A DNA stretch of 55,630 bases from an uncultured Gammaproteobacteria bacterium (GTDB lineage: Bacteria > Pseudomonadota > Gammaproteobacteria > Pseudomonadales > Halieaceae): assembly GCA_902519405.1 (NCBI GenBank), contig CABYJX010000007.1:1-55630 (forward strand), given 5' to 3'. Positions within the stretch are counted from its first letter, which is position 1, and each line of letters starts with the position of its first letter. This document shows positions 1 to 55,630 of this stretch, in pieces. The notes below the pieces were generated by a model. That model was not told where the DNA came from, ran no database searches, and worked only from the letters and a program-made list of their open reading frames with translations. The position numbers and the translations under genes are program-made.

Positions 1-1020
1 TTATTAGTTAGGTCCGTGACATCTGTTAATGAAGAACTCCTGAAAGGAACATCAGTGAAGTTCGTTGGTAGTGCGACGAGTGGTATTGATCATGTGGATA
101 TAGATTGGTTGAAAAAAAATGGCATAGGGTTTTCTAGTGCGCCCGGATGCAATGCCAACTCGGTAGTAGAATATGTCTTATGCGCTATCGCGGAGATCGA
201 CGATTACTTGGAACGGCTGGAGGCAGGTGGTCGGGTTGGTATAGTAGGGTTTGGACATGTTGGTAAGTGTTTAGCAGAGCGTCTGAGAGGACTAAAAATC
301 CACCATATTATCTATGATCCCTGGTTATCTCTAGATGGAGATTCATTTACTGATGACTTAACAGCCACTCTTAGTTCAGACGTCATTACATTACATGCTT
401 CTCTATGCCATGAGAAACCTTGGCCCAGTAAATATATTATTAATTCCAAAACGCTAGAGGAAATCCCCAAAAATTCGTTATTAATAAATGCAGCTAGAGG
501 AGAACTGATTCATACCGATGCATTATTGGACCTTTTGAGGTGTGGCTTTGGTCCAAATGTGGTCTGTGATGTATGGGAAGGTGAACCTTCTATTTCAAAA
601 GACTTACTGGAGTGCGTGCGAATTGGAACCCCTCATGTTGCTGGATATAGTCACGATGGTAAATTTCTGGGAACAGCAATGCTAGCTAGAGCGCTCACAT
701 CTTTTATGTCATCAGACTTAGTATCCGAAACAATTTATCTAGACCCCCCTCCTGCGATCAAGATTTTATCTGGTGGCACCAAAGCAAGCACCGTGAGAGA
801 TATCTTGAGAGGATTCTATCGAATAGATAAGGACGATAACAGTTTGCGAGCGAATATTACGGGTCATCAACAGCAAGACTCATTCTCCTTTGACAGATTA
901 AGATCAGCGTATCCTGAACGCAGAGAGGCTTACGGTAGTTTGATTCTTGATACGGGTCTGGAGGACCATCAGTTGGCGATGATCGAAGCGTTAGGTTGTA
1001 AGGTATTGCGCAGTTATTAA
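1..1020 (+). CDS. pdxB: Erythronate-4-phosphate dehydrogenase, 5' end cut by window
   Basis: PdxB oxidises 4-phospho-D-erythronate with NAD in the DXP-dependent pyridoxal phosphate pathway (cytosol). The frame is open to base 1, so the gene begins outside the window; by comparison with E. coli PdxB roughly 40 N-terminal residues are missing. Visible family marks are VRSVT near the start, the [14 protein letters not shown] helix, the Rossmann loop GIVGFGHVG, the catalytic Arg in NAARGELI, the Glu in DVWEGEP and the His in GTPHVAGYS, followed by the PdxB-specific C-terminal dimerisation part (PERREAYGS). It is followed after 23 bp by msrB with its own Shine-Dalgarno. Identity is clear from the motif order and the GTPHxAGYS block, which separates PdxB from SerA. 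Confidence 0.95.
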
Positions 1021-1043
1021 TCGAAGTTATAAGGAAGGTTTTT

Positions 1044-1400
1044 ATGAAGGATAAAGATGGAATCTGGCGGGAAAAACTAAGCGAGGAAGAATACTATGTG
1101 TGCAGAAAAAAAGGGACGGAAAGAGCATTTTCAGGTGAGTATTGGGACTGTAAGGTAGCTGGCAGCTATGTTTGCAAGTGTTGTGAGGAACTTCTTTTCT
1201 TGTCCGAGCACAAGTACGATTCTGGTTGTGGCTGGCCAAGTTTTTATCAACCGATTAAATCAGCGGCGCTAGAAGAAACTAGAGATACTAGTTTTGGTAA
1301 GTGTGGGTCTCACCTCGGCCACGTTTTTGAGGATGGTCCAGACCCTACCGGCTTGCGATACTGCATTAATAGTCTTTCGATTACCTTAAACCCTAAGTAG
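1044..1400 (+). CDS. msrB: Peptide-methionine (R)-S-oxide reductase MsrB
   Basis: 118-residue cytosolic MsrB that reduces methionine-R-sulfoxide in proteins. Marks are [30 protein letters not shown] and the catalytic Cys in GLRYCINS. The ATG is preceded by AAGGAAGG at good spacing. The structural zinc site of the family uses two CxxC pairs. The first is present (CKCC, about residues 44-47). In the second, only the later Cys is seen (KCGSHLGH), and the position three residues earlier is Phe. The zinc site therefore looks incomplete, although zinc-free MsrB proteins with different substitutions are known. Sits between pdxB and the P450 fragment, all on the plus strand. Confidence 0.93.
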
Positions 1401-1419
1401 CGATGATTGGGATTATTGG

Positions 1420-1572
1420 ATGAAACACTACTCTTACCTAATGACGCCCTCGATGCAGGCTAATCCATATTCATTATATGAACAGCTTCGGGCGCATGAC
1501 CCAATTTATAAAATGCCCAATACAGGTTTTATTTTAGTGACGTCATTTGAGCATATTACCAATCGCCTATGA
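1420..1572 (+). pseudogene. Cytochrome P450 N-terminal fragment (50 codons), overlapping the next start
   Basis: A 50-codon frame from an ATG at 1420 to TGA at 1570-1572. It reads like the first stretch of a bacterial cytochrome P450: NPYSLYEQLRAHDPIYKMP, then GFILVTSFEHI, which matches the usual NPYPxYxxLRxxxPVY...GFWxVxxYxxV start. Nothing of the heme-binding C-terminal half follows, so it is either a deletion remnant or a retained leader peptide. The next gene's ATG (1569-1571) overlaps its TGA in an ATGA, so the two are translationally coupled. No strong Shine-Dalgarno precedes the ATG (GATTATTGG). Confidence 0.6.
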
Positions 1573-3989
1573 AACATCCTGACTTAGAAGTAGTGAGTGA
1601 AGCAAAAAATCAGTCTGTGAACCGGCAGATATTATCACTTGATCAGGTAACAGATCGCTCCTTTGGCGGGAAGGCCTTCGGTCTTTCACAACTTATTCAG
1701 ATGGGGTTTTCAGTTCCACGAGGATTCGTTATTGGTAACGCACAATCTAATACATATTTCACTGATCTTAATCGTTATTACGCTACGTTAGATTTTGCAA
1801 CGGTTGCTGTTAGATCATCGGCAACCGATGAAGATAGTGATGAAGCGTCTTTTGCCGGTCAATTCGAAACCGTGCTTAATGTGACTAGCGAGGGCGAGCT
1901 CCTGAATGCTATTGCTCGCTGTGTAGATTCTATTAAAAGTGACGTTGTTAAGCGCTATCAGTATGAGCGCATGGGACATAGTAGCAATACTATGAATGTT
2001 ATTGTTCAGTGTATGATTCAATCTCGTGTCTCAGGAGTAGTCTTCACTTCTGATCCTATTAGCGCTAGACGAGATCGACTGGTGATTGATGCCGTAAATG
2101 GATTAGGAGAATCCTTAGTTAGTGGAGAAACCACGCCTGATCATTACAAAATTAATAATAACGGTGAGGTGGTAGTAAGATATCTAACAGGCGATGTTCC
2201 TCTTCTGAATGATGATGAGATTGCATTGATTTCTGATCAAGCGAGAAAGGCGTCTTCTTTAGTCGGTCATCCGCTGGATCTTGAATGGGCAATTGATAGT
2301 GATGGAGTATTGTATTGGCTCCAAAGTAGACCGATAACAACACTACCCTCTGACCTTAACGAGTTTGATACGGTTTTACCCAAAAATACTGACTTGTTAA
2401 CAACAAGTAATGTGAGCGAAATGATGCCCGGTGCAGTCTGTCCTCTTACAATATCATTCACAGGAGGAGGGATTGACTACGGGCTACAGGACATGCAGGT
2501 GAAGGTAGGGGTAAGAAAGTTTATTGACGATAGCTGGCAAGTCACCGCGGCTGCCTTTGGACATCTTTTCTTAAATTTAACAGGAAACTTATTGATATCA
2601 GCTGGTGTACTTGGTGCAAGCGCTGATCAGGCGGCGCAAACACTTTGTGGCCGTATTGTTCCAGAGCTTAAGGAGTTACCTTTAAAACCCTGGTGGATAA
2701 GAGTTAAAAACACTTTAAAACTTTTAAAGTACTGCATTGATGCACCAAATGTTGTTATTGACTTTACTACTCAGCTTGAGCAATTTTCTATTATAAAGAA
2801 AAAAAATAGTACCGAAATGTGGAGTGAATTAGCCAGTAAACTCTGGTTTTTTAACTATTGTATGGCGGTTCATATTCAGTCATCTACTCTCTCCGGATTT
2901 CTTTCTGCCATCGTAGAAAATTTGGTCTCCGAAAAATCTAATGACAGTACTATTGAAGAGCAGGCCGAAGCAATTAGGCTGTTATCAGGAGCAAAGGATG
3001 TAGAGAGTGTTTTGATGGTAGAGCAGCTAGATAAATTAATCGATGAGATCGCGCTGCGACCGGATGTAGAGAAGAATTTTCAACATGTGGAGACTGATAG
3101 CGCATTAAATTGGCTGCAGTCTACTGAGACAGTATCCGAGGGGTTTATGTGCTTCCTTAACTCACATGGACACCGTGGTGTAAGAGAGCTTTGCATGCGA
3201 GATTTGAGTTGGAGAGACAATCTTGAGCCACTTGTTCAAAGTATGCAGGCCGCAGTACAATCCCGTCTCATTGCCGATGACAAGCCCGGCAAAAATCATG
3301 AAGATCTGGATCATTCGCAACTTTCAAGAGGGCTTCGATGGATTTTACCAAAAGCACATAATGCAATTCGTCGTCGCGAGTTGACGAAGTCGCAGCTGGT
3401 TGAATTAGCGTATCGTTTTAAAGTGGCTTTTCGTCACCTTGGTAAAGTAATGGTATCAGAAGACTTATTACCAGATCCTGATTTAGTAAATTTCTTTAGC
3501 ATCGATGAATTACCAGGGGTGATTAGAAAGCCTTCTCAGGTAGCTATAGAGAAAGCACTGGGCAGACGAACAGCGCTAGAATTTCAGCAACATCTTCGCT
3601 TTCCAGATATCTCTATCGGCCATCCGGAGCCACTAGAAGATTTAATAGAGGCTGAGTTAGATAAAGATTTTATTCAAGGTCGTCCTGCTTCTCGGGGCGT
3701 TGCAGAGGGATTTGTAAGGGTGGCTTATAATCTTGAAGAGGCATCATCGCTGCAACCTCGGGAAATCTTGATCACGCCAATAACAGATATTGGTTGGACA
3801 CCCTACTTTAGTTTGATCTCGGGACTTGTTACTGATTTAGGAAGTTCGGTATCTCACGGAGCAGTGATCGCAAGAGAGTATGGCCTCCCTTGTATTGTTA
3901 ATACCCGGTGCGGCACACGGGTCTTTAAAACTGGCGATCGTGTTCGAATTGATGGGAACTTAGGAACAATTACTTTAATCTCACAGTAG
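1569..3989 (+). CDS. Rifampicin phosphotransferase/PEP-synthase-like enzyme (PPDK_N + swivelling His domain)
   Basis: 806 residues. The N-terminal part is an ATP-grasp PPDK_N domain: FGGKAFGLSQLIQMG, RSSATDEDSDEASFAGQFET, SGVVFTSDP, GLGESLVSGETTPDHY, and the usual domain end YWLQSRPIT near residue 255. A long middle region of about 400 residues follows. The C-terminus is the PEP-utiliser swivelling domain with the phospho-accepting His in SVSHGAVIAREYGLPC (His at about residue 763). This order and size match rifampicin phosphotransferase and related dikinases acting on secondary substrates. The classical PEP-synthase C-terminal barrel is absent, so this is not PpsA. The substrate is unknown; the middle region would bind it. 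Starts in an ATGA overlap with the P450 fragment. Confidence 0.8.
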   Translation: MKHPDLEVVSEAKNQSVNRQILSLDQVTDRSFGGKAFGLSQLIQMGFSVPRGFVIGNAQSNTYFTDLNRYYATLDFATVAVRSSATDEDSDEASFAGQFETVLNVTSEGELLNAIARCVDSIKSDVVKRYQYERMGHSSNTMNVIVQCMIQSRVSGVVFTSDPISARRDRLVIDAVNGLGESLVSGETTPDHYKINNNGEVVVRYLTGDVPLLNDDEIALISDQARKASSLVGHPLDLEWAIDSDGVLYWLQSRPITTLPSDLNEFDTVLPKNTDLLTTSNVSEMMPGAVCPLTISFTGGGIDYGLQDMQVKVGVRKFIDDSWQVTAAAFGHLFLNLTGNLLISAGVLGASADQAAQTLCGRIVPELKELPLKPWWIRVKNTLKLLKYCIDAPNVVIDFTTQLEQFSIIKKKNSTEMWSELASKLWFFNYCMAVHIQSSTLSGFLSAIVENLVSEKSNDSTIEEQAEAIRLLSGAKDVESVLMVEQLDKLIDEIALRPDVEKNFQHVETDSALNWLQSTETVSEGFMCFLNSHGHRGVRELCMRDLSWRDNLEPLVQSMQAAVQSRLIADDKPGKNHEDLDHSQLSRGLRWILPKAHNAIRRRELTKSQLVELAYRFKVAFRHLGKVMVSEDLLPDPDLVNFFSIDELPGVIRKPSQVAIEKALGRRTALEFQQHLRFPDISIGHPEPLEDLIEAELDKDFIQGRPASRGVAEGFVRVAYNLEEASSLQPREILITPITDIGWTPYFSLISGLVTDLGSSVSHGAVIAREYGLPCIVNTRCGTRVFKTGDRVRIDGNLGTITLISQ

Positions 3990-4050
3990 TCTCGTTCTTT
4001 CCTAAAATTTCCAAGGAAAATACAATATATCAGTATCTTAAAAACAGAAG

Positions 4051-4542
4051 CTAGAGCGATCTGTTTACGACATCATCAGTCGTACAGTCCTCATTTAGAG
4101 CTTCTATGACTAACGTCATTCCTCTAGTATTAATTACTCGTACTGAAGACCCGGAACTGATATTGCAATCGCTCTCTACGGTCCAAAATGTATCACCTAT
4201 CTGAATCTTTTCTTGGCCTTCAACAGATTTCTCTAGAGTAAATTGCCGGCCGACTAACTGGGCGGCCCTATCATTTAGTTTAGGTGAATCAGACTTTAGA
4301 TTAAATTGTTTAAATATTTTGAGATAAAGTATTGTGAACGCCACGGCAAGGACAGAAAAAATTATAAGTTGCCATTCCCAAGATATCGTATCTGTCATCA
4401 AATTCAATAGGGCCATCGTGATAGCAGCTATTGATATGCCAATAAAGAAACCGGCTGTACCAAAAAGCTCGAAGATAAGAAGACATATTCCAAAAATGAA
4501 CCAGTGCCATGGTTGCAATTCTTGTAAGAATTCTACAATCAT
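4051..4542 (-). CDS. NfeD-family membrane protein (QmcA partner)
   Basis: 163-residue membrane protein. The N-terminus has two or three hydrophobic helices ([52 protein letters not shown]). The C-terminal 65 residues form a beta-rich OB-fold typical of NfeD ([42 protein letters not shown]). NfeD proteins are encoded next to stomatin-like proteins and are thought to act with them at the membrane. Here the ATG overlaps the stop codon of the upstream qmcA by four bases, so the two are co-translated. Equivalent to E. coli YbbK. Confidence 0.88.
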
Positions 4543-5459
4543 TTTTCTTCTTCCCTGATCGCTCCTGTGATTTCGGAAATACCGGCTAGTGATCCTATGA
4601 GAGAGCTCGCTTCTAATGGAATCATAAATACCTTACTATTATTTGATGCTACAAGTTGGCCCAAGGCTTCGGTATACTTCTGAGCAATGAAGTAGTTGAT
4701 CGCTTGAGGGTCTCCATTCGAAATTGCTTTACTGACAACCTCCGTAGCTTTCGCTTCTGCCTCTGCTAGTCTCTCTCTGGCCTCAGCCTCTCGCATAGCA
4801 GCTTGCAGTTGTCCCTCAGCCTGTAGTATCGCCGCCTGCTTGTCTCCCTCAGCTCGTTTAATTTCCGCTTCCCGATGCCCTTCGGCTTCGAGAATTTGAG
4901 CCCGCTTGTCTCTCTCCGCTTTCATCTGTCGTGCCATTGATTGCACTAGATCATCGGGCGGGGTGATGTCACGGATCTCTATTCGAGTGACTTTAATACC
5001 CCAAGGGTTTGTCGCCTCGTCTACTTTGATTAGAAGTTCTGTATTGATGCGATCTCTATTACTAAGCATCTCGTCCAACTCCATCGATCCAAGCACTGCT
5101 CGGATATTAGTCATGACAAGATTCTGCATAGCCAATGTCCTATCATTTACCTCGTAGGCAGCCTTTTCAGGCTCCTGGACCTGATAAAAACATACAGCAT
5201 CTGTCGTTACCATAGCATTATCAGAGCTGATCACCTCTTGCGGTAAGATATCGAGGACTTGCTCCATCATGTTCAGTTTTTCACCGATTCGGTCCACAAG
5301 AGGAATTATAAAATTTATACCAGGGCTAAGAATTCCGGTGTATCTGCCGAAGCGCTCCACAGTCCAGCTGAATCCTTGAGGGACAATTTTTGCGCCCGTC
5401 AGAGTCAGTAATAACGCGAAAAGTAGAAACACAATAACCGAAATACTGAATCCTTCCAT
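4539..5459 (-). CDS. qmcA: QmcA, stomatin/prohibitin (SPFH) family protein
   Basis: 306-residue SPFH protein: one N-terminal membrane helix ([17 protein letters not shown]), then [76 protein letters not shown], then an Ala/Glu/Arg-rich coiled coil and an end like E. coli QmcA ([28 protein letters not shown]). I chose ATG at 5459, preceded by GGGAGA, rather than the TTG at 5492 that would add 11 residues before the membrane helix. Forms an overlapping pair with the NfeD gene. The role is membrane-microdomain scaffolding and protease modulation in the family; no specific target is visible here. Confidence 0.93.
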
Positions 5460-5535
5460 GACTGTCTCCCAGACAACTTTATTCTCTAACAATTATATCT
5501 TACGAAATCAGACTTGTATGTGGAAATTCATTCAT

Positions 5536-5612
5536 CTCGAGGCTAGAGCGATTTACCAATTAAGAATCGGTTATCGAAAAGGAATGGTAAGATTCACAAT
5601 AACAAAATTGTG
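5536..5612 (+). repeat. Orphan 3' end of the four-Cys module (fragment A)
   Basis: Reads EARAIYQLRIG in one frame and aligns base for base with the 3' end and immediate downstream sequence of fragment E at 20368-20457 (shared gagRctagRgcgRttta, aattRagaat, atcgaaaa and ggtaaNattcac segments). The stop codon position has become CAA. No module body lies upstream. Plus-strand oriented, although the genes on both sides are on the minus strand. Confidence 0.65.
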
Positions 5613-5656
5613 ATGTGTTAAACAAATCTCTATTAACCCACTAATTTAAGAGGATT

Positions 5657-5674
5657 TCGCCCCCTAGGGGGCGA
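5657..5674. other. Perfect 18-bp palindrome
   Basis: TCGCCCCCTAGGGGGCGA is fully self-complementary and very GC-rich in an AT-rich spacer between two minus-strand genes (downstream of the 5752-6588 gene). It may be a transcription stop hairpin without a U tract, or a protein-binding palindrome. No run of T follows on either strand. Confidence 0.5.
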
Positions 5675-5751
5675 CCTCGCAAGAAAATCTTGATAGTTTT
5701 TAGTCGTCTACACTGATCGTTATTAAATATCGTTAAGCTGTAGTGCCCTTT

Positions 5752-6588
5752 TTAATCATATGATGCCTGTCGTATTCTCAAAGCATTGAAAGCTTGCGAG
5801 GTATGGCAATCTACTACCGGTTGAAAAGTTTTCACCCAGAACGTCCAAAATCCTTGTTCTGTGCTCTCTCTATTTTGATCCTCATATGCCTTAACACTCT
5901 CATACTCGCGTAGCCACAAAAAATCTGGAGCATTATCTATATCACTGCCTAAGAATCCGGTATTCGCCCAAAACTGAGATGCATTTTGCTCAAATGGTGA
6001 CTTGTCCTTTAAGAATTCTACTAATGCCTTGTTGGCCCTCAAAAGATCATCATCACTCTTCGATGTCAGCTTACCTCTTAAGTTATCCCAGTCCGATTCC
6101 ATTCCACACTCAGAAATAGTGATCATCCGTTTTTTCTTATTTGAAAGATCAACTCCATCAAAAACTTTCCAGCCCCAATAATGAATAGCTGAATTGCACG
6201 CCAAGACCGAATTAATTAACTCCGCTAGGCCTTTATCATTGTCAGTGAGCAAATCAATTGTTGGCTCTTCTGATTTCAGGGACCAGTTACCATACCAAAC
6301 TATATTTCTTGCTAAATCTGGACTAGTCGAAAATATGGGTCTTAAAATATAAGCGGTATAATGATTGATACCACTCTCATCGGCCATCTCATTCCAAGTA
6401 TCTACGGTAGAGGAAAGATCGATCATTGTCTTTCCCTCTCTCAATTCACATGATCTGATTTCTGATGGGAATGGTTTCCCCCACCCTCCGTAATCGTAGT
6501 CATCAGCACTAGATAACGATGTTGTGAAGGGCATCATACCGATAAAGTAAATCCACAAAAACTTAGTCTTAACAAAATTCATATCCAC
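5752..6588 (-). CDS. Secreted protein of unknown function, possible dimeric alpha-beta barrel repeats
   Basis: 278 residues with a signal peptide (FLWIYFIGMMPFTTSLSSA, cleavage near residue 28). The mature part has two segments that resemble each other loosely. One runs around residues 80-150 (AYILRPIFS..., HYWGWKVFDG). The other runs around 205-265 (NTGFLGSDIDNAPDFLWLREYESVKAYEDQN, then VKTFQPVVDCH). The pattern of a Phe/Trp-rich strand, a helix and a short acidic loop recalls ABM/NIPSNAP-type domains, but this is only a suggestion. Four cysteines fit a periplasmic protein. ATG at 6588 or 6582. It stands alone on the minus strand before the secreted-protein block. Confidence 0.75.
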   Translation of the reverse strand: MDMNFVKTKFLWIYFIGMMPFTTSLSSADDYDYGGWGKPFPSEIRSCELREGKTMIDLSSTVDTWNEMADESGINHYTAYILRPIFSTSPDLARNIVWYGNWSLKSEEPTIDLLTDNDKGLAELINSVLACNSAIHYWGWKVFDGVDLSNKKKRMITISECGMESDWDNLRGKLTSKSDDDLLRANKALVEFLKDKSPFEQNASQFWANTGFLGSDIDNAPDFLWLREYESVKAYEDQNRESTEQGFWTFWVKTFQPVVDCHTSQAFNALRIRQASYD

Positions 6589-6941
6589 TCCTAGATAACT
6601 ATTTCTTAAATATAAAATTTAAATTGTATCAGATAGTTAATTGAATATTTTCATCAACGTGCTCATGACCATATTTGCGGCACCAAAATTAGCTTAAATT
6701 GGTTTAATCGAAGTAACTACTGTCCAACTAACAACTTTATCAACTGCCCCACCACCGCTGGTCTTCAATCCCAGACAACGACTATTTCTTTAGAGATCAG
6801 GGACATTTACTAATTAAGAATAGGGTAGTGATATCTTTTCGCAAGTTAAGAACTTTCCTTTTATTTTTTTCGATAATATTTGAGCAGTTTTAATGGTGTT
6901 TTCTGATTTATTTACCATCGTCCTCAAGTTACTATTTAGTA
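6589..6941. other. Gene-free spacer holding module fragment B
   Basis: No credible gene is seen. The right half contains the eroded module 3' end at 6739-6825 (listed separately). The rest is AT-rich divergent promoter space between the minus-strand secreted protein and the plus-strand metalloprotease. Confidence 0.6.
6739..6825 (+). repeat. Orphan 3' end of the four-Cys module (fragment B)
   Basis: In one frame, 6739-6813 reads INCP...QSQTTTISLEIRDIY followed by TAA. This parallels the module end ITCDLPPQTAITSIEIRAIY-stop of the gene ending at 14206. The bases after the stop (taattaagaata) match fragments A and E. There is no start codon and no upstream module body, so it is a remnant. Confidence 0.65.
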
Positions 6942-9900
6942 ATGAAATTCCTCGGAATCTTTTTCGTCCTAATCATCTCTAATCCTGTCTTTGCGGTTGA
7001 GTTATTCTCTTATAAGGAATCCAGCTCAAGAATACACCCGGAGAAAGGAATCCATCCAATTACACTTTCCATTGTCCCAAAAAAGCTGCTTGCTGGTGAT
7101 ACGCTTGAGATTAAAGCGCCTTCAGGTGAGGTTGTGCAATACTTGGTAGAAAAGTCAGAATTGACAGGATTAGGCAATTGGTTAGTAACAGCAAAGGTGG
7201 TGGACGAGTTCTCTCGATTGCAATTAGTTATTGGTGAGAAGGGAGATTTATTAGGAGACTTCAATATACTCGATCGAAAATACAAAATCGATTCTGCTAA
7301 TGGATCATTACAAATTATAGATATTCTATCCACGGGTGCAAAACTCTTACCTATCGATCACGGTGCACTCGTTCCACCTGGCATTGGTGCACTCGTTCCA
7401 CCTGGTATTAAGGGGATAAAAAAAAAAGTGAGATAAACCGCTCGAGTCGTTCTTCTGAAATTGCTACCATAAATCTGCTGATTTACTATGATGATCGCTT
7501 AGAAAATGCGCTTCAAGTAGTAGATACTGTCGTCTCTCTCGCGAATTCAGCATTCTCAGACAGCGGAATTTTTATCAGGCTCAACGTAAGTCAGGCCTTA
7601 TCTGTATCGTTGCCAGATGATGGTGAGCTAACATTGGATTTGGTAACCGAGCAGATGCGTGTTGGAGAAGGGGCATTTTCTAGTTTGGCATCGGATCGGG
7701 ACACCTATCAGGCAGATATAGTGCATACTATGGTGAGACCTCCTAATACTGATGCTTGTGGAATGGCGTGGGTCGCCACTGTGCGCGGAATCACTGCTCG
7801 AGAACTCTTTTTAGGGGCTACGCATTGGCATCCTCCCTCTGGGTCAGGGTCATATTGTGATAATTTGTCCTTTGCTCATGAGATCGGACATAATCTTGGC
7901 TCCAATCACAATCGTTTAGATTCTCTCAACGATGATGGAAGTGTGGATGACGGTGCGTTTACTTACAGCTATGGACACAGAGTAGATGGTAGTTTCTACA
8001 CAATAATGGGGTATAACTCGCCACAAAATGAGGCTAGAGTTGGTCTCTTTTCGGCACCAAATAAGAATTCTTGTTCCGGACAGCCCTGTGGTATCGCGAT
8101 AGGCGAAGTTGGTGAAGCGGATAATGTTACTGGTTTTAATGAAATTCGTCATGCGGTTGCTGGGCTTGAAGGAAACATTTTCAATTCTGAAAATGTTTCC
8201 TCCTATAAAGTAGGATGGGAATGCGAAAGTGATGGAATTACAGGCTATAGCGGTTATACCCACGTGCTTAATAGTTCCCCATTTAGTTTGAAGTTGCTTA
8301 AAGGATATTGGTTGACCGGTGCCGGTGATATCTATACTTCTTATACAGCAAGTGCTGATGATGTCTTGGTTCCCGGTGACTCAGCAGCCAGAGGTTGGTG
8401 CGCAACAGGAGACTCACCGCTAGATACTGGTGCCGTACGATCCAGTTATTGGACTTATGAAAATCCAGTTACCGGTGTCACAGAAGAAACCGAGAGGATA
8501 TATTGGAATTCTTCTTACACCGTTACAGTAAAATCAGGATCAAACGGTATTGTTTCTCCAAGTGGATCAGTCCAGGTTAATGCTGGCGAAAATTTGAGTG
8601 TCAATGCGTCTCCTGATTCAGGCTACCAGCTTAATTTTTTCACAGGCGATTGTGAAGGTGGTCAGAGTACTAGTACTTTCACAACAGGCCCCATATCATA
8701 TGATTGCAAGGTGACCGCACACTTTAAACCTAGTGAGATCATAACAACTACGTATACAGTTACTCCGAGCGCAGGATCTGGCGGATCAATTTCACCTCCA
8801 TCGCCTCAAACTGTTTCAGAGGGCAGTACAATCAGTTTTACCATTACGCCTAGTTCCGGTTACGATATTCTTAATGTTGGAGGTAGTTGTGGAGGAAATC
8901 TTACTGGTGGTACATATACAACCAATGCAATAACATCCGATTGTACCGTCACTGCCAATTTTGAATCTACCACTAGTGATTTTTCCTCATCTGATGTGGT
9001 GAGCTACAAAATTGAGCGTACTTTAGCGGGAAGCTATTTTTGCGATAATGAGGGAGAAATTTATAAGGGACATGGATTGTCGAATAACTCATCAAAAACT
9101 ATAACAGTTACCGGTTGGGAGACCAAAATAGGCTCCGAATGGACAGAAGTCTACTCTGAAACAGAACAAGTGGGTGCAGGTGCTTCCACAAATCGTGGTT
9201 ACTGCGATGCCAACGAAAACCATTATTTGGGTAGGGTGGTCCGCGAGACGCGATGGAGCTATCAACATCCAGTCGCTAACGAAATAATAAAAAGTGATGT
9301 CCTTACATGGGCTTCAGCTGTTGCAAGTTACTATACGGTAACACCCAGTGCAGGCACAGGCGGATCGATTTCACCGTCGACGCCCCAACGTGTAGAGGCT
9401 GGAGATAAAACATCTTTTACGATTGCATCAGATTCTGGATATGAAGTAACTTCAGTTGGCGGAACCTGCGGGGGCTCTCTCAGAGATTCAACTTTCACGA
9501 CTAATCTGATTAACAGTGACTGTACTGTAAACGCAAATTTTTCATTAACTGCTCCAGTCCAAGAGACAGAGATTCACACAATCATTCCAGGCACCTCATG
9601 CACCGCGTCTGATCCCGGCAACAGTCTCAAATTGCAGTCTAGAGAATCCGGACTCATCAATACAAAATCAGATGACAATCTTGAGGTTGTATGTCCTATT
9701 GTGCTGCCATTAATAGATACGATAGAAACAATTGGTGATGTTCGTATTGGCATTTCTCTGAGAGCGAGATCAACCAATCTTGATCTTGAAGCAGGTGACG
9801 AAATGGACTGTTCTCTAACCGAGCAGCTAGGGCAAGAAACCCGTTCAATGTTAGCAGTGGATGTTCCACTGGCCTTCGAAGAAGAAACTTCCAAAACTTT

Positions 9901-10006
9901 GGGTGAGTCATTGACAGTATCGTATCTTGGCTCCTATAGTATTATCTGCGATGTACCACCTCAGACAGCGATTACCTCTATTGAGACCAGACTAGTTGTA
10001 GAGTAA
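6942..10006 (+). CDS. Secreted zinc metalloprotease with repeat domains, read through a -1 frameshift at an A10 tract
   Basis: The two halves join into about 1021 residues. The first frame (6942-7436, 164 residues) has a signal peptide (FLGIFFVLIISNPVFA) and an N-terminal beta domain, then stops at 7434-7436. The protease frame is open from 7412, just after a TAA at 7409-7411, so the shift must lie within 7412-7433, which holds ten A (7418-7427). Frame 0 is ATA AAA AAA AAA GTG, a good A_AAA_AAA slippery site. After the shift come INLLIYYDDR, the zinc site HEIGHNLGSNHN (His at 7877) and the Met-turn IMGYNS, as in reprolysin-like peptidases. Downstream are two copies of a W/Y-rich domain (about 8190-8500 and 8990-9310), three GG-rich bacterial repeats (YTVTPSAGSGGSISP type) and the C-terminal four-Cys module (9574-10006). 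Alternatively the shift is a base-count error or a recent mutation. Confidence 0.8.
7362..7409 (+). repeat. Tandem 24-bp duplication encoding GALVPPGI twice
   Basis: ggtgcactcgttccacctgg plus cattt/tatt ends: bases 7362-7385 and 7386-7409 differ at one position. The repeat lies directly upstream of the A10 frameshift tract and lengthens the linker between the N-terminal domain and the protease. Confidence 0.9.
9574..10006 (+). repeat. Four-Cys C-terminal module, copy 1
   Basis: About 140 residues with cysteines in the contexts TSCTASDP, VVCPIV, MDCSLTE and IICDVPPQ, plus NSLKLQSRESGLINT and the end PPQTAITSIETR. The same four cysteines, in the same order, occur in the genes ending at 11957, 14206 and 20342. 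Confidence 0.85.
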
Positions 10007-10148
10007 GGCATCAGCTATTTTCAAAGAGCAAATGCTAATCTGATATAAGCAGATAGAAAAAGTAATATCAGCGAAAATATAACTGCTCGAAGTCACAAAG
10101 CTTAAATTTAAGTGCCTATTAGTTCAAAAATTGTGGAGTGATAGTTTT

Positions 10149-10577
10149 ATGGTGCCTACTATTTTCCGCTATAAATCGATAGTTTTTGTGACTTTAATTA
10201 GTCTCTTTCCAAGTCTTCTTCAAAGCGAAGAGTTTTATGATGCATCGGACGCGTGGATTGAAAAAATAGAGGCCACTAACTCCCTAGACTATCTATTTGA
10301 AGGGATGCCGAATCCTCGTATTAATTTTGATGAAGTAATTTTTAAAAGCCTCTATATACCAAAGGAATGGTTTACTTCAACGAGTTATACGTTTGCCCCT
10401 GAATCTCCAGACGACATTGTCTTTGTGCAAGATATCAGAACGCTAGTCGGGTTCGGAAACTATGCTCAAAATAAGGATACGACCTTCGTTGGATATTCGG
10501 CATGGTCTGCTAATTGTCTTACTTGTGGAGTGGGAATTGTCGTGAGCTATGATCCCAGACAGCGATTACGTCTATAG
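10149..10577 (+). CDS. Secreted protein of unknown function, C-terminus runs into a module remnant out of frame
   Basis: 142 residues from the ATG at 10149 (GGAG eleven bases upstream; a TTG at 10131 would only add six residues). Signal peptide YKSIVFVTLISLFPSLLQS, then an acidic mature part (FYDASDAWIEKIEA, SPDDIVFVQDIRTLVGFGNY) ending in SANCLTCGVGIVVSYDP and RQRLRL. The last codons (10553-10577) are the module 3' end sequence (fragment C) read in the wrong frame: the module frame there reads SQTAITSIETRTI. The gene's natural end was therefore probably replaced by a rearrangement. Function not recognised. Confidence 0.6.
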   Translation: MVPTIFRYKSIVFVTLISLFPSLLQSEEFYDASDAWIEKIEATNSLDYLFEGMPNPRINFDEVIFKSLYIPKEWFTSTSYTFAPESPDDIVFVQDIRTLVGFGNYAQNKDTTFVGYSAWSANCLTCGVGIVVSYDPRQRLRL

Positions 10578-10610
10578 AGACTAGGACGATTTGTTGCTAC
10601 ATTTTAAGCG
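10553..10610 (+). repeat. Orphan 3' end of the four-Cys module (fragment C)
   Basis: Reads SQTAITSIETRTICC in the module frame, which differs from the frame of the overlapping gene end. The DNA cccagacagcgattac is shared with the ends of the genes finishing at 10006 and 14206. Confidence 0.7.
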
Positions 10611-10725
10611 GTAAATTTGCTTTCTGTTAGATCTATACATGTTTATACTATTTTTCTTGGTTAGACTCTAAGACTTTCAAAAGGAGAGTTAAACGTAGCT
10701 GTTGTTCGAATTGGGGCAAGTGGCA

Positions 10726-11388
10726 ATGCAGAACACAAAATTTTTCCTATTAAGTTGTATTTTCGGTTTGTTTGGAGGGTTACTAGGGACTTTCTTTTTT
10801 TCAAAAAAAAATATTGTTGAATCAGTGGATTACGAGTCAGTGCTAAAATCAGAGTCATTGGTAACTCCTAGTTTTCCTTCACCGCTGAATGCCGAGTGGA
10901 ATGCAGGAATTCTGAAAAATGCCATAGCAAGAATTATTGCACTCGAAAAAGAGATCGAAGCGCTTAAGATCGAGCGATCTTCTTCCACTGAAGTCTTGGG
11001 TGGAGATAGCGATAATGTGGCAGTGAGCGAGGACGTATTTCCAGTCAGTACTATTTCTAGATTTGTGAGCAGTGGGCCTTTTTCCGAGAGAAGAGTTAGT
11101 CCTGAAGATTGGTATGCCAATTTAACTGGGGACAACGGCACGCCCGTGACGATTTCCTCTCAACCTCAAGCCATATCGAGTATAGACTGCAAATACTCGG
11201 CTTGCAGAGCTGAAGTCACCTTAGATTTGTTGGATCAAGCTATAGCAGGTGATGGAGCTGAACTGACTCCACTGGAATTACACTTCGAGGCAATGAGTAT
11301 GTTATCTAGAGCAACAGATAGTAATGTTGAAATCATTGAAGGGGCCAAGTCAGGTGGTAACGCCGTATATTATATCAAGTCGAAGTAG
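10726..11388 (+). CDS. Membrane-anchored periplasmic protein of unknown function
   Basis: 220 residues from the ATG at 10726 (GGGG nine bases upstream; an in-frame TTG at 10702 is less likely). One N-terminal helix (FFLLSCIFGLFGGLLGTFFF) is followed by Lys, giving an anchor. A coiled-coil stretch (NAIARIIALEKEIEALKIE) follows, then a compact C-terminal domain with two close cysteines (SSIDCKYSACRAEVTLDL), probably a disulfide in the periplasm. It lies inside the secreted-protein block. The family is not recognised. Confidence 0.7.
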   Translation: MQNTKFFLLSCIFGLFGGLLGTFFFSKKNIVESVDYESVLKSESLVTPSFPSPLNAEWNAGILKNAIARIIALEKEIEALKIERSSSTEVLGGDSDNVAVSEDVFPVSTISRFVSSGPFSERRVSPEDWYANLTGDNGTPVTISSQPQAISSIDCKYSACRAEVTLDLLDQAIAGDGAELTPLELHFEAMSMLSRATDSNVEIIEGAKSGGNAVYYIKSK

Positions 11389-11459
11389 TTAGAGTCTGGG
11401 GTAAAAATTAAATTAGTATGCATTTATGGGGTGTGAGTATTGTAGATAGGAGTACTGTG

Positions 11460-11957
11460 ATGTTTATTTTGTTTCGAGTTGTTCTGATTTTTACCCTGAT
11501 TGGTATATTTGTATTTAGGGTAGAAGCAGATCCAAAAATAACTTCGCAACATCCCGCCGTTTGCGAAGCTATCAACCCAGCTCAAAGTCAGAGAATGCAG
11601 TGGAGGGAGAGAGGTTTAACTAACACTGGATCAACCCCTCTGTGGGTGATGTGCCCCCTTATCACCGAAATAGATCTCTCTAGATCAGATCCATATAACA
11701 CCTATAACCTTCATGCCATCGTTTTAAGAAACGATAGTTTTTCGGTTATGGAAATCGAGTGTGCTTTTCGTTTTTTCTCATATAGTCAGGACAATTGGGT
11801 GAATAAACCATTAGAAAAAGTGGCTCTATCGAGTGGTATCTCAGATTCTATAATTTTTGAACACGATTATGACGCACCCCAAAGCGCAAGTATTGCCTGT
11901 AAGTTACCAAACAATGGAGTCATCGAAGGGTTGGCTAGCGCAATTATTCCAAACTAG
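11460..11957 (+). CDS. Secreted stand-alone four-Cys module protein
   Basis: 165 residues from the ATG at 11460, chosen because AGGAG lies seven bases upstream and the signal peptide (FILFRVVLIFTLIGIFVFRVEA) then starts correctly. Nearly the whole mature protein is the module: AVCEAINP, MQWRERGLTNTG, WVMCPLI, IECAFRF, IACKLPNNGVI. This shows the module can fold alone rather than being only a tail of large proteins. It is diverged in sequence from the other copies. Function unknown; with its neighbours it suggests a cell-surface or secreted role. Confidence 0.75.
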   Translation: MFILFRVVLIFTLIGIFVFRVEADPKITSQHPAVCEAINPAQSQRMQWRERGLTNTGSTPLWVMCPLITEIDLSRSDPYNTYNLHAIVLRNDSFSVMEIECAFRFFSYSQDNWVNKPLEKVALSSGISDSIIFEHDYDAPQSASIACKLPNNGVIEGLASAIIPN

Positions 11958-12064
11958 AGACATTTTCTTTTTTTCTAATCAAATCTTAGTAACATCTGCT
12001 GCTTATATCTGACCCTAGGGTGGCTATCCTGTATTATCACTATATTCCCCACTAGGAAAGTTTT

Positions 12065-14206
12065 GTGAAATCTATTTTACTACGCCGATGCCAAATTCAG
12101 ATTTTAATTTTCATTTGGATCGGAATATCGCAAATAACTCATGGTCTGGATGAAATATTCACTCTAAATACCCCAAAAGAAATTCAACTACAAATTAATG
12201 ACCTCGGATCATTCAAAGCTGCGAACGTTAGTGCAGCCAATGGAGAAGTAGAGCTTGTATCAACGCCGGACGTGGGCGCTGAAGAAGGAGTTTTCTCCTT
12301 AATTTATACAAGTACGAAATTACAAAATATTAACCATCGTCTATCGATCACGGGTACGGATATTATCGAAATCAACGTAGTGGATTCGGAGAACTACTCA
12401 ACAACGTTTAGTTATGATGTGATAACGCAGCCCCAGCCAACCGAAAAAAATTATTTACAACCTTCCCACGAGCTTCAGTATTCAAATATCAAGGTCGATT
12501 GGCATGACATACGGGTAAGGAATGGCAGGGATAATCCTGCAGTATGTCCCCGGTTTCAAGGCGAAAACGAATGGGATGACTACTCCGGAGTAGGGTTTGC
12601 CGATTTCAATGGAGACGGCTACGACGATTATGTACTGCATCCTCAGTTTAATGCGAGGCGCGATTCCGAACTAGAATTTGCACTTGGATTGGTTCCAAGG
12701 GAATTAGAGCTCTATCTTTACAAAGATGGCTCCTTTATTTACGAACCGATCAAATATAACGGTCGCGCTAGTAATGATCCTCTTAAATTTCATCTCGCCA
12801 GAAAAATCCTCGTTGGCGACTTCGATAACGATGGAGATCCTGACCTATATTTAGTAAATCATGGCACTGATGTGTACAGTGAAATAACATTTTCCGAAGA
12901 GCAATATCTTTTGGAAAATACTTTTGAAGCAACAGGGGGATTCACCGCGCACAAACTTACTCAAAAAATGGCGGCACATGCAGCTACCTCTGGTGACATT
13001 GATGGTGATGGAGATCTGGATATTTTTACAAGGGGAGATAACAACCCGCAGGTAGATGACAGTATAAAGTTCTGGGGGTTTCTAATTAATAATGGCAACA
13101 ACTCTTTCGTATTAGATCAATCTCTTGTGTCCCCAGACGAATTTTGGTTTTGGTGGGCACAATTTCACTTTGAGTTAGTGGATGTGGATGAAGATGGTTT
13201 TTTAGATCTCATCATGGGTGGACATGAACAAGACAATAATGAAACTAATTTTGCAAAATATCCCACACTAAAAGAGTTTATCGATCTATCTCCTGAAAAA
13301 CACGCGGTTGGCAGAGTGAGGATAATGTGGGGAAGTAGTTCAAAGACCTATAGTGCCGAGAACATGACTATTATTCCAACCGTTCAGGACTACGGTACGA
13401 TTGCTGATCTTGATGTTTTCGATCTTAATAGAGACGGAACTCTTGAACTTTTAGTTACACGAACAGGAGGATCTCCAGATTCTCAAGAGAATTATTATGG
13501 GGGACATTTTGTCCAGATCGTAAGTTTTAAAGAAAGAGTACCCTCTGATATCACCAGCGATATGATCACTGGTAATTCTATTACTGGTAGCCAAGGCGCC
13601 TGCCCGCAAAATAATACTTTATGGATTACATGGATGAGTGCGCAAGACTATGACTATGATGGAGAACTAGATATCTATAGTGTAATGGTTGCGCCAGGTG
13701 GAGATGAGCGTATTCTGCATCGTTGGGAGTGGAATGGTAGTCGATTTATCAGAGTCTCTCCCAAGACCATACCTAATGGTTCTAACAAACGAGTTTATCC
13801 AGCAACCGTATGTAAAGCCGCTGATCCAAGAAATAGTTTAAAGTTACAATCTAGAGAATCGGGACTTACCAATACTGAAATCTCGGGAAATATTGGAATC
13901 ACTTGCGCGATCCCCAGAGATGCTTTCACAGGAGACCTTTTAGCGCCAACCACTTTATTGGATGTAGAGGTAAGTCTTCTGAAGACTACCGAGGATAATG
14001 ACACGGTTACCTGCACGCTGAATGAGTTTCTAGGTCAAGTAGTTTCTAATTCGGAGAGTTTTGAGATAGGTTTAAATGGTACAGCGACGACCACAAAGTC
14101 ATGGAACAACTGGCGACCTGCTAGTAACCTAACCAACTACACCATCACCTGTGACCTGCCGCCCCAAACAGCGATTACTTCTATAGAGATTAGAGCTATC
14201 TACTAA
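12065..14206 (+). CDS. Secreted FG-GAP/VCBS repeat protein with C-terminal four-Cys module
   Basis: 713 residues from a GTG (TAGGAAAG upstream). Signal peptide about residues 1-28 (IQILIFIWIGISQITHG). An N-terminal beta domain (residues about 30-130) is followed by a beta-propeller-like series of calcium-binding FG-GAP/VCBS repeats: DFNGDGYDDYVL, GDFDNDGDPDLYLV, GDIDGDGDLDIF, VDVDEDGFLDLIMGG, FDLNRDGTLELLV and QDYDYDGELDIYSV. From residue about 578 the four-Cys module follows (TVCKAADP, ITCAIP, VTCTLNE, ITCDLPPQTAITS). Such propellers usually bind surface ligands or glycans. Carried between other module genes on the same strand; the long spacing argues for separate promoters. Confidence 0.85.
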   Translation: MKSILLRRCQIQILIFIWIGISQITHGLDEIFTLNTPKEIQLQINDLGSFKAANVSAANGEVELVSTPDVGAEEGVFSLIYTSTKLQNINHRLSITGTDIIEINVVDSENYSTTFSYDVITQPQPTEKNYLQPSHELQYSNIKVDWHDIRVRNGRDNPAVCPRFQGENEWDDYSGVGFADFNGDGYDDYVLHPQFNARRDSELEFALGLVPRELELYLYKDGSFIYEPIKYNGRASNDPLKFHLARKILVGDFDNDGDPDLYLVNHGTDVYSEITFSEEQYLLENTFEATGGFTAHKLTQKMAAHAATSGDIDGDGDLDIFTRGDNNPQVDDSIKFWGFLINNGNNSFVLDQSLVSPDEFWFWWAQFHFELVDVDEDGFLDLIMGGHEQDNNETNFAKYPTLKEFIDLSPEKHAVGRVRIMWGSSSKTYSAENMTIIPTVQDYGTIADLDVFDLNRDGTLELLVTRTGGSPDSQENYYGGHFVQIVSFKERVPSDITSDMITGNSITGSQGACPQNNTLWITWMSAQDYDYDGELDIYSVMVAPGGDERILHRWEWNGSRFIRVSPKTIPNGSNKRVYPATVCKAADPRNSLKLQSRESGLTNTEISGNIGITCAIPRDAFTGDLLAPTTLLDVEVSLLKTTEDNDTVTCTLNEFLGQVVSNSESFEIGLNGTATTTKSWNNWRPASNLTNYTITCDLPPQTAITSIEIRAIY
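13795..14206 (+). repeat. Four-Cys C-terminal module, copy 3
   Basis: Closest to copy 1 at DNA and protein level: NSLKLQSRESGLTNT and PPQTAITSIEIR are nearly the same in both, while the middle segments differ strongly. This is the pattern expected if the ends recombine. Confidence 0.85.
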
Positions 14207-14281
14207 GACATCTACTAGGAAGCCAGTTTTTTTAATCCACTTCGTGTGTTAGTTTTCAATGCTTATGCCTGCATTGCTGGC

Positions 14282-14677
14282 TTAGGGAGAACTCAAAATA
14301 TCGCCGGGACACCTGTGAAGCACAGCATTTTTTAAACATAAGCTTCGTAATCTAAAGTTTTCCTCACTTGCTGGTTGTTCCGTTATAGACAGAAATGCAC
14401 TGTGCGACGGCCACCACACGGCGATAATTTCATCCAGTTCCTGACTGCCAATTGGTTGACCAAAGACGGGTAGTTGCCATAATTTTTTTCCACCCGCTTG
14501 GTCAATTAACATCCCAAGGACATGCATCCATTCCGTATAGAGTGCGCCATTTGGATAATCTGCCTCCGGTGCATAGGTATTCAAATTCAGCATGACCAGC
14601 GACGTATCGTCGTTACTGGTTGCAATTTTCTCAATTATTTCAAAATCATCTCTATTGGGTACAAAGTAGTCGTGCAT
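14282..14677 (-). CDS. DUF1330-like (dimeric alpha-beta barrel) protein
   Basis: 131 residues, AGGAGAG just before the ATG. Matches the DUF1330 pattern: VMLNLNTYAPEADYP, then EWMHVLGMLIDQAGGKKLW, then DEIIAVWWPSHSAFLSIT and a C-terminal ALKNA-like helix (SLCLKNAVLHRCPGD). These are small cytosolic proteins, often annotated as unknown or as monooxygenase-like barrels; no reaction can be assigned. It is the only minus-strand gene inside the secreted-protein block. Confidence 0.75.
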   Translation of the reverse strand: MHDYFVPNRDDFEIIEKIATSNDDTSLVMLNLNTYAPEADYPNGALYTEWMHVLGMLIDQAGGKKLWQLPVFGQPIGSQELDEIIAVWWPSHSAFLSITEQPASEENFRLRSLCLKNAVLHRCPGDILSSP

Positions 14678-14849
14678 TTCTCTCTCCTGATTTTATTCTA
14701 GAAAGATCCTATCCACTTGACGGTAACCATACAAGGTAATCATCGGTTCTCAGAACTAAATAGAAAAACTGACCTTGAGAGCAAAAACTACTCAGTTCTG
14801 ATCAATATATGCTATTTCATGCTAAGTCAGCTTCTAGTAACCTAGCTTG

Positions 14850-17800
14850 ATGATATTCAGAAACCTCGCTTCTAATTTCGTTATATTGGTGTCGTTTGCA
14901 TTAAGCATTGAATCCGTAATGGCAGAGATTGTATGGGGGAGCACGGTTGATATTGCTGGAACATCGGCCGCAGATGATGCGTCGATAGTATCGTCATCTG
15001 ATGGACAAAAAGTAGTCGCTCTTTGGAGGCAAACATGCAGTGGATGTTTTAGTCACGTCCAGACACGTGCAAGTAGCGATGCTGGGGCGACTTGGGGTGC
15101 TACTGCTACATTAAGTCCAACGAATGATGGTGGGAGTCATGCGGATAATCCACAGATTGCTATGTCGTCAGATGGAAACAGGGTTACTGTTGTCTATGAA
15201 CATGCTTCTTATGGTGGAATCAAGACTCACAGCAGTAGTGATGGTGGAAATACATGGAGTGCAGTTACTCTGCTTTCCGAGATTGGTAACAATGAGCGCG
15301 CTGAGTTTCCCAGGGTTGCCATGTCCTCAGATGGCTCAAAAATAACGATTGTTTGGCAAATATATAGCGATAGCTACGAAAAAAAAATTCAGGCACGTAG
15401 TAGCACAGACGGAGGAAATAGTTGGGGTTCGACATATGACTTATCGGTGGGTGGTGCAGACCCAGAGGGCGACGCAGCCGAACACCCAGATATAACCACC
15501 TCAGCTAATGGTACTTCAACAACCGTCGTCTGGCAGAACTATGATTTTGGAACGCCTAATCCCCCATACGCTATTAAATCACGTACCAGCTCCGACAGTG
15601 GGGCTAGTTGGAGTGCTGCTGTTGATGTGAGTATTAGCGATCATAACCTTGCCTATCCTGCGATTGCTGGATCTGATGATGGTGCCCGACTAAATATCGT
15701 ATGGAGATGCGATGATGGCCCCGGTGGAGATAGTTCTACAAGACTCATATGCTCATCAAGAAGTAGTAATTCGGGCTCGAGCTGGGCGGCGGGGACTCAA
15801 CTTTCTTCGACCGGATCTCAACCACCTGCGGTCGTTGCGTCAAGCGATGGCAGTAAGGTTAGTGTCAGTTGGGGACACGGTGATGGTTATATCAATAATA
15901 GCCCCAAAGATACAATTCAGGTGCGCAGTAGTTCGGACTTTGGTGCGAACTGGAACTCGCCTGTTCAAGTGTCTCCATCAGACAATTCTTTTGCGTCTGA
16001 GTATAATCCAAGCTCAGGTATTATGGCCGCATCATCTGCAGGCAATCCGATTATTGTATGGTTAACTGTTGAGGGTTCTAATTATGTAGTTAAAGGTAGA
16101 AGAAGCGTCGACAATGGAAATACTTGGGACCCAATCTTTGATCTTGGAAGTGGAGACGGCGGGACTGGAGATCCGGTTATTGCTATCTCTGCTGACGGTA
16201 GCAAGGTTAGTGCGCTATGGTTTAAGTATGATAACGCTGCCGGTAGCTACACCCTTCAATATCGTAATGGAGTAGTGCCAGCACTACCAGATCCTCCTTC
16301 AGGGCTATCGGCTTCTCCTAGTGATGCCCAGGTAACGATCAGTTTCACTGCGGGAAATTCCAATGGAGCTGCTATCACCAACTATGCCTACAGTACTGAC
16401 GGGACCAACTACACTATCTTAAATCCTGCTGATGCCACGAGTCCGATCACGATTACGGGTCTGACTAATGGTGCGACCTATTCGATACGACTCAAGGCGA
16501 TTAATTCTGTCGGACAAAGTCCGGCATCCAGTGCAGTCTCGGTAACACTGCCGAATGTGCCCGACGCACCGACGGGATTATCTGCGAGCGCGGGTAATGG
16601 CAGCGCGACCATCAGCTTCACTCCGGGTAATAGTAATGGTGCCTCGATCACCAACTATGCCTACAGCACCGATGGAACTAACTATACGGCACTGAACCCT
16701 GCTGATCCGACAAGTCCGATCAATATCAGCGGTCTTAACAATGGAACGACCTATTCGATACGACTCAAGGCAATTAATTCTTTAGGTTACGGTCCAGCCT
16801 CCGCAGCCGTGTCTGTAACGCCGAGTCTGCCGGTAAGTGCACCGGATGCACCGACTGGATTGTCAGCCTCATCCGGTGATGGGCAGGTAACGATTAGTTT
16901 TACTGCCGGTAACAATAATGGCGCAGCTATCACTAACTATGCCTATAGTACAGATGGGACCAACTATACGACACTGAATCCCGCCGATGCCACGAGCCCG
17001 ATTACAATTACTGGTTTGACCAATGGCACCACCTATTCGATACGACTTAAGGCGATTAATTCTGCCGGACAAAGTCCAGCTTCCAGTGCCGTATCTGTAG
17101 CACCGACAGCGTCGGTAAGTGCACCGGATGCGCCGACCGGATTGTCTGCCACACCAGGTGATAGAGAGGTGACGATCAGTTTTACTGCGGGTAATGGGAA
17201 CGGAGCCACGATCACCAACTATGCTTACAGTCTTGATGGATCGAGTTTTAGTAACTTAAATCCTGCAGATGCCATGAGTCCGATTACGATTACGGGACTG
17301 ACCAATGGCACAACCTATTCGATACGACTCAAGGCGATTAATTCTGCCGGACAAAGTCCAGCTTCCAGTGCTATCTCGGTAACGCTGCCTAATGTACCGG
17401 ACGCACCGACTGGATTGTCTGCGAGTGCGGGTAATAATAGAGTGACCATCAGTTTCACTGAAGGAAATTCCAATGGAGCCGCGATTACCAACTATGCTTA
17501 CAGTCTTAATGGATCGAGCTACACCAACTTAAGTCCTGCCGATGCCACCAGTCCCATTACGATTACGGGACTGACCAATGGCACAACCTATTCGATACGA
17601 CTCAAGGCGATTAATTTTGCGGGACAAAGTCCAGCTTCCAGTGCGATCTCTGCAACACCCCGCAGTGCACCTGACGCGCCTACAGGACTATCGGCTTCAT
17701 CAGGAGACGGAGAGGTTACTATAAGTTTCAATGCAGGAAATTCTAATGGAGCCTCGATTACCAACTATGCATATAACACCACAGGGTCGGAACTGAATGC

Positions 17801-20342
17801 TTATAGGGAGTTAAATCCCGCCGATGCTTCCAGTCCGGTTACGATTACCGGTCTAACCAATGGTAAGACCTATTCGATACGACTCAAGGCAATCAATTCT
17901 GTTGGACAAAGCCCGGCATCCAATACCGTATCTGCGGCACCGACATCATCGGTAAGTACACCGGATGCACCGACCGGATTGTTAGCCACACCGGGTGATA
18001 GAGAGGTGACGATCAGTTTTACTGCGGGTAATGGGAACGGAGCCACGATCACCAACTATGCTTACAGTCTTAACGGATCGAGCTACAATAATTTAAGTCC
18101 TGCTGATGCCACTAGTCCGATTACCATCACCGGCCTGATCAATGGCACGACCTATTCAATAAGACTTAAGGCGATTAATTCAGAAGGACAAAGTCCCGCA
18201 TCCAGTGCCGTGTCTGTTACACCGGCACCGGTAGTCTCGGTACCGGATGCTCCCACAGGGTTATCGGCCTCACCAGGTGATGGTGAAGTCACTATCAGTT
18301 TCACTGAAGGAAGTTCCAACGGAGCCGCGATTACCAACTATGCCTACAGTCTTGATGGATCGGGCTACAACAACTTGAGTCCCGCCGATGCCACGAGCCC
18401 GATTACGATTACGGGACTGACCAATGGTACGACCTATTCGATACGACTTAAGGCGATTAATTCTGAAGGACAAAGCCCGGCATCCAGTACTGTATCAGTC
18501 ACTCCAGAGGCTCTGGTTAAGGTGCCCGATGCACCTACGAGATTGAAGGCCTCGTTCGGTGATGGTGAGGTGACCATCAGTTTCACTGCGGGGAATGATA
18601 ATGGAGCCACGATTACCAATTATTCCTATAGCACGGGTGACACTTACTATACTCCTCTTAATCCAGAAGATTCGACTAGCCCGATTACGATTACCGGATT
18701 GACCAATGACGTCACATACACGATCACACTTAAGGCGATTAATTCTGTGGGAGAGAGTATTCCATCGAATCCCGTCTACGTTACACCAAATCAAGTAGGA
18801 TTTGTTCCAGCAGGCGAATGCTCGAAAACACAAGCCGATGAAGAAACGCGTTCAGGCACCTATGTGTTTAGACTTGAAAACCAGGATGAAGTGAATCAGT
18901 TTCGAGCACGCTTTTCAGAAACCACTCCATGGTGCGATTCTTTACCGGGGATTCTTTCGATTTCTAAGTTTGAAAAATGTGATCCTAATACTCAGTTGAC
19001 TGTTGATTCTGGTGTTGCTTGTCAAGTGGGGGGGTTGTTAGCTATGCCGGCACCTGTAAGTGACCTGACGCCTCTCAGCTGGCTTAGGGGGATAGATAGT
19101 TTAGAGGTGGTGGAAACCGACCTGGAAACTTTACAAGGACTGCAGTCTATTACAGGATCTATTGAAGTGATCTCAATTCAGAATAATTCTAATCTTACGA
19201 CGTTGTCGTCCCTGTCGGGTCTCTCTACTTTTGATCGCTTGAGTGACGACGAATTTTTGTTAGATCCAGCATTTGAAACGCTTACCATCACACCTATGCT
19301 GTTTTTACAAGGGAATCCGCTGTTAACTTCTATTAACGGCATTCCTCACAATGTTAATTCTAACGTCAGAATGTTTATTTATATTGCTGATAATCGACCG
19401 AGTCTTTCACAATGTGACACGTCGCTTCTTGATGACTCAAATGTATACGATCCGATAATGAGTATTCTTGCACTTCTCGTTAATCAGGAGAGGGAAGATG
19501 GAACATTTTATTATCCAGGTCCTGGAATTTTGAATAATGGATTTGGTTGTGTTGATCTCGGAGAAGTATCGGAGTATGCGGGGGCTCAGAGATATCAGTT
19601 ATCAGCAAGTGTCACGGAAGGCGGCTATCTGAAGTTTCAAGGACAGAAATCCAATGCACGAGTGACGGTTTTGGAAGAAAAAGAGATCACTTTTCCAGTG
19701 CCGGAAAACTATATTTTTAATGAAGAATCAAATCCAGATCGTTACTTTAAGAATAGATATACTAAGTCAAATTGCAGTAGCTCCATAGAAAGTAGTTATA
19801 AATTCAAAATGCTGAGAGACTGTTCTTTCCACGCAATGTTTGTTCCAGACTTTGATTTATTTAGTGATAAAAAAACTATTGTAATTCCGGGAGCCAGCTG
19901 CAAAGCAACGGATGGTGATGAAGTAGCGTCCTTGCAATTTCGAGAGACAGGGATAACGAATGCTTCAGATCAAAACTCAGTGTCTATTGTTTGTCCTTTA
20001 GGGATGTTAAATTTTGATTCGGTTAGATCTGGTGAGCCGGAAAAGTTCCAGTTCTCATTACTATTTTCTGAGAGTAGTTCATCGTCTTCCTCAAATAATA
20101 ATCTTCCCGTGGAATGTCAGTTGTATCGAACCGACCTTTTTGGAGGCGAGTACCGAGAAGCTGAACAAATGAAGTTGAACATTAAATCTTATGAATCTGG
20201 ATTTGCAAGTGTACACAGTGATTTTTACAACATAGATACCCAGCGAGGGCGTATGACCGAATCAGATGTTTTTTCTGTTAAGTGCGAGCTGCCACCAGGA
20301 GGGACAATTTCAGGTATCGAGATACATACGATGAGTCAGTAA
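14850..20342 (+). CDS. Giant secreted protein: BNR/sialidase-like propeller, nine fibronectin III repeats, leucine-rich segment, four-Cys module
   Basis: 1830 residues from ATG 14850 with a signal peptide (FVILVSFALSIESVMA). Residues about 27-470 hold at least seven Asp-box-like motifs (SSDGGNTWS, SSTDGGNSWG, SSDSGASWS, SSNSGSSWA, SSDFGANWN, SVDNGNTWD), the mark of sialidase-type propellers. Residues about 480-1316 are nine fibronectin type III repeats (PDAPTGLSAS ... TYSIRLKAINS), very alike at DNA level. Next comes a receptor-L/leucine-rich segment (LTPLSWLRGIDSLEVVETDLETL by position, about 1410-1530). The end is the four-Cys module (ASCKATDG, IVCPLG, VECQLY, VKCELPPG). Sialidase catalytic residues were not identified, so an adhesin role is as likely as an enzyme. 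Confidence 0.85.
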   Translation: MIFRNLASNFVILVSFALSIESVMAEIVWGSTVDIAGTSAADDASIVSSSDGQKVVALWRQTCSGCFSHVQTRASSDAGATWGATATLSPTNDGGSHADNPQIAMSSDGNRVTVVYEHASYGGIKTHSSSDGGNTWSAVTLLSEIGNNERAEFPRVAMSSDGSKITIVWQIYSDSYEKKIQARSSTDGGNSWGSTYDLSVGGADPEGDAAEHPDITTSANGTSTTVVWQNYDFGTPNPPYAIKSRTSSDSGASWSAAVDVSISDHNLAYPAIAGSDDGARLNIVWRCDDGPGGDSSTRLICSSRSSNSGSSWAAGTQLSSTGSQPPAVVASSDGSKVSVSWGHGDGYINNSPKDTIQVRSSSDFGANWNSPVQVSPSDNSFASEYNPSSGIMAASSAGNPIIVWLTVEGSNYVVKGRRSVDNGNTWDPIFDLGSGDGGTGDPVIAISADGSKVSALWFKYDNAAGSYTLQYRNGVVPALPDPPSGLSASPSDAQVTISFTAGNSNGAAITNYAYSTDGTNYTILNPADATSPITITGLTNGATYSIRLKAINSVGQSPASSAVSVTLPNVPDAPTGLSASAGNGSATISFTPGNSNGASITNYAYSTDGTNYTALNPADPTSPINISGLNNGTTYSIRLKAINSLGYGPASAAVSVTPSLPVSAPDAPTGLSASSGDGQVTISFTAGNNNGAAITNYAYSTDGTNYTTLNPADATSPITITGLTNGTTYSIRLKAINSAGQSPASSAVSVAPTASVSAPDAPTGLSATPGDREVTISFTAGNGNGATITNYAYSLDGSSFSNLNPADAMSPITITGLTNGTTYSIRLKAINSAGQSPASSAISVTLPNVPDAPTGLSASAGNNRVTISFTEGNSNGAAITNYAYSLNGSSYTNLSPADATSPITITGLTNGTTYSIRLKAINFAGQSPASSAISATPRSAPDAPTGLSASSGDGEVTISFNAGNSNGASITNYAYNTTGSELNAYRELNPADASSPVTITGLTNGKTYSIRLKAINSVGQSPASNTVSAAPTSSVSTPDAPTGLLATPGDREVTISFTAGNGNGATITNYAYSLNGSSYNNLSPADATSPITITGLINGTTYSIRLKAINSEGQSPASSAVSVTPAPVVSVPDAPTGLSASPGDGEVTISFTEGSSNGAAITNYAYSLDGSGYNNLSPADATSPITITGLTNGTTYSIRLKAINSEGQSPASSTVSVTPEALVKVPDAPTRLKASFGDGEVTISFTAGNDNGATITNYSYSTGDTYYTPLNPEDSTSPITITGLTNDVTYTITLKAINSVGESIPSNPVYVTPNQVGFVPAGECSKTQADEETRSGTYVFRLENQDEVNQFRARFSETTPWCDSLPGILSISKFEKCDPNTQLTVDSGVACQVGGLLAMPAPVSDLTPLSWLRGIDSLEVVETDLETLQGLQSITGSIEVISIQNNSNLTTLSSLSGLSTFDRLSDDEFLLDPAFETLTITPMLFLQGNPLLTSINGIPHNVNSNVRMFIYIADNRPSLSQCDTSLLDDSNVYDPIMSILALLVNQEREDGTFYYPGPGILNNGFGCVDLGEVSEYAGAQRYQLSASVTEGGYLKFQGQKSNARVTVLEEKEITFPVPENYIFNEESNPDRYFKNRYTKSNCSSSIESSYKFKMLRDCSFHAMFVPDFDLFSDKKTIVIPGASCKATDGDEVASLQFRETGITNASDQNSVSIVCPLGMLNFDSVRSGEPEKFQFSLLFSESSSSSSSNNNLPVECQLYRTDLFGGEYREAEQMKLNIKSYESGFASVHSDFYNIDTQRGRMTESDVFSVKCELPPGGTISGIEIHTMSQ
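16287..18797 (+). repeat. Nine tandem fibronectin type III repeats
   Basis: Repeat starts at 16287, 16560, 16842, 17124, 17397, 17670, 17961, 18243 and 18525, so units of 273, 282 or 291 bp. Long runs of identical DNA between units (ctattcgatacgactcaagg recurs in most) point to recent duplication or gene conversion. Repeats 4 and 7 are the most alike; repeat 9 is the most diverged. Antisense frames inside are shadows. Confidence 0.95.
19873..20342 (+). repeat. Four-Cys C-terminal module, copy 4
   Basis: Opens with IVIPGASCKATDG like copy 1 (IIPGTSCTASD), keeps FRETGITNA and the four cysteines, and ends CELPPGGTISGIEIHTMSQ. It is more diverged than copies 1 and 3 and carries a poly-Ser insert. 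Confidence 0.8.
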
Positions 20343-20367
20343 TTGGATTTACACCACTAAAGCACCA

Positions 20368-20457
20368 TCCCGGACAGCGATTACTTCCATAGAGACTAGG
20401 GCGGTTTACTAATTGAGAATACGCCATCGAAAAAGCGGTAATATTCACTCCCCCAAA
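20368..20457 (+). repeat. Orphan 3' end of the four-Cys module (fragment E)
   Basis: Reads SRTAITSIETRAVY then TAA (20410-20412), the copy-1/copy-3 type ending. It lies 25 bases after the stop of a gene that already carries its own, different module end. The following bases match fragment A. Confidence 0.75.
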
Positions 20458-20505
20458 ATTCCCCCAAGCCGAAAAAACTTATTATAAATCAATAGTTTAA
20501 TTGGG

Positions 20506-20581
20506 TGGCGTCCCCTAGGGGGTTCGAACCCCTGTTCCCGCCGTGAAAGGGCGGTGTCCTAGGCCACTAGACGAAGGGGAC
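20506..20581 (-). tRNA. tRNA-Glu (UUC)
   Basis: 76 nt on the minus strand. The acceptor stem starts GTCCCC and pairs with GGGGAC before the encoded GCCA end, the anticodon loop is CCTTTCAC (TTC) and the T loop is GGTTCGAACC. Almost the same as E. coli tRNA-Glu. Single copy here, without a neighbouring rRNA. Confidence 0.96.
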
Positions 20582-20753
20582 ATAGTGGATTCAAAGAAAC
20601 GGAGGCATTGTAGGTTTGCCGAGTTAATGGGTCAACCCTTTAATAATCTAGTTTAGTTATTACAGAGCCAGTGAAGATCGTGTTTTATAAAAGTAATAAT
20701 CGACCTGCGTAATCTGTTGCGAGTACAATACCCGTTTCGGTAAGAATATTAGA

Positions 20754-21671
20754 ATGACTTCAGCATTATCCCTAAAAGGCTTGTGCAAGACATACAGTGA
20801 TGGATATACCGCACTTACTGATGTTAATTTAAGCGTGGAACAGGGTGATTTTTTTGCTCTCTTAGGTCCAAATGGAGCAGGAAAGTCAACAACAATCGGC
20901 ATCGTTTGTTCTTTAGTTAAAAAGTCTTCCGGTACCGTAAAGATTTTTGACTTTGATATTGATAGAGATTTCGCCTTAGCAAAAAAAAATATCGGGGTAG
21001 TTCCTCAAGAATTTAATTTTAATCAATTCGAAATGGCTTATGACATCGTTATAAATCAGGCAGGCTACTATGGTTTGGCACCTGTTCTTGCTAAAAGCAG
21101 AGCAGAAAATTATTTGCGAGAACTTGGGCTTTGGGATAAGCGTCATGTGCAGTCCAGATTTTTATCTGGAGGCATGAAGCGGCGCTTAATGATAGCGAGA
21201 GCCTTGGTTCATGAGCCTAAATTGTTGATTCTGGATGAACCCACTGCTGGTGTTGATATTGAGATGAGACGGACCATGTGGGAATTTTTGAAACGTATTA
21301 ATGACAATGGAACAACAATCATACTTACTACTCACTATTTGGAGGAGGCTGAGGCGCTTTGCAGAAATATTGCTATTATTAATCATGGAAAGATAGTTGA
21401 GAATACGACCATTAGAAATCTTATAACTCAATTACATCGTGAGGTTTTTATCTTAGATTCAGTTAAAGATCTTCCCTCAAATATTAGTTTACCAGGATTT
21501 TCGTCTCGAATATTGGATTCTAATACTCTAGAGATAGAAATAGAAAAAGGTCAGGCAATTAATGAAGCCTTCTCATTATTAAATAGTGCTGGAATTGAAA
21601 TTAGTAGCATGCGGAATAGGGCTAATCGTCTTGAAGAAATGTTTGTTAATCTTACGGAAAAGCCAAATTGA
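20754..21671 (+). CDS. yadG: ABC transporter ATP-binding protein, YadG type
   Basis: 305-residue ATPase: Walker A LGPNGAGKSTT, Q-loop VVPQEFNFNQF, signature LSGGMKRRLMIAR, Walker B LLILDEPTAGVD, H-loop TTHYLEEAE. Size, the NQFE segment after the Q-loop and the neighbour match E. coli YadG, partner of the YadH permease; the exported substrate is not known. The stop overlaps the TTG start of the permease gene (TTGA). Forms an operon with yadH and queF. Confidence 0.9.
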   Translation: MTSALSLKGLCKTYSDGYTALTDVNLSVEQGDFFALLGPNGAGKSTTIGIVCSLVKKSSGTVKIFDFDIDRDFALAKKNIGVVPQEFNFNQFEMAYDIVINQAGYYGLAPVLAKSRAENYLRELGLWDKRHVQSRFLSGGMKRRLMIARALVHEPKLLILDEPTAGVDIEMRRTMWEFLKRINDNGTTIILTTHYLEEAEALCRNIAIINHGKIVENTTIRNLITQLHREVFILDSVKDLPSNISLPGFSSRILDSNTLEIEIEKGQAINEAFSLLNSAGIEISSMRNRANRLEEMFVNLTEKPN

Positions 21672-22441
21672 CTTGGCTTGAACAGTATTACGCATTTCTT
21701 ACAATTGTGCGTAAGGAGATTCGCAGATATTTGCGAATCTGGCCACAGACTCTTCTGCCTTCTGCAATAACAATGTCATTATATTTTGTTATTTTTGGCT
21801 CGCTCATTGGTTCTAGAATTGGAAATATGGGAGGTTTTACCTATATGGAATTTGTTGTGCCAGGATTAATCATGATGGCGATAGTCACAAATTCTTACTC
21901 AAACGTAGTGTCCTCGTTTTATGGCTCAAAATTTAATGATAGTATTGAAGAACTACTCGTATCTCCAACGCCAAATTATATTATTTTGTTGGGTTACGTC
22001 ATTGGCGGGGTAAGTAGAGGATTGTTCGTAGCGATCTTAGTCACGCTTGTCTCTCTTTTTTTTACTAGGCTTGAAATTAGTAACCTTTTCTTAGTAATTG
22101 TAGTAGTGCTACTCACGTCAACTCTATTCTCTCTAGGAGGTTTTATAAACGCAGTTTTTGCCAATAGTTTTGATGATATAGCGATTGTTCCTACATTTAT
22201 TTTGACACCACTTATTTATTTAGGCGGTGTTTTCTACTCCATGGACTTACTTCCTGAATTTTGGGCCGGCGTTTCTCAGCTTAACCCTTTGATATATGTG
22301 ATTAATGCCTTTCGTTTTGGAGTATTAGGAGTCTCTGACGTTAGTATATTGTTTGCAATATCAATGATATTGGGATTCACGATTCTTGCGTTTTTCTATA
22401 GTATGCATTTGTTAAATTCCGGTACGCGATTAAGACAGTAA
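21668..22441 (+). CDS. yadH: ABC-2 type transporter permease, YadH type
   Basis: 257-residue inner-membrane permease with six hydrophobic helices. KEIRRYLRIWPQTLLPSAITM at the N-terminus (first residues of the ABC-2 domain), YMEFVVPGLIMM, SFYGSKFNDSIEELLVSP and LNPLIYVINAFRFG are typical of YadH. Begins at TTG 21668 inside the last codons of yadG, so it is translationally coupled. Its stop overlaps the queF ATG by one base. Confidence 0.9.
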   Translation: MTWLEQYYAFLTIVRKEIRRYLRIWPQTLLPSAITMSLYFVIFGSLIGSRIGNMGGFTYMEFVVPGLIMMAIVTNSYSNVVSSFYGSKFNDSIEELLVSPTPNYIILLGYVIGGVSRGLFVAILVTLVSLFFTRLEISNLFLVIVVVLLTSTLFSLGGFINAVFANSFDDIAIVPTFILTPLIYLGGVFYSMDLLPEFWAGVSQLNPLIYVINAFRFGVLGVSDVSILFAISMILGFTILAFFYSMHLLNSGTRLRQ

Positions 22442-23274
22442 TGGGCGATACATCTTTTACAAACGAATCCAAAATGGTTTTGGGTAGGAGAGTTGATCCA
22501 AATGAGGAGTATTCCCCCAAATTACTCCATCCCATCCCCCGAGGAGCATCTCGAAAGGATATTATATCTTCGCCAATCTTACCGTTTTTAGGTGAGGATC
22601 TTTGGCATGCGTATGAGTTGTCCTGGCTCGATAAAACTGGAAAGCCTGCGGTGTTTGCAGGTCACTTTACTATTCCCTGTGATTCTCCCTTCCTTATTGA
22701 GTCCAAGTCTATAAAACTTTATCTGAACTCTATTAATGCAATGACGTTCGATAACTCAGATAGCGCGCGTAATACTATAGCCGCTGATCTATCAAATTCT
22801 TGCGAAGCGCAGGTTGAAGTTACTCTTTACCAGCTAGATGATCCTATCTTGGCCGGCAGCATACTGGACGGAGATTCGATTGATCATTGCTTTTTAAAAC
22901 GTCAGGAGTGGAGCTCTTTAAATGAGTTATTATTTCCTGACGAAAAGGAGATTGTAAATGAATGTTTGTACTCTCATTTTTTAAGATCTGTTTGTCCAGT
23001 TACTCACCAACCTGATTGGGGGTCTCTTTGGATTAGATACAAAGGACATCGAATTGATCGATCTGGACTTTTAACTTATATTTGCTCTCTTAGGAACCTG
23101 AAGGGTTTCCACGAGCACTGTATCGAGAAAATATTTATAGATCTTTATTCAGTATGTGAGCCTGATGAGCTTTCTATCCGAGCGCTATATAACCGTCGTG
23201 GAGGTTTAAATATTTCTCCATGGAGAAGTACTCACCATGCTCGTGGTCCCATTTCTAGAATCAATAGGCAATAG
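22441..23274 (+). CDS. queF: NADPH-dependent 7-cyano-7-deazaguanine reductase QueF
   Basis: 277 residues, the long proteobacterial form with two tandem T-fold halves. Reduces preQ0 to preQ1 in queuosine synthesis. The QueF motif ESKSIKLYLNS is present, and the active-site region SVCPVTHQPDWGSLWIRY gives the thioimide-forming Cys185 and the Asp192. The C-terminal RYNRRGG-type end (ALYNRRGGLNISPWRS) is also typical. Starts at the overlap with yadH (TAATG). The link to the transporter is only by operon position. Confidence 0.96.
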   Translation: MGDTSFTNESKMVLGRRVDPNEEYSPKLLHPIPRGASRKDIISSPILPFLGEDLWHAYELSWLDKTGKPAVFAGHFTIPCDSPFLIESKSIKLYLNSINAMTFDNSDSARNTIAADLSNSCEAQVEVTLYQLDDPILAGSILDGDSIDHCFLKRQEWSSLNELLFPDEKEIVNECLYSHFLRSVCPVTHQPDWGSLWIRYKGHRIDRSGLLTYICSLRNLKGFHEHCIEKIFIDLYSVCEPDELSIRALYNRRGGLNISPWRSTHHARGPISRINRQ

Positions 23275-23327
23275 TGGTAACTCTGGATCTTCAGAGAAGT
23301 AGCATGTGTTAGCATTGCGTCTAAACT

Positions 23328-23415
23328 GGTGAGGTGGCCGAGTGGTCGAAGGCGCACGCCTGGAAAGTGTGTATACGGAAACGTATCGAGGGTTCGAATC
23401 CCTCCCTCACCGCCA
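23328..23415 (+). tRNA. tRNA-Ser (GGA)
   Basis: 88-nt class II tRNA: acceptor GGTGAGG pairing with CCTCACC, D arm, anticodon loop CTGGAAA (GGA), long variable arm (TGTATACGGAAACGTATC), T loop GGTTCGAATCC and encoded GCCA. Nearly the same as E. coli serX-type tRNA-Ser. The right side begins an accessory stretch of small genes and repeats. Confidence 0.96.
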
Positions 23416-23920
23416 GTTAAATAATAAATAGTCAATAAAATCAATAACTTATAATAATATAAACCCTCAAAATTTAACTCTTGTACACATTAATGTACAC
23501 TAAAGAGAACCACTGTAGCCAATACAAACTTAGTTTTACCTAACAAATGCCTCCCCCCGGGGGCAGGTCAGTCACTGTTTAATTTTTAATGTACCTACCT
23601 AAGTTTACTAAAGCTAAAATCAGGGTAGGCAGGTGACCATGCCAACCCCTAGGTATATATATCTGCTCAGACATTTTGAGAACTTTTGGTTTGTTAACTA
23701 GTGTTGTTGCATTGGTTTGCTAGGTTCTGTTTGAACCAATATCTTTAGAACTCTCTCACATCAAAGTGCTTAGAAACTTTATAAGTAATACTATCATTTG
23801 TAGCTTCCATAATTTTTTTTCGAGCCAAAACATTTTCTAGCGAATTACCAAGGCTGTTGAAATGATCGCTAGCGTTACATGTGGCGTATTTTGTAAACTC
23901 ACATTAATCTAAGAGTGGCA
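23416..23920. other. Gene-free spacer after tRNA-Ser with repeat A
   Basis: About 500 bases without a credible gene. It contains direct repeat A (23590-23712), a short palindromic site (ACATTAATGT between two GTACAC) near 23484-23500, and a C/G-rich imperfect hairpin (GCCTCCCCCC / GGGGGCAGG) near 23548-23566. No integrase and no second copy of the tRNA 3' end were found. Confidence 0.6.
23590..23712 (+). repeat. Direct repeat A, structured intergenic element
   Basis: Aligns over its whole length with 24906-25032. Shared blocks include ctaaag, agggtaggcagg, gccaNNccct, attttgag and tttggtttgttaa. The left part can fold: ACCTACCT pairs with AGGGTAGG. The function is unknown. Confidence 0.7.
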
Positions 23921-24064
23921 ATGCAGCATTATCCAACTATTGACGAGACAATGAATATACCTCAGATATCTGATTCTCTCGCAGACTTAACGATATTAAT
24001 TTCAATGGAGCATACTGACTGGCATGCCTTTATTTACTGCATTACTCTCGCGAGGGAATTATAA
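23921..24064 (+). CDS. Possible 47-residue leader peptide ahead of the VOC gene
   Basis: ATG 23921 to TAA 24062-24064, with the VOC gene's ATG directly following the stop. Contains NIPQISDSLADLTILISM and ends in ITLAREL. A weak AAGAG precedes the start. GAGGGA inside its end serves the next gene. No family recognised; it may be a coupled leader or a chance frame. Confidence 0.3.
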   Translation: MQHYPTIDETMNIPQISDSLADLTILISMEHTDWHAFIYCITLAREL

Positions 24065-24442
24065 ATGCCACCCTTTTCTATTAAAGAAAGTATAGTGATG
24101 TTCTACTACGAAGATCTCTCTATTGCGGTGCCTTTTTACGAGGACACCTTGGGCTTAAAAAAAATATATAACCTAGACTGGTCAAAAATATATCAGATCT
24201 CTGATACTTCTTGTGTTGGCTTAATTCGCGAAAATGAAAGTAGCTTCCATAAAGCACAGCCTGATAATGCGGTAATGTTGAGTATCGTCACAGACGAAAT
24301 AGACGCTTGGTACAAGCGTTTAAAGAGGGATAAACGTACCGCTTTCATCAAGCATATCTACAACAATGAAGACGCACCGATCCGTGCCTTTCTTGTGAGA
24401 GATCCTGGCGGATACACCATAGAATTTTTTCAATGGCTGTAA
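24065..24442 (+). CDS. VOC (glyoxalase/bleomycin resistance) family protein
   Basis: 125 residues, one VOC unit of two beta-alpha-beta-beta-beta halves: MFYYEDLSIAVPFYEDTLGLK at the start and AFLVRDPGGYTIEFFQWL at the end, where the family's metal Glu (IEFF) sits. The first-half metal ligand (usually His) is not obvious, so activity cannot be assigned. GAGGGA lies nine bases before the ATG. Cytosolic; neighbours give no pathway. Confidence 0.85.
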   Translation: MPPFSIKESIVMFYYEDLSIAVPFYEDTLGLKKIYNLDWSKIYQISDTSCVGLIRENESSFHKAQPDNAVMLSIVTDEIDAWYKRLKRDKRTAFIKHIYNNEDAPIRAFLVRDPGGYTIEFFQWL

Positions 24443-24484
24443 GTTAATAGATCACAAAACGGCATAGCTAATCAGCTCACACAC

Positions 24485-24520
24485 CAACCTAATCAAGCAG
24501 TAGGATATTTAAGTGGAATT
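24485..24520 (+). promoter_or_regulatory. GCAGTAGGA upstream motif, copy 1
   Basis: aacctaatcaagcagtagga followed by tatttaagtgga. Lies about 110 bases before the small membrane protein at 24608. One of four copies (others at 25031, 26450 and 28346). Confidence 0.55.
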
Positions 24521-24607
24521 GATCAGAATATGAGATAAGTTCTTCTGTTATGATCTATTTGAGGGGACACTCTAATTTATAGAGTTGAAACTTTCGTGAA
24601 GTACACT

Positions 24608-24832
24608 ATGAATAAATTTGGAATCTATACAGTAGTATGTTTTACGAATATGATAATTTGTGCACGTGCTGGTATAAATTTAGGAGATGGATTTCTGCAG
24701 GGGTTTCTGATCTTGATGGCAATGATAAATCTATTTATGCTATTCAGCCTTGTTGATACTGGTAAGACGATTTCCGAGTTCGAGCATGAGCGTGATAGGC
24801 GTCGAGAAACAAATAAAAATAAAGATGGCTAG
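24608..24832 (+). CDS. Small membrane protein of unknown function
   Basis: 74 residues from ATG 24608 (a GTG at 24596 is possible). One or two hydrophobic helices (IYTVVCFTNMIICA, FLQGFLILMAMINLFMLFSLV), then a charged tail rich in Glu, Arg and Lys (SEFEHERDRRRETNKN). No strong Shine-Dalgarno is seen. Preceded by upstream motif copy 1, as are three other genes nearby, which supports it being expressed. Not recognised. Confidence 0.5.
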   Translation: MNKFGIYTVVCFTNMIICARAGINLGDGFLQGFLILMAMINLFMLFSLVDTGKTISEFEHERDRRRETNKNKDG

Positions 24833-24905
24833 AGGAAAAATTGAGGACACAGTTACAAGTGCCGCAGGTAATTTTTGTAGGAACCGCAAGTAGGAAAATA
24901 AAAGA

Positions 24906-25032
24906 ACTGCCTAAATTAGATTTCCTAAAGTCCAAATTAGGGTAGGCAGGATGCCATAGCCCTACCTAGTTACATAGACACCTACTCAAGTATTTTGAGT
25001 ACATTTGGTTTGTTAAGTAGTGGTTATACTAA
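24906..25032 (+). repeat. Direct repeat B, structured intergenic element
   Basis: Second copy of repeat A. Can form a strong hairpin: CTGCCTAAATT at the left pairs with AATTAGGGTAGGCAG, and TACTCAA with TTGAGTA further right. Followed within 20 bases by upstream motif copy 2. Confidence 0.7.
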
Positions 25033-25066
25033 CTTGTGCAAGCAGTAGGAAATTTAGGTGAAACTT
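25031..25066 (+). promoter_or_regulatory. GCAGTAGGA upstream motif, copy 2
   Basis: aacttgtgcaagcagtagga followed by aatttaggtgaaac. The core lies 55 bases before the ATG at 25107. Confidence 0.6.
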
Positions 25067-25106
25067 TGTAGGCTTTGGGGTCCGAGAAGAATTAGAGGTA
25101 TGAAGA

Positions 25107-25340
25107 ATGAAAAAGAAACTGGCCCAGATTTTATATTCAGTTACGTCAATCCTCATATTTCTTTCTGTGCTATCGTATGTCCTCTGGCTAATCTATGCTT
25201 GGATTTCGCCTTACCAACAATGTATGAAAAGCTTTATTCCAGAGCCGGGTTTCCTAACAGATCAGGAATATTGTTCCCAAAAATATCCCTGGGAAGCTGC
25301 AAGATTAAAAAAGTTCAACCAGCTTCTAAGGAGTAAATAA
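25107..25340 (+). CDS. Small single-helix membrane protein of unknown function
   Basis: 77 residues: basic start MKKKLAQ, one long hydrophobic helix (ILYSVTSILIFLSVLSYVLW), then a soluble tail with two cysteines (QQCMKSF, QEYCSQKYPWEAARLKKFN), likely periplasmic. AGAGGT is seven bases upstream. An overlapping frame from 25058 is open too but is rich in rare residues and is taken as a shadow. Carries upstream motif copy 2. Confidence 0.6.
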   Translation: MKKKLAQILYSVTSILIFLSVLSYVLWLIYAWISPYQQCMKSFIPEPGFLTDQEYCSQKYPWEAARLKKFNQLLRSK

Positions 25341-25383
25341 ACAGTTATGGTAACCCTATGCGGTAACCACTGGTTTAAATCAA

Positions 25384-26136
25384 TTATTGTGCGGTAAAGC
25401 CGCCGTCTACAGTTAATACTGATCCTTGGCATAGACTGGAATCAGGTGAAGCAAAGAAAAGAATTGCCCCTGCTACTTCATCTGCAGTACCCATTCTTCC
25501 AATTGGCATGGTGCCTTTTAACATTTTTTGAGCTTCTGCTTTGTCAGGCATCAAGTTAGTCCATCTATCCATCATTCCTGTCTCAATAACTCCAGGACAG
25601 ACACAATTAATTCTTACTCCTGTATTGGCTAGTTCAATAGCCATATCTCGAGTGAAAACAACTAATCCTCCTTTTGCACTTCCATAAGCGGTAGATAAAG
25701 GAAAACCAACTAATCCATTTAATGAGGAAATATTGATAACGCTTCCTGATCCAATATTGACCATACCTGGAACAACATATTTACACATTAACCACGGCCC
25801 TTTTAGGTCAGTATCAAGAACCCTATCCCACTCCTCAAGTGTTGTTTTATCATAAGTCTGATTTAATTCAGAGCCAGCATTGTTAACAAGAACGTCTACT
25901 TTGTCCCATATTTTGTATGCATATTCTGAAACGGTTTTGACCTCGGCTTCAATCCTGACGTCACATTTTATTGCATCTACTTCAGATCCCATGTCCTCAG
26001 CAAATGATTTTGCATTGTCAATATCGATATCTGCTATTAGGACCTGTGCACCCTCTTTAACAAAGCGTTTAACTGTTGCTGCGCCAATACCACTTGATCC
26101 ACCGGTAACTATGCATTTTAAACCTTTAAGACGCAC
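25384..26136 (-). CDS. Short-chain dehydrogenase/reductase (classical SDR)
   Basis: 250 residues from GTG 26136 (AGAGGA seven bases upstream). Classical SDR: TGGSSGIGAA cofactor loop, ADID after the second strand (NAD preference likely), NNAG, catalytic Ser in NISSLNG, YGSAKGG with catalytic Tyr and Lys, PGVIETGM, and the end SSLCQGSVLTVDGGFTAQ. The substrate cannot be told from sequence. Stands alone on the minus strand. Confidence 0.9.
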   Translation of the reverse strand: MRLKGLKCIVTGGSSGIGAATVKRFVKEGAQVLIADIDIDNAKSFAEDMGSEVDAIKCDVRIEAEVKTVSEYAYKIWDKVDVLVNNAGSELNQTYDKTTLEEWDRVLDTDLKGPWLMCKYVVPGMVNIGSGSVINISSLNGLVGFPLSTAYGSAKGGLVVFTRDMAIELANTGVRINCVCPGVIETGMMDRWTNLMPDKAEAQKMLKGTMPIGRMGTADEVAGAILFFASPDSSLCQGSVLTVDGGFTAQ

Positions 26137-26216
26137 AATTAGTCCTCTATCATTGTCAGATATTTTTCACAATCATTCAGGATCAGTAGCAAAGTCGTGA
26201 GTGGATGATTAGCATT

Positions 26217-26414
26217 CTAGTCATTTCGATGATCCATAGCCCATGGAAAACCGATGAGCACATAAGCTGAAAAAGCGAAAAAGGCTGAGAAGGCTATTGC
26301 ACTGAATATATCTGAGGGATCTTTATATAAAGTGGATGAGAAAATGACAATACTGATTATCCAACAGCATACTCCTGCTCTCCCAACAATCCTTCTAATC
26401 CAATTTATATTCAT
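26217..26414 (-). CDS. Small two-helix membrane protein of unknown function
   Basis: 65 residues from ATG 26414 (AAGG nine bases upstream; a TTG at 26441 would lengthen it by nine residues). Two hydrophobic helices (GVCCWIISIVIFSSTLY and SAIAFSAFFAFSAYVLIGF) joined by KDPSDIF, with an Arg-rich N-terminus (WIRRIVGRAG). Upstream motif copy 3 lies 36-73 bases before the start. Not recognised. Confidence 0.55.
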   Translation of the reverse strand: MNINWIRRIVGRAGVCCWIISIVIFSSTLYKDPSDIFSAIAFSAFFAFSAYVLIGFPWAMDHRND

Positions 26415-26449
26415 TTCAAAATACCTTGGTTCCACCTTCAATCCTACAC

Positions 26450-26487
26450 AAATTCACCTAAACATCCTACTGCCTGATTAGGTTTAT
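26450..26487 (-). promoter_or_regulatory. GCAGTAGGA upstream motif, copy 3
   Basis: On the minus strand reads aacctaatcaggcagtagga followed by tgtttaggtgaatt. The closest match to copy 1. The core lies 59 bases before the ATG at 26414. Confidence 0.6.
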
Positions 26488-26774
26488 AGGACGGTATTTA
26501 TTGCAGAGTTGCGCTAGTCTTGCGCTCGACAACTTTCAACAATGATTTATTTTTGACCATGATTTTTGCATAGATAATAGCTTTTTTAAGTCGTCTTCTA
26601 GCATCCCGTAACTCAAAAGCATTAAAAAGATTTTAAGTTAGCTAAAACTGGAATTCACAACGACTTAGTTATATAAGAAGAAAGTGCTGACACACCGAGT
26701 AAGTCCAAAACATTACTAAGCCAGACAATTTCTGGGATTTGTACTGATGTTCTTACAGCCAGAATATTTCGGTT

Positions 26775-26816
26775 AACTATAGAAACTCCATCATAAAAGA
26801 TGAAGTTTCTATAGTT
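26775..26816. terminator. 18-bp-arm hairpin at the end of the QPPPGG gene
   Basis: AACTATAGAAACTCCATC and GATGAAGTTTCTATAGTT pair with one mismatch around the loop ATAAAA, four bases past the stop of the minus-strand gene. No U tract follows, so it may be a 3' stabiliser rather than an intrinsic terminator. Confidence 0.6.
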
Positions 26817-26820
26817 GGGC

Positions 26821-27330
26821 TTAGATACATTCAGGTGGGGGCCTGCAACCTGGTTTTGGGAAACAACCACGAGGTGCTAGTCCATTAATCCATTCTCCCA
26901 TACAAGCCGCTGGGAATGGTTTACAGCGATTAGGGATCTTCGCCATATCGCATGCATTGGGCTGTCCACCCGAAGGAGGCTGTCCACCCGAAGGAGGCTG
27001 TCCACTAGGAGGAGGCTGTCCACCGTAGTTGTATTGCCCACCGGGAGGAGACTGTCCACCGGGAGGAGGCTGTCCACCGGGAGGAGGTTGTCCACCGGGA
27101 GGCGGCTGTCCACCGGGAGGCGGCTGTCCACCGGGAGGAGGTTGTCCACCGAGAGGCGGCTGTCCACCGGGAGGAGGTTGTCCACCGGGAGGCGGCTGTC
27201 CACCGGGAGGAGGTTGTCCACCATAGTTATACTGTCCACTAGGGGGAGGCTGTGCAATTAAACTGATCGAGGCAGAAAGCCCAGAAATTGCCACGATTTT
27301 GATCAAGATATGCTTCCAATTCGTGCTCAT
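26821..27330 (-). CDS. Secreted QPPPGG-repeat protein with Cys-rich C-terminus
   Basis: 169 residues. A signal peptide (HILIKIVAISGLSASISLIA) is followed by about 15 hexapeptide units GGQPPP (residues about 27-125), interrupted by two QYNYGG units. The last 45 residues form a small domain with six cysteines (NACDMAKIPNRCKPFPAACMG, RGCFPKPGCRPPPECI), likely disulfide-bonded. Pro/Gly-rich repeats suggest an extended surface or envelope linker. The 18-bp DNA repeat leaves all other frames open; those are shadows. No family assigned. Confidence 0.75.
   Translation of the reverse strand: MSTNWKHILIKIVAISGLSASISLIAQPPPSGQYNYGGQPPPGGQPPPGGQPPPGGQPPLGGQPPPGGQPPPGGQPPPGGQPPPGGQPPPGGQSPPGGQYNYGGQPPPSGQPPSGGQPPSGGQPNACDMAKIPNRCKPFPAACMGEWINGLAPRGCFPKPGCRPPPECI
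26964..27247 (-). repeat. 18-bp tandem repeat (QPPPGG coding)
   Basis: Units of ggaggcggctgtccaccg with small changes (ggaggagg, gagaggcgg). Prone to slippage, so the copy number may differ between strains or be misassembled. Confidence 0.9.
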
Positions 27331-27575
27331 AGAACTATTCCTCTGAGAATTTTAGAAGTTTAAGCCTTGGTCACTTTGTTCGCGTTATTCGGAGAGTATA
27401 ATCAGACAGCAGGAATTATCGAGTCTTAATATGACAATAATTGATATTTTTATGTTGATGTATTAGTGAAGATGTCACCATTCAAGAATTTTTTTTTAAG
27501 CATGACTATTTTTATAACGCGGGCTCGTATCTAGATGTTTGATGGCTTCTCCTTTATCTTCTTCAAATTCCTTAA

Positions 27576-28310
27576 TCACTGGAATATATTGGGATATTTA
27601 GTCATTGAATTTTGGAAGGCTTCGGCCATTATCGGGCTTGCTTTTTTTATATAATAGCCCTGTACGGCTAGAGCTGGTTTCACATGAGAAGCCATATCTG
27701 CGGCATATTCATTAAATTTTTGTCCAGTAGAGGTTTTATGAAATTTGGTTATTTCTCTGAGCTCATCTGTCGAGAAATGGCGACCCCAAGTTGCTAATGC
27801 AATACTATCGGAAAATCCTACTCTTATAAAATATTCAGACATGACGTCCTCTATTTCCTCGATAAATAACTTACTAATCCAAAGATTAAGTTCTACCCCT
27901 TTTGCTATTGCCTGTTCTTGAAGTGTTTGTGCAAGACCCTCTGAAAATCCAGCAATAATTCCTTCCACATAGCGCTCGCTTGTGCTTAGGCTGCCCATGA
28001 CTTTGTGCAGTTCTAATGCCGCTTGTTTTCTAGCCGCAGGTAACTCTTCTATTTCCCGAATCAGATCATCGCTAGCAACCGTATCAGCCAAGGTATCCGT
28101 GATTAACCCAGGTAATTGTTTAATTTCCTGAATCAGATTATCACTAGCAACTGTATCAACAAAAGCATCTGAAACTATTACCCCAAGATCATCATCGGTA
28201 TGGGCCACTTGTCCAATACAAGTGAACAATAAGAAAAAGACTAGATTTAAACCTTTCTTAAATAATTTTTTCTTGATGGTAGCTTGGGTTCCAAATTGGA
28301 ATTGCATCAT
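27576..28310 (-). CDS. Secreted DUF2059-domain protein with internal duplication
   Basis: 244 residues. Signal peptide GLNLVFFLLFTCIGQVAHT. Two adjacent copies of a roughly 27-residue segment follow (AFVDTVASDNLIQEIKQLPG and TLADTVASDDLIREIEELPA). The second half is a DUF2059 helical domain: WGRHFSTDELREITKFHKTS followed by TGQKFNEYAA. The family is periplasmic with unknown role. ATG at 28310 or 28307. Upstream motif copy 4 lies about 60 bases before it. Confidence 0.8.
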   Translation of the reverse strand: MMQFQFGTQATIKKKLFKKGLNLVFFLLFTCIGQVAHTDDDLGVIVSDAFVDTVASDNLIQEIKQLPGLITDTLADTVASDDLIREIEELPAARKQAALELHKVMGSLSTSERYVEGIIAGFSEGLAQTLQEQAIAKGVELNLWISKLFIEEIEDVMSEYFIRVGFSDSIALATWGRHFSTDELREITKFHKTSTGQKFNEYAADMASHVKPALAVQGYYIKKASPIMAEAFQNSMTKYPNIFQ

Positions 28311-28345
28311 TTTTCAATCCTCTCATTCTTGTCTTGTACTTATAC

Positions 28346-28384
28346 CTTGATCTACCTGAATATCCTACTGCTAGATTGGTTAAA
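28346..28384 (-). promoter_or_regulatory. GCAGTAGGA upstream motif, copy 4
   Basis: On the minus strand reads ttaaccaatctagcagtagg followed by atattcaggtagat. The core lies 61 bases before the DUF2059 start. Confidence 0.55.
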
Positions 28385-28538
28385 TAAACTCGCGATTATC
28401 CATACAAGGGCCTAGCAAAAATTTATTGGTTTCGTAATCATTTAAAGCCTCAAAAATCTTGAAGTGTGCTTTTCTAATCATAGATAAGCTATATTTTCTT
28501 CGTCAGCGACAAAATTCACTGGCAATTATTCTATATAA

Positions 28539-29918
28539 TCATTTGCCATTATCTGCTGATCTTTGATGTAGCTCCATACCGATCGCGGTCCAGTTTGCAA
28601 AACCTTTCCAGTACCTAGGGTCTTTGGTATCAGTTCTCGGTGAATCATTAGACATAATTGAAAGGTTCAAGTAATCGTTATACTTTTTTTCCTCGCCTAG
28701 CAAATGTTTACCGAGAAAAGCAGTTATGAAGTGTTGGTTAATATTATTAAGCCTGCGATTATCCCATGCAGGTTCCTGGTAATGAGCGTATTCTCGCGGA
28801 TAAAGATCTGCCAGAGGTGGAGCGGGATTTGTAGCCACCTCATGAATTGCATTTTGAAATATCAATAAATAGCGATCTGAATTAATTGCATTATCAAAGA
28901 GCCATTGCGCTGCGGTAAAACCGGTTGTTTGATCTTGGTCACCTACGATGAAAAGGCTAGGTATTCTAAGATTTTTTATCCCGACTTGACTCCAAAATCC
29001 CGCAGGAGCAAAAGGGGCAAAGGCGACAATCACTTTTATTCGTTTATCCAGCGTGGCACCGAAGTTTGGATTGTCAGCCTGGAAGTCTATTAAATAGGGT
29101 TCAGGAATATCTCCTGGGAAATAAAGGGCTTGCTTACTAGCGCCGACACCTGCTGCACTCAATGCGCCGTATGTGCCCATAGAATAACCAATGACTGCGG
29201 TAAGTTCGGCATTAACCATTTGAAATAAAAATGATTCTGGGTTTCGGCTCATATTGGCCAGTGCCTGAATAACAAAGTTTATATCACGAGGTCTATGTAC
29301 CATTGTGCTGCTTATCGATTCAACATCAGCGTGGGTGGACCCTTCGTGATCTATGGCCACTACAATATATCCCTTTGATGTTAAGTTTTCCGCCAACCAG
29401 GTCATCATCACTCGAGATCCAGAATAGCCATGAGAAACTATTACTAAGGGGAAGGTCATACCCCCCGAGTCTATCGCTGCATCACGTGCAGCTCTTCCCC
29501 CAAACTGGAATTGCAAATTTGGTCGATCTGGATTATTCGGACCGTGTCCAAGCACGTCACTATATATTGTGATTTGTTGTTGATTCCCTAAAAGTTTGGC
29601 GGGATACCATACCTCTAGCGTTAGTTTGCGCTCGTAGCGAGAAATGGGCTTTCCTTTTGTGAGATTGAGTAGGTCCGGCTGGTTTGGATTGACCACTTGC
29701 AGGGTACGAACACCTACTTTATACCCGCCTCGGGTAGCTAATTCAGGTGAATCTCCACGAGGATCTCCATAGAAAAAATCTGTTTCAATAAGGTCGGCAC
29801 ATCCATGTTTCGTATACTCCGTCGGATTATGATCAAGGTGTGGAGCGCCACATTCATGTAGAGCATGAGCGTCGATAGTCAGAATCAATAAAACTACTAG
29901 TATTGTAAGCTCTCGCAT
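28539..29918 (-). CDS. Secreted alpha/beta hydrolase (dienelactone/PAF-acetylhydrolase-like)
   Basis: 459 residues from ATG 29918, where GAGG lies six bases upstream and a signal peptide starts (ELTILVVLLILTIDAHA). A start at 29966 would put 16 polar residues before it. Hydrolase marks: TFPLVIVSHGYSGSR oxyanion strand, AIDHEGSTHAD, nucleophile GYSMGTYG, acid in FIVGDQDQTTG and the catalytic His in NAIHEVATNP. Fold and size resemble PAF-acetylhydrolase and dienelactone-type esterases acting outside the cytoplasm. Substrate not known. Confidence 0.85.
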   Translation of the reverse strand: MRELTILVVLLILTIDAHALHECGAPHLDHNPTEYTKHGCADLIETDFFYGDPRGDSPELATRGGYKVGVRTLQVVNPNQPDLLNLTKGKPISRYERKLTLEVWYPAKLLGNQQQITIYSDVLGHGPNNPDRPNLQFQFGGRAARDAAIDSGGMTFPLVIVSHGYSGSRVMMTWLAENLTSKGYIVVAIDHEGSTHADVESISSTMVHRPRDINFVIQALANMSRNPESFLFQMVNAELTAVIGYSMGTYGALSAAGVGASKQALYFPGDIPEPYLIDFQADNPNFGATLDKRIKVIVAFAPFAPAGFWSQVGIKNLRIPSLFIVGDQDQTTGFTAAQWLFDNAINSDRYLLIFQNAIHEVATNPAPPLADLYPREYAHYQEPAWDNRRLNNINQHFITAFLGKHLLGEEKKYNDYLNLSIMSNDSPRTDTKDPRYWKGFANWTAIGMELHQRSADNGK

Positions 29919-30282
29919 AACTAACCTCGGAGGAAAATTAAAAATGGGACTCTGCCCTAATCGCATTCGGTCATGTTAAACTAGGTTCTGTAACACGCAA
30001 AGGTATAGTCATCCCATGCCGGTCGATCACTGCTAAGTGGTTTGTTAGGACATGGTCTGGGATCATTTCCGATCGGGTTATTTCAGGGCTCTTCTTAAGC
30101 CTCTTCTCCTTTTTCTACATTAATGCGTAGCGAGCTCACACCTATAGCTCATAACTTTTATAAATAATCGAATCAAGATCAACCAGTTTTCAAACTGCAA
30201 CCAGATTGCGTAGTGGACATAAGTGTTGCACAAATCGCTAGAGATCTATGATCGGGAACGATATTTAGAGTAAGCCACCGTA
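29919..30282. other. Gene-free spacer
   Basis: No gene, RNA or repeat recognised in these 364 bases. It probably holds the promoter of the minus-strand hydrolase and the 3' flank of the DmdA-like gene. Confidence 0.5.
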
Positions 30283-31434
30283 TCATGAGCTTGCTAAAGT
30301 TTTCCCAGGATCGTGGAAGGGTTGTTCCACGATTCGACCGGAGCGAGTTCCCTCCGACGTTATTACTTCTAAAGAAGTACTTAAACTACTGTATTTTGAA
30401 TCTATTATTGCTAGAGCGATATTTTTCTCTAGTCTCGGAGAAAAAATGGCTGAGGTAATATGTCCTATCTTGCTTGCATTTATTATCACTGGCCAGCGTT
30501 CATTATTTGCGGAAGCTAATGGATCTCCACTTATTTCTAAACCGACGAGCGTACGACTCACGCCAAATGAGCTGATTTCTTTTAGGGCATCCTTACCAAT
30601 AAAGTTAGCTTGCATATCCAGATCTACAAGATGCCCTAGACCAAGCTCAAATGGGTTGCAACTGCTATCCATATCTGCATGGTAAGACAGCATACCAGCT
30701 TCTATACGTCTAATAGCTGAAGTGTGTCCGGCTTTGAGTCCGTGGGGCTCTCCTGCTTTCATGATTCGTTCCCATAGCTCATCTCCTTTAGTACCATCAC
30801 GAAGGAATAGCTCATAACCTAACTCGCTCGACCAACCTGTTCGAGAGACAATGAGTGGTATTTGATGCAAATTATATTCACGAAACCAGTAATAGCGGAG
30901 ATCCTTAATCGTATCACCAAAAAGCTCTATCATGATTTGTCTTGAGCAAGGCCCCTGTAATTGGAGGGGTGAGACGTCTGGTTCACAAATATCTACATTC
31001 AGACCTGAGTTAACCGCTACTCCCTGTGCCCACAGTAAAATATCGCTATCAGCCAGAGACAACCAAAAGTGATTATCGGCAAGTCGAAGAAGCACTGGAT
31101 CATTCAGAATACCTCCGCGACTATTAGTAATGAGGACATATTTGCATTGGCCTACCCGTAAGTCTGACAAATTACGGGGGGTAAGCTTTTGTATAAAGGT
31201 TTTGGCGTCGGGTCCGGTTATTTCAACTTGCCTCTCAACAGCGACATCGCTCAAAGTTGCGGTATTTACTAAATTCCAGAAGTTTTGCACTGGATCACCA
31301 AAGTCCCTGGGAATATACATATGGTTATACACAGAGAACTGTTTCGCTCCCCACCTTAATGTGGCTTCAAAGTAAGGGGATTTTCGTATTTGCGTTCCAA
31401 ACCCGATCCCCGCGATTTCATCTGGAGATATCAT
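30283..31434 (-). CDS. DmdA-like GcvT-family protein (tetrahydrofolate-dependent demethylase family)
   Basis: 383 residues from ATG 31434 (GAGGCG seven bases upstream; the TTG at 31482 adds 16). Both GcvT domains are present. Segments shared with DMSP demethylase DmdA are YNHMYIPRDFGDP, ERQVEITGPDA, KLTPRNLSDLRVGQCKY, GGILNDPVLLRLA, WLSLADSDILLWAQG, EPDVSPLQLQGP and GLGHLVDLD. The RTGWSSELGYELFL segment departs from the RSGYSKQGGFEIY I remember for Ruegeria DmdA, so it may be a paralogue with another methyl donor. The family transfers one-carbon units to tetrahydrofolate in the cytosol. No other DMSP gene is nearby. Confidence 0.8.
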   Translation of the reverse strand: MISPDEIAGIGFGTQIRKSPYFEATLRWGAKQFSVYNHMYIPRDFGDPVQNFWNLVNTATLSDVAVERQVEITGPDAKTFIQKLTPRNLSDLRVGQCKYVLITNSRGGILNDPVLLRLADNHFWLSLADSDILLWAQGVAVNSGLNVDICEPDVSPLQLQGPCSRQIMIELFGDTIKDLRYYWFREYNLHQIPLIVSRTGWSSELGYELFLRDGTKGDELWERIMKAGEPHGLKAGHTSAIRRIEAGMLSYHADMDSSCNPFELGLGHLVDLDMQANFIGKDALKEISSFGVSRTLVGLEISGDPLASANNERWPVIINASKIGHITSAIFSPRLEKNIALAIIDSKYSSLSTSLEVITSEGTRSGRIVEQPFHDPGKTLASS

Positions 31435-31554
31435 CAATTCGCCTCGCTGATTTCCTACAGTGCTGAGTAGATATATTGCCAAAATAATGCCAGATAAACA
31501 CTAGACCTCTCCAATATTTCAAAGGGGTGTTACATCTCTAGAGAAAATCGGTCA

Positions 31555-32082
31555 TTAGCCACTTAATTGCTCCACTTTTTTGGAGATGATGTTCACATTG
31601 ATAAATTTAATTCTGGGCTTAGAATTTTCCACGACAATGTAGGCACTTTCCATCCACTTTATAGCTACGCTCATAGACTGGCCGTGCCTAAATTTACCTT
31701 GGTTTTGATAGGTTAGATGAGCGGAGTGGTTATCAAGTGAAACTCTAAAATCTGTCAAAGTCCAAGAGGTCTCAATTAATGGATCCGCATTTGGGTCAGT
31801 ATGCGTGAGGTAATCATGGAAGGATTCTAAATTCATAATTTTCTTAGATTCAAATATCTGGAAATCTTTGGTAACTATCGCATCTAAAATTCCTTCTCTG
31901 TACACATCTATATCCAGTAGTGAATAAAAATGCTTGACTAGGTTACGCGCAGTCGAAGCATCTAAGTTAGTAGTGTTCTCTAATGAAGAGGCAGATGCCC
32001 TAAAAGTAGTTGCTAATATCACAGACAAAATTAGAAGCCGTAACGTAATAGAGAGTACTAATGATGTTTTATATGAATACAC
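31555..32082 (-). CDS. Secreted NTF2/SnoaL-like protein
   Basis: 175 residues from GTG 32082 (AGGAGG four bases upstream). Signal peptide LRLLILSVILATTFRASA, then a SnoaL-like fold: the helix ARNLVKHFYSLLDIDVYREGILDAIVTKDFQIF, LESFHDYLTH, SWTLTDFRVSLDNHSAHLTYQNQGK and a closing strand SKPRIKFINV. These folds include many non-enzymatic proteins, and no active-site residues can be picked. Possibly cotranscribed with neither neighbour. Confidence 0.7.
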   Translation of the reverse strand: MYSYKTSLVLSITLRLLILSVILATTFRASASSLENTTNLDASTARNLVKHFYSLLDIDVYREGILDAIVTKDFQIFESKKIMNLESFHDYLTHTDPNADPLIETSWTLTDFRVSLDNHSAHLTYQNQGKFRHGQSMSVAIKWMESAYIVVENSKPRIKFINVNIISKKVEQLSG

Positions 32083-32115
32083 AAAACCTCCTATCTGATT
32101 GTTTTTCCCATGAAT

Positions 32116-32388
32116 CTATCGATACTTATATTGAGAGGGGCAATAACCTCGCGAAATCGAAAATCCTCGCATTTTCAAATGCTTCGTTCTTCGCCCCCTA
32201 ACACGAGCACGCCACCGCTTGAAGGCCGACTTCTTTAATAGTCTTCGCATAAGTATTATGACCTCAGTTTCAGAGAAGCCATAGCATTCGTCAATAGCCT
32301 CAAATGGCGTGCGATCTTCCCAAGCCATCTCTATGATTCTGGATACATCGAAATTACTTAATGCGTTCTCTTTACAAAATGAGTCCAT
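32116..32388 (-). CDS. TIGR03643/DUF2805 family protein
   Basis: 90 residues. Strong family pattern: SRIIEMAWEDRTPFEAID, YGFSETEVIILMRR, LKKSAFKRWRARVRGRRTKH. The helix-turn-helix-like core with a basic end suggests nucleic-acid binding, but the function is unknown. A DUF5522 protein, often encoded beside this family in other genomes, lies 1.8 kb away on the same strand. ATG 32388. Confidence 0.9.
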   Translation of the reverse strand: MDSFCKENALSNFDVSRIIEMAWEDRTPFEAIDECYGFSETEVIILMRRLLKKSAFKRWRARVRGRRTKHLKMRGFSISRGYCPSQYKYR

Positions 32389-32552
32389 AAAGAAGCACTT
32401 AGATCTAATTTTTCATTCACTCTTCCAGCGGATATTACTGGGCCGCAGAGCATACTTTTGCAGTAAAAATTTTGCGCACTACTGATCTATTAGACTGTAC
32501 GTATCGTAATTGATCTAGGATCTATACTTTACAAATGTTAAAGGAGTAAATT

Positions 32553-32762
32553 ATGAAGAGTATTGCAATGTTATTAGTCTTAGGCTTTAACGCTATTGGC
32601 TTATCCTCGTTTGTCCACGCAGGACATTGCGGTGGAAGCCATTCGGATGATACAGCACAAAATGAGATGACCAAGACTGGGGGAGACGCGAAGGCTGATT
32701 CAGTAGAAGAGTCTGAATCAGAGCAGGCCTCGGAAGAGACGTCAGAGGTTGTAGAATCGTAG
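32553..32762 (+). CDS. Small secreted acidic protein of unknown function
   Basis: 69 residues with a strong AAAGGAG eight bases before the ATG. Signal peptide IAMLLVLGFNAIGLSSFVHA, then AGHCGGSHSDD and a very acidic Ser/Glu tail (SVEESESEQASEETSEVVES). The HCGGSH motif could hold a metal ion. It resembles the small secreted acidic peptides common in marine gammaproteobacteria, but no named family is recognised. Confidence 0.8.
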   Translation: MKSIAMLLVLGFNAIGLSSFVHAGHCGGSHSDDTAQNEMTKTGGDAKADSVEESESEQASEETSEVVES

Positions 32763-33200
32763 CCCCGAAGTAGAAGTTTCTTAAGATATTTCACTCAATA
32801 TTAGGTGAATCTATAAGAAATTTGAAAAAGGCGGTACGTTCGGCTTCTAGGTTCTATAAGGAAACCGTTCGTGCGGCCCCCATAAAAACCTCAGTCTGTC
32901 GACACTAAAGTCTAGATTCGGCTTTTATCTATTTGAAGAAGGCGACGCATTCGCGGTCACTTTGGCACAGGAGACTTTCTGGTACCGTATTTTCTGTCTA
33001 CCGCACGGAATATTGATGTTTAAGAGATGCAGTGAGAGCGCTTACTGGCAAAATTTTATGGGCATTATTGAAATTGTGATACTGCTCATCACGTGTAAAT
33101 AGTGAACTTACCAATTGTAATCTTTTGTCACTTTCTTCATGAGAAAGAGTGATTAAAGAAAATATTAAACAAATAATTAATACATATCCTTTACTGGACA
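32763..33200. other. Mostly gene-free spacer with two copies of a 28-bp segment
   Basis: atttgaaaaaggcggtacgt followed by tcggctt at 32820-32847 is echoed at 32931-32958 (atttgaagaaggcgacgcat). The 3' part of the spacer, from 32998, is taken up by a possible small secreted protein gene on the minus strand. Nothing else is recognised. Confidence 0.5.
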
Positions 33201-33201
33201 T
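32998..33201 (-). CDS. Possible small secreted protein
   Basis: 67 residues from ATG 33201 (GGAAAC seven bases upstream): hydrophobic start SSKGYVLIICLIFSLITLS then HEESDKRLQLVSSLFTRDEQ and a His/Asn-rich end. The signal-peptide shape supports a real gene. No homology recognised. Confidence 0.4.
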   Translation of the reverse strand: MSSKGYVLIICLIFSLITLSHEESDKRLQLVSSLFTRDEQYHNFNNAHKILPVSALTASLKHQYSVR

Positions 33202-33578
33202 AAGTTGGTTTCCATGCTCAATAATCAAAAGATTTGATAAAAGTTGTCACATGTTGATTATCTCAAATAATGGAAGCAATGAGTTGCCGATATCGAGCAT
33301 TTAAAGGTATTTCGTAATAATTTTGTAGTTTTAATATCAGCGATTAATCTTTGAAGCCTTCGCCACGTTATGTTGATTCATTGCTTTATTGATAAAAATA
33401 GTACTACTTAAGAGCCCCTGAGAGACCTCGTCCGGTGTAAAGTGGATGTTATTAAATCTTCCATGTGTGCGAAGAGTGACTTTAGAAGACTGTTTTCTTT
33501 GTAATATATGCACGCACCATCTGGGGATATGAGGATCAAATCTGCATTTGGTCGTTAATTTAAAAAAGAGGGATATTT

Positions 33579-34178
33579 ATGTCAATTACACTCTATCAAT
33601 CGACGGTAATTAGTTATTTACAGATCATACCTTCCATATTGAGGTGTCTCGATAAGGGACGAAAATTTTGTTTAATTAACGACATAGATCGAAATGAGTA
33701 TGTAAATGCTAGTCTTTATACAGATATGCTATCTCTGCATTTCCAAGTCATTGCACTAGTACATTTTTCAGAAGGAGCTTTGAATGGCGCTAGGGATGGA
33801 GTTATTGCTGGTCCCGACATGACACTAGCTTTCAGTTATGACAATCTTCAAAATTATCTAGAAAAATCATTAAAGAGGATAGAAAAGTGGAAACCCGAAG
33901 ATATTAACACGCTATCTGGAGGTGAAGTTTTATTTAAATATAATGAGATGGTATTACCATTTTCTACGGAAGACTTTTTCTGCACATATGCTACACCGCA
34001 TTTTTATTTTCGCGCCACGCTCATATATTCAATTCTCAGATCCAAGGGTGTTCCTGTAGGAATTGCAGATTACATAGGCATAGTAAAAACGACCCAGTCT
34101 TCACATATCCCCTCAGATAAACGTCAATATAGCGGTGAAGAATACCTACAATTTTTAGATCAGCTTGCCGGGCCGTGA
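33579..34178 (+). CDS. DUF1993 family protein
   Basis: 199 residues. Matches DUF1993: MSITLYQSTVISYLQIIPSI at the start, TDMLSLHFQVIALVHFSEGA, then DNLQNYLEKSLKRIE, GGEVLFKYNEMVLPFST, and ATPHFYFRATLIYSILRSKGVPVGIADYIG. The family has a DinB-like four-helix bundle, and its function is not known. The ATG has a GAGGG upstream. Monocistronic by spacing. Confidence 0.9.
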   Translation: MSITLYQSTVISYLQIIPSILRCLDKGRKFCLINDIDRNEYVNASLYTDMLSLHFQVIALVHFSEGALNGARDGVIAGPDMTLAFSYDNLQNYLEKSLKRIEKWKPEDINTLSGGEVLFKYNEMVLPFSTEDFFCTYATPHFYFRATLIYSILRSKGVPVGIADYIGIVKTTQSSHIPSDKRQYSGEEYLQFLDQLAGP

Positions 34179-34229
34179 ATTTAGAAAAGACCTCCAGTCG
34201 CGGGCGTATCTCACCTCACTGCGAGTGAT

Positions 34230-34409
34230 CTAGCAAAAATCGCTTTTTTTTACATTTTCGTGATCAAAAGGACAGTGTCGACAAGAACTACCACAACAAT
34301 AGCCTCTAGCGAGATGATAGTTTTCAGTAAATACTAGAAGCCCGCGCTCTAGATAATAATGCTCGTCTTCGATTAAAGCTTTAATTGGCCACGTTTTGTT
34401 ATCTGACAT
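34230..34409 (-). CDS. DUF5522 family small Cys-rich protein
   Basis: 59 residues from ATG 34409 to TAG 34230-34232. Contains YYLERGLLVFTENYHLARGY, then GYCCGSSCRHCPFDHENV: the family's CCGxxCRHCP Cys cluster, which probably binds a metal. In many bacteria this family is encoded beside a TIGR03643 protein, which here lies at 32116-32388. Short enough to be missed by standard length cut-offs. Confidence 0.88.
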   Translation of the reverse strand: MSDNKTWPIKALIEDEHYYLERGLLVFTENYHLARGYCCGSSCRHCPFDHENVKKSDFC

Positions 34410-34526
34410 AGAAAAAATTCAATGAACTATTTAGCGGGTATTTTGTTTATGAATTAGCATGCTCATTTGAAATCGCTCATTTCATCCTAGATTAGTTTGT
34501 ATGTATTTACTTTCTTGGAGGCCTGA

Positions 34527-34763
34527 TCACTGTTCCCACCGAGTAGGAGATTCTATGGGATTCGCTTCCATCCAATATTCCAGATCAGAGACCACAGACT
34601 GCAATAATTCGCTAGCTCCAGACCGGTCTAACATGGGTTTGATATGCAATAGTCGTCTCCATACTTCCTCAGCCAACACATCGTCTCTTTTGTTCCCAAA
34701 TGGCAGTTCTGTTGAGTAGTCAGCTTCTATTTCGTTTCCATAGTTATCAGTATATTTTTCCAT
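34527..34763 (-). CDS. Small hypothetical protein
   Basis: 78 residues, ATG 34763. Soluble and acidic: KYTDNYGNEIEADYS, VLAEEVWRRLLHIKPMLDRS, VVSDLEYWMEANPIESPTRW. No signal peptide or membrane helix. AGG-containing sequence (ttaggataatgg) lies upstream. Codon use looks normal for the region. Not recognised. Confidence 0.6.
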   Translation of the reverse strand: MEKYTDNYGNEIEADYSTELPFGNKRDDVLAEEVWRRLLHIKPMLDRSGASELLQSVVSDLEYWMEANPIESPTRWEQ

Positions 34764-35071
34764 TATCCTAAAATCTCATTATATTTATCATAACCTTAAA
34801 CCGATAAGACTGTGATCATTATTCTTTATTTTGTCTCTCAAAGAAGACGCAAATAATCTTATAAATCCGTGTATTTGCATAGATTAGATCGGTTAGAGTT
34901 TCAACTATGAGTATACGTTCGATCACTAAATTTGTATAAGTCGATCCTCACGAGATTTTTCTGATCACATTATAAATCCCGAGAGTTGGGCTTTTATCAA
35001 GAATACCGATATTTCTCACAGCTCCGTGTAAGCTTAATTTGCGAGAGCAGAGCTTTAAAAAAAAGATCTCA
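34764..35071. other. Gene-free spacer
   Basis: 308 AT-rich bases between two minus-strand genes. No feature recognised; an antisense-frame extension of the upstream gene's end is a shadow. Confidence 0.5.
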
Positions 35072-36148
35072 TCATAAATCAAAGTGTTCCTCGCAAGATG
35101 TATTGGAGGCCACTCCATTATTGTCCCAAGCGCATTCATCTGAAGGTAAAATATTGTAGTCTTCTCGCGCAGTTTTCAGTAACTCATAAAACTCTTCCTT
35201 AGTAACTTTTTTCTCTCGATAAAAGCTTGCGTAGGAGGGGCCGCTAAACGGAGCAAATCCTTGCGCTGTTCTAACGCGGCTATTGTCTCCTGGAAGTGTA
35301 GTTAACTGATTTTGGAGAAGCATTGGAGGAAGTCCAAAAGGATTACCCGCAGGTATCGCCACTTGATAAACGACGGTATCTTCGTCAATAAGTTTTGTTC
35401 GGGTATCAACAGAGATCCCGAAAGTGGTATATGGTCCAGCTAGTCCTCCTTTACAGTCAGACGCGGATTGGTTTGCTGAAAATAATTTCTCGTTACCATT
35501 TATACTGCAGGTACCTCCACCAATCACGTTAATCTCTGTGTCGCAAGAAGCTTCTGCTTGAGGTGGATATAAAAATACATTTCGCTGCGCAATGCTATTC
35601 CCCTCCACTTTAAGGTGTATGAAGCCTTTATAGTGATCGTATCGATAAGGCCAGCTGCTAGATTTATATGGATTTCCGTCTGCGCCGAGGAAAGTATATT
35701 CACCAACCCAATATCCAGCTTCCCTTTGCCACGCCTCAAAATCTAGTAGGTTAGTCTCACTGGGTATGCAACCTGGAGAGGGTATTTCTCTGGGTAAAGA
35801 GGTGCTCCCTAGAATAAAATTACCGGATTCGAGGTACGCATTTTCCAAATAGTTTGTAAGGATAGTTGTAGGTTGGTTGCCGCAGTCCGATCCGTCATCA
35901 TAAAGATTTCTAGAGATCACAGTTCCTGATATAAAATTTGAAATGCTTTCACACTCATACATATCTGGATTAATACCAGCAACGAGCGAAAAAGCAGCAC
36001 GATGTGCCAAGCATTCGAAATAGGAACCTGCTTTAGCTAGTTCCTTAGCTACACAATAATTGGTCTCTGCATAACTAGAGGCTGGTAGAATGAAAAGTAA
36101 CAGTCCTACAATATGAGTAAATACATTAACTAGGCACGTTTTGATCAT
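35072..36148 (-). CDS. Secreted protein of unknown function
   Basis: 358 residues from ATG 36148, with GGAG eight bases upstream (a GTG at 36157 is possible). Signal peptide VNVFTHIVGLLLFILPASSYA. The mature protein carries about ten cysteines and a beta-rich centre: EAGYWVGEYTFLGADGNPY, YDHYKGFIHLKVEGNSIAQR, VFLYPPQ, GPYTTFGISVDTRT and ASFYREKKV. The centre has the feel of a lipocalin-like or DUF3598-like barrel, but I cannot name a family. Monocistronic. Confidence 0.7.
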   Translation of the reverse strand: MIKTCLVNVFTHIVGLLLFILPASSYAETNYCVAKELAKAGSYFECLAHRAAFSLVAGINPDMYECESISNFISGTVISRNLYDDGSDCGNQPTTILTNYLENAYLESGNFILGSTSLPREIPSPGCIPSETNLLDFEAWQREAGYWVGEYTFLGADGNPYKSSSWPYRYDHYKGFIHLKVEGNSIAQRNVFLYPPQAEASCDTEINVIGGGTCSINGNEKLFSANQSASDCKGGLAGPYTTFGISVDTRTKLIDEDTVVYQVAIPAGNPFGLPPMLLQNQLTTLPGDNSRVRTAQGFAPFSGPSYASFYREKKVTKEEFYELLKTAREDYNILPSDECAWDNNGVASNTSCEEHFDL

Positions 36149-36368
36149 CGATATCACTCCTGAATCTTCGATTTTACAGAGATTATTTTTAGTAACCTAT
36201 CCTCAATCATTCTCGATCTTCAATTGAATGACAATAAAACTTATAGTTATTACAACTGAATCCTCCCAAATTTTAGATGTCTAGTAAAGCATTGATGGGC
36301 AAAAGTGTATCAAACTAACACCAAGTCAAAAATAACAGTTTTTTAAAGTTAGTCTCACTGGGATGGAA

Positions 36369-37466
36369 CTAAACCCAGTCTACCTTCTCAAGGGACTCTA
36401 TTACTTTTGACCCAAACTCTTCGGTTGACACTATGGTCGCATCAGTTGCAGATTTCCCGAGATCAGCCGTAAGATAGCCTTTTTCCATGACGGAGTGTAG
36501 TGCAGTCCACACTCCTCTAGCCTCAATTTCATGGCTCATCGACATTTCAAGCATCATTGCAATAGAACCAATCATTGAATAAGGATTTGAGATATTTTTA
36601 CCAGTAATATCTGGTGCTGAGCCGTGCGAGGGCTCGAAATACGACTTCTTTTCACCAATACACGCTGAGGGCATCAGTCCTAGTGATCCAATTATCCCTC
36701 CCGCCTGATCACTTAAAATATCTCCAAACATATTTTCCATTACCATTACATCGAATTGACATGGATCAAGGCACAAAGCAGTCGCGGCAGCATCTACGAG
36801 CATATTTGTTACTGATACATTCGGATAATCCAGCCGAAGCTCATCGAGAATTTCGTTCCAGAGAACGCTGGAGAGTAGTACGTTACTTTTATGTATATTG
36901 TGAAGTTTTCTTGACCGTTTATTGGCTAGATCAAAAGCGATATCTAAAACTCTTCTGATTTGTTTTTCATTGTACTCCAGCGATTCCTCCACAAAACGCA
37001 GGCCAAATGAGTCTTTTCCCCTGGTTTTCCTTCCGAAATAGAGACCTCCTACGAGCTCCCTAATCATGACGAAGTCTATACCATCAGAGATCACAGTTCG
37101 CTTTAATGGAGAGAGGCTTGACATCTTAGGACTTAGGAAGACAGGCCTAAAGTTTGCAAAAGTATCATACCTCTGTCTAAGAGCTAGAATCGCAGCGCGC
37201 TCTGGCTGAAGCTCAATTGGTATCTTCTTTGTATCGCTATGACTTAGACCTACCGGTCCTTTTAGGATTATATCGGATTCATCACAGATTTTTTTTGTTT
37301 GATCGGGGAACGGATGTCCATATTCAAAATATGCGCTCGCTCCAAATGGAGCATGAATAATTTTTAGGTCAATATTTCTCGTTACCACCAGATAATCAAT
37401 GACGCGCAAGGCTTGAGCCATTATTTCAGGTCCGATTCCGTCACCAGATAGCACTGCCAACTTCAT
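36369..37466 (-). CDS. leuB: 3-isopropylmalate dehydrogenase
   Basis: 365 residues, ATG 37466 with GGAG nine bases upstream. Oxidative decarboxylation of 3-isopropylmalate in leucine synthesis. Marks: LSGDGIGPEIM, PERAAILALRQRYDTFANFRPV (substrate Arg loop), RELVGGLYFGRKTRG, the HKSNVL segment with the catalytic Lys, MFGDILSDQAGGIIGSLGLMPSA (metal Asp residues) and FEPSHGSAPDITGKNISNP (NAD binding). leuC, leuD and leuA are not next to it, which is unusual. A related beta-decarboxylating dehydrogenase is possible but less likely given FANFRPV. Confidence 0.85.
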   Translation of the reverse strand: MKLAVLSGDGIGPEIMAQALRVIDYLVVTRNIDLKIIHAPFGASAYFEYGHPFPDQTKKICDESDIILKGPVGLSHSDTKKIPIELQPERAAILALRQRYDTFANFRPVFLSPKMSSLSPLKRTVISDGIDFVMIRELVGGLYFGRKTRGKDSFGLRFVEESLEYNEKQIRRVLDIAFDLANKRSRKLHNIHKSNVLLSSVLWNEILDELRLDYPNVSVTNMLVDAAATALCLDPCQFDVMVMENMFGDILSDQAGGIIGSLGLMPSACIGEKKSYFEPSHGSAPDITGKNISNPYSMIGSIAMMLEMSMSHEIEARGVWTALHSVMEKGYLTADLGKSATDATIVSTEEFGSKVIESLEKVDWV

Positions 37467-37598
37467 CGCGCTAACTCCACTGCCTTATGGGTTGATACTA
37501 ATTATTTAATTATAATCGGAAACAGTAAATTTTATCCGACTTTATTAATTAACTTTTGGTATAACGAGCTGTATTTAGGACATAGAAGCAGGTCAGCT

Positions 37599-38081
37599 AT
37601 GAAATCAGTATCAATTTTTATTGATGTTCAGAATGTGTATTACACAGTCAGACAAGAGTACCGTCAAAATTTTGATTATAGATACTTTTGGAATGAAGCA
37701 ACCAAGGGAAGGCACGTAGTGTCAGCTACAGCCTATGCCATCTCACGTGGGGATGAGAAGCAAGAGAACTTTCAGAATATTCTTAGAGCTATTGGATTTG
37801 AGGTGAAATTAAAACCATACATTACCAGAGCTGATGGATCTTCGAAGGGTGATTGGGATGTTGGTATAACTATCGATGTTTTAGATCATGCGCCGTATTC
37901 TGATATCATTGTGTTGGTGTCAGGTGATGGAGATTTTTCTCCATTACTAAACAATATTACTTCAAAATTTTCACTGGAGTGCGAGGTATATGGTGTACAG
38001 GCGTTAACCGCGCACGCGCTCATTAAGGAGGCAACGACCTTTATTCCGATAGAGGATAAATTTTTATTGCCAGCTAGGTAA
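37599..38081 (+). CDS. NYN-domain (LabA/DUF88-like) putative RNase
   Basis: 160 residues, the whole protein being one PIN-like NYN domain. The conserved acidic set is visible: IDVQN (Asp9, Asn12), GDWDVGITIDV, and VSGDGDFSPLL. NYN proteins cut RNA with a metal ion; the target is unknown. Divergent from leuB with a 132-bp spacer. No partner gene nearby suggests a toxin-type role. Confidence 0.88.
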   Translation: MKSVSIFIDVQNVYYTVRQEYRQNFDYRYFWNEATKGRHVVSATAYAISRGDEKQENFQNILRAIGFEVKLKPYITRADGSSKGDWDVGITIDVLDHAPYSDIIVLVSGDGDFSPLLNNITSKFSLECEVYGVQALTAHALIKEATTFIPIEDKFLLPAR

Positions 38082-38202
38082 AAAAGGTTTTTTTTCAAAC
38101 TAAATAGTAATTTGCAATAGTGTTCTCATTTTGAGAGCTCAAGAGTGTCATACTTAGTTCAGGTATAGTTTTCTTTAAAATCATTAAGGAATTTTTATAA
38201 CT

Positions 38203-39006
38203 ATGGATCGTACTTATGCATTAGTTACAGGCGCATCTTCGGGGATTGGCAAAGAAATAGCCCAGGTTTTAGCGAAGGAGGGCTATAACCTAGTATTAAC
38301 AGCAAGACGACGGGAACGGCTTGCAAGTGAAGCTAAGCAGCTCTCCAAAGATTTTGGGATAGACGTCAAGTATGTGTCTTGCGACCTATCAAACTCGGAG
38401 GCAATACATCAGATCCATAAATTCTGTAATGACCAGTCATTAGATATAGGGATATTAGTAAATAATGCCGGTTACGGTATTTCAACTGCCTTTCACGATA
38501 CTCCCGTAGAAGAGGAGGAGGCATTTCTGCGTGTGCTAGGACTTTCTGTTGTAAGTTTAACAAAGATTTTTTTACCGCAGATGCTAGATAGAGGCAAGGG
38601 GAAAATCATGATGATTTCATCGGTTGCGTCTTACGCGCCACCGTCCTCGATTCAGTCGCTATATGGACCAATAAAAGGATTTGTGAATGGTTTTAGTGAT
38701 TCTCTTAACGCGAACTATCGACATGCGGGAATAAGTTCTACGACGGTACTTCCTGGATATACTGTAACCGAATTTCATTCAGCTAGCGGCACACAAGAGC
38801 AGATGGATAAAGTACCTTTTTTCATGAAGCTTAGCGTTAAAGCTGTTGCCAAAGAGGCTGTAAAAGATACCTTAGCTGGAAAGAGTGTTAGTATTCCAAG
38901 TAAAAGGTACAAGTTAATTATTTTCTTACTTAGATATCTTCCAAGACCAATAATGTCACTCGCTTCTAACTTTTTGACGGGAGGTAGGTATAAAAAGAAG
39001 GTGTAA
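38203..39006 (+). CDS. Short-chain dehydrogenase, DltE/YqjQ-like
   Basis: 267 residues. TGASSGIGKEIA loop, TARRRERL (Arg pair after the second strand suggests NADP), VNNAGYG, SSVASY, YGPIKGF (catalytic Tyr and Lys) and PGYTVTEFH. The hydrophobic C-terminus (LIIFLLRYLPRPIMSLASNFL) may touch the membrane, as in SDRs acting on lipids. Short A/T-rich leader with AAGGAA upstream. Substrate unknown. Confidence 0.9.
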   Translation: MDRTYALVTGASSGIGKEIAQVLAKEGYNLVLTARRRERLASEAKQLSKDFGIDVKYVSCDLSNSEAIHQIHKFCNDQSLDIGILVNNAGYGISTAFHDTPVEEEEAFLRVLGLSVVSLTKIFLPQMLDRGKGKIMMISSVASYAPPSSIQSLYGPIKGFVNGFSDSLNANYRHAGISSTTVLPGYTVTEFHSASGTQEQMDKVPFFMKLSVKAVAKEAVKDTLAGKSVSIPSKRYKLIIFLLRYLPRPIMSLASNFLTGGRYKKKV

Positions 39007-39107
39007 TCTCATATCAATACTTCTGAGTGTAAATAGGTATGAGAGGTTAACAAAGAATCAGCTGTTAGTTCTTACATACAGGTAATCGTATCTCTGCTCC
39101 TGTATAC

Positions 39108-39956
39108 ATGCTTATAAGCGGACTTGCTTTCGCTCTAATGGGTCTTTGTGTGAAACTCGCTGCTGCACGAGGTTTCCCGGTGATGGAGCTGATCTTCGCG
39201 AGATCAGTGATCTCGCTGGTGCTTTGCTATATAGATATACGCCGTTCCAGGCTCCCGATATTAGGTCAACAGACAGGCCTGTTATTATTGCGTGGAATAA
39301 TAGGTTTCATAGCCTTAATAGCAGTCTACAAGAGTCTAATAACCTTACCTCTCGCTGAGGCCACCTTAATCCAGTATCTCCATCCTATTTTTACAGCCAC
39401 TTTTGCTTGGTTTTTTTTGCGTGAAAATATCCACCGGAACACGCTAATTTGTGGTCTTCTAGGATGCCTAGGCACCTTTATTCTAGCAAGCCCAGAAGTG
39501 CTTGGCACTGGACCCTCATTGTCGTCAATTGGTCTTATAGCAGGGTTAATAGGTGCAGCTGGCAGTGGCCTTGCGTATACGTTAGTACGCCATTTAAGTT
39601 ATTCAGAGCATCCATCAGTAATTATTTTCTATTTTCCAATCGTTTGTCTCCCCGTGAGTCTCATATTTGGTTTGCACAATTTTATAATGCCGGTAGGTTC
39701 CGATTGGTTTCTCCTACTCGCTATCGGACTCTTTACGCATTTAGGACAGGTAGGATTAACTCTGGGGATGTCATTAGTAAAGGCGGCTAAAGCTGCTGCG
39801 TACGGCTATGTGCAGGCACTATTCGCTGCGCTCCTAGGGATAACTGTTCTTGGTGAGCAACTTAGTTTAAGTACTTTTTTAGGCGCTTCATTTATTACAG
39901 GGGGTCTCTTGATCAATCAAGTACCAGATAAGTCTAAAAACTTTAATGATAGGTGA
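39108..39956 (+). CDS. EamA/DMT family transporter
   Basis: 282 residues, about ten membrane helices in two EamA halves: ISGLAFALMGLCVKLAA, the end of the first half PLAEATLIQYLHPIFTATFAW, and the second GLTLGMSLVKAAKAAAYGYVQ followed by LLGITVLGEQLS. Exporters of amino acids or other metabolites in the family; substrate unknown. No clear Shine-Dalgarno at ATG 39108, but the frame is closed by a stop 15 codons upstream. Confidence 0.88.
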   Translation: MLISGLAFALMGLCVKLAAARGFPVMELIFARSVISLVLCYIDIRRSRLPILGQQTGLLLLRGIIGFIALIAVYKSLITLPLAEATLIQYLHPIFTATFAWFFLRENIHRNTLICGLLGCLGTFILASPEVLGTGPSLSSIGLIAGLIGAAGSGLAYTLVRHLSYSEHPSVIIFYFPIVCLPVSLIFGLHNFIMPVGSDWFLLLAIGLFTHLGQVGLTLGMSLVKAAKAAAYGYVQALFAALLGITVLGEQLSLSTFLGASFITGGLLINQVPDKSKNFNDR

Positions 39957-39999
39957 TGTTGAAAGGTGCAACTTGGATCCAAAACATGGTCCGTTAATT

Positions 40000-40302
40000 T
40001 TATCCCTGATTGTTTAGTGCAGCAATTTGGTTTTTGATTCTTTTTATGCTCGCGGATACCTTACGATTAAATAGATTTCCCTTTTTATAATTTTTAGGGT
40101 TTTTATCACGTAAGTGACTCGCGACGATTCCTCTTTTTAGGTTAGAAATATCTGACATGATCGAGTTAATTACTTCTGCTAATACATTATCTGCTCTCGC
40201 TATCTCTTTCCATTCCGTTCCATTTATCTTATTCAGCCTGTCAAAAATACTGATGAGCAATCTATCTTTATACTTTTCTTCGATTTCTGAAATTGTTTTC
40301 AT
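40000..40302 (-). CDS. Basic soluble protein of unknown function, coupled to a tiny membrane peptide
   Basis: 100 residues, ATG 40302 overlapping the TGA of the upstream 28-codon frame (ATGA). Helical and strongly basic in the second half: YKDRLLISIFDRLNKINGTEW, HLRDKNPKNYKKGNLFNRK, ASIKRIKNQIAALN. No family recognised. The basic C-terminus could bind nucleic acid or phospholipid. AGG nine bases upstream also serves as its own weak Shine-Dalgarno. Confidence 0.55.
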   Translation of the reverse strand: MKTISEIEEKYKDRLLISIFDRLNKINGTEWKEIARADNVLAEVINSIMSDISNLKRGIVASHLRDKNPKNYKKGNLFNRKVSASIKRIKNQIAALNNQG

Positions 40303-40385
40303 GAGAAGAAACCTAATGAGTAGATCAATGAGGGCAAAGAGTAGAAGATGATGTAGATTAAAACGGGTTGAAAGAGGGTGTTCAT
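40299..40385 (-). CDS. 28-residue hydrophobic peptide, overlaps the next gene
   Basis: ATG 40385 to TGA 40299-40301 with GGAG eight bases upstream. Almost entirely membrane-like: FQPVLIYIIFYSLPSLIYSL followed by GFFS. The last bases overlap the start of the 100-residue basic protein, so translation should be coupled. Single-helix peptides of this size are often toxins or regulators of membrane proteins; that is inference only. Confidence 0.5.
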   Translation of the reverse strand: MNTLFQPVLIYIIFYSLPSLIYSLGFFS

Positions 40386-40610
40386 AATTTGATCTCCATT
40401 ATTGCATAGGGCCCTAATTGTTAATTACCAAAGGTTGACGACCATGAGCTTTATAGCTAGCCTTCGGGAGTGGAAATTAAGGTTATTTTGATACTTTCCG
40501 ACGTTGTGTAAATCATTTTCTTTATTTTTTGAAGGATGCTTTAAGCGTGGCGCTGTAAAAATAAATTTTAGATTCTATTCTTGTCAAAAATAGTGTTCTG
40601 GAGGTTTAAA

Positions 40611-41327
40611 ATGAATGATTCAAAACTTAATAGAGAAGACATAAGAGCAAACCGCTTAAAAATTATTGAGCTGGACACTGCAGTCATGAATAATAAGGCA
40701 TCTGTCTATCAGTCTCGATCAATGATTGAAGAAAACAGGCTTATGATACTGAGTAATTATGCGGCAGCCTTTGTGGGGAATAGACAACTAGCTAATCATA
40801 ATACCGAACAGGTATTGGAGAATAGAAACTCTATTCTCAGATCATTTAATGCTGAAAATGAGGTAGAGGAAGACTATATCTTAGCGTCATTTAATAAGAC
40901 TTCGTTAGATTTTTTGTCCCACCGATCATCACTTAATACAGCCGTCCTAGAGGTTAGCGAAGAATTAGCCGAAATCAATTCGCGGTTAATAGCAGTTAAC
41001 GAAAAGATTATGAAGGCCAACGAAGCGATCGTTGAGTTTAATGATAAACAAATCGAGACAAACTCGGAATTGTTGAATGGCGGCCTAATGCCCTCGAAAG
41101 CAACCTCAGAGAGTAATGCAGACTTGGTGCGTAACAATTCTGACATGATGGTCGAGTTAGCATCGAATGCTGCTAAGAACTCTCAAAGGATCGAAAACTT
41201 ACTAAATAAGTCTATTGAAAATACTTCTGCTCTTGTAGAAAACAAAAAAGCAATCAGTGAGCGTCGCAAGTCAATTTTAGAGAACCATGAACGGATTTCG
41301 CAAAATCGAGATAGTATATATAAATAG
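40611..41327 (+). CDS. Asn-rich coiled-coil protein of unknown function
   Basis: 238 residues from ATG 40611 (GGAGG seven bases upstream; an upstream TTG is less likely). Almost wholly helical, no signal peptide, with Asn recurring at roughly helix-turn spacing: ENRLMILSNYAAAFVGNRQL, ENRNSILRSFN, EINSRLIAVNEKIMKANEAI, NKSIENTSALVENKKA, ENHERISQNRDSIYK. Asn in coiled-coil core positions favours precise pairing (dimer or trimer) and filaments. Transcribed divergently from the peptide/basic-protein pair. Function unknown. Confidence 0.75.
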   Translation: MNDSKLNREDIRANRLKIIELDTAVMNNKASVYQSRSMIEENRLMILSNYAAAFVGNRQLANHNTEQVLENRNSILRSFNAENEVEEDYILASFNKTSLDFLSHRSSLNTAVLEVSEELAEINSRLIAVNEKIMKANEAIVEFNDKQIETNSELLNGGLMPSKATSESNADLVRNNSDMMVELASNAAKNSQRIENLLNKSIENTSALVENKKAISERRKSILENHERISQNRDSIYK

Positions 41328-41402
41328 TTTACACTAGAGCGTAGGTGGTTTCGTGTAAAAAATCTAACGCGGCATTTTGTAATTCTTCTGCTGTGATTTG
41401 GG

Positions 41403-42317
41403 TTAGCGTATCTTGGACGTTGCGGTAACGACAGATCCTATCACTACTAGTGTTGCTCCCAATAAAGATAAAAATGTCATAGGTTCAGTATTTAAGTTGG
41501 ATATCGGGGACGAGAAGTGTACAAACGCTATCGTCATGAGAGGTGTTGTGGCGACGATGGCGCTTACCCTAGAGACTTCTATATGTACAAAAGCTTCAGA
41601 AAAACAAGTGTAAGTAATCAAAGTATTGACTCCGCAAAAGAGTAGGAGAGACAGTTCAAACTTGTTAAGACTGAATAGGCCAGAGATATCACTCATCGGC
41701 AGGAAAAGAATTGACCCTATCCAATAAAATACCAACATTGCTTCCTGTGCGGTGAAGGTTTTGAGCAAAAACTTCAAGATAACGGCATAACCGGTCCAGC
41801 ACAAAGCAGCGACAGAGACTATGACAAGTCCAAAACCATAATAGTCTAAACCTATTGTATTATTATTAATGCGTTGGTAGAAAAACAAAAACAATCCCAA
41901 CGAAAAAAAAGCAAAACCAAGCCATTGGGATTTAGAAAATGGCTCTTTAAAAATATATATCCCTGCTAAGAGCAAGCTCATGGGTGCCAGTTGAATCATC
42001 ACCTGTGCACTGTCAGCACTAGTCATTTCCAAACCAACAATATAAAACCCGTAGTTACCAGCTAATAGTGAGCCTGATATTACTAACATTAATAGATATT
42101 TTGAGTTTAGCTTTTTGTGAACGGTCTTTAGTGTGCCCCTCGCTCCGAGATAACCAGTGAGTATAATGGCGGGTAATAGATATCTGAATAACGTGGCAGT
42201 TTGAAAATCTATTGTTTGGAGCAATATTTCAAGAACAACTGGTAAGATCGCCCACATAAGTGCCGAGGTTGCAGCCAAGGTTAGTCCTAATTTCCAGCGA
42301 CCTGTAACTCTTCTCAC
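41403..42317 (-). CDS. EamA/DMT family transporter
   Basis: 304 residues from GTG 42317 (AAGGATGG upstream). About ten helices in two EamA halves: LTLAATSALMWAILPVVLEI, TADSAQVMIQLAP (STADS by position, end of first half), YYGFGLVIVSVAALCWTGYA, and the end of the second half VHIEVSRVSAIVATTPLMTIA. Distinct from the one at 39108. Substrate not known. Confidence 0.88.
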   Translation of the reverse strand: MRRVTGRWKLGLTLAATSALMWAILPVVLEILLQTIDFQTATLFRYLLPAIILTGYLGARGTLKTVHKKLNSKYLLMLVISGSLLAGNYGFYIVGLEMTSADSAQVMIQLAPMSLLLAGIYIFKEPFSKSQWLGFAFFSLGLFLFFYQRINNNTIGLDYYGFGLVIVSVAALCWTGYAVILKFLLKTFTAQEAMLVFYWIGSILFLPMSDISGLFSLNKFELSLLLFCGVNTLITYTCFSEAFVHIEVSRVSAIVATTPLMTIAFVHFSSPISNLNTEPMTFLSLLGATLVVIGSVVTATSKIR

Positions 42318-42801
42318 AATGATCCATCCTTCATCTTAGCTAAAGATACCTCCGGACTACGAGTAAGCGGTGTGAGCCACCTTTATCGAGGGGAGAATAA
42401 TACGCTGAAACACCATATTTTACTTAGTAACGAGTCTTGACTGCTACGGCCACGTCTACTCAAAGGAGTAGTAAATATAGCATGCGATTGAATAATGGCT
42501 GAATCGCTGTTCATAGATACTATAGTTAGTCAGAGTAACTAATTTATATAATCCGTGGGCTCTTATGTGAGAAATCAATTCACCCTGGTGAGATAATAGT
42601 TTAGCTACAACGAATTTAAATAAAGCTTAATTTAACGAAGATACCATAATAGTAACGGGAAGTAGTTTCCTGAGATACAATTTTAAAATATTTTTCTTCA
42701 GATGTTACACTAAGGTTAGAGTTTGAACGTGCTTTAGGATTTCTTTAAGAGTTTTGCGGAGAAAAATGTGTTTTGAGATTCTTGAAAAGGAGTGCTTTTA
42801 T
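42318..42801. other. Gene-free spacer
   Basis: 484 AT-rich bases. I see no gene, RNA or repeat. It should hold promoters for the leftward transporter and the rightward small protein. Confidence 0.5.
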
Positions 42802-43053
42802 ATGATTTCGCGACGTAATCTGCTGTCGTCGTCAGGAATGTTAACTGTATCGATCAATATCCTCTGTACTCTAGCCTATATTTACCATGTTCTGGGCACT
42901 ATAGCCTATTTTAGAGCTCCCATTAAGCCTGCGGAATTACATTATTTTACGCACAAGGAGGAGTCCGTGCTGAAACAACATAATGAAGCACAGATAGTTT
43001 TGGACAGCGTGGCTCAGTTTTTTAATGAGCTGCGCTTACTTTTTTATACTTGA
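42802..43053 (+). CDS. Small membrane-anchored protein of unknown function
   Basis: 83 residues from ATG 42802 with AAGGAG nine bases upstream. Longer versions from ATG 42766 (GGAG close by) are possible. Arg-Arg at positions 4-5, then a hydrophobic helix (LTVSINILCTLAYIYHVLGTIAYF), then a soluble tail (HYFTHKEESVLKQHNEAQIV). Not recognised. Confidence 0.5.
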   Translation: MISRRNLLSSSGMLTVSINILCTLAYIYHVLGTIAYFRAPIKPAELHYFTHKEESVLKQHNEAQIVLDSVAQFFNELRLLFYT

Positions 43054-43276
43054 TCCATATAGAGAAAGTCGATAGTCAAATATTTTCTATTTCAATAATG
43101 AAATTTCTCCGGATTGTTCTCCGCATGGAATCTTGCCACAATGACTGAACCGTCGTTTCATGGAAGATCGAAGGCTCACATAGTTGTCATACCTCGTGTA
43201 AAAAAGAGCCTTTTGGATATTTTTCTAACTGATCTAGCTGAAGATAAAAAGATACTATAGGGGGGATTATAAAAAG

Positions 43277-44050
43277 ATGTCAGAAAGGTTAGCAATGAAG
43301 GTAGCAATTGTTACCGGTGGTGCTTCGGGCCTTGGGCTTGCAACAGCAGCTCGTTTTGTTGAAGAAGGTGCGAGTGTTATTGTCACTGATAAGGATGAGG
43401 ATCGTCTCAATGGAGCTTTTGGGAACATTAGTAATATTGAGCCCTTAGATCGTCGTTATCAAGATGTCACCGATGAGATCGGTTGGGAGAGTTTGATTAA
43501 CTACGTTTTAGAGCAGTATGGTCGTCTCGATATTTTAATTAATAATGCAGGTATAGTAATGAGAGGGACGGCCGAGGATACGACGCTATCTGATTGGAGA
43601 AAAACTCAAGAAGTTAATCTAGAAGCCGTATTTATGGGAACTCGTGCTGCCATAGGAGCGATGAAGCCCGAAGGAGGTTCGATAGTAAATATTTCCTCCA
43701 TTGAAGGCATAGTGGGTGAGGCGACTGCCGCTGCATACAATGCTAGTAAAGGAGGCGTTAGAATTTTTACAAAGTCCGCGGCTCTTCACTGTGCGTCCCA
43801 GAATTACCGCATCCGTGTTAACTCTATCCATCCTGGCTTTATTCGAACGCCAATGATCGATAATGCTTTAGCGACAATGCCCTCGAGTGAGGTAGAAGCA
43901 CTTCTTTTTAGAATGGAAAATGAAATTCCTTTGGGCACGATGGGCGACCCGGAAGATATTGCCAACGGATGTCTATACTTAGCCTCAGATGAATCTAAAT
44001 ATGTTACGGGATCGGAGTTAGTTATAGATGGAGGCTATACCTGCCGCTGA
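43277..44050 (+). CDS. Short-chain dehydrogenase/reductase (classical SDR)
   Basis: 257 residues. TGGASGLGLATA loop, VTDKDEDRL (Asp after the second strand, NAD likely), INNAGIV, NISSIEG, YNASKGG and PGFIRTPM, ending VTGSELVIDGGYTC. Typical of ring-hydroxy or sterol dehydrogenases, but the substrate cannot be read. GGGGG lies about twelve bases before ATG 43277; an inner ATG at 43295 with AAGG is a real alternative and would drop six residues. Confidence 0.9.
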   Translation: MSERLAMKVAIVTGGASGLGLATAARFVEEGASVIVTDKDEDRLNGAFGNISNIEPLDRRYQDVTDEIGWESLINYVLEQYGRLDILINNAGIVMRGTAEDTTLSDWRKTQEVNLEAVFMGTRAAIGAMKPEGGSIVNISSIEGIVGEATAAAYNASKGGVRIFTKSAALHCASQNYRIRVNSIHPGFIRTPMIDNALATMPSSEVEALLFRMENEIPLGTMGDPEDIANGCLYLASDESKYVTGSELVIDGGYTCR

Positions 44051-44097
44051 CAACATTTGTATTAGTGTTAAAAAGCAGCTAAAAATTTGCTGTAGCA

Positions 44098-44715
44098 TTA
44101 CTTAAGTGTTTTTTGGATTTTTATTGTTACACCGGACACATCATATCCACCATTAGGATTTTTTAGTCCGGCATTTGATACGTGCATAATTGTATAACCT
44201 AGAAAAAACTCCCCCATTGAGGTATTTAGCGAATAGCCAATGCGACCGGTTTCGGTAAAAGTAAATCCCTTTGCTTGACGCTCTGATTCTTCTTCAAGAT
44301 ATGCAATCCCAAGACCGGCAGATAATTCTAAATTTCCTCGTCCCGATAACTTTTTTCTAGCAATAATAACTCCTTCCATTCCAGCCAAGATAAAGTCAAC
44401 GCCTTCAGTAAACTTTTCTCTGCGGTCTAGATAGTCTGTTTCATCCTCTTTGATATAAAGAGGATTACTAAGCTCGTGTTCGTACCAATTGATATTAGGT
44501 TCAAGAGCCCAGTGGAGATCCCATCCCTTTACTTGCCAACTTAGAGAATTGAAATGTACGCGCAAAGCTGAAGTGTCATGTTCATAATTCGAGTTACTGC
44601 TCTCAAGAAAAGACAAACTAACACCAGAAAATTCTGGTAAAAAGCCATCTGCCTGCGCAGATGTGGTAAAATTAAAAATCACGATAAGCAGAATTGAATG
44701 TAAAAGTCTCATCAT
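44098..44715 (-). CDS. Lipid A 3-O-deacylase (PagL) family outer-membrane protein
   Basis: 205 residues from ATG 44715 (AAGG five bases upstream). Signal peptide LLHSILLIVIFNFTTSAQA, then an eight-strand barrel pattern. Near the end is the PagL motif HVSNAGLKNPNGG with the catalytic His and Ser. PagL also needs a Glu 14 residues after the His; here that position is Asp, so activity may be weak or altered. Family members remove the 3-O acyl chain of lipid A in the outer membrane. Ends facing the SDR gene, convergent. Confidence 0.8.
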   Translation of the reverse strand: MMRLLHSILLIVIFNFTTSAQADGFLPEFSGVSLSFLESSNSNYEHDTSALRVHFNSLSWQVKGWDLHWALEPNINWYEHELSNPLYIKEDETDYLDRREKFTEGVDFILAGMEGVIIARKKLSGRGNLELSAGLGIAYLEEESERQAKGFTFTETGRIGYSLNTSMGEFFLGYTIMHVSNAGLKNPNGGYDVSGVTIKIQKTLK

Positions 44716-44959
44716 TTCAACCTTTGTATGTTGCAAGGTATCGTTCACGGCTAGATGACGATGCCTTAAGAAGCGATTATTGTACTTCTATTGAAAGCTT
44801 GAGAGCTACTTTTTTGTTTTAAGTTGGTGATGTACCTAATTTCTATCTTTCGCGAAATTGAAACTAGTGGTAAGGTTTTAGGACAACTTTAAGGAGATAT
44901 AGGCCAGTGGTTTGGGCATTAGCTCGTTGCGAAGAAGGTAATTTTATTGAGACCTTTCA

Positions 44960-45069
44960 GGTTGATCTTGGGGTCTTCGAAAGTGACACTTATGGTTACC
45001 GGGTCAGGTCGGGAACGAAGCAGCCCAGCTGTAGATTGTTAGCTTATCGGATGCGCTCCAAGATCAACC
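44960..45069 (+). ncRNA. ffs: Signal recognition particle 4.5S RNA
   Basis: About 110 nt. The 5' end GGTTGATCTTGG pairs with the 3' end CCAAGATCAACC, giving the long rod. The apical part has the conserved Ffh-binding region GGTCAGGTCGGGAACGAAGC followed by AGCC. Position just before dnaX is the usual place in gammaproteobacteria. An overlapping 60-codon frame is a shadow. Confidence 0.93.
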
Positions 45070-45164
45070 ACCTTTTACTCTGCTGGTAGGCCAAAAACTT
45101 GCGCCAGAATGCATTATGCGGATGCTCGATTTTGAGCACACCTCATTTATGGAGCTCATTTTAA

Positions 45165-46790
45165 ATGTCTTATCATGTTTTAGCCAGAAAATGGAGACCA
45201 CAGTCATTTAAAGAAATGGTTGGGCAGGAGCACGTGCTGAGACCGCTTGTTAATGCCCTTGATAACTCGAGGCTTCACCACGCATATTTGTTTACTGGAA
45301 CTAGAGGTGTCGGGAAAACGACTATCGCTCGTATTCTAGCAAAATGTTTAAATTGTGAATCTGGCATCACCTCTTCACCATGCAATAACTGCAGTTCGTG
45401 TAAAGAAATTTTTGAGGGTAGAAGCGTAGATGTCCTAGAAATTGATGCAGCTTCAAGGACAAAAGTTGAAGACACACGTGAACTACTTGAGAATCTGCAG
45501 TACAAACCGGCCCGATCGACTTTTAAAATATATCTTATTGACGAAGTACATATGCTCTCAGGACACAGTTTTAATGCTCTGCTGAAAACGTTGGAAGAGC
45601 CACCGCCTCATGTAAAATTTCTACTTGCTACTACAGATCACCAGAAACTTCCAGCTACGATCCTATCTAGATGTCTCCAGTTCTGTCTAAAAAACATGCC
45701 TCAGGATCAGATAATGAACCACTTGAAAAAAGTGCTGGATGCAGAGGATATTACTTATGAAAACGCGGCATTGAACTATTTGGCGCGCGCGGGAGAAGGC
45801 AGTATGCGCGACGCACTCAGCTTGACTGATCAGGCAATTTCATTTGGTTCGGGGACTATACTAGCCAAAGATGTACAGATTTTATTGGGTACTGTCGATC
45901 GACAGAGGATATTAGCACTCCTCCAAGCTGTTGTGGAAGAGAACCCAGCGAGTGCTCTAGAGCTTATAGAGCAAATGTCTGAGTACGCAACTGACTTTAA
46001 GTTAGCATTAGATGATTTGATTGCACTGATTCACGCAATTGCGATTAGTCAAGCGGTACCTGGTATTGATAACCAATATCTTGAGCACATAGATTTTATA
46101 GATTCCATGGCCGAGCAGCTTACGCCTGATGATGTTCAGCTATATTATCAGACGTCTATAAATGGAAAACGTGATTTAACTTTTGCTCCAGATCTGCGAG
46201 TGGGTTTCGAGATGATAATTCTTCGTATGATCGCTTTTAGACCGCAAGCGGTTATTGATGAAGATTTTCAAGTAGCAGATTTACAATGTGATTTTGAACA
46301 AAAAACTGCAATTAGTGATGATATAAGTCCCGAAGAAACGGGGTCTGCGACGTCCAACAAAAAAACTCTTGAAGTTGCTCAAGAAGACAAGCCAGGAAAT
46401 CGTGAATCTCTTTCGTCAGATTGGAATGAAATTTTTGATAAATTGGGATTATCTGGGATAGCACACAGCATCGCATCTCACTGTTCTATAAGCCATTTCA
46501 TTGATACTAGTATGTTGCTTGTATTGGATAAAAACCATTCCGACCTGTTCAAAGATCGGCATTTAGAAAAAATTCAGAACAAACTGCGCCTTTACTTTAA
46601 AAAAGATATTTCTTTGATTATTGAGATAGGAGATCCTAGTTCCGAGACTCCGGCACAGAAAGCCTCTCGTATTAAAGCGGCGAAACAGCGACAAGCGCAA
46701 GAATCAGTCAGTAAGGACCAAAATCTTAAAGGTTTAATTGACAGGTTTGATGGAAAACTTGATCCAGGGTCTATAATGCCACTTAAATAA
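45165..46790 (+). CDS. dnaX: DNA polymerase III subunit tau (clamp loader)
   Basis: 541 residues. AAA+ ATPase of the clamp loader: KWRPQSFKEMVGQEHV, Walker A GTRGVGKTT, zinc finger Cys set (CLNCESG, CNNCSSC), Walker B IYLIDEVHMLS, sensor ATTDHQKLPATILSRC. The C-terminal part is short compared with E. coli tau (643). A run of seven A at 46359-46365 lies after the ATPase core, but its frame (AAC AAA AAA ACT) is not the tandem slippery site that makes gamma in E. coli. GGAG upstream of ATG 45165. First gene of the dnaX-ybaB-recR-rnd operon. Confidence 0.96.
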   Translation: MSYHVLARKWRPQSFKEMVGQEHVLRPLVNALDNSRLHHAYLFTGTRGVGKTTIARILAKCLNCESGITSSPCNNCSSCKEIFEGRSVDVLEIDAASRTKVEDTRELLENLQYKPARSTFKIYLIDEVHMLSGHSFNALLKTLEEPPPHVKFLLATTDHQKLPATILSRCLQFCLKNMPQDQIMNHLKKVLDAEDITYENAALNYLARAGEGSMRDALSLTDQAISFGSGTILAKDVQILLGTVDRQRILALLQAVVEENPASALELIEQMSEYATDFKLALDDLIALIHAIAISQAVPGIDNQYLEHIDFIDSMAEQLTPDDVQLYYQTSINGKRDLTFAPDLRVGFEMIILRMIAFRPQAVIDEDFQVADLQCDFEQKTAISDDISPEETGSATSNKKTLEVAQEDKPGNRESLSSDWNEIFDKLGLSGIAHSIASHCSISHFIDTSMLLVLDKNHSDLFKDRHLEKIQNKLRLYFKKDISLIIEIGDPSSETPAQKASRIKAAKQRQAQESVSKDQNLKGLIDRFDGKLDPGSIMPLK

Positions 46791-46806
46791 AATAGGATAC
46801 AGGATA

Positions 46807-47130
46807 ATGACGGAGTCTTTGTCGGACTTGCTTAAGCAAGCGCAAAAAATGCAATCTGAACTTTCGAAAAAGCAGAAAGAAATTAGTGCGATAGAGGTTG
46901 TCGGTAGCTCTGGGGCCGGTTTAGTCAGTGTGATCATGAATGGCCGTTACAATGTTAATCGAATAGATATTGATAAAAGTATTTTAGTAGAACAGAAGGA
47001 AGTGCTAGAGGATCTGCTGGCAGCGGCCGTAAATGATGCAGTAAAAAAAGTAGAGGAGAATAATCAATCTGCCATGTCGGGGTTAGCAGATAACTTTAAA
47101 GCTCTCAGTGGTATCAAGTTACCTTTCTAA
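46807..47130 (+). CDS. ybaB: Nucleoid-associated protein YbaB/EbfC family
   Basis: 107 residues, 16 bp after dnaX. Typical: [34 protein letters not shown]-like strand ([20 protein letters not shown]), then [16 protein letters not shown]. Forms a tweezer-shaped dimer that binds DNA; found with recR and dnaX in most gammaproteobacteria. The last seven bases before recR leave almost no spacer, so they are cotranscribed. Confidence 0.95.
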
Positions 47131-47137
47131 GAAAAAA

Positions 47138-47740
47138 ATGAGCGATATGTCGGCATTTGAATCCTTAGTAGCTGCATTTTGCTGTCTTCCGGGAATTGGG
47201 AATAAATCTGCTCAAAGGATGGCATTATATCTAATCGAAAAAGATCGGTATGGTGCTAATGTTTTATCCGAAGCATTAAAAATAGCGCTAGAAAAGATTG
47301 GTAACTGTAAATCATGCAGGAATCTCTCCGAAGGCGAGATTTGTAAGATCTGTTCAGATCCCCGTAGAGATCGATCTATGATTTGCGTAGTAGAGAATCC
47401 TGCGGATGTCTTTGCTATAGAGCAAAGTGGTACCTACAGGGGTTTATATTTTGTTCTTATGGGCTACTTGTCACCCTTGGACGGGATTGGCCCTGATGAT
47501 ATAGGTCTTGGATATTTTAAGGAGCGGATAACAGCAGAGGAAATAAAAGAGGTAATCTTAGCAACGAATCCTACAGTAGAAGGTGAAGCTACTGCCTTTT
47601 ATATAACCAAGCTAGTCGAACTCCAAGGCATCGAGATCTCTCGGATTGCTCACGGAGTTCCTATAGGTGGAGAGCTAGAGTATGTAGATTCAAATACGTT
47701 AGCGCATGCCTTATCTGGACGGAGGCCAATAATAAAATAA
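47138..47740 (+). CDS. recR: Recombination mediator RecR
   Basis: 200 residues from ATG 47138 (47147 is also possible). Helix-hairpin-helix [13 protein letters not shown], Cys4 zinc finger ([16 protein letters not shown]), Toprim [13 protein letters not shown] and [22 protein letters not shown] and [12 protein letters not shown]. Loads RecA with RecF/RecO at gaps. The upstream AAGA is a weak Shine-Dalgarno, so translation probably depends on ybaB. The stop abuts the GTG of rnd. Confidence 0.97.
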
Positions 47741-48862
47741 GTGGACTGGCAATGGATTGATAATAATGCTTCACTTCGTGAGGTAGTGACTTTGGCTAGC
47801 AGAGAGCACGCCGTTGCTATGGATACGGAATTCTTAAGAGAACGAACATTTTATCCTCAGCTTGCACTCCTTCAGCTATGTGTTGGAGGTAATACGTTTT
47901 TATTAGATCCTTTAAGGATTTCTGACCCAAGTCCTTTACGTGATCTATTTGAAGACGTTGATACCATTAAAGTTTTTCATAGTTGTGCAGAAGATCTAGA
48001 GGTTCTCAATAATTGGATTGGAACACTTCCAGAGCCAATTTTTGATACCCAAATAGCAGCTTCATTGCTGGGTATGGGATTCATGCTTAGTTACAGCAAG
48101 TTAGTTTCAGAACTTTGCTCAGTAGAACTTTATAAAACTGAGACGCGATCAAATTGGCTTCAACGACCTCTTACTAACGCGCAAGTGAAATATGCGACCC
48201 AGGATGTTTATTACCTAGACATAATCTGGCGTAACCTCATTGAAAAGAGTGACCTTGATAGTAAGACTGATTGGATATTATCTGATGGACAGGCGCTTAT
48301 TGAAGATTTAAATAAGGTACATGAGTATGATCACTTGAGGATTTCTGGAGGAAGGAAGCTTTCTCGTCTTCAACTTTGTGGGCTGTATGCACTATCTAGA
48401 TGGAGAGAACTCCAGGCTAAGGAGAGAGACCTACCTAGACGTTGGATTATCGATGATAAAGCCTGTTTGCGCCTTCTAGAAATGTTTCCCTGTACCCGCC
48501 ATAGTTTAGGAAACATTAAAGGTTTGCCAGCGGACATTAAGAAGAAATTTGGCGGAGAGATTACAGACCTCTTCAAACAGTGTTTAGCTAAGACGGAGCT
48601 TGAACTTCCTCCGTTAAAACCCGACCCCCTTAGTAAGGAGAAAAGAGGACAAGTTAAATCGCTCAAATCCTTTGTCCAAGAAATAGCTTTGGAGCTTGGG
48701 ACTGTGCCAGAAATATTAATTCGATCTCGAGATTACCCTTTATTATTAGATATTTGTAATGGAAAAAAAGAAAGATTCCCTAATTACTGGAATGGATGGA
48801 GGGATAGGTTGGTGATCCAACGATTAAAAGAGCGTTCGAGTCATTTTCTGCAAAACAAGTAA
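47741..48862 (+). CDS. rnd: Ribonuclease D
   Basis: 373 residues starting at GTG directly after the recR stop. DEDDy exonuclease: AMDTEFLRERTFYPQLALLQ (metal Asp and Glu), FHSCAEDLEVLNNW, DTQIAASLLGMGFMLSYSKLV, YATQDVYYLDIIWRNL (Tyr/Asp). A C-terminal HRDC-like part follows (ALSRWRELQAKERDLPRRWI). Trims tRNA 3' ends. Gene order with dnaX-recR occurs in several marine gammaproteobacteria to my knowledge; the sequence shows tight coupling here. Confidence 0.95.
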   Translation: MDWQWIDNNASLREVVTLASREHAVAMDTEFLRERTFYPQLALLQLCVGGNTFLLDPLRISDPSPLRDLFEDVDTIKVFHSCAEDLEVLNNWIGTLPEPIFDTQIAASLLGMGFMLSYSKLVSELCSVELYKTETRSNWLQRPLTNAQVKYATQDVYYLDIIWRNLIEKSDLDSKTDWILSDGQALIEDLNKVHEYDHLRISGGRKLSRLQLCGLYALSRWRELQAKERDLPRRWIIDDKACLRLLEMFPCTRHSLGNIKGLPADIKKKFGGEITDLFKQCLAKTELELPPLKPDPLSKEKRGQVKSLKSFVQEIALELGTVPEILIRSRDYPLLLDICNGKKERFPNYWNGWRDRLVIQRLKERSSHFLQNK

Positions 48863-48985
48863 TAATACCAAGAATACCTTTCTGCAGCCATCTAAACATA
48901 TTAGCTCCATAGATCATTGTTTTTACTGTTCCAACAAGAAGGGATAAAATCCAAGTTCCCATCTCATAATGAAGTGATATCCTTT

Positions 48986-49330
48986 ATGTTGACTGACACA
49001 TCCTACATGTATGCAATTTATATCTACTTAGGTAGTGGATTTTTGTTATCTCTGTTACTAATTTATTTTGTTCGCCGCTGGTTAACTTTAGGCATAAGAG
49101 TTACTTTATTCTTGATGTCTTTAAGTATTTTTTTGATTCCTGCCTATCCTGCTGATGGCGTGACGACAATGGCGCCCGCAGTTATTGTTGCAGTATTTCA
49201 ATTTTTTATAAATGGTTTCGATGCTGCTGCGCATGCGATTCGTCCGCTTACCTTTGGAGTTATTTTTTCAATATTTCTTAGTTTTTTGTTACTGGTAGTC
49301 CGATCAATTTTCTTTAGGCGGCGCAAATAA
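48986..49330 (+). CDS. Small membrane protein of the VWA-MoxR cluster
   Basis: 114 residues from ATG 48986 (an upstream ATG at 48917 adds 23 polar residues). Four hydrophobic helices: YIYLGSGFLLSLLLIYFV, TLFLMSLSIFLIPAY, MAPAVIVAVFQFFI and GVIFSIFLSFLLLVV, with positive charges between. Eleven bases separate it from the VWA gene, so it is likely part of that operon. Not a named family, but similar small membrane proteins precede VWA/MoxR genes in related bacteria. Confidence 0.7.
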   Translation: MLTDTSYMYAIYIYLGSGFLLSLLLIYFVRRWLTLGIRVTLFLMSLSIFLIPAYPADGVTTMAPAVIVAVFQFFINGFDAAAHAIRPLTFGVIFSIFLSFLLLVVRSIFFRRRK

Positions 49331-49341
49331 GTGGTAAATTT

Positions 49342-50811
49342 ATGTTCCTAGTAAGCAGGAGATATACCTTATTATTTTGCTATCTTTTTTTTTCTCTAAT
49401 ACTTTTTGTCTTGTCAGAAGAGGCATCGTCGATTAATAACAATTTGTCTCCTGACATTCGTGTTTTAATCGACAATTCTCGGAGCATGCAAGAATCAGAT
49501 TCCGAAAACTATAGAATTTCTAGTTTACTACTATTAATAAAGCTCATACCAAGTGGTGCTAAGGCAGGTGTTTGGTTCTTCTCCGATAAGATTGTACCCC
49601 TCATACCTCATGGGGTCGTGGATGATGCCTGGCGGGCAGATGCATTGCGCATAATCGAGAAGATTGAGGTAAAAAATATCGATCAAGGCGTCAACATACC
49701 CCATGCTGTAGATAAGGCTTTATATGACATTTCTGATCTAGGTACGAGTAAGTACGGTGCGGGAATTATCTTGTTAACTGATGGGGGACTTAAAATTTCC
49801 TCTTCACCCATTGTAAATGCCGCGGCATCATCTGAATTTCTTCGTGATATAGCTGACAATCACTCGAAAATTAACGTCCCTATACATACAATAGCGCTAA
49901 AACGGAGGGCTGATAAAAGGTTCCTGAGTAACATTTCTTACATAACTTCTGGATTATCTTATTACACAGAAAAGCCTGAAGAGCTCGCTGAGATATACGT
50001 GAATACGTTAAATACCATAGAAAATAGATCCTTTATCCCAGTGACCAAAGATAAGTTTTATATAGATGAATCAGTTCGCGAATTTACACTCTTAGTTTTT
50101 CTCTCCAATAAAGAAAATAGCATTGAAATAGTCAGTCCCAACGGAAAGCGCTATAGCCAAACTAGAATTTCCGAGGAATCTGCTTGGTTTAAGCAGAAAG
50201 AGTACATGATTTTTACTGTCGATAATCCTGGTATTGGAGCTTGGTCAATACACAGCAACCATACTTACAAGGCTAGGGTTACGGTGCTTTCAGATCTCAC
50301 GATCGAGGCTTTAAAGTATCCAAGTAGTATCCCAGTGGGTAGTGAAAATGAGTTTAGGGCTTGGCTTAACTTTAAAGGTAAAAAAATTACGGATTTAGCG
50401 TTCTTGTCTTCATTGAAGTTTGATTTAACCACCACCACTATGCTCGGAGGGGAAACTAGGATAATAAATGTTGAGGAATTGGCACCACTCCTGAATGGAG
50501 ACCTTCGCGTGATGGTACCTGGGTTTAGAAAAGTTGGCAGATATCACTTGAGTTTTAGACTGACGGGAAGAGAATTCAGAAGGATATTTCCAATTGATAT
50601 TGATGTATTCGCCTTAGCTGATAGCGAAATTAATACCCGAGAAAATTTAATTAGAGCTACTTCATATATGTATCCATCTACCAAAATAATTCTTGCTGTT
50701 TTTGTATTTTTAATTTCTCTTTCTATTTTCCTGCTTGTGCTTAGGCGAATTTCAGCGCAAAAAAAGGAGAAATGGCTAAGAAGACTCTCTTTCACTAGTA
50801 GCTTGGAGTGA
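49342..50811 (+). CDS. Membrane-anchored VWA-domain protein
   Basis: 489 residues. Signal/anchor LLFCYLFFSLILFVLS, a von Willebrand A domain from about residue 35 with the MIDAS start VLIDNSRSMQ (DxSxS) and ILLTDGG, then beta-rich domains, and a C-terminal helix (KIILAVFVFLISLSIFLLVL) with a basic tail inside the cell. The VWA domain should sit in the periplasm. With a MoxR ATPase downstream it probably acts in assembling or folding a partner complex. Confidence 0.85.
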   Translation: MFLVSRRYTLLFCYLFFSLILFVLSEEASSINNNLSPDIRVLIDNSRSMQESDSENYRISSLLLLIKLIPSGAKAGVWFFSDKIVPLIPHGVVDDAWRADALRIIEKIEVKNIDQGVNIPHAVDKALYDISDLGTSKYGAGIILLTDGGLKISSSPIVNAAASSEFLRDIADNHSKINVPIHTIALKRRADKRFLSNISYITSGLSYYTEKPEELAEIYVNTLNTIENRSFIPVTKDKFYIDESVREFTLLVFLSNKENSIEIVSPNGKRYSQTRISEESAWFKQKEYMIFTVDNPGIGAWSIHSNHTYKARVTVLSDLTIEALKYPSSIPVGSENEFRAWLNFKGKKITDLAFLSSLKFDLTTTTMLGGETRIINVEELAPLLNGDLRVMVPGFRKVGRYHLSFRLTGREFRRIFPIDIDVFALADSEINTRENLIRATSYMYPSTKIILAVFVFLISLSIFLLVLRRISAQKKEKWLRRLSFTSSLE

Positions 50812-50909
50812 GGTTTTTGATTTTAATAACCTTTATCCGGAAAATCGAACTTGATTCGTCCTTAAGCAGTGGTTAATCTCTCTGACAAATTTTTAGCAGG
50901 CTCGTTAAT

Positions 50910-51758
50910 ATGAAATTTGAGGGAACTGATAAGTATGTGGCAACTGATGATCTTCAAATGGCAGTAAATGCAGCAGTGGAGCTGCAAAAACCGTTATTAA
51001 TAAAAGGTGAACCAGGAACAGGAAAGACTATGCTAGCTGAGGAGATTGCTGATGGACTGGGACTAGATCTTATACAGTGGCATATAAAAAGTACTACAAA
51101 GGCTCAACAAGGATTATATGAATATGACGCGGTATCCCGGTTAAGAGATTCTCAATTAGGTGACGAAAAAGTCAAAGATATCTCGCAGTACATCAAACGT
51201 GGAAAACTTTGGGAGGCATTTACGTCAGAAAATCAGGTGGTTCTTTTGATAGATGAGGTTGATAAGGCAGATATAGAGTTTCCAAATGACCTTCTCGTAG
51301 AGTTAGATAGAATGGAGTTCTACGTTTACGAGACTGGTGAAACTATCAAGGCAAAGAATAGACCAATTATCGTCATAACTAGTAATAATGAAAAAGAGCT
51401 TCCAGATGCCTTTTTACGGCGCTGTTTTTTCCACTTCATTAATTTTCCCAGTAGGGAGACTATGGGTAAGATTATTGATGTCCATTATCCCAATATTGCA
51501 CAAGCTTTAGTGCAGGATGCATTAGAAGTATTTTTTGATTTGCGCTCCATCCCCGGTTTAAAGAAAAAACCATCTACGTCCGAGCTCATAGACTGGCTTA
51601 AGCTACTAATGTCAGATGATATCCCAGACGAAATTCTGAAAAATAGGGATGCTACTAAGGCGATCCCTCCACTTTATGGCGCATTATTAAAAAATGAGCA
51701 AGATGTCCATATGTTAGAGAGATTGGCATTCATGCATAGACGTGAGACTTCTTCTTAA
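50910..51758 (+). CDS. MoxR-family AAA+ ATPase
   Basis: 282 residues. Walker A IKGEPGTGKTMLAEE, Walker B VVLLIDEVDKADIEFPNDLL, sensor 1 PIIVITSNNEKELPDAFLRRC and the MoxR-type insertion. MoxR ATPases act as chaperones with VWA-domain partners to mature complexes. This is the short CoxD/GvpN-like form usual next to CoxE-like proteins. The stop is three bases from the next ATG. Confidence 0.92.
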   Translation: MKFEGTDKYVATDDLQMAVNAAVELQKPLLIKGEPGTGKTMLAEEIADGLGLDLIQWHIKSTTKAQQGLYEYDAVSRLRDSQLGDEKVKDISQYIKRGKLWEAFTSENQVVLLIDEVDKADIEFPNDLLVELDRMEFYVYETGETIKAKNRPIIVITSNNEKELPDAFLRRCFFHFINFPSRETMGKIIDVHYPNIAQALVQDALEVFFDLRSIPGLKKKPSTSELIDWLKLLMSDDIPDEILKNRDATKAIPPLYGALLKNEQDVHMLERLAFMHRRETSS

Positions 51759-51761
51759 CAA

Positions 51762-52937
51762 ATGTTAGTTAATTTCTTTCATGGCCTACGAGATGCGGGA
51801 GTACCCGTAACCACTAGAGAGCTACTTGACTTGATGCAAGGCCTAAAACGGGATATAGCTTTTGGAAACTTAGATGAGTTTTATTTTTTTAGTCGTACCT
51901 GTTTAGTAAAAGATGAAAAATATTTTGATCGATTTGATAAGGCGTTCAGCAATCATTTTAATGAATTAGATAGTTTAGATGGGGTCATAGAGGCACTGAT
52001 TCCAGACGATTGGCTCCGAAGTGAATTCTTAAAGCAGTTGTCGGAGGAAGATAAGGCCAAGATAGAATCTTTAGGCGGGTTAGACAAGTTGATAGAGGAG
52101 TTCAAGAAGAGACTAGAGGAACAAAAGGAGCGGCATCAGGGAGGTAGCAAATGGATAGGTACTGGCGGCACGTCCCCCTTTGGACAGGAAGGATATCATC
52201 CTGAAGGAATTCGTGTGGGCCCTAATGGTAAGAACAGTAGAGCAGTAAAGGTATGGGATAGACGGGATTTTAAGGATCTAGATGATAATATCCAGATAGG
52301 AATTCGTAATATAAAATTAGCACTCCGCAGGCTTCGTAAGTTTGCCAGGACCGGGTCGACAGACGAATTAGATTTAGATAGCACAATTTCATTTACGGCG
52401 AAGAATGCCGGTCTTTTAGACATTAAGATGGTCCCTGAAAGGAGGAATGCTGTCAAGGTGCTCCTCTTTTTTGATGTAGGGGGATCTATGGATCCTCACA
52501 TTAGAGTGTGCGAGGAATTGTTTTCCGCCGCTCGAAACGAATTTAAATATATGCAGCTCTTTTATTTTCACAACTTTATCTATGAAAGTGTTTGGAAAAA
52601 TAATATTCGTCGTCATAATGAGAGATCTAATATGCTGGATATTTTGCATAAATATAGCCATGACTATAGAGTCATATTTGTTGGCGATGCATCGATGTCT
52701 CCTTACGAAATTGTTCAACCAGGCGGATCCGTAGAACATTGGAATGATGAACCTGGAGAGCTCTGGATGAATCGATTATTAAATACGTACGATAAAGTTG
52801 TTTGGTTAAATCCAGTCCCGGAGCAAGATTGGGATTTTACACAATCGATCGGTATGACCTATCAAATTATGAATAAACGAATGTATCCGCTGACACTAAA
52901 TGGTTTAGAGGATGCAATGAGATATTTAGCTAAATAA
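51762..52937 (+). CDS. CoxE-like VWA-domain protein
   Basis: 391 residues, no signal peptide, cytosolic. N-terminal helical part (FFHGLRDAGVPVTTRELLDL, EFYFFSRTCLVKDEKYFDRF), an acidic linker, then a VWA domain whose metal motif reads FFDVGGSMDPHIRV (DVGGS rather than DxSxS), followed by RVIFVGDASMSPYEI. This is the pattern of CoxE-like proteins that pair with a MoxR ATPase. Four bases after moxR. The client is not encoded in the window. Confidence 0.92.
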   Translation: MLVNFFHGLRDAGVPVTTRELLDLMQGLKRDIAFGNLDEFYFFSRTCLVKDEKYFDRFDKAFSNHFNELDSLDGVIEALIPDDWLRSEFLKQLSEEDKAKIESLGGLDKLIEEFKKRLEEQKERHQGGSKWIGTGGTSPFGQEGYHPEGIRVGPNGKNSRAVKVWDRRDFKDLDDNIQIGIRNIKLALRRLRKFARTGSTDELDLDSTISFTAKNAGLLDIKMVPERRNAVKVLLFFDVGGSMDPHIRVCEELFSAARNEFKYMQLFYFHNFIYESVWKNNIRRHNERSNMLDILHKYSHDYRVIFVGDASMSPYEIVQPGGSVEHWNDEPGELWMNRLLNTYDKVVWLNPVPEQDWDFTQSIGMTYQIMNKRMYPLTLNGLEDAMRYLAK

Positions 52938-52939
52938 AT

Positions 52940-53941
52940 TCAGAATAGTTTATGCTCTCCTAGATGTTGCTTTTCAAGGCCATTGGTTAATATTTGAGTA
53001 TAAAAAGTTCGCAAATCTTCTGTTCCAAACTCAGGAGTCTTATCTGACGAATATTCTTCGCTTTCTTCCTCCCAATAAAGCATAGATTCAGTAGCGTAAT
53101 AGTGTGCAATTTTTAGAAACTCGATTTTGTCTTGCACGCGCAAAGAAAAATAAGAGAGCGGAGTTAAAATCGCTTGGAAAATTTTAAAAATTTTTGAGGG
53201 AATTTTTAAGTATCGTTGGTTTTTATTAGCTAATTTAAATAGCATTCTGGCTTGGGCTAGGGGAGTAAGCGCTGGGGATGGACCACCGATCATAGAAACT
53301 TTATTTTGCTGTTTTGGGTTGGTTAGGGAGCCGCATAAGAACTCTGCCAAGTCGTGCTCAGATATAGGCTTACACGAGTTATTCATACCTTCGTCAAAAA
53401 TGATGAACCTTTTTCCAGATTTTACCCTGTCTACCTGACCTGATAAGGATTTAAAAAAAGCCGTAGGCCTAATTATCGTATAGATAATACCCGAATGAAT
53501 TAGTTCATTTTCTATAGCAAGTTTTGCTCGCTGAAAGTGAAGTTTTGGTTTTTGAACACAGATGGCTGAAAGTAAAACAAATCTTTTAGCAGATCGTTCA
53601 AACGCGAGCCTAAGAATACTTAGATTTGCAAGATACTCAGAACTCCAAGAATCTCGGATACCGCCAGTTTTGCTTCCTATACATGAAATGACTGCATCAA
53701 AAGGAGGGCAGTTATCGTTTAATATTTCTAATTCCTCGGTATTATTTAAATCCACCACCAGAATTTTAAGTCGTCTATATTTGCATCTCAGCTCTTCATC
53801 AATATTTGAATTTCTTCTAATTATACAAATAACGCTGAGCCCTTTTTCGAGAAGATTTAAAACGACATGCTGTCCGATGTAGCCAGAGGCACCTACCACC
53901 AGTACAGTGCTGATAGAAGTACTAATCTTATTGAGTGACAA
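52940..53941 (-). CDS. bciA: Divinyl chlorophyllide a 8-vinyl-reductase (BciA) family protein
   Basis: 333 residues. Rossmann loop VVGASGYIGQHVV, then family-specific segments known from BciA/DVR: ISCIGSKTGGIRDSW, RFVLLSAICVQKPKLHFQRA, IIRPTAFFKSLSGQVDRVKS, CKPISEHDLAEFL, HYYATESMLYWEEE, TPEFGTEDLRTFY and the end LGEHKLF. BciA reduces the 8-vinyl group with NADPH in (bacterio)chlorophyll synthesis. No other photosynthesis gene is in the window, so either the cluster lies elsewhere or the protein has another substrate. Followed directly by a convergent VWA gene. Confidence 0.8.
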   Translation of the reverse strand: MSLNKISTSISTVLVVGASGYIGQHVVLNLLEKGLSVICIIRRNSNIDEELRCKYRRLKILVVDLNNTEELEILNDNCPPFDAVISCIGSKTGGIRDSWSSEYLANLSILRLAFERSAKRFVLLSAICVQKPKLHFQRAKLAIENELIHSGIIYTIIRPTAFFKSLSGQVDRVKSGKRFIIFDEGMNNSCKPISEHDLAEFLCGSLTNPKQQNKVSMIGGPSPALTPLAQARMLFKLANKNQRYLKIPSKIFKIFQAILTPLSYFSLRVQDKIEFLKIAHYYATESMLYWEEESEEYSSDKTPEFGTEDLRTFYTQILTNGLEKQHLGEHKLF

Positions 53942-53943
53942 AG

Positions 53944-54441
53944 TTAATCTCTTATCCGCTGGAACGCTGAATCATAAGCTGCATAAATTGTCTCATGAGA
54001 AGCTTCTTTGAGACCAATACTAGAATAAAATCGCTGTGCTTGATTGTTTGAATTACTTACTGCGAGTCTCATAAATGCTGCACCCATATTGGAGCCATCA
54101 AGTGCCACTCTTGAAATTAATTTATTTGCTACATTGTTCCGCCTGTAATGTTCGTCAACAAATAAGTCCTGTATATACAGTCCAGTCTCTCCTCGCCAGG
54201 TAGAATAACTAAAGAAGTATAAACATATACCAATAGCCTTCTCTTGATATTCGGCTATAACGGCATTGATGCTTAGGGAGGGATTATCGAAGATGTTTTT
54301 ATAATCTTCGAGTCTAGCGGTGAACTCACATGCTTTTTTTTGATCAAGGGCTAAGCGCTGTATTAAGGTGAAGATGGTTAACGTGTCAGATTTTCCACAC
54401 GGTCTTATGATTAAATTATCTTCTATAAATTGTTTATTCAT
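53944..54441 (-). CDS. GNAT-family N-acetyltransferase
   Basis: 165 residues. GNAT pattern: IRPCGKSDTLTIFTLIQRLA, GICLYFFSYSTWRGETGLYI, DLFVDEHYRRNNVANKLIS (acetyl-CoA loop RRNNVA), AVSNSNNQAQRFYSSIGLKE. Resembles diamine acetyltransferase-like GNATs (QDLFVDE), but the substrate is unclear. Two bases separate it from the BciA-like gene on the same strand, so they are probably cotranscribed. Confidence 0.88.
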   Translation of the reverse strand: MNKQFIEDNLIIRPCGKSDTLTIFTLIQRLALDQKKACEFTARLEDYKNIFDNPSLSINAVIAEYQEKAIGICLYFFSYSTWRGETGLYIQDLFVDEHYRRNNVANKLISRVALDGSNMGAAFMRLAVSNSNNQAQRFYSSIGLKEASHETIYAAYDSAFQRIRD

Positions 54442-54554
54442 ATCCTAATTAGTATGAACTTACTCTCATTTTTTAAGGTTACTCTATTTTGGTGGGTAAA
54501 CTAAGAAGTTGATTTTTTGGTTTTTTATATAAATTGCTAGAGAAATTCAAAGTA

Positions 54555-55630
54555 TTATTCCGTAGGCATCAAGATTATTTTCCCAAAGGGTTTTTGTTCA
54601 ACAAACATTTTCTGTGCTTGCACAATATCTGTTAGTCGGAATGATTTGTGAATTGTGGGAACGATTTGGCTTGTTTCGATCAGCTTTATAATTTTCTGAA
54701 AAGTATTTCGCATCCAGGAGGTGCAACCAATCGCTGTTATATCTTTAAGATATAACTGTCTGAGATCTAGATTAACGACAGGTCCTCCGATTGCTCCGCT
54801 AGAAATGTATTGTCCCCCAGACCGAATAGTGGAGAAAATCTTTGGGAAAAGTATACCACCAACTGTATCAAGAATTATATCGAAGCTATTTTCTGCCTTT
54901 TTAATGCGCTCTAAAAATATAGAGTCGGGCGCTGTTCTGTCAAAAACCTCCTCACAACCGAATGCCTTTACAAGATGACATTTCTCGCCAGAACTAATCG
55001 CAGTAACTTTTGCTCCTCGTACCTTAGCTAGCTGTATGAGAGCTCTACCTACACCACCAGACCCACCCGTTATGAGCAAATGATGTTTATCTGTTACCCT
55101 AGCTCTGGTGAGCATATTCTCTGCAGTCCCAAACGTACATGGAATTGATGCAAGCTCTTCATTAGTCAGATTACTTGAAATTTGGAAAGCCTCACTTGCC
55201 GATATTGAAAGGAAATTTGCAAATGAGCCATTAAAATCAGATCCCATCCAAACTGAAGAATTGTCGCCATATTGATTTTTTATCGCAGTGCATGGTCTTA
55301 TTAATACTCTTTTGCCAACCAGAGTTTGTGTATCTTTGTTAGCCGCCTTAATTACCACACCACAACAATCAGCACCTTGAATTAACGGAAACTGCGTCTC
55401 TGAGTTCCATCCAGAAGCTTTCTGCATATCATGATTTATAGAGCCGATATTGACACTTAATTGTTCAGTAGACTCACCTACTTCACTTGCATACCATCCA
55501 AGACGAGTATTAATATCTGTATTATTAATCGCTGCTGCTAGGACTTTGACTAATACCTCACCTGGTTTTATTTGAGGAGTTGGAACTTCTCTTATCTCTA
55601 GTTTCTCGTAACCACCAGTGCCAGTGGTCA
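54555..55630 (-). CDS. MDR-family zinc-free alcohol dehydrogenase/quinone reductase, 5' end cut by window
   Basis: The frame is open to the window edge, so the gene starts outside; 357 residues are visible. GroES-like part: VPTPQIKPGEVLVKVLAAA, NNTDINTRLGWY, GADCCGVVIKAANK. Cofactor part: HLLITGGSGGVGRALIQLAK, then KAFGCEEVFDR and ILDTVGGILFPKIF, ending KPFGKIILMP. No zinc-ligand set is evident, which points to the quinone-reductase type. An ATG at 55427 is internal and not the true start. Confidence 0.9.
   Translation of the reverse strand, partial: TTGTGGYEKLEIREVPTPQIKPGEVLVKVLAAAINNTDINTRLGWYASEVGESTEQLSVNIGSINHDMQKASGWNSETQFPLIQGADCCGVVIKAANKDTQTLVGKRVLIRPCTAIKNQYGDNSSVWMGSDFNGSFANFLSISASEAFQISSNLTNEELASIPCTFGTAENMLTRARVTDKHHLLITGGSGGVGRALIQLAKVRGAKVTAISSGEKCHLVKAFGCEEVFDRTAPDSIFLERIKKAENSFDIILDTVGGILFPKIFSTIRSGGQYISSGAIGGPVVNLDLRQLYLKDITAIGCTSWMRNTFQKIIKLIETSQIVPTIHKSFRLTDIVQAQKMFVEQKPFGKIILMPTE

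Follow-up and report, generated by a model that had tools for sequence, protein, structure and literature searches.

A dispersed intergenic element of about 63 bp as a candidate portable promoter/operator module of exported-protein genes in two Halieaceae sister species

The window, by which we mean the whole 55,630-nucleotide stretch of DNA analysed here, is contig C7 of G000, the 1.71-Mb, 60% complete draft genome of an uncultured member of the Halieaceae. Table 1 lists four of its genes and the intergenic features that lie near them. An earlier note on this DNA described the gene products as three small membrane proteins and a DUF2059 protein. The three small proteins do carry hydrophobic segments and have no Pfam match, whereas the DUF2059 match of the fourth product is weak (22.3 bits, below the cut-off of 23.6). 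The motif said to precede all four genes is real: the window contains exactly four copies of the 9-mer GCAGTAGGA, against a mean of 0.29 in shuffled sequence, and none of 100 shuffles reached four. Each copy points at a gene start (24608, 25107, 26414 and 28310), as had been claimed. The flanking sequences proved less constant than described, since only copies 1 and 3 have the left flank AACCTAATC in exact form, and only copies 2 and 3 the right flank TTTAGGTGAA. A spacing of 55, 59 or 61 bases to the start codon, given for three copies, was not recovered; measured from the 9-mer, the gaps are 102, 56, 50 and 52 bases.

Table 1. Genes, element copies and second-repeat (R150) matches in window positions 23541-28395
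Feature	Position	Strand	Details
R150	23541..23705	+	no element behind; dyad 23665-23691
Element copy 1	24473..24536	+	core 24488-24514; core end to ATG 24608, 93 bp; E 1.2e-16; exact 9-mer 24497-24505 (+)
Gene	24608..24832	+	small hydrophobic protein, 74 aa; no Pfam match
R150, 3′ part	24921..25022	+	directly upstream of element copy 2; dyad within 24984-25010 (ACTCAAGTATTTTGAGTAC)
Element copy 2	25018..25085	+	core 25033-25059; 47 bp to ATG 25107; E 3.1e-13; exact 9-mer 25042-25050 (+)
Gene	25107..25340	+	small protein, 77 aa; N-terminal hydrophobic segment; no Pfam match
Gene	26217..26414	-	small protein with hydrophobic segments, 65 aa from ATG; no Pfam match
Element copy 3	26430..26497	-	core 26456-26482; 41 bp to ATG 26414; E 6.5e-16; exact 9-mer 26465-26473 (-)
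Gene	27576..28310	-	predicted exported protein, 244 aa; weak DUF2059 match below cut-off
Element copy 4	28328..28395	-	core 28354-28380; 43 bp to ATG 28310; E 2.8e-9; exact 9-mer 28363-28371 (-)

The motif represents the core region (CCTAATCAAGCAGTAGGATGTTTAAGT, 27 bp) of a longer, gap-free element, which measures about 63 bp and has imperfectly mirrored arms on either side of that core. A gap-free alignment of eighteen copies spans 68 columns, with the consensus CCCCAAACACACCAA-CCTAATCAAGCAGTAGGATGTTTAAGT-(K)(R)AATTGTGTAGGATTTGGGG, and several extend as ATAAGAAGAATTAGAGGT toward the start codon, running into a leader with a ribosome-binding site. Within the element GTAGGAT occurs twice as a direct repeat, at a spacing of 23 bp; it is not a sigma-70 consensus. 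Full copies have imperfect terminal inverted repeats, CCCCAAACACA and TGTGTAGGATTTGGGG. The mirrored arms are partial or absent in many copies, including all four in the window, and in copy 4 the arms have decayed and 21/27 core positions are retained. Among 16 strong copies, conservation is highest in the core, at 1.78 bits per position, compared with 0.99 and 1.35 in the left and right arms, respectively, and 0.3-0.5 outside; the core value is partly due to ascertainment because a core search supplied the seed of the profile. Decayed copies range from those with intact arms and a lost core to the reverse. A presumed resemblance of the element to dif/XerD-like sites and to T7/SP6-type promoters was considered and dropped.

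Whole-genome searches with a sequence-only profile (acceptance at E ≤ 0.001 in G000 and G001) yielded 13 copies in G000, nine in G001, the 70% complete genome of a sister species, and one in G144, a Halieaceae genome from another genus. No copy was found by profile search in G002, a sister genome of the same genus that is 88% complete. The other 137 of 140 family genomes gave no match, and G000 was the only matching genome among 390 drawn from the order; both searches used strict filters, with which weak copies may be lost. An exact scan for the core in GTDB contigs returned three stretches, all in one Halieaceae MAG (JAQWLX01). When a 20-mer was allowed up to 3 mismatches, 33 of 97 relatives matched, with single or few matches each outside G000 and G001, at the level of the reversed control. 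Beyond these two genomes, the best 20-mer match is a single site in G066, differing by 1 mismatch. An origin from phages, plasmids or viruses was rejected, with no match to an 81-nt consensus in phage and plasmid collections and none to the exact core patterns in viral contigs. The element-bearing contigs are C7, C8, C29 and C57 in G000 and C25, C95, C100 and C133 in G001, and 40-kb stretches of eight other G000 contigs held nothing above noise (one 6.8-bit match). One doubtful copy was seen on C8 of G001.

To describe the position of the element relative to genes we used 24 collected copies, of which 16 are strong (≥45 bits) and eight weak, and linked a copy to a gene if a start codon, curated by hand, lay within 130 bp in the copy's own orientation. 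Copies inside genes or in random orientation would have spoken for a plain dispersed repeat, as the earlier note pointed out. None of the 24 lies within a called ORF of at least 60 aa, with the left arm of C100:8866 overlapping the last codons of the preceding gene, and 14 of the 16 strong copies are gene-linked in their own orientation, against two of 16 when reversed (discordance 12 to 0, p 0.0005). The 130-bp limit favours the promoter/operator reading, since two reversed copies reach starts 132-133 bp away, and counting these the discordance becomes 10 to 0. Nor is every copy an independent case, because two pairs are orthologous between G000 and G001 and one pair has its right flank in common. 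The distance from the end of the core to the start codon is clustered, at 38-65 bp in 11 of the 14 linked strong copies and 85-103 bp in the other three. For C100:8866, which counts among the 14, the start is that of a 45-aa ORF chosen by hand, the next longer ORF being 218 bp off. Weak copies are linked less often (3/8; Fisher p 0.02). The two strong copies that are left unlinked, C8:20464 and C29:17045, have a common left flank. A convergent gene that we take to be SEC-C-like lies behind C8:20464; this name, like the name fibronectin-III-like, is presumptive, being assigned by eye.

The products of the 17 gene-linked copies include FG-GAP-repeat, NnrU, glycine-transporter-domain, lipoprotein-like and small hydrophobic proteins, the NnrU gene starting with TTG at 16440. 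A simple hydrophobicity rule classes 16 of the 17 as exported or membrane proteins. Of the 246 background ORFs, taken from the same contigs, it so classes 91 (p 6e-7); these are length-greedy ORFs, spurious ones included, set against curated products. The exception is a NucS/Shedu-like gene on C57, a match below cut-offs. The membrane association noted in the window thus extends to the genome-wide set, but the products are not always small, a point that the earlier note had proposed to check.

A second repeat, R150, is likewise intergenic, measures about 150 bp and in places lies next to the element. It gave 16 matches in two of 58 genomes, 12 in G000 and four in G001, and is co-oriented within each contig (four matches on C8, five on C29, two each on C7 and C100, and one on each of three others); a single reversed fragment lies at C8:27484-27520. 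R150 immediately precedes the element at three sites: window copy 2, C100:6035 and C100:16364. Its most conserved 3′ part contains a dyad, GCTCAAACATTTTGAGTAC, a pattern with 11 matches in three of 140 genomes (seven in G000, three in G001 and one in G144). These are the three element-bearing genomes, and the reversed dyad, used as a control, gave none. The element directly follows the dyad at four of the 11 sites and not at the other seven, and the dyad is therefore no more than an optional component. Dyad and core recur together in a second genus: in G144 the core is preceded, at a distance of about 25 bp, by the dyad, and a secreted metalloprotease gene follows. Relatives of this metalloprotease are present in two of 56 other genomes of the genus of G144; for the better of them, in G048, DNA similarity to G144 ends about 50 bp inside the gene.

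Across the 24 copies, left and right flanks were compared independently of each other, and among the 276 pairs eight have only the left flank in common, three only the right flank, and none both. The orthologue of gene 24608 on G001:C133 also has the element upstream, and the DNA farther to the left resembles the left flank of C8:17483, not that of the window. Relatives of window genes (glyoxalase, small, SDR and DUF2059-like genes) are found on C95 and C133 of G001, with the SDR gene inverted and other genes interspersed. Simple inversion between the inverted window copies was rejected by eye because the SDR gene on G001:C133 is inverted and the neighbouring relative of gene 25107 is not. As the only candidate for an empty site in a relative we found G001:C100:10487-10871, which lacks the element; its right side diverges, and it is therefore a junction rather than an empty site. 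The element thus appears to mark junctions at which upstream DNA and genes were recombined. Horizontal regulatory transfer, in which upstream regions are replaced independently of the genes behind them, is described in PMC5890482 (citing Oren et al. 2014). Judging by the one-sided flank homology, upstream regions here seem likewise to have been swapped without the gene. In intergenic switching as described there (PMC5890482), one gene has different complete upstream regions in different strains, whereas here a short common element lies at the junctions of many different genes within one genome.

From location, orientation, spacing, the exported bias and the one-sided homology at the element, all of which are observed, we propose that the motif may well be the core of a lineage-specific, portable promoter/operator module residing in hypervariable islands of the two sister species. 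The module would consist of the ~63-bp element, with the dyad of the second repeat directly before it in four places. Most likely, the element would supply transcription to the gene that follows, acting as a promoter, perhaps with the dyad as operator, and the genes served would be chiefly those of exported and membrane proteins, with regulation perhaps exerted through the dyad. Recombination of the islands at the module, probably between copies, would place one upstream region before different genes and one gene behind different upstream regions. A promoter/operator fits best since the element is intact next to starts and keeps a fixed orientation before unrelated genes, with differing left flanks. 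Against the module stand two intact copies with no gene start behind them, decay of the element before two G001 relatives (degenerate upstream of the relative of gene 25107 and barely recognisable, at 11.6 bits, upstream of the DUF2059-like orthologue), the absence of copies from the sister genome G002, the seven dyads that have no element directly behind them and the lack of a sigma-70 signal. Sigma-70 promoters (TTGACA/TATAAT, 16-18 bp apart) were rejected as an explanation, with no signal above chance: 11 sites were found in window positions 23500-28700, where shuffled sequence gave a mean of 14.4, and none of the listed sites lies on an element copy. The earlier note's interpretation as a shared promoter/operator is thus partly supported; orientation, spacing and products speak for it, but the motif also belongs to a dispersed element that marks recombination junctions.

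It is possible, although we think it rather unlikely, that the element is a non-autonomous dispersed repeat of MITE or REP type that inserts between genes without itself regulating them, the bias toward starts reflecting survival of insertions and duplication of the islands. The inverted termini of full copies and the spectrum of decayed ones are consistent with such an origin, as is the presence of copies on contigs with recombinase remnants or phage-satellite-like genes. Against this account speak the markedly non-random orientation and the concentration of intact copies beside starts. At full copies no target-site duplication was visible by eye, the ends of the element are not sharply defined, and no clean empty site was found; where one flank is common, the other is unrelated. 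The closest counterparts among known repeats are the Correia repeat enclosed elements of Neisseria, MITEs of 204 bp that carry promoters and an IHF site, as described in PMC10969869. Like them, the element is small and dispersed, has inverted ends in its full copies and lies predominantly upstream of genes; unlike them, it measures about 63 rather than 204 bp and has far fewer copies. It differs also in having no sigma-70 match above chance and no visible target-site duplication, and in that its well-preserved copies nearly always take one orientation to the gene. On this comparison the element appears to resemble Correia elements in kind and intergenic switching in behaviour. Among the matches listed in literature searches there was no such element from the Halieaceae, which does not establish its absence from print.

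The 11 pairs of copies with exactly one common flank, the co-orientation of R150 within contigs and the reshuffling of neighbouring genes between G000 and G001 could also be explained by a site-specific recombination system. A cassette system resembling integrons would then use the element as its recombination site and be driven by a tyrosine recombinase other than IntI, of DUF6538 type, each cassette gene beginning just behind a site. In integrons, attC arrays combine repeated intergenic sites, one-sided flank homology and genes that start shortly behind the sites, and the element matches them in these three respects. DUF6538 matches are present in G000 (one) and G001 (four), with three of the five on element-bearing contigs, and are not found in G002 or G144. 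The frames, however, are truncated, fragmentary or near contig ends, and G144 has its single copy of the element without DUF6538. attC sites carry the boxes R″ (RYYYAAC) and R′ (GTTRRRY), 20-110 bp apart. No such pair occurs in any of the 16 strong copies on either strand, the fraction in random windows being 0.006. Among PF00589 matches, three in G000 and two in G001 (60% and 70% complete), NCBIfam models identify two XerD and two XerC above cut-off, and these are the full-length ones. The fifth protein, encoded on C57, has an integrase-domain match that falls short of the model's cut-off, and none reaches an integron-integrase cut-off, both genomes being incomplete. Identity with attC was rejected on the box test and the recombinases found. 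Unlike integron cassettes, the intervals between elements are long and irregular, with sites 0.4-8 kb apart, often between divergent genes, and genes on both strands; the reversed R150 piece on C8 also counts against the cassette reading. We consider a cassette system of this kind improbable. Slightly less probable still is the fuller version, in which the element would be an att-like site and DUF6538-driven shuffling would place exported-protein genes behind a shared, promoter-bearing site, an arrangement like that of integrons but built from unrelated components. If true, the cassette reading would represent a second, unrelated way of building gene-cassette arrays.

A 5′-UTR element, which the earlier note had also suggested, taken here as a riboswitch-like RNA or a small-RNA target, would account for the start-codon spacing and for the common leader with its ribosome-binding site, but it is very unlikely and was rejected on folding, covariation and Rfam: fold z-scores are about −1.1 in two full copies, +1.4 to +1.5 in two window copies and +0.1 in a third, RNAalifold yields 4 base pairs with no compensatory change, the window contains no Rfam family except two tRNAs and the SRP RNA, and the left flanks are mostly unrelated between copies, so that such an element would need a promoter from elsewhere each time.

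If the promoter/operator module is what the sequences suggest, one short module would bring new exported-protein genes under common control while the islands of a marine bacterium are reshuffled, and promoter capture would become testable at defined junctions in one genome.

Among further repeats in the window, the copies of a 58-nt repeat are 62–72% identical to the reference, and the last begins at the base directly after the stop of ORF 14847-20342. The repeats of the 1831-aa ORF are presumably fibronectin-III-like, judged by eye. Copies 3 and 4 of the dispersed upstream element flank the gene for the 169-aa protein, whose tandem repeat encodes GGQPPP.

Features located in the window and in related stretches
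Feature	Position	Strand	Basis
58-nt repeat, four places	window 9934-9991, 10528-10585, 14137-14194, 20343-20400		repeat search
Eight ~282-bp repeats inside single 1831-aa ORF	window 16286-18823		repeat search
169-aa protein with 18-bp tandem repeat	window 26821-27330	-	ORF + repeat search
102-aa ORF with ubiquitin domain	L145:5572-5880 (G144 contig C1)	+	PF00240 match
Proteins with common signal-peptide start	L015:5970-7343	-	
Same	L015:7608-7886	+	
Same	L015:9570-10487	+	
Same	L017:4206 and L017:9749; L044:3286		
DUF6538 tyrosine recombinase	L015:13124-14503 = C8:33123-34502	-	

The tabulated DUF6538 recombinase, of the family that would drive cassette recombination under a less likely reading of the element, is truncated and lacks its catalytic end; the sister species G001 has four more matches, on C24, C25, C28 and C100. 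On contig C57 of the window's genome, the element lies directly 3′ of one ORF and ahead of a gene labelled NucS/Shedu-like from matches below cut-offs. A P4-like integrase and phage-satellite-like genes were seen by eye on this contig (L018).

In G144, another Halieaceae genus, the ubiquitin-domain ORF lies near a secreted metalloprotease gene on a 271-kb contig. It scored 45.3 bits in the domain profile search (cut-off 25.4) and ends in LRLRG; it is a bacterial ubiquitin-like protein. Proteins from L015, L017 and L044 whose mature parts differ have one signal-peptide start in common, MLSTKFFYIKLIAVLL and variants; leader plus signal appears to be a module swapped across these proteins.
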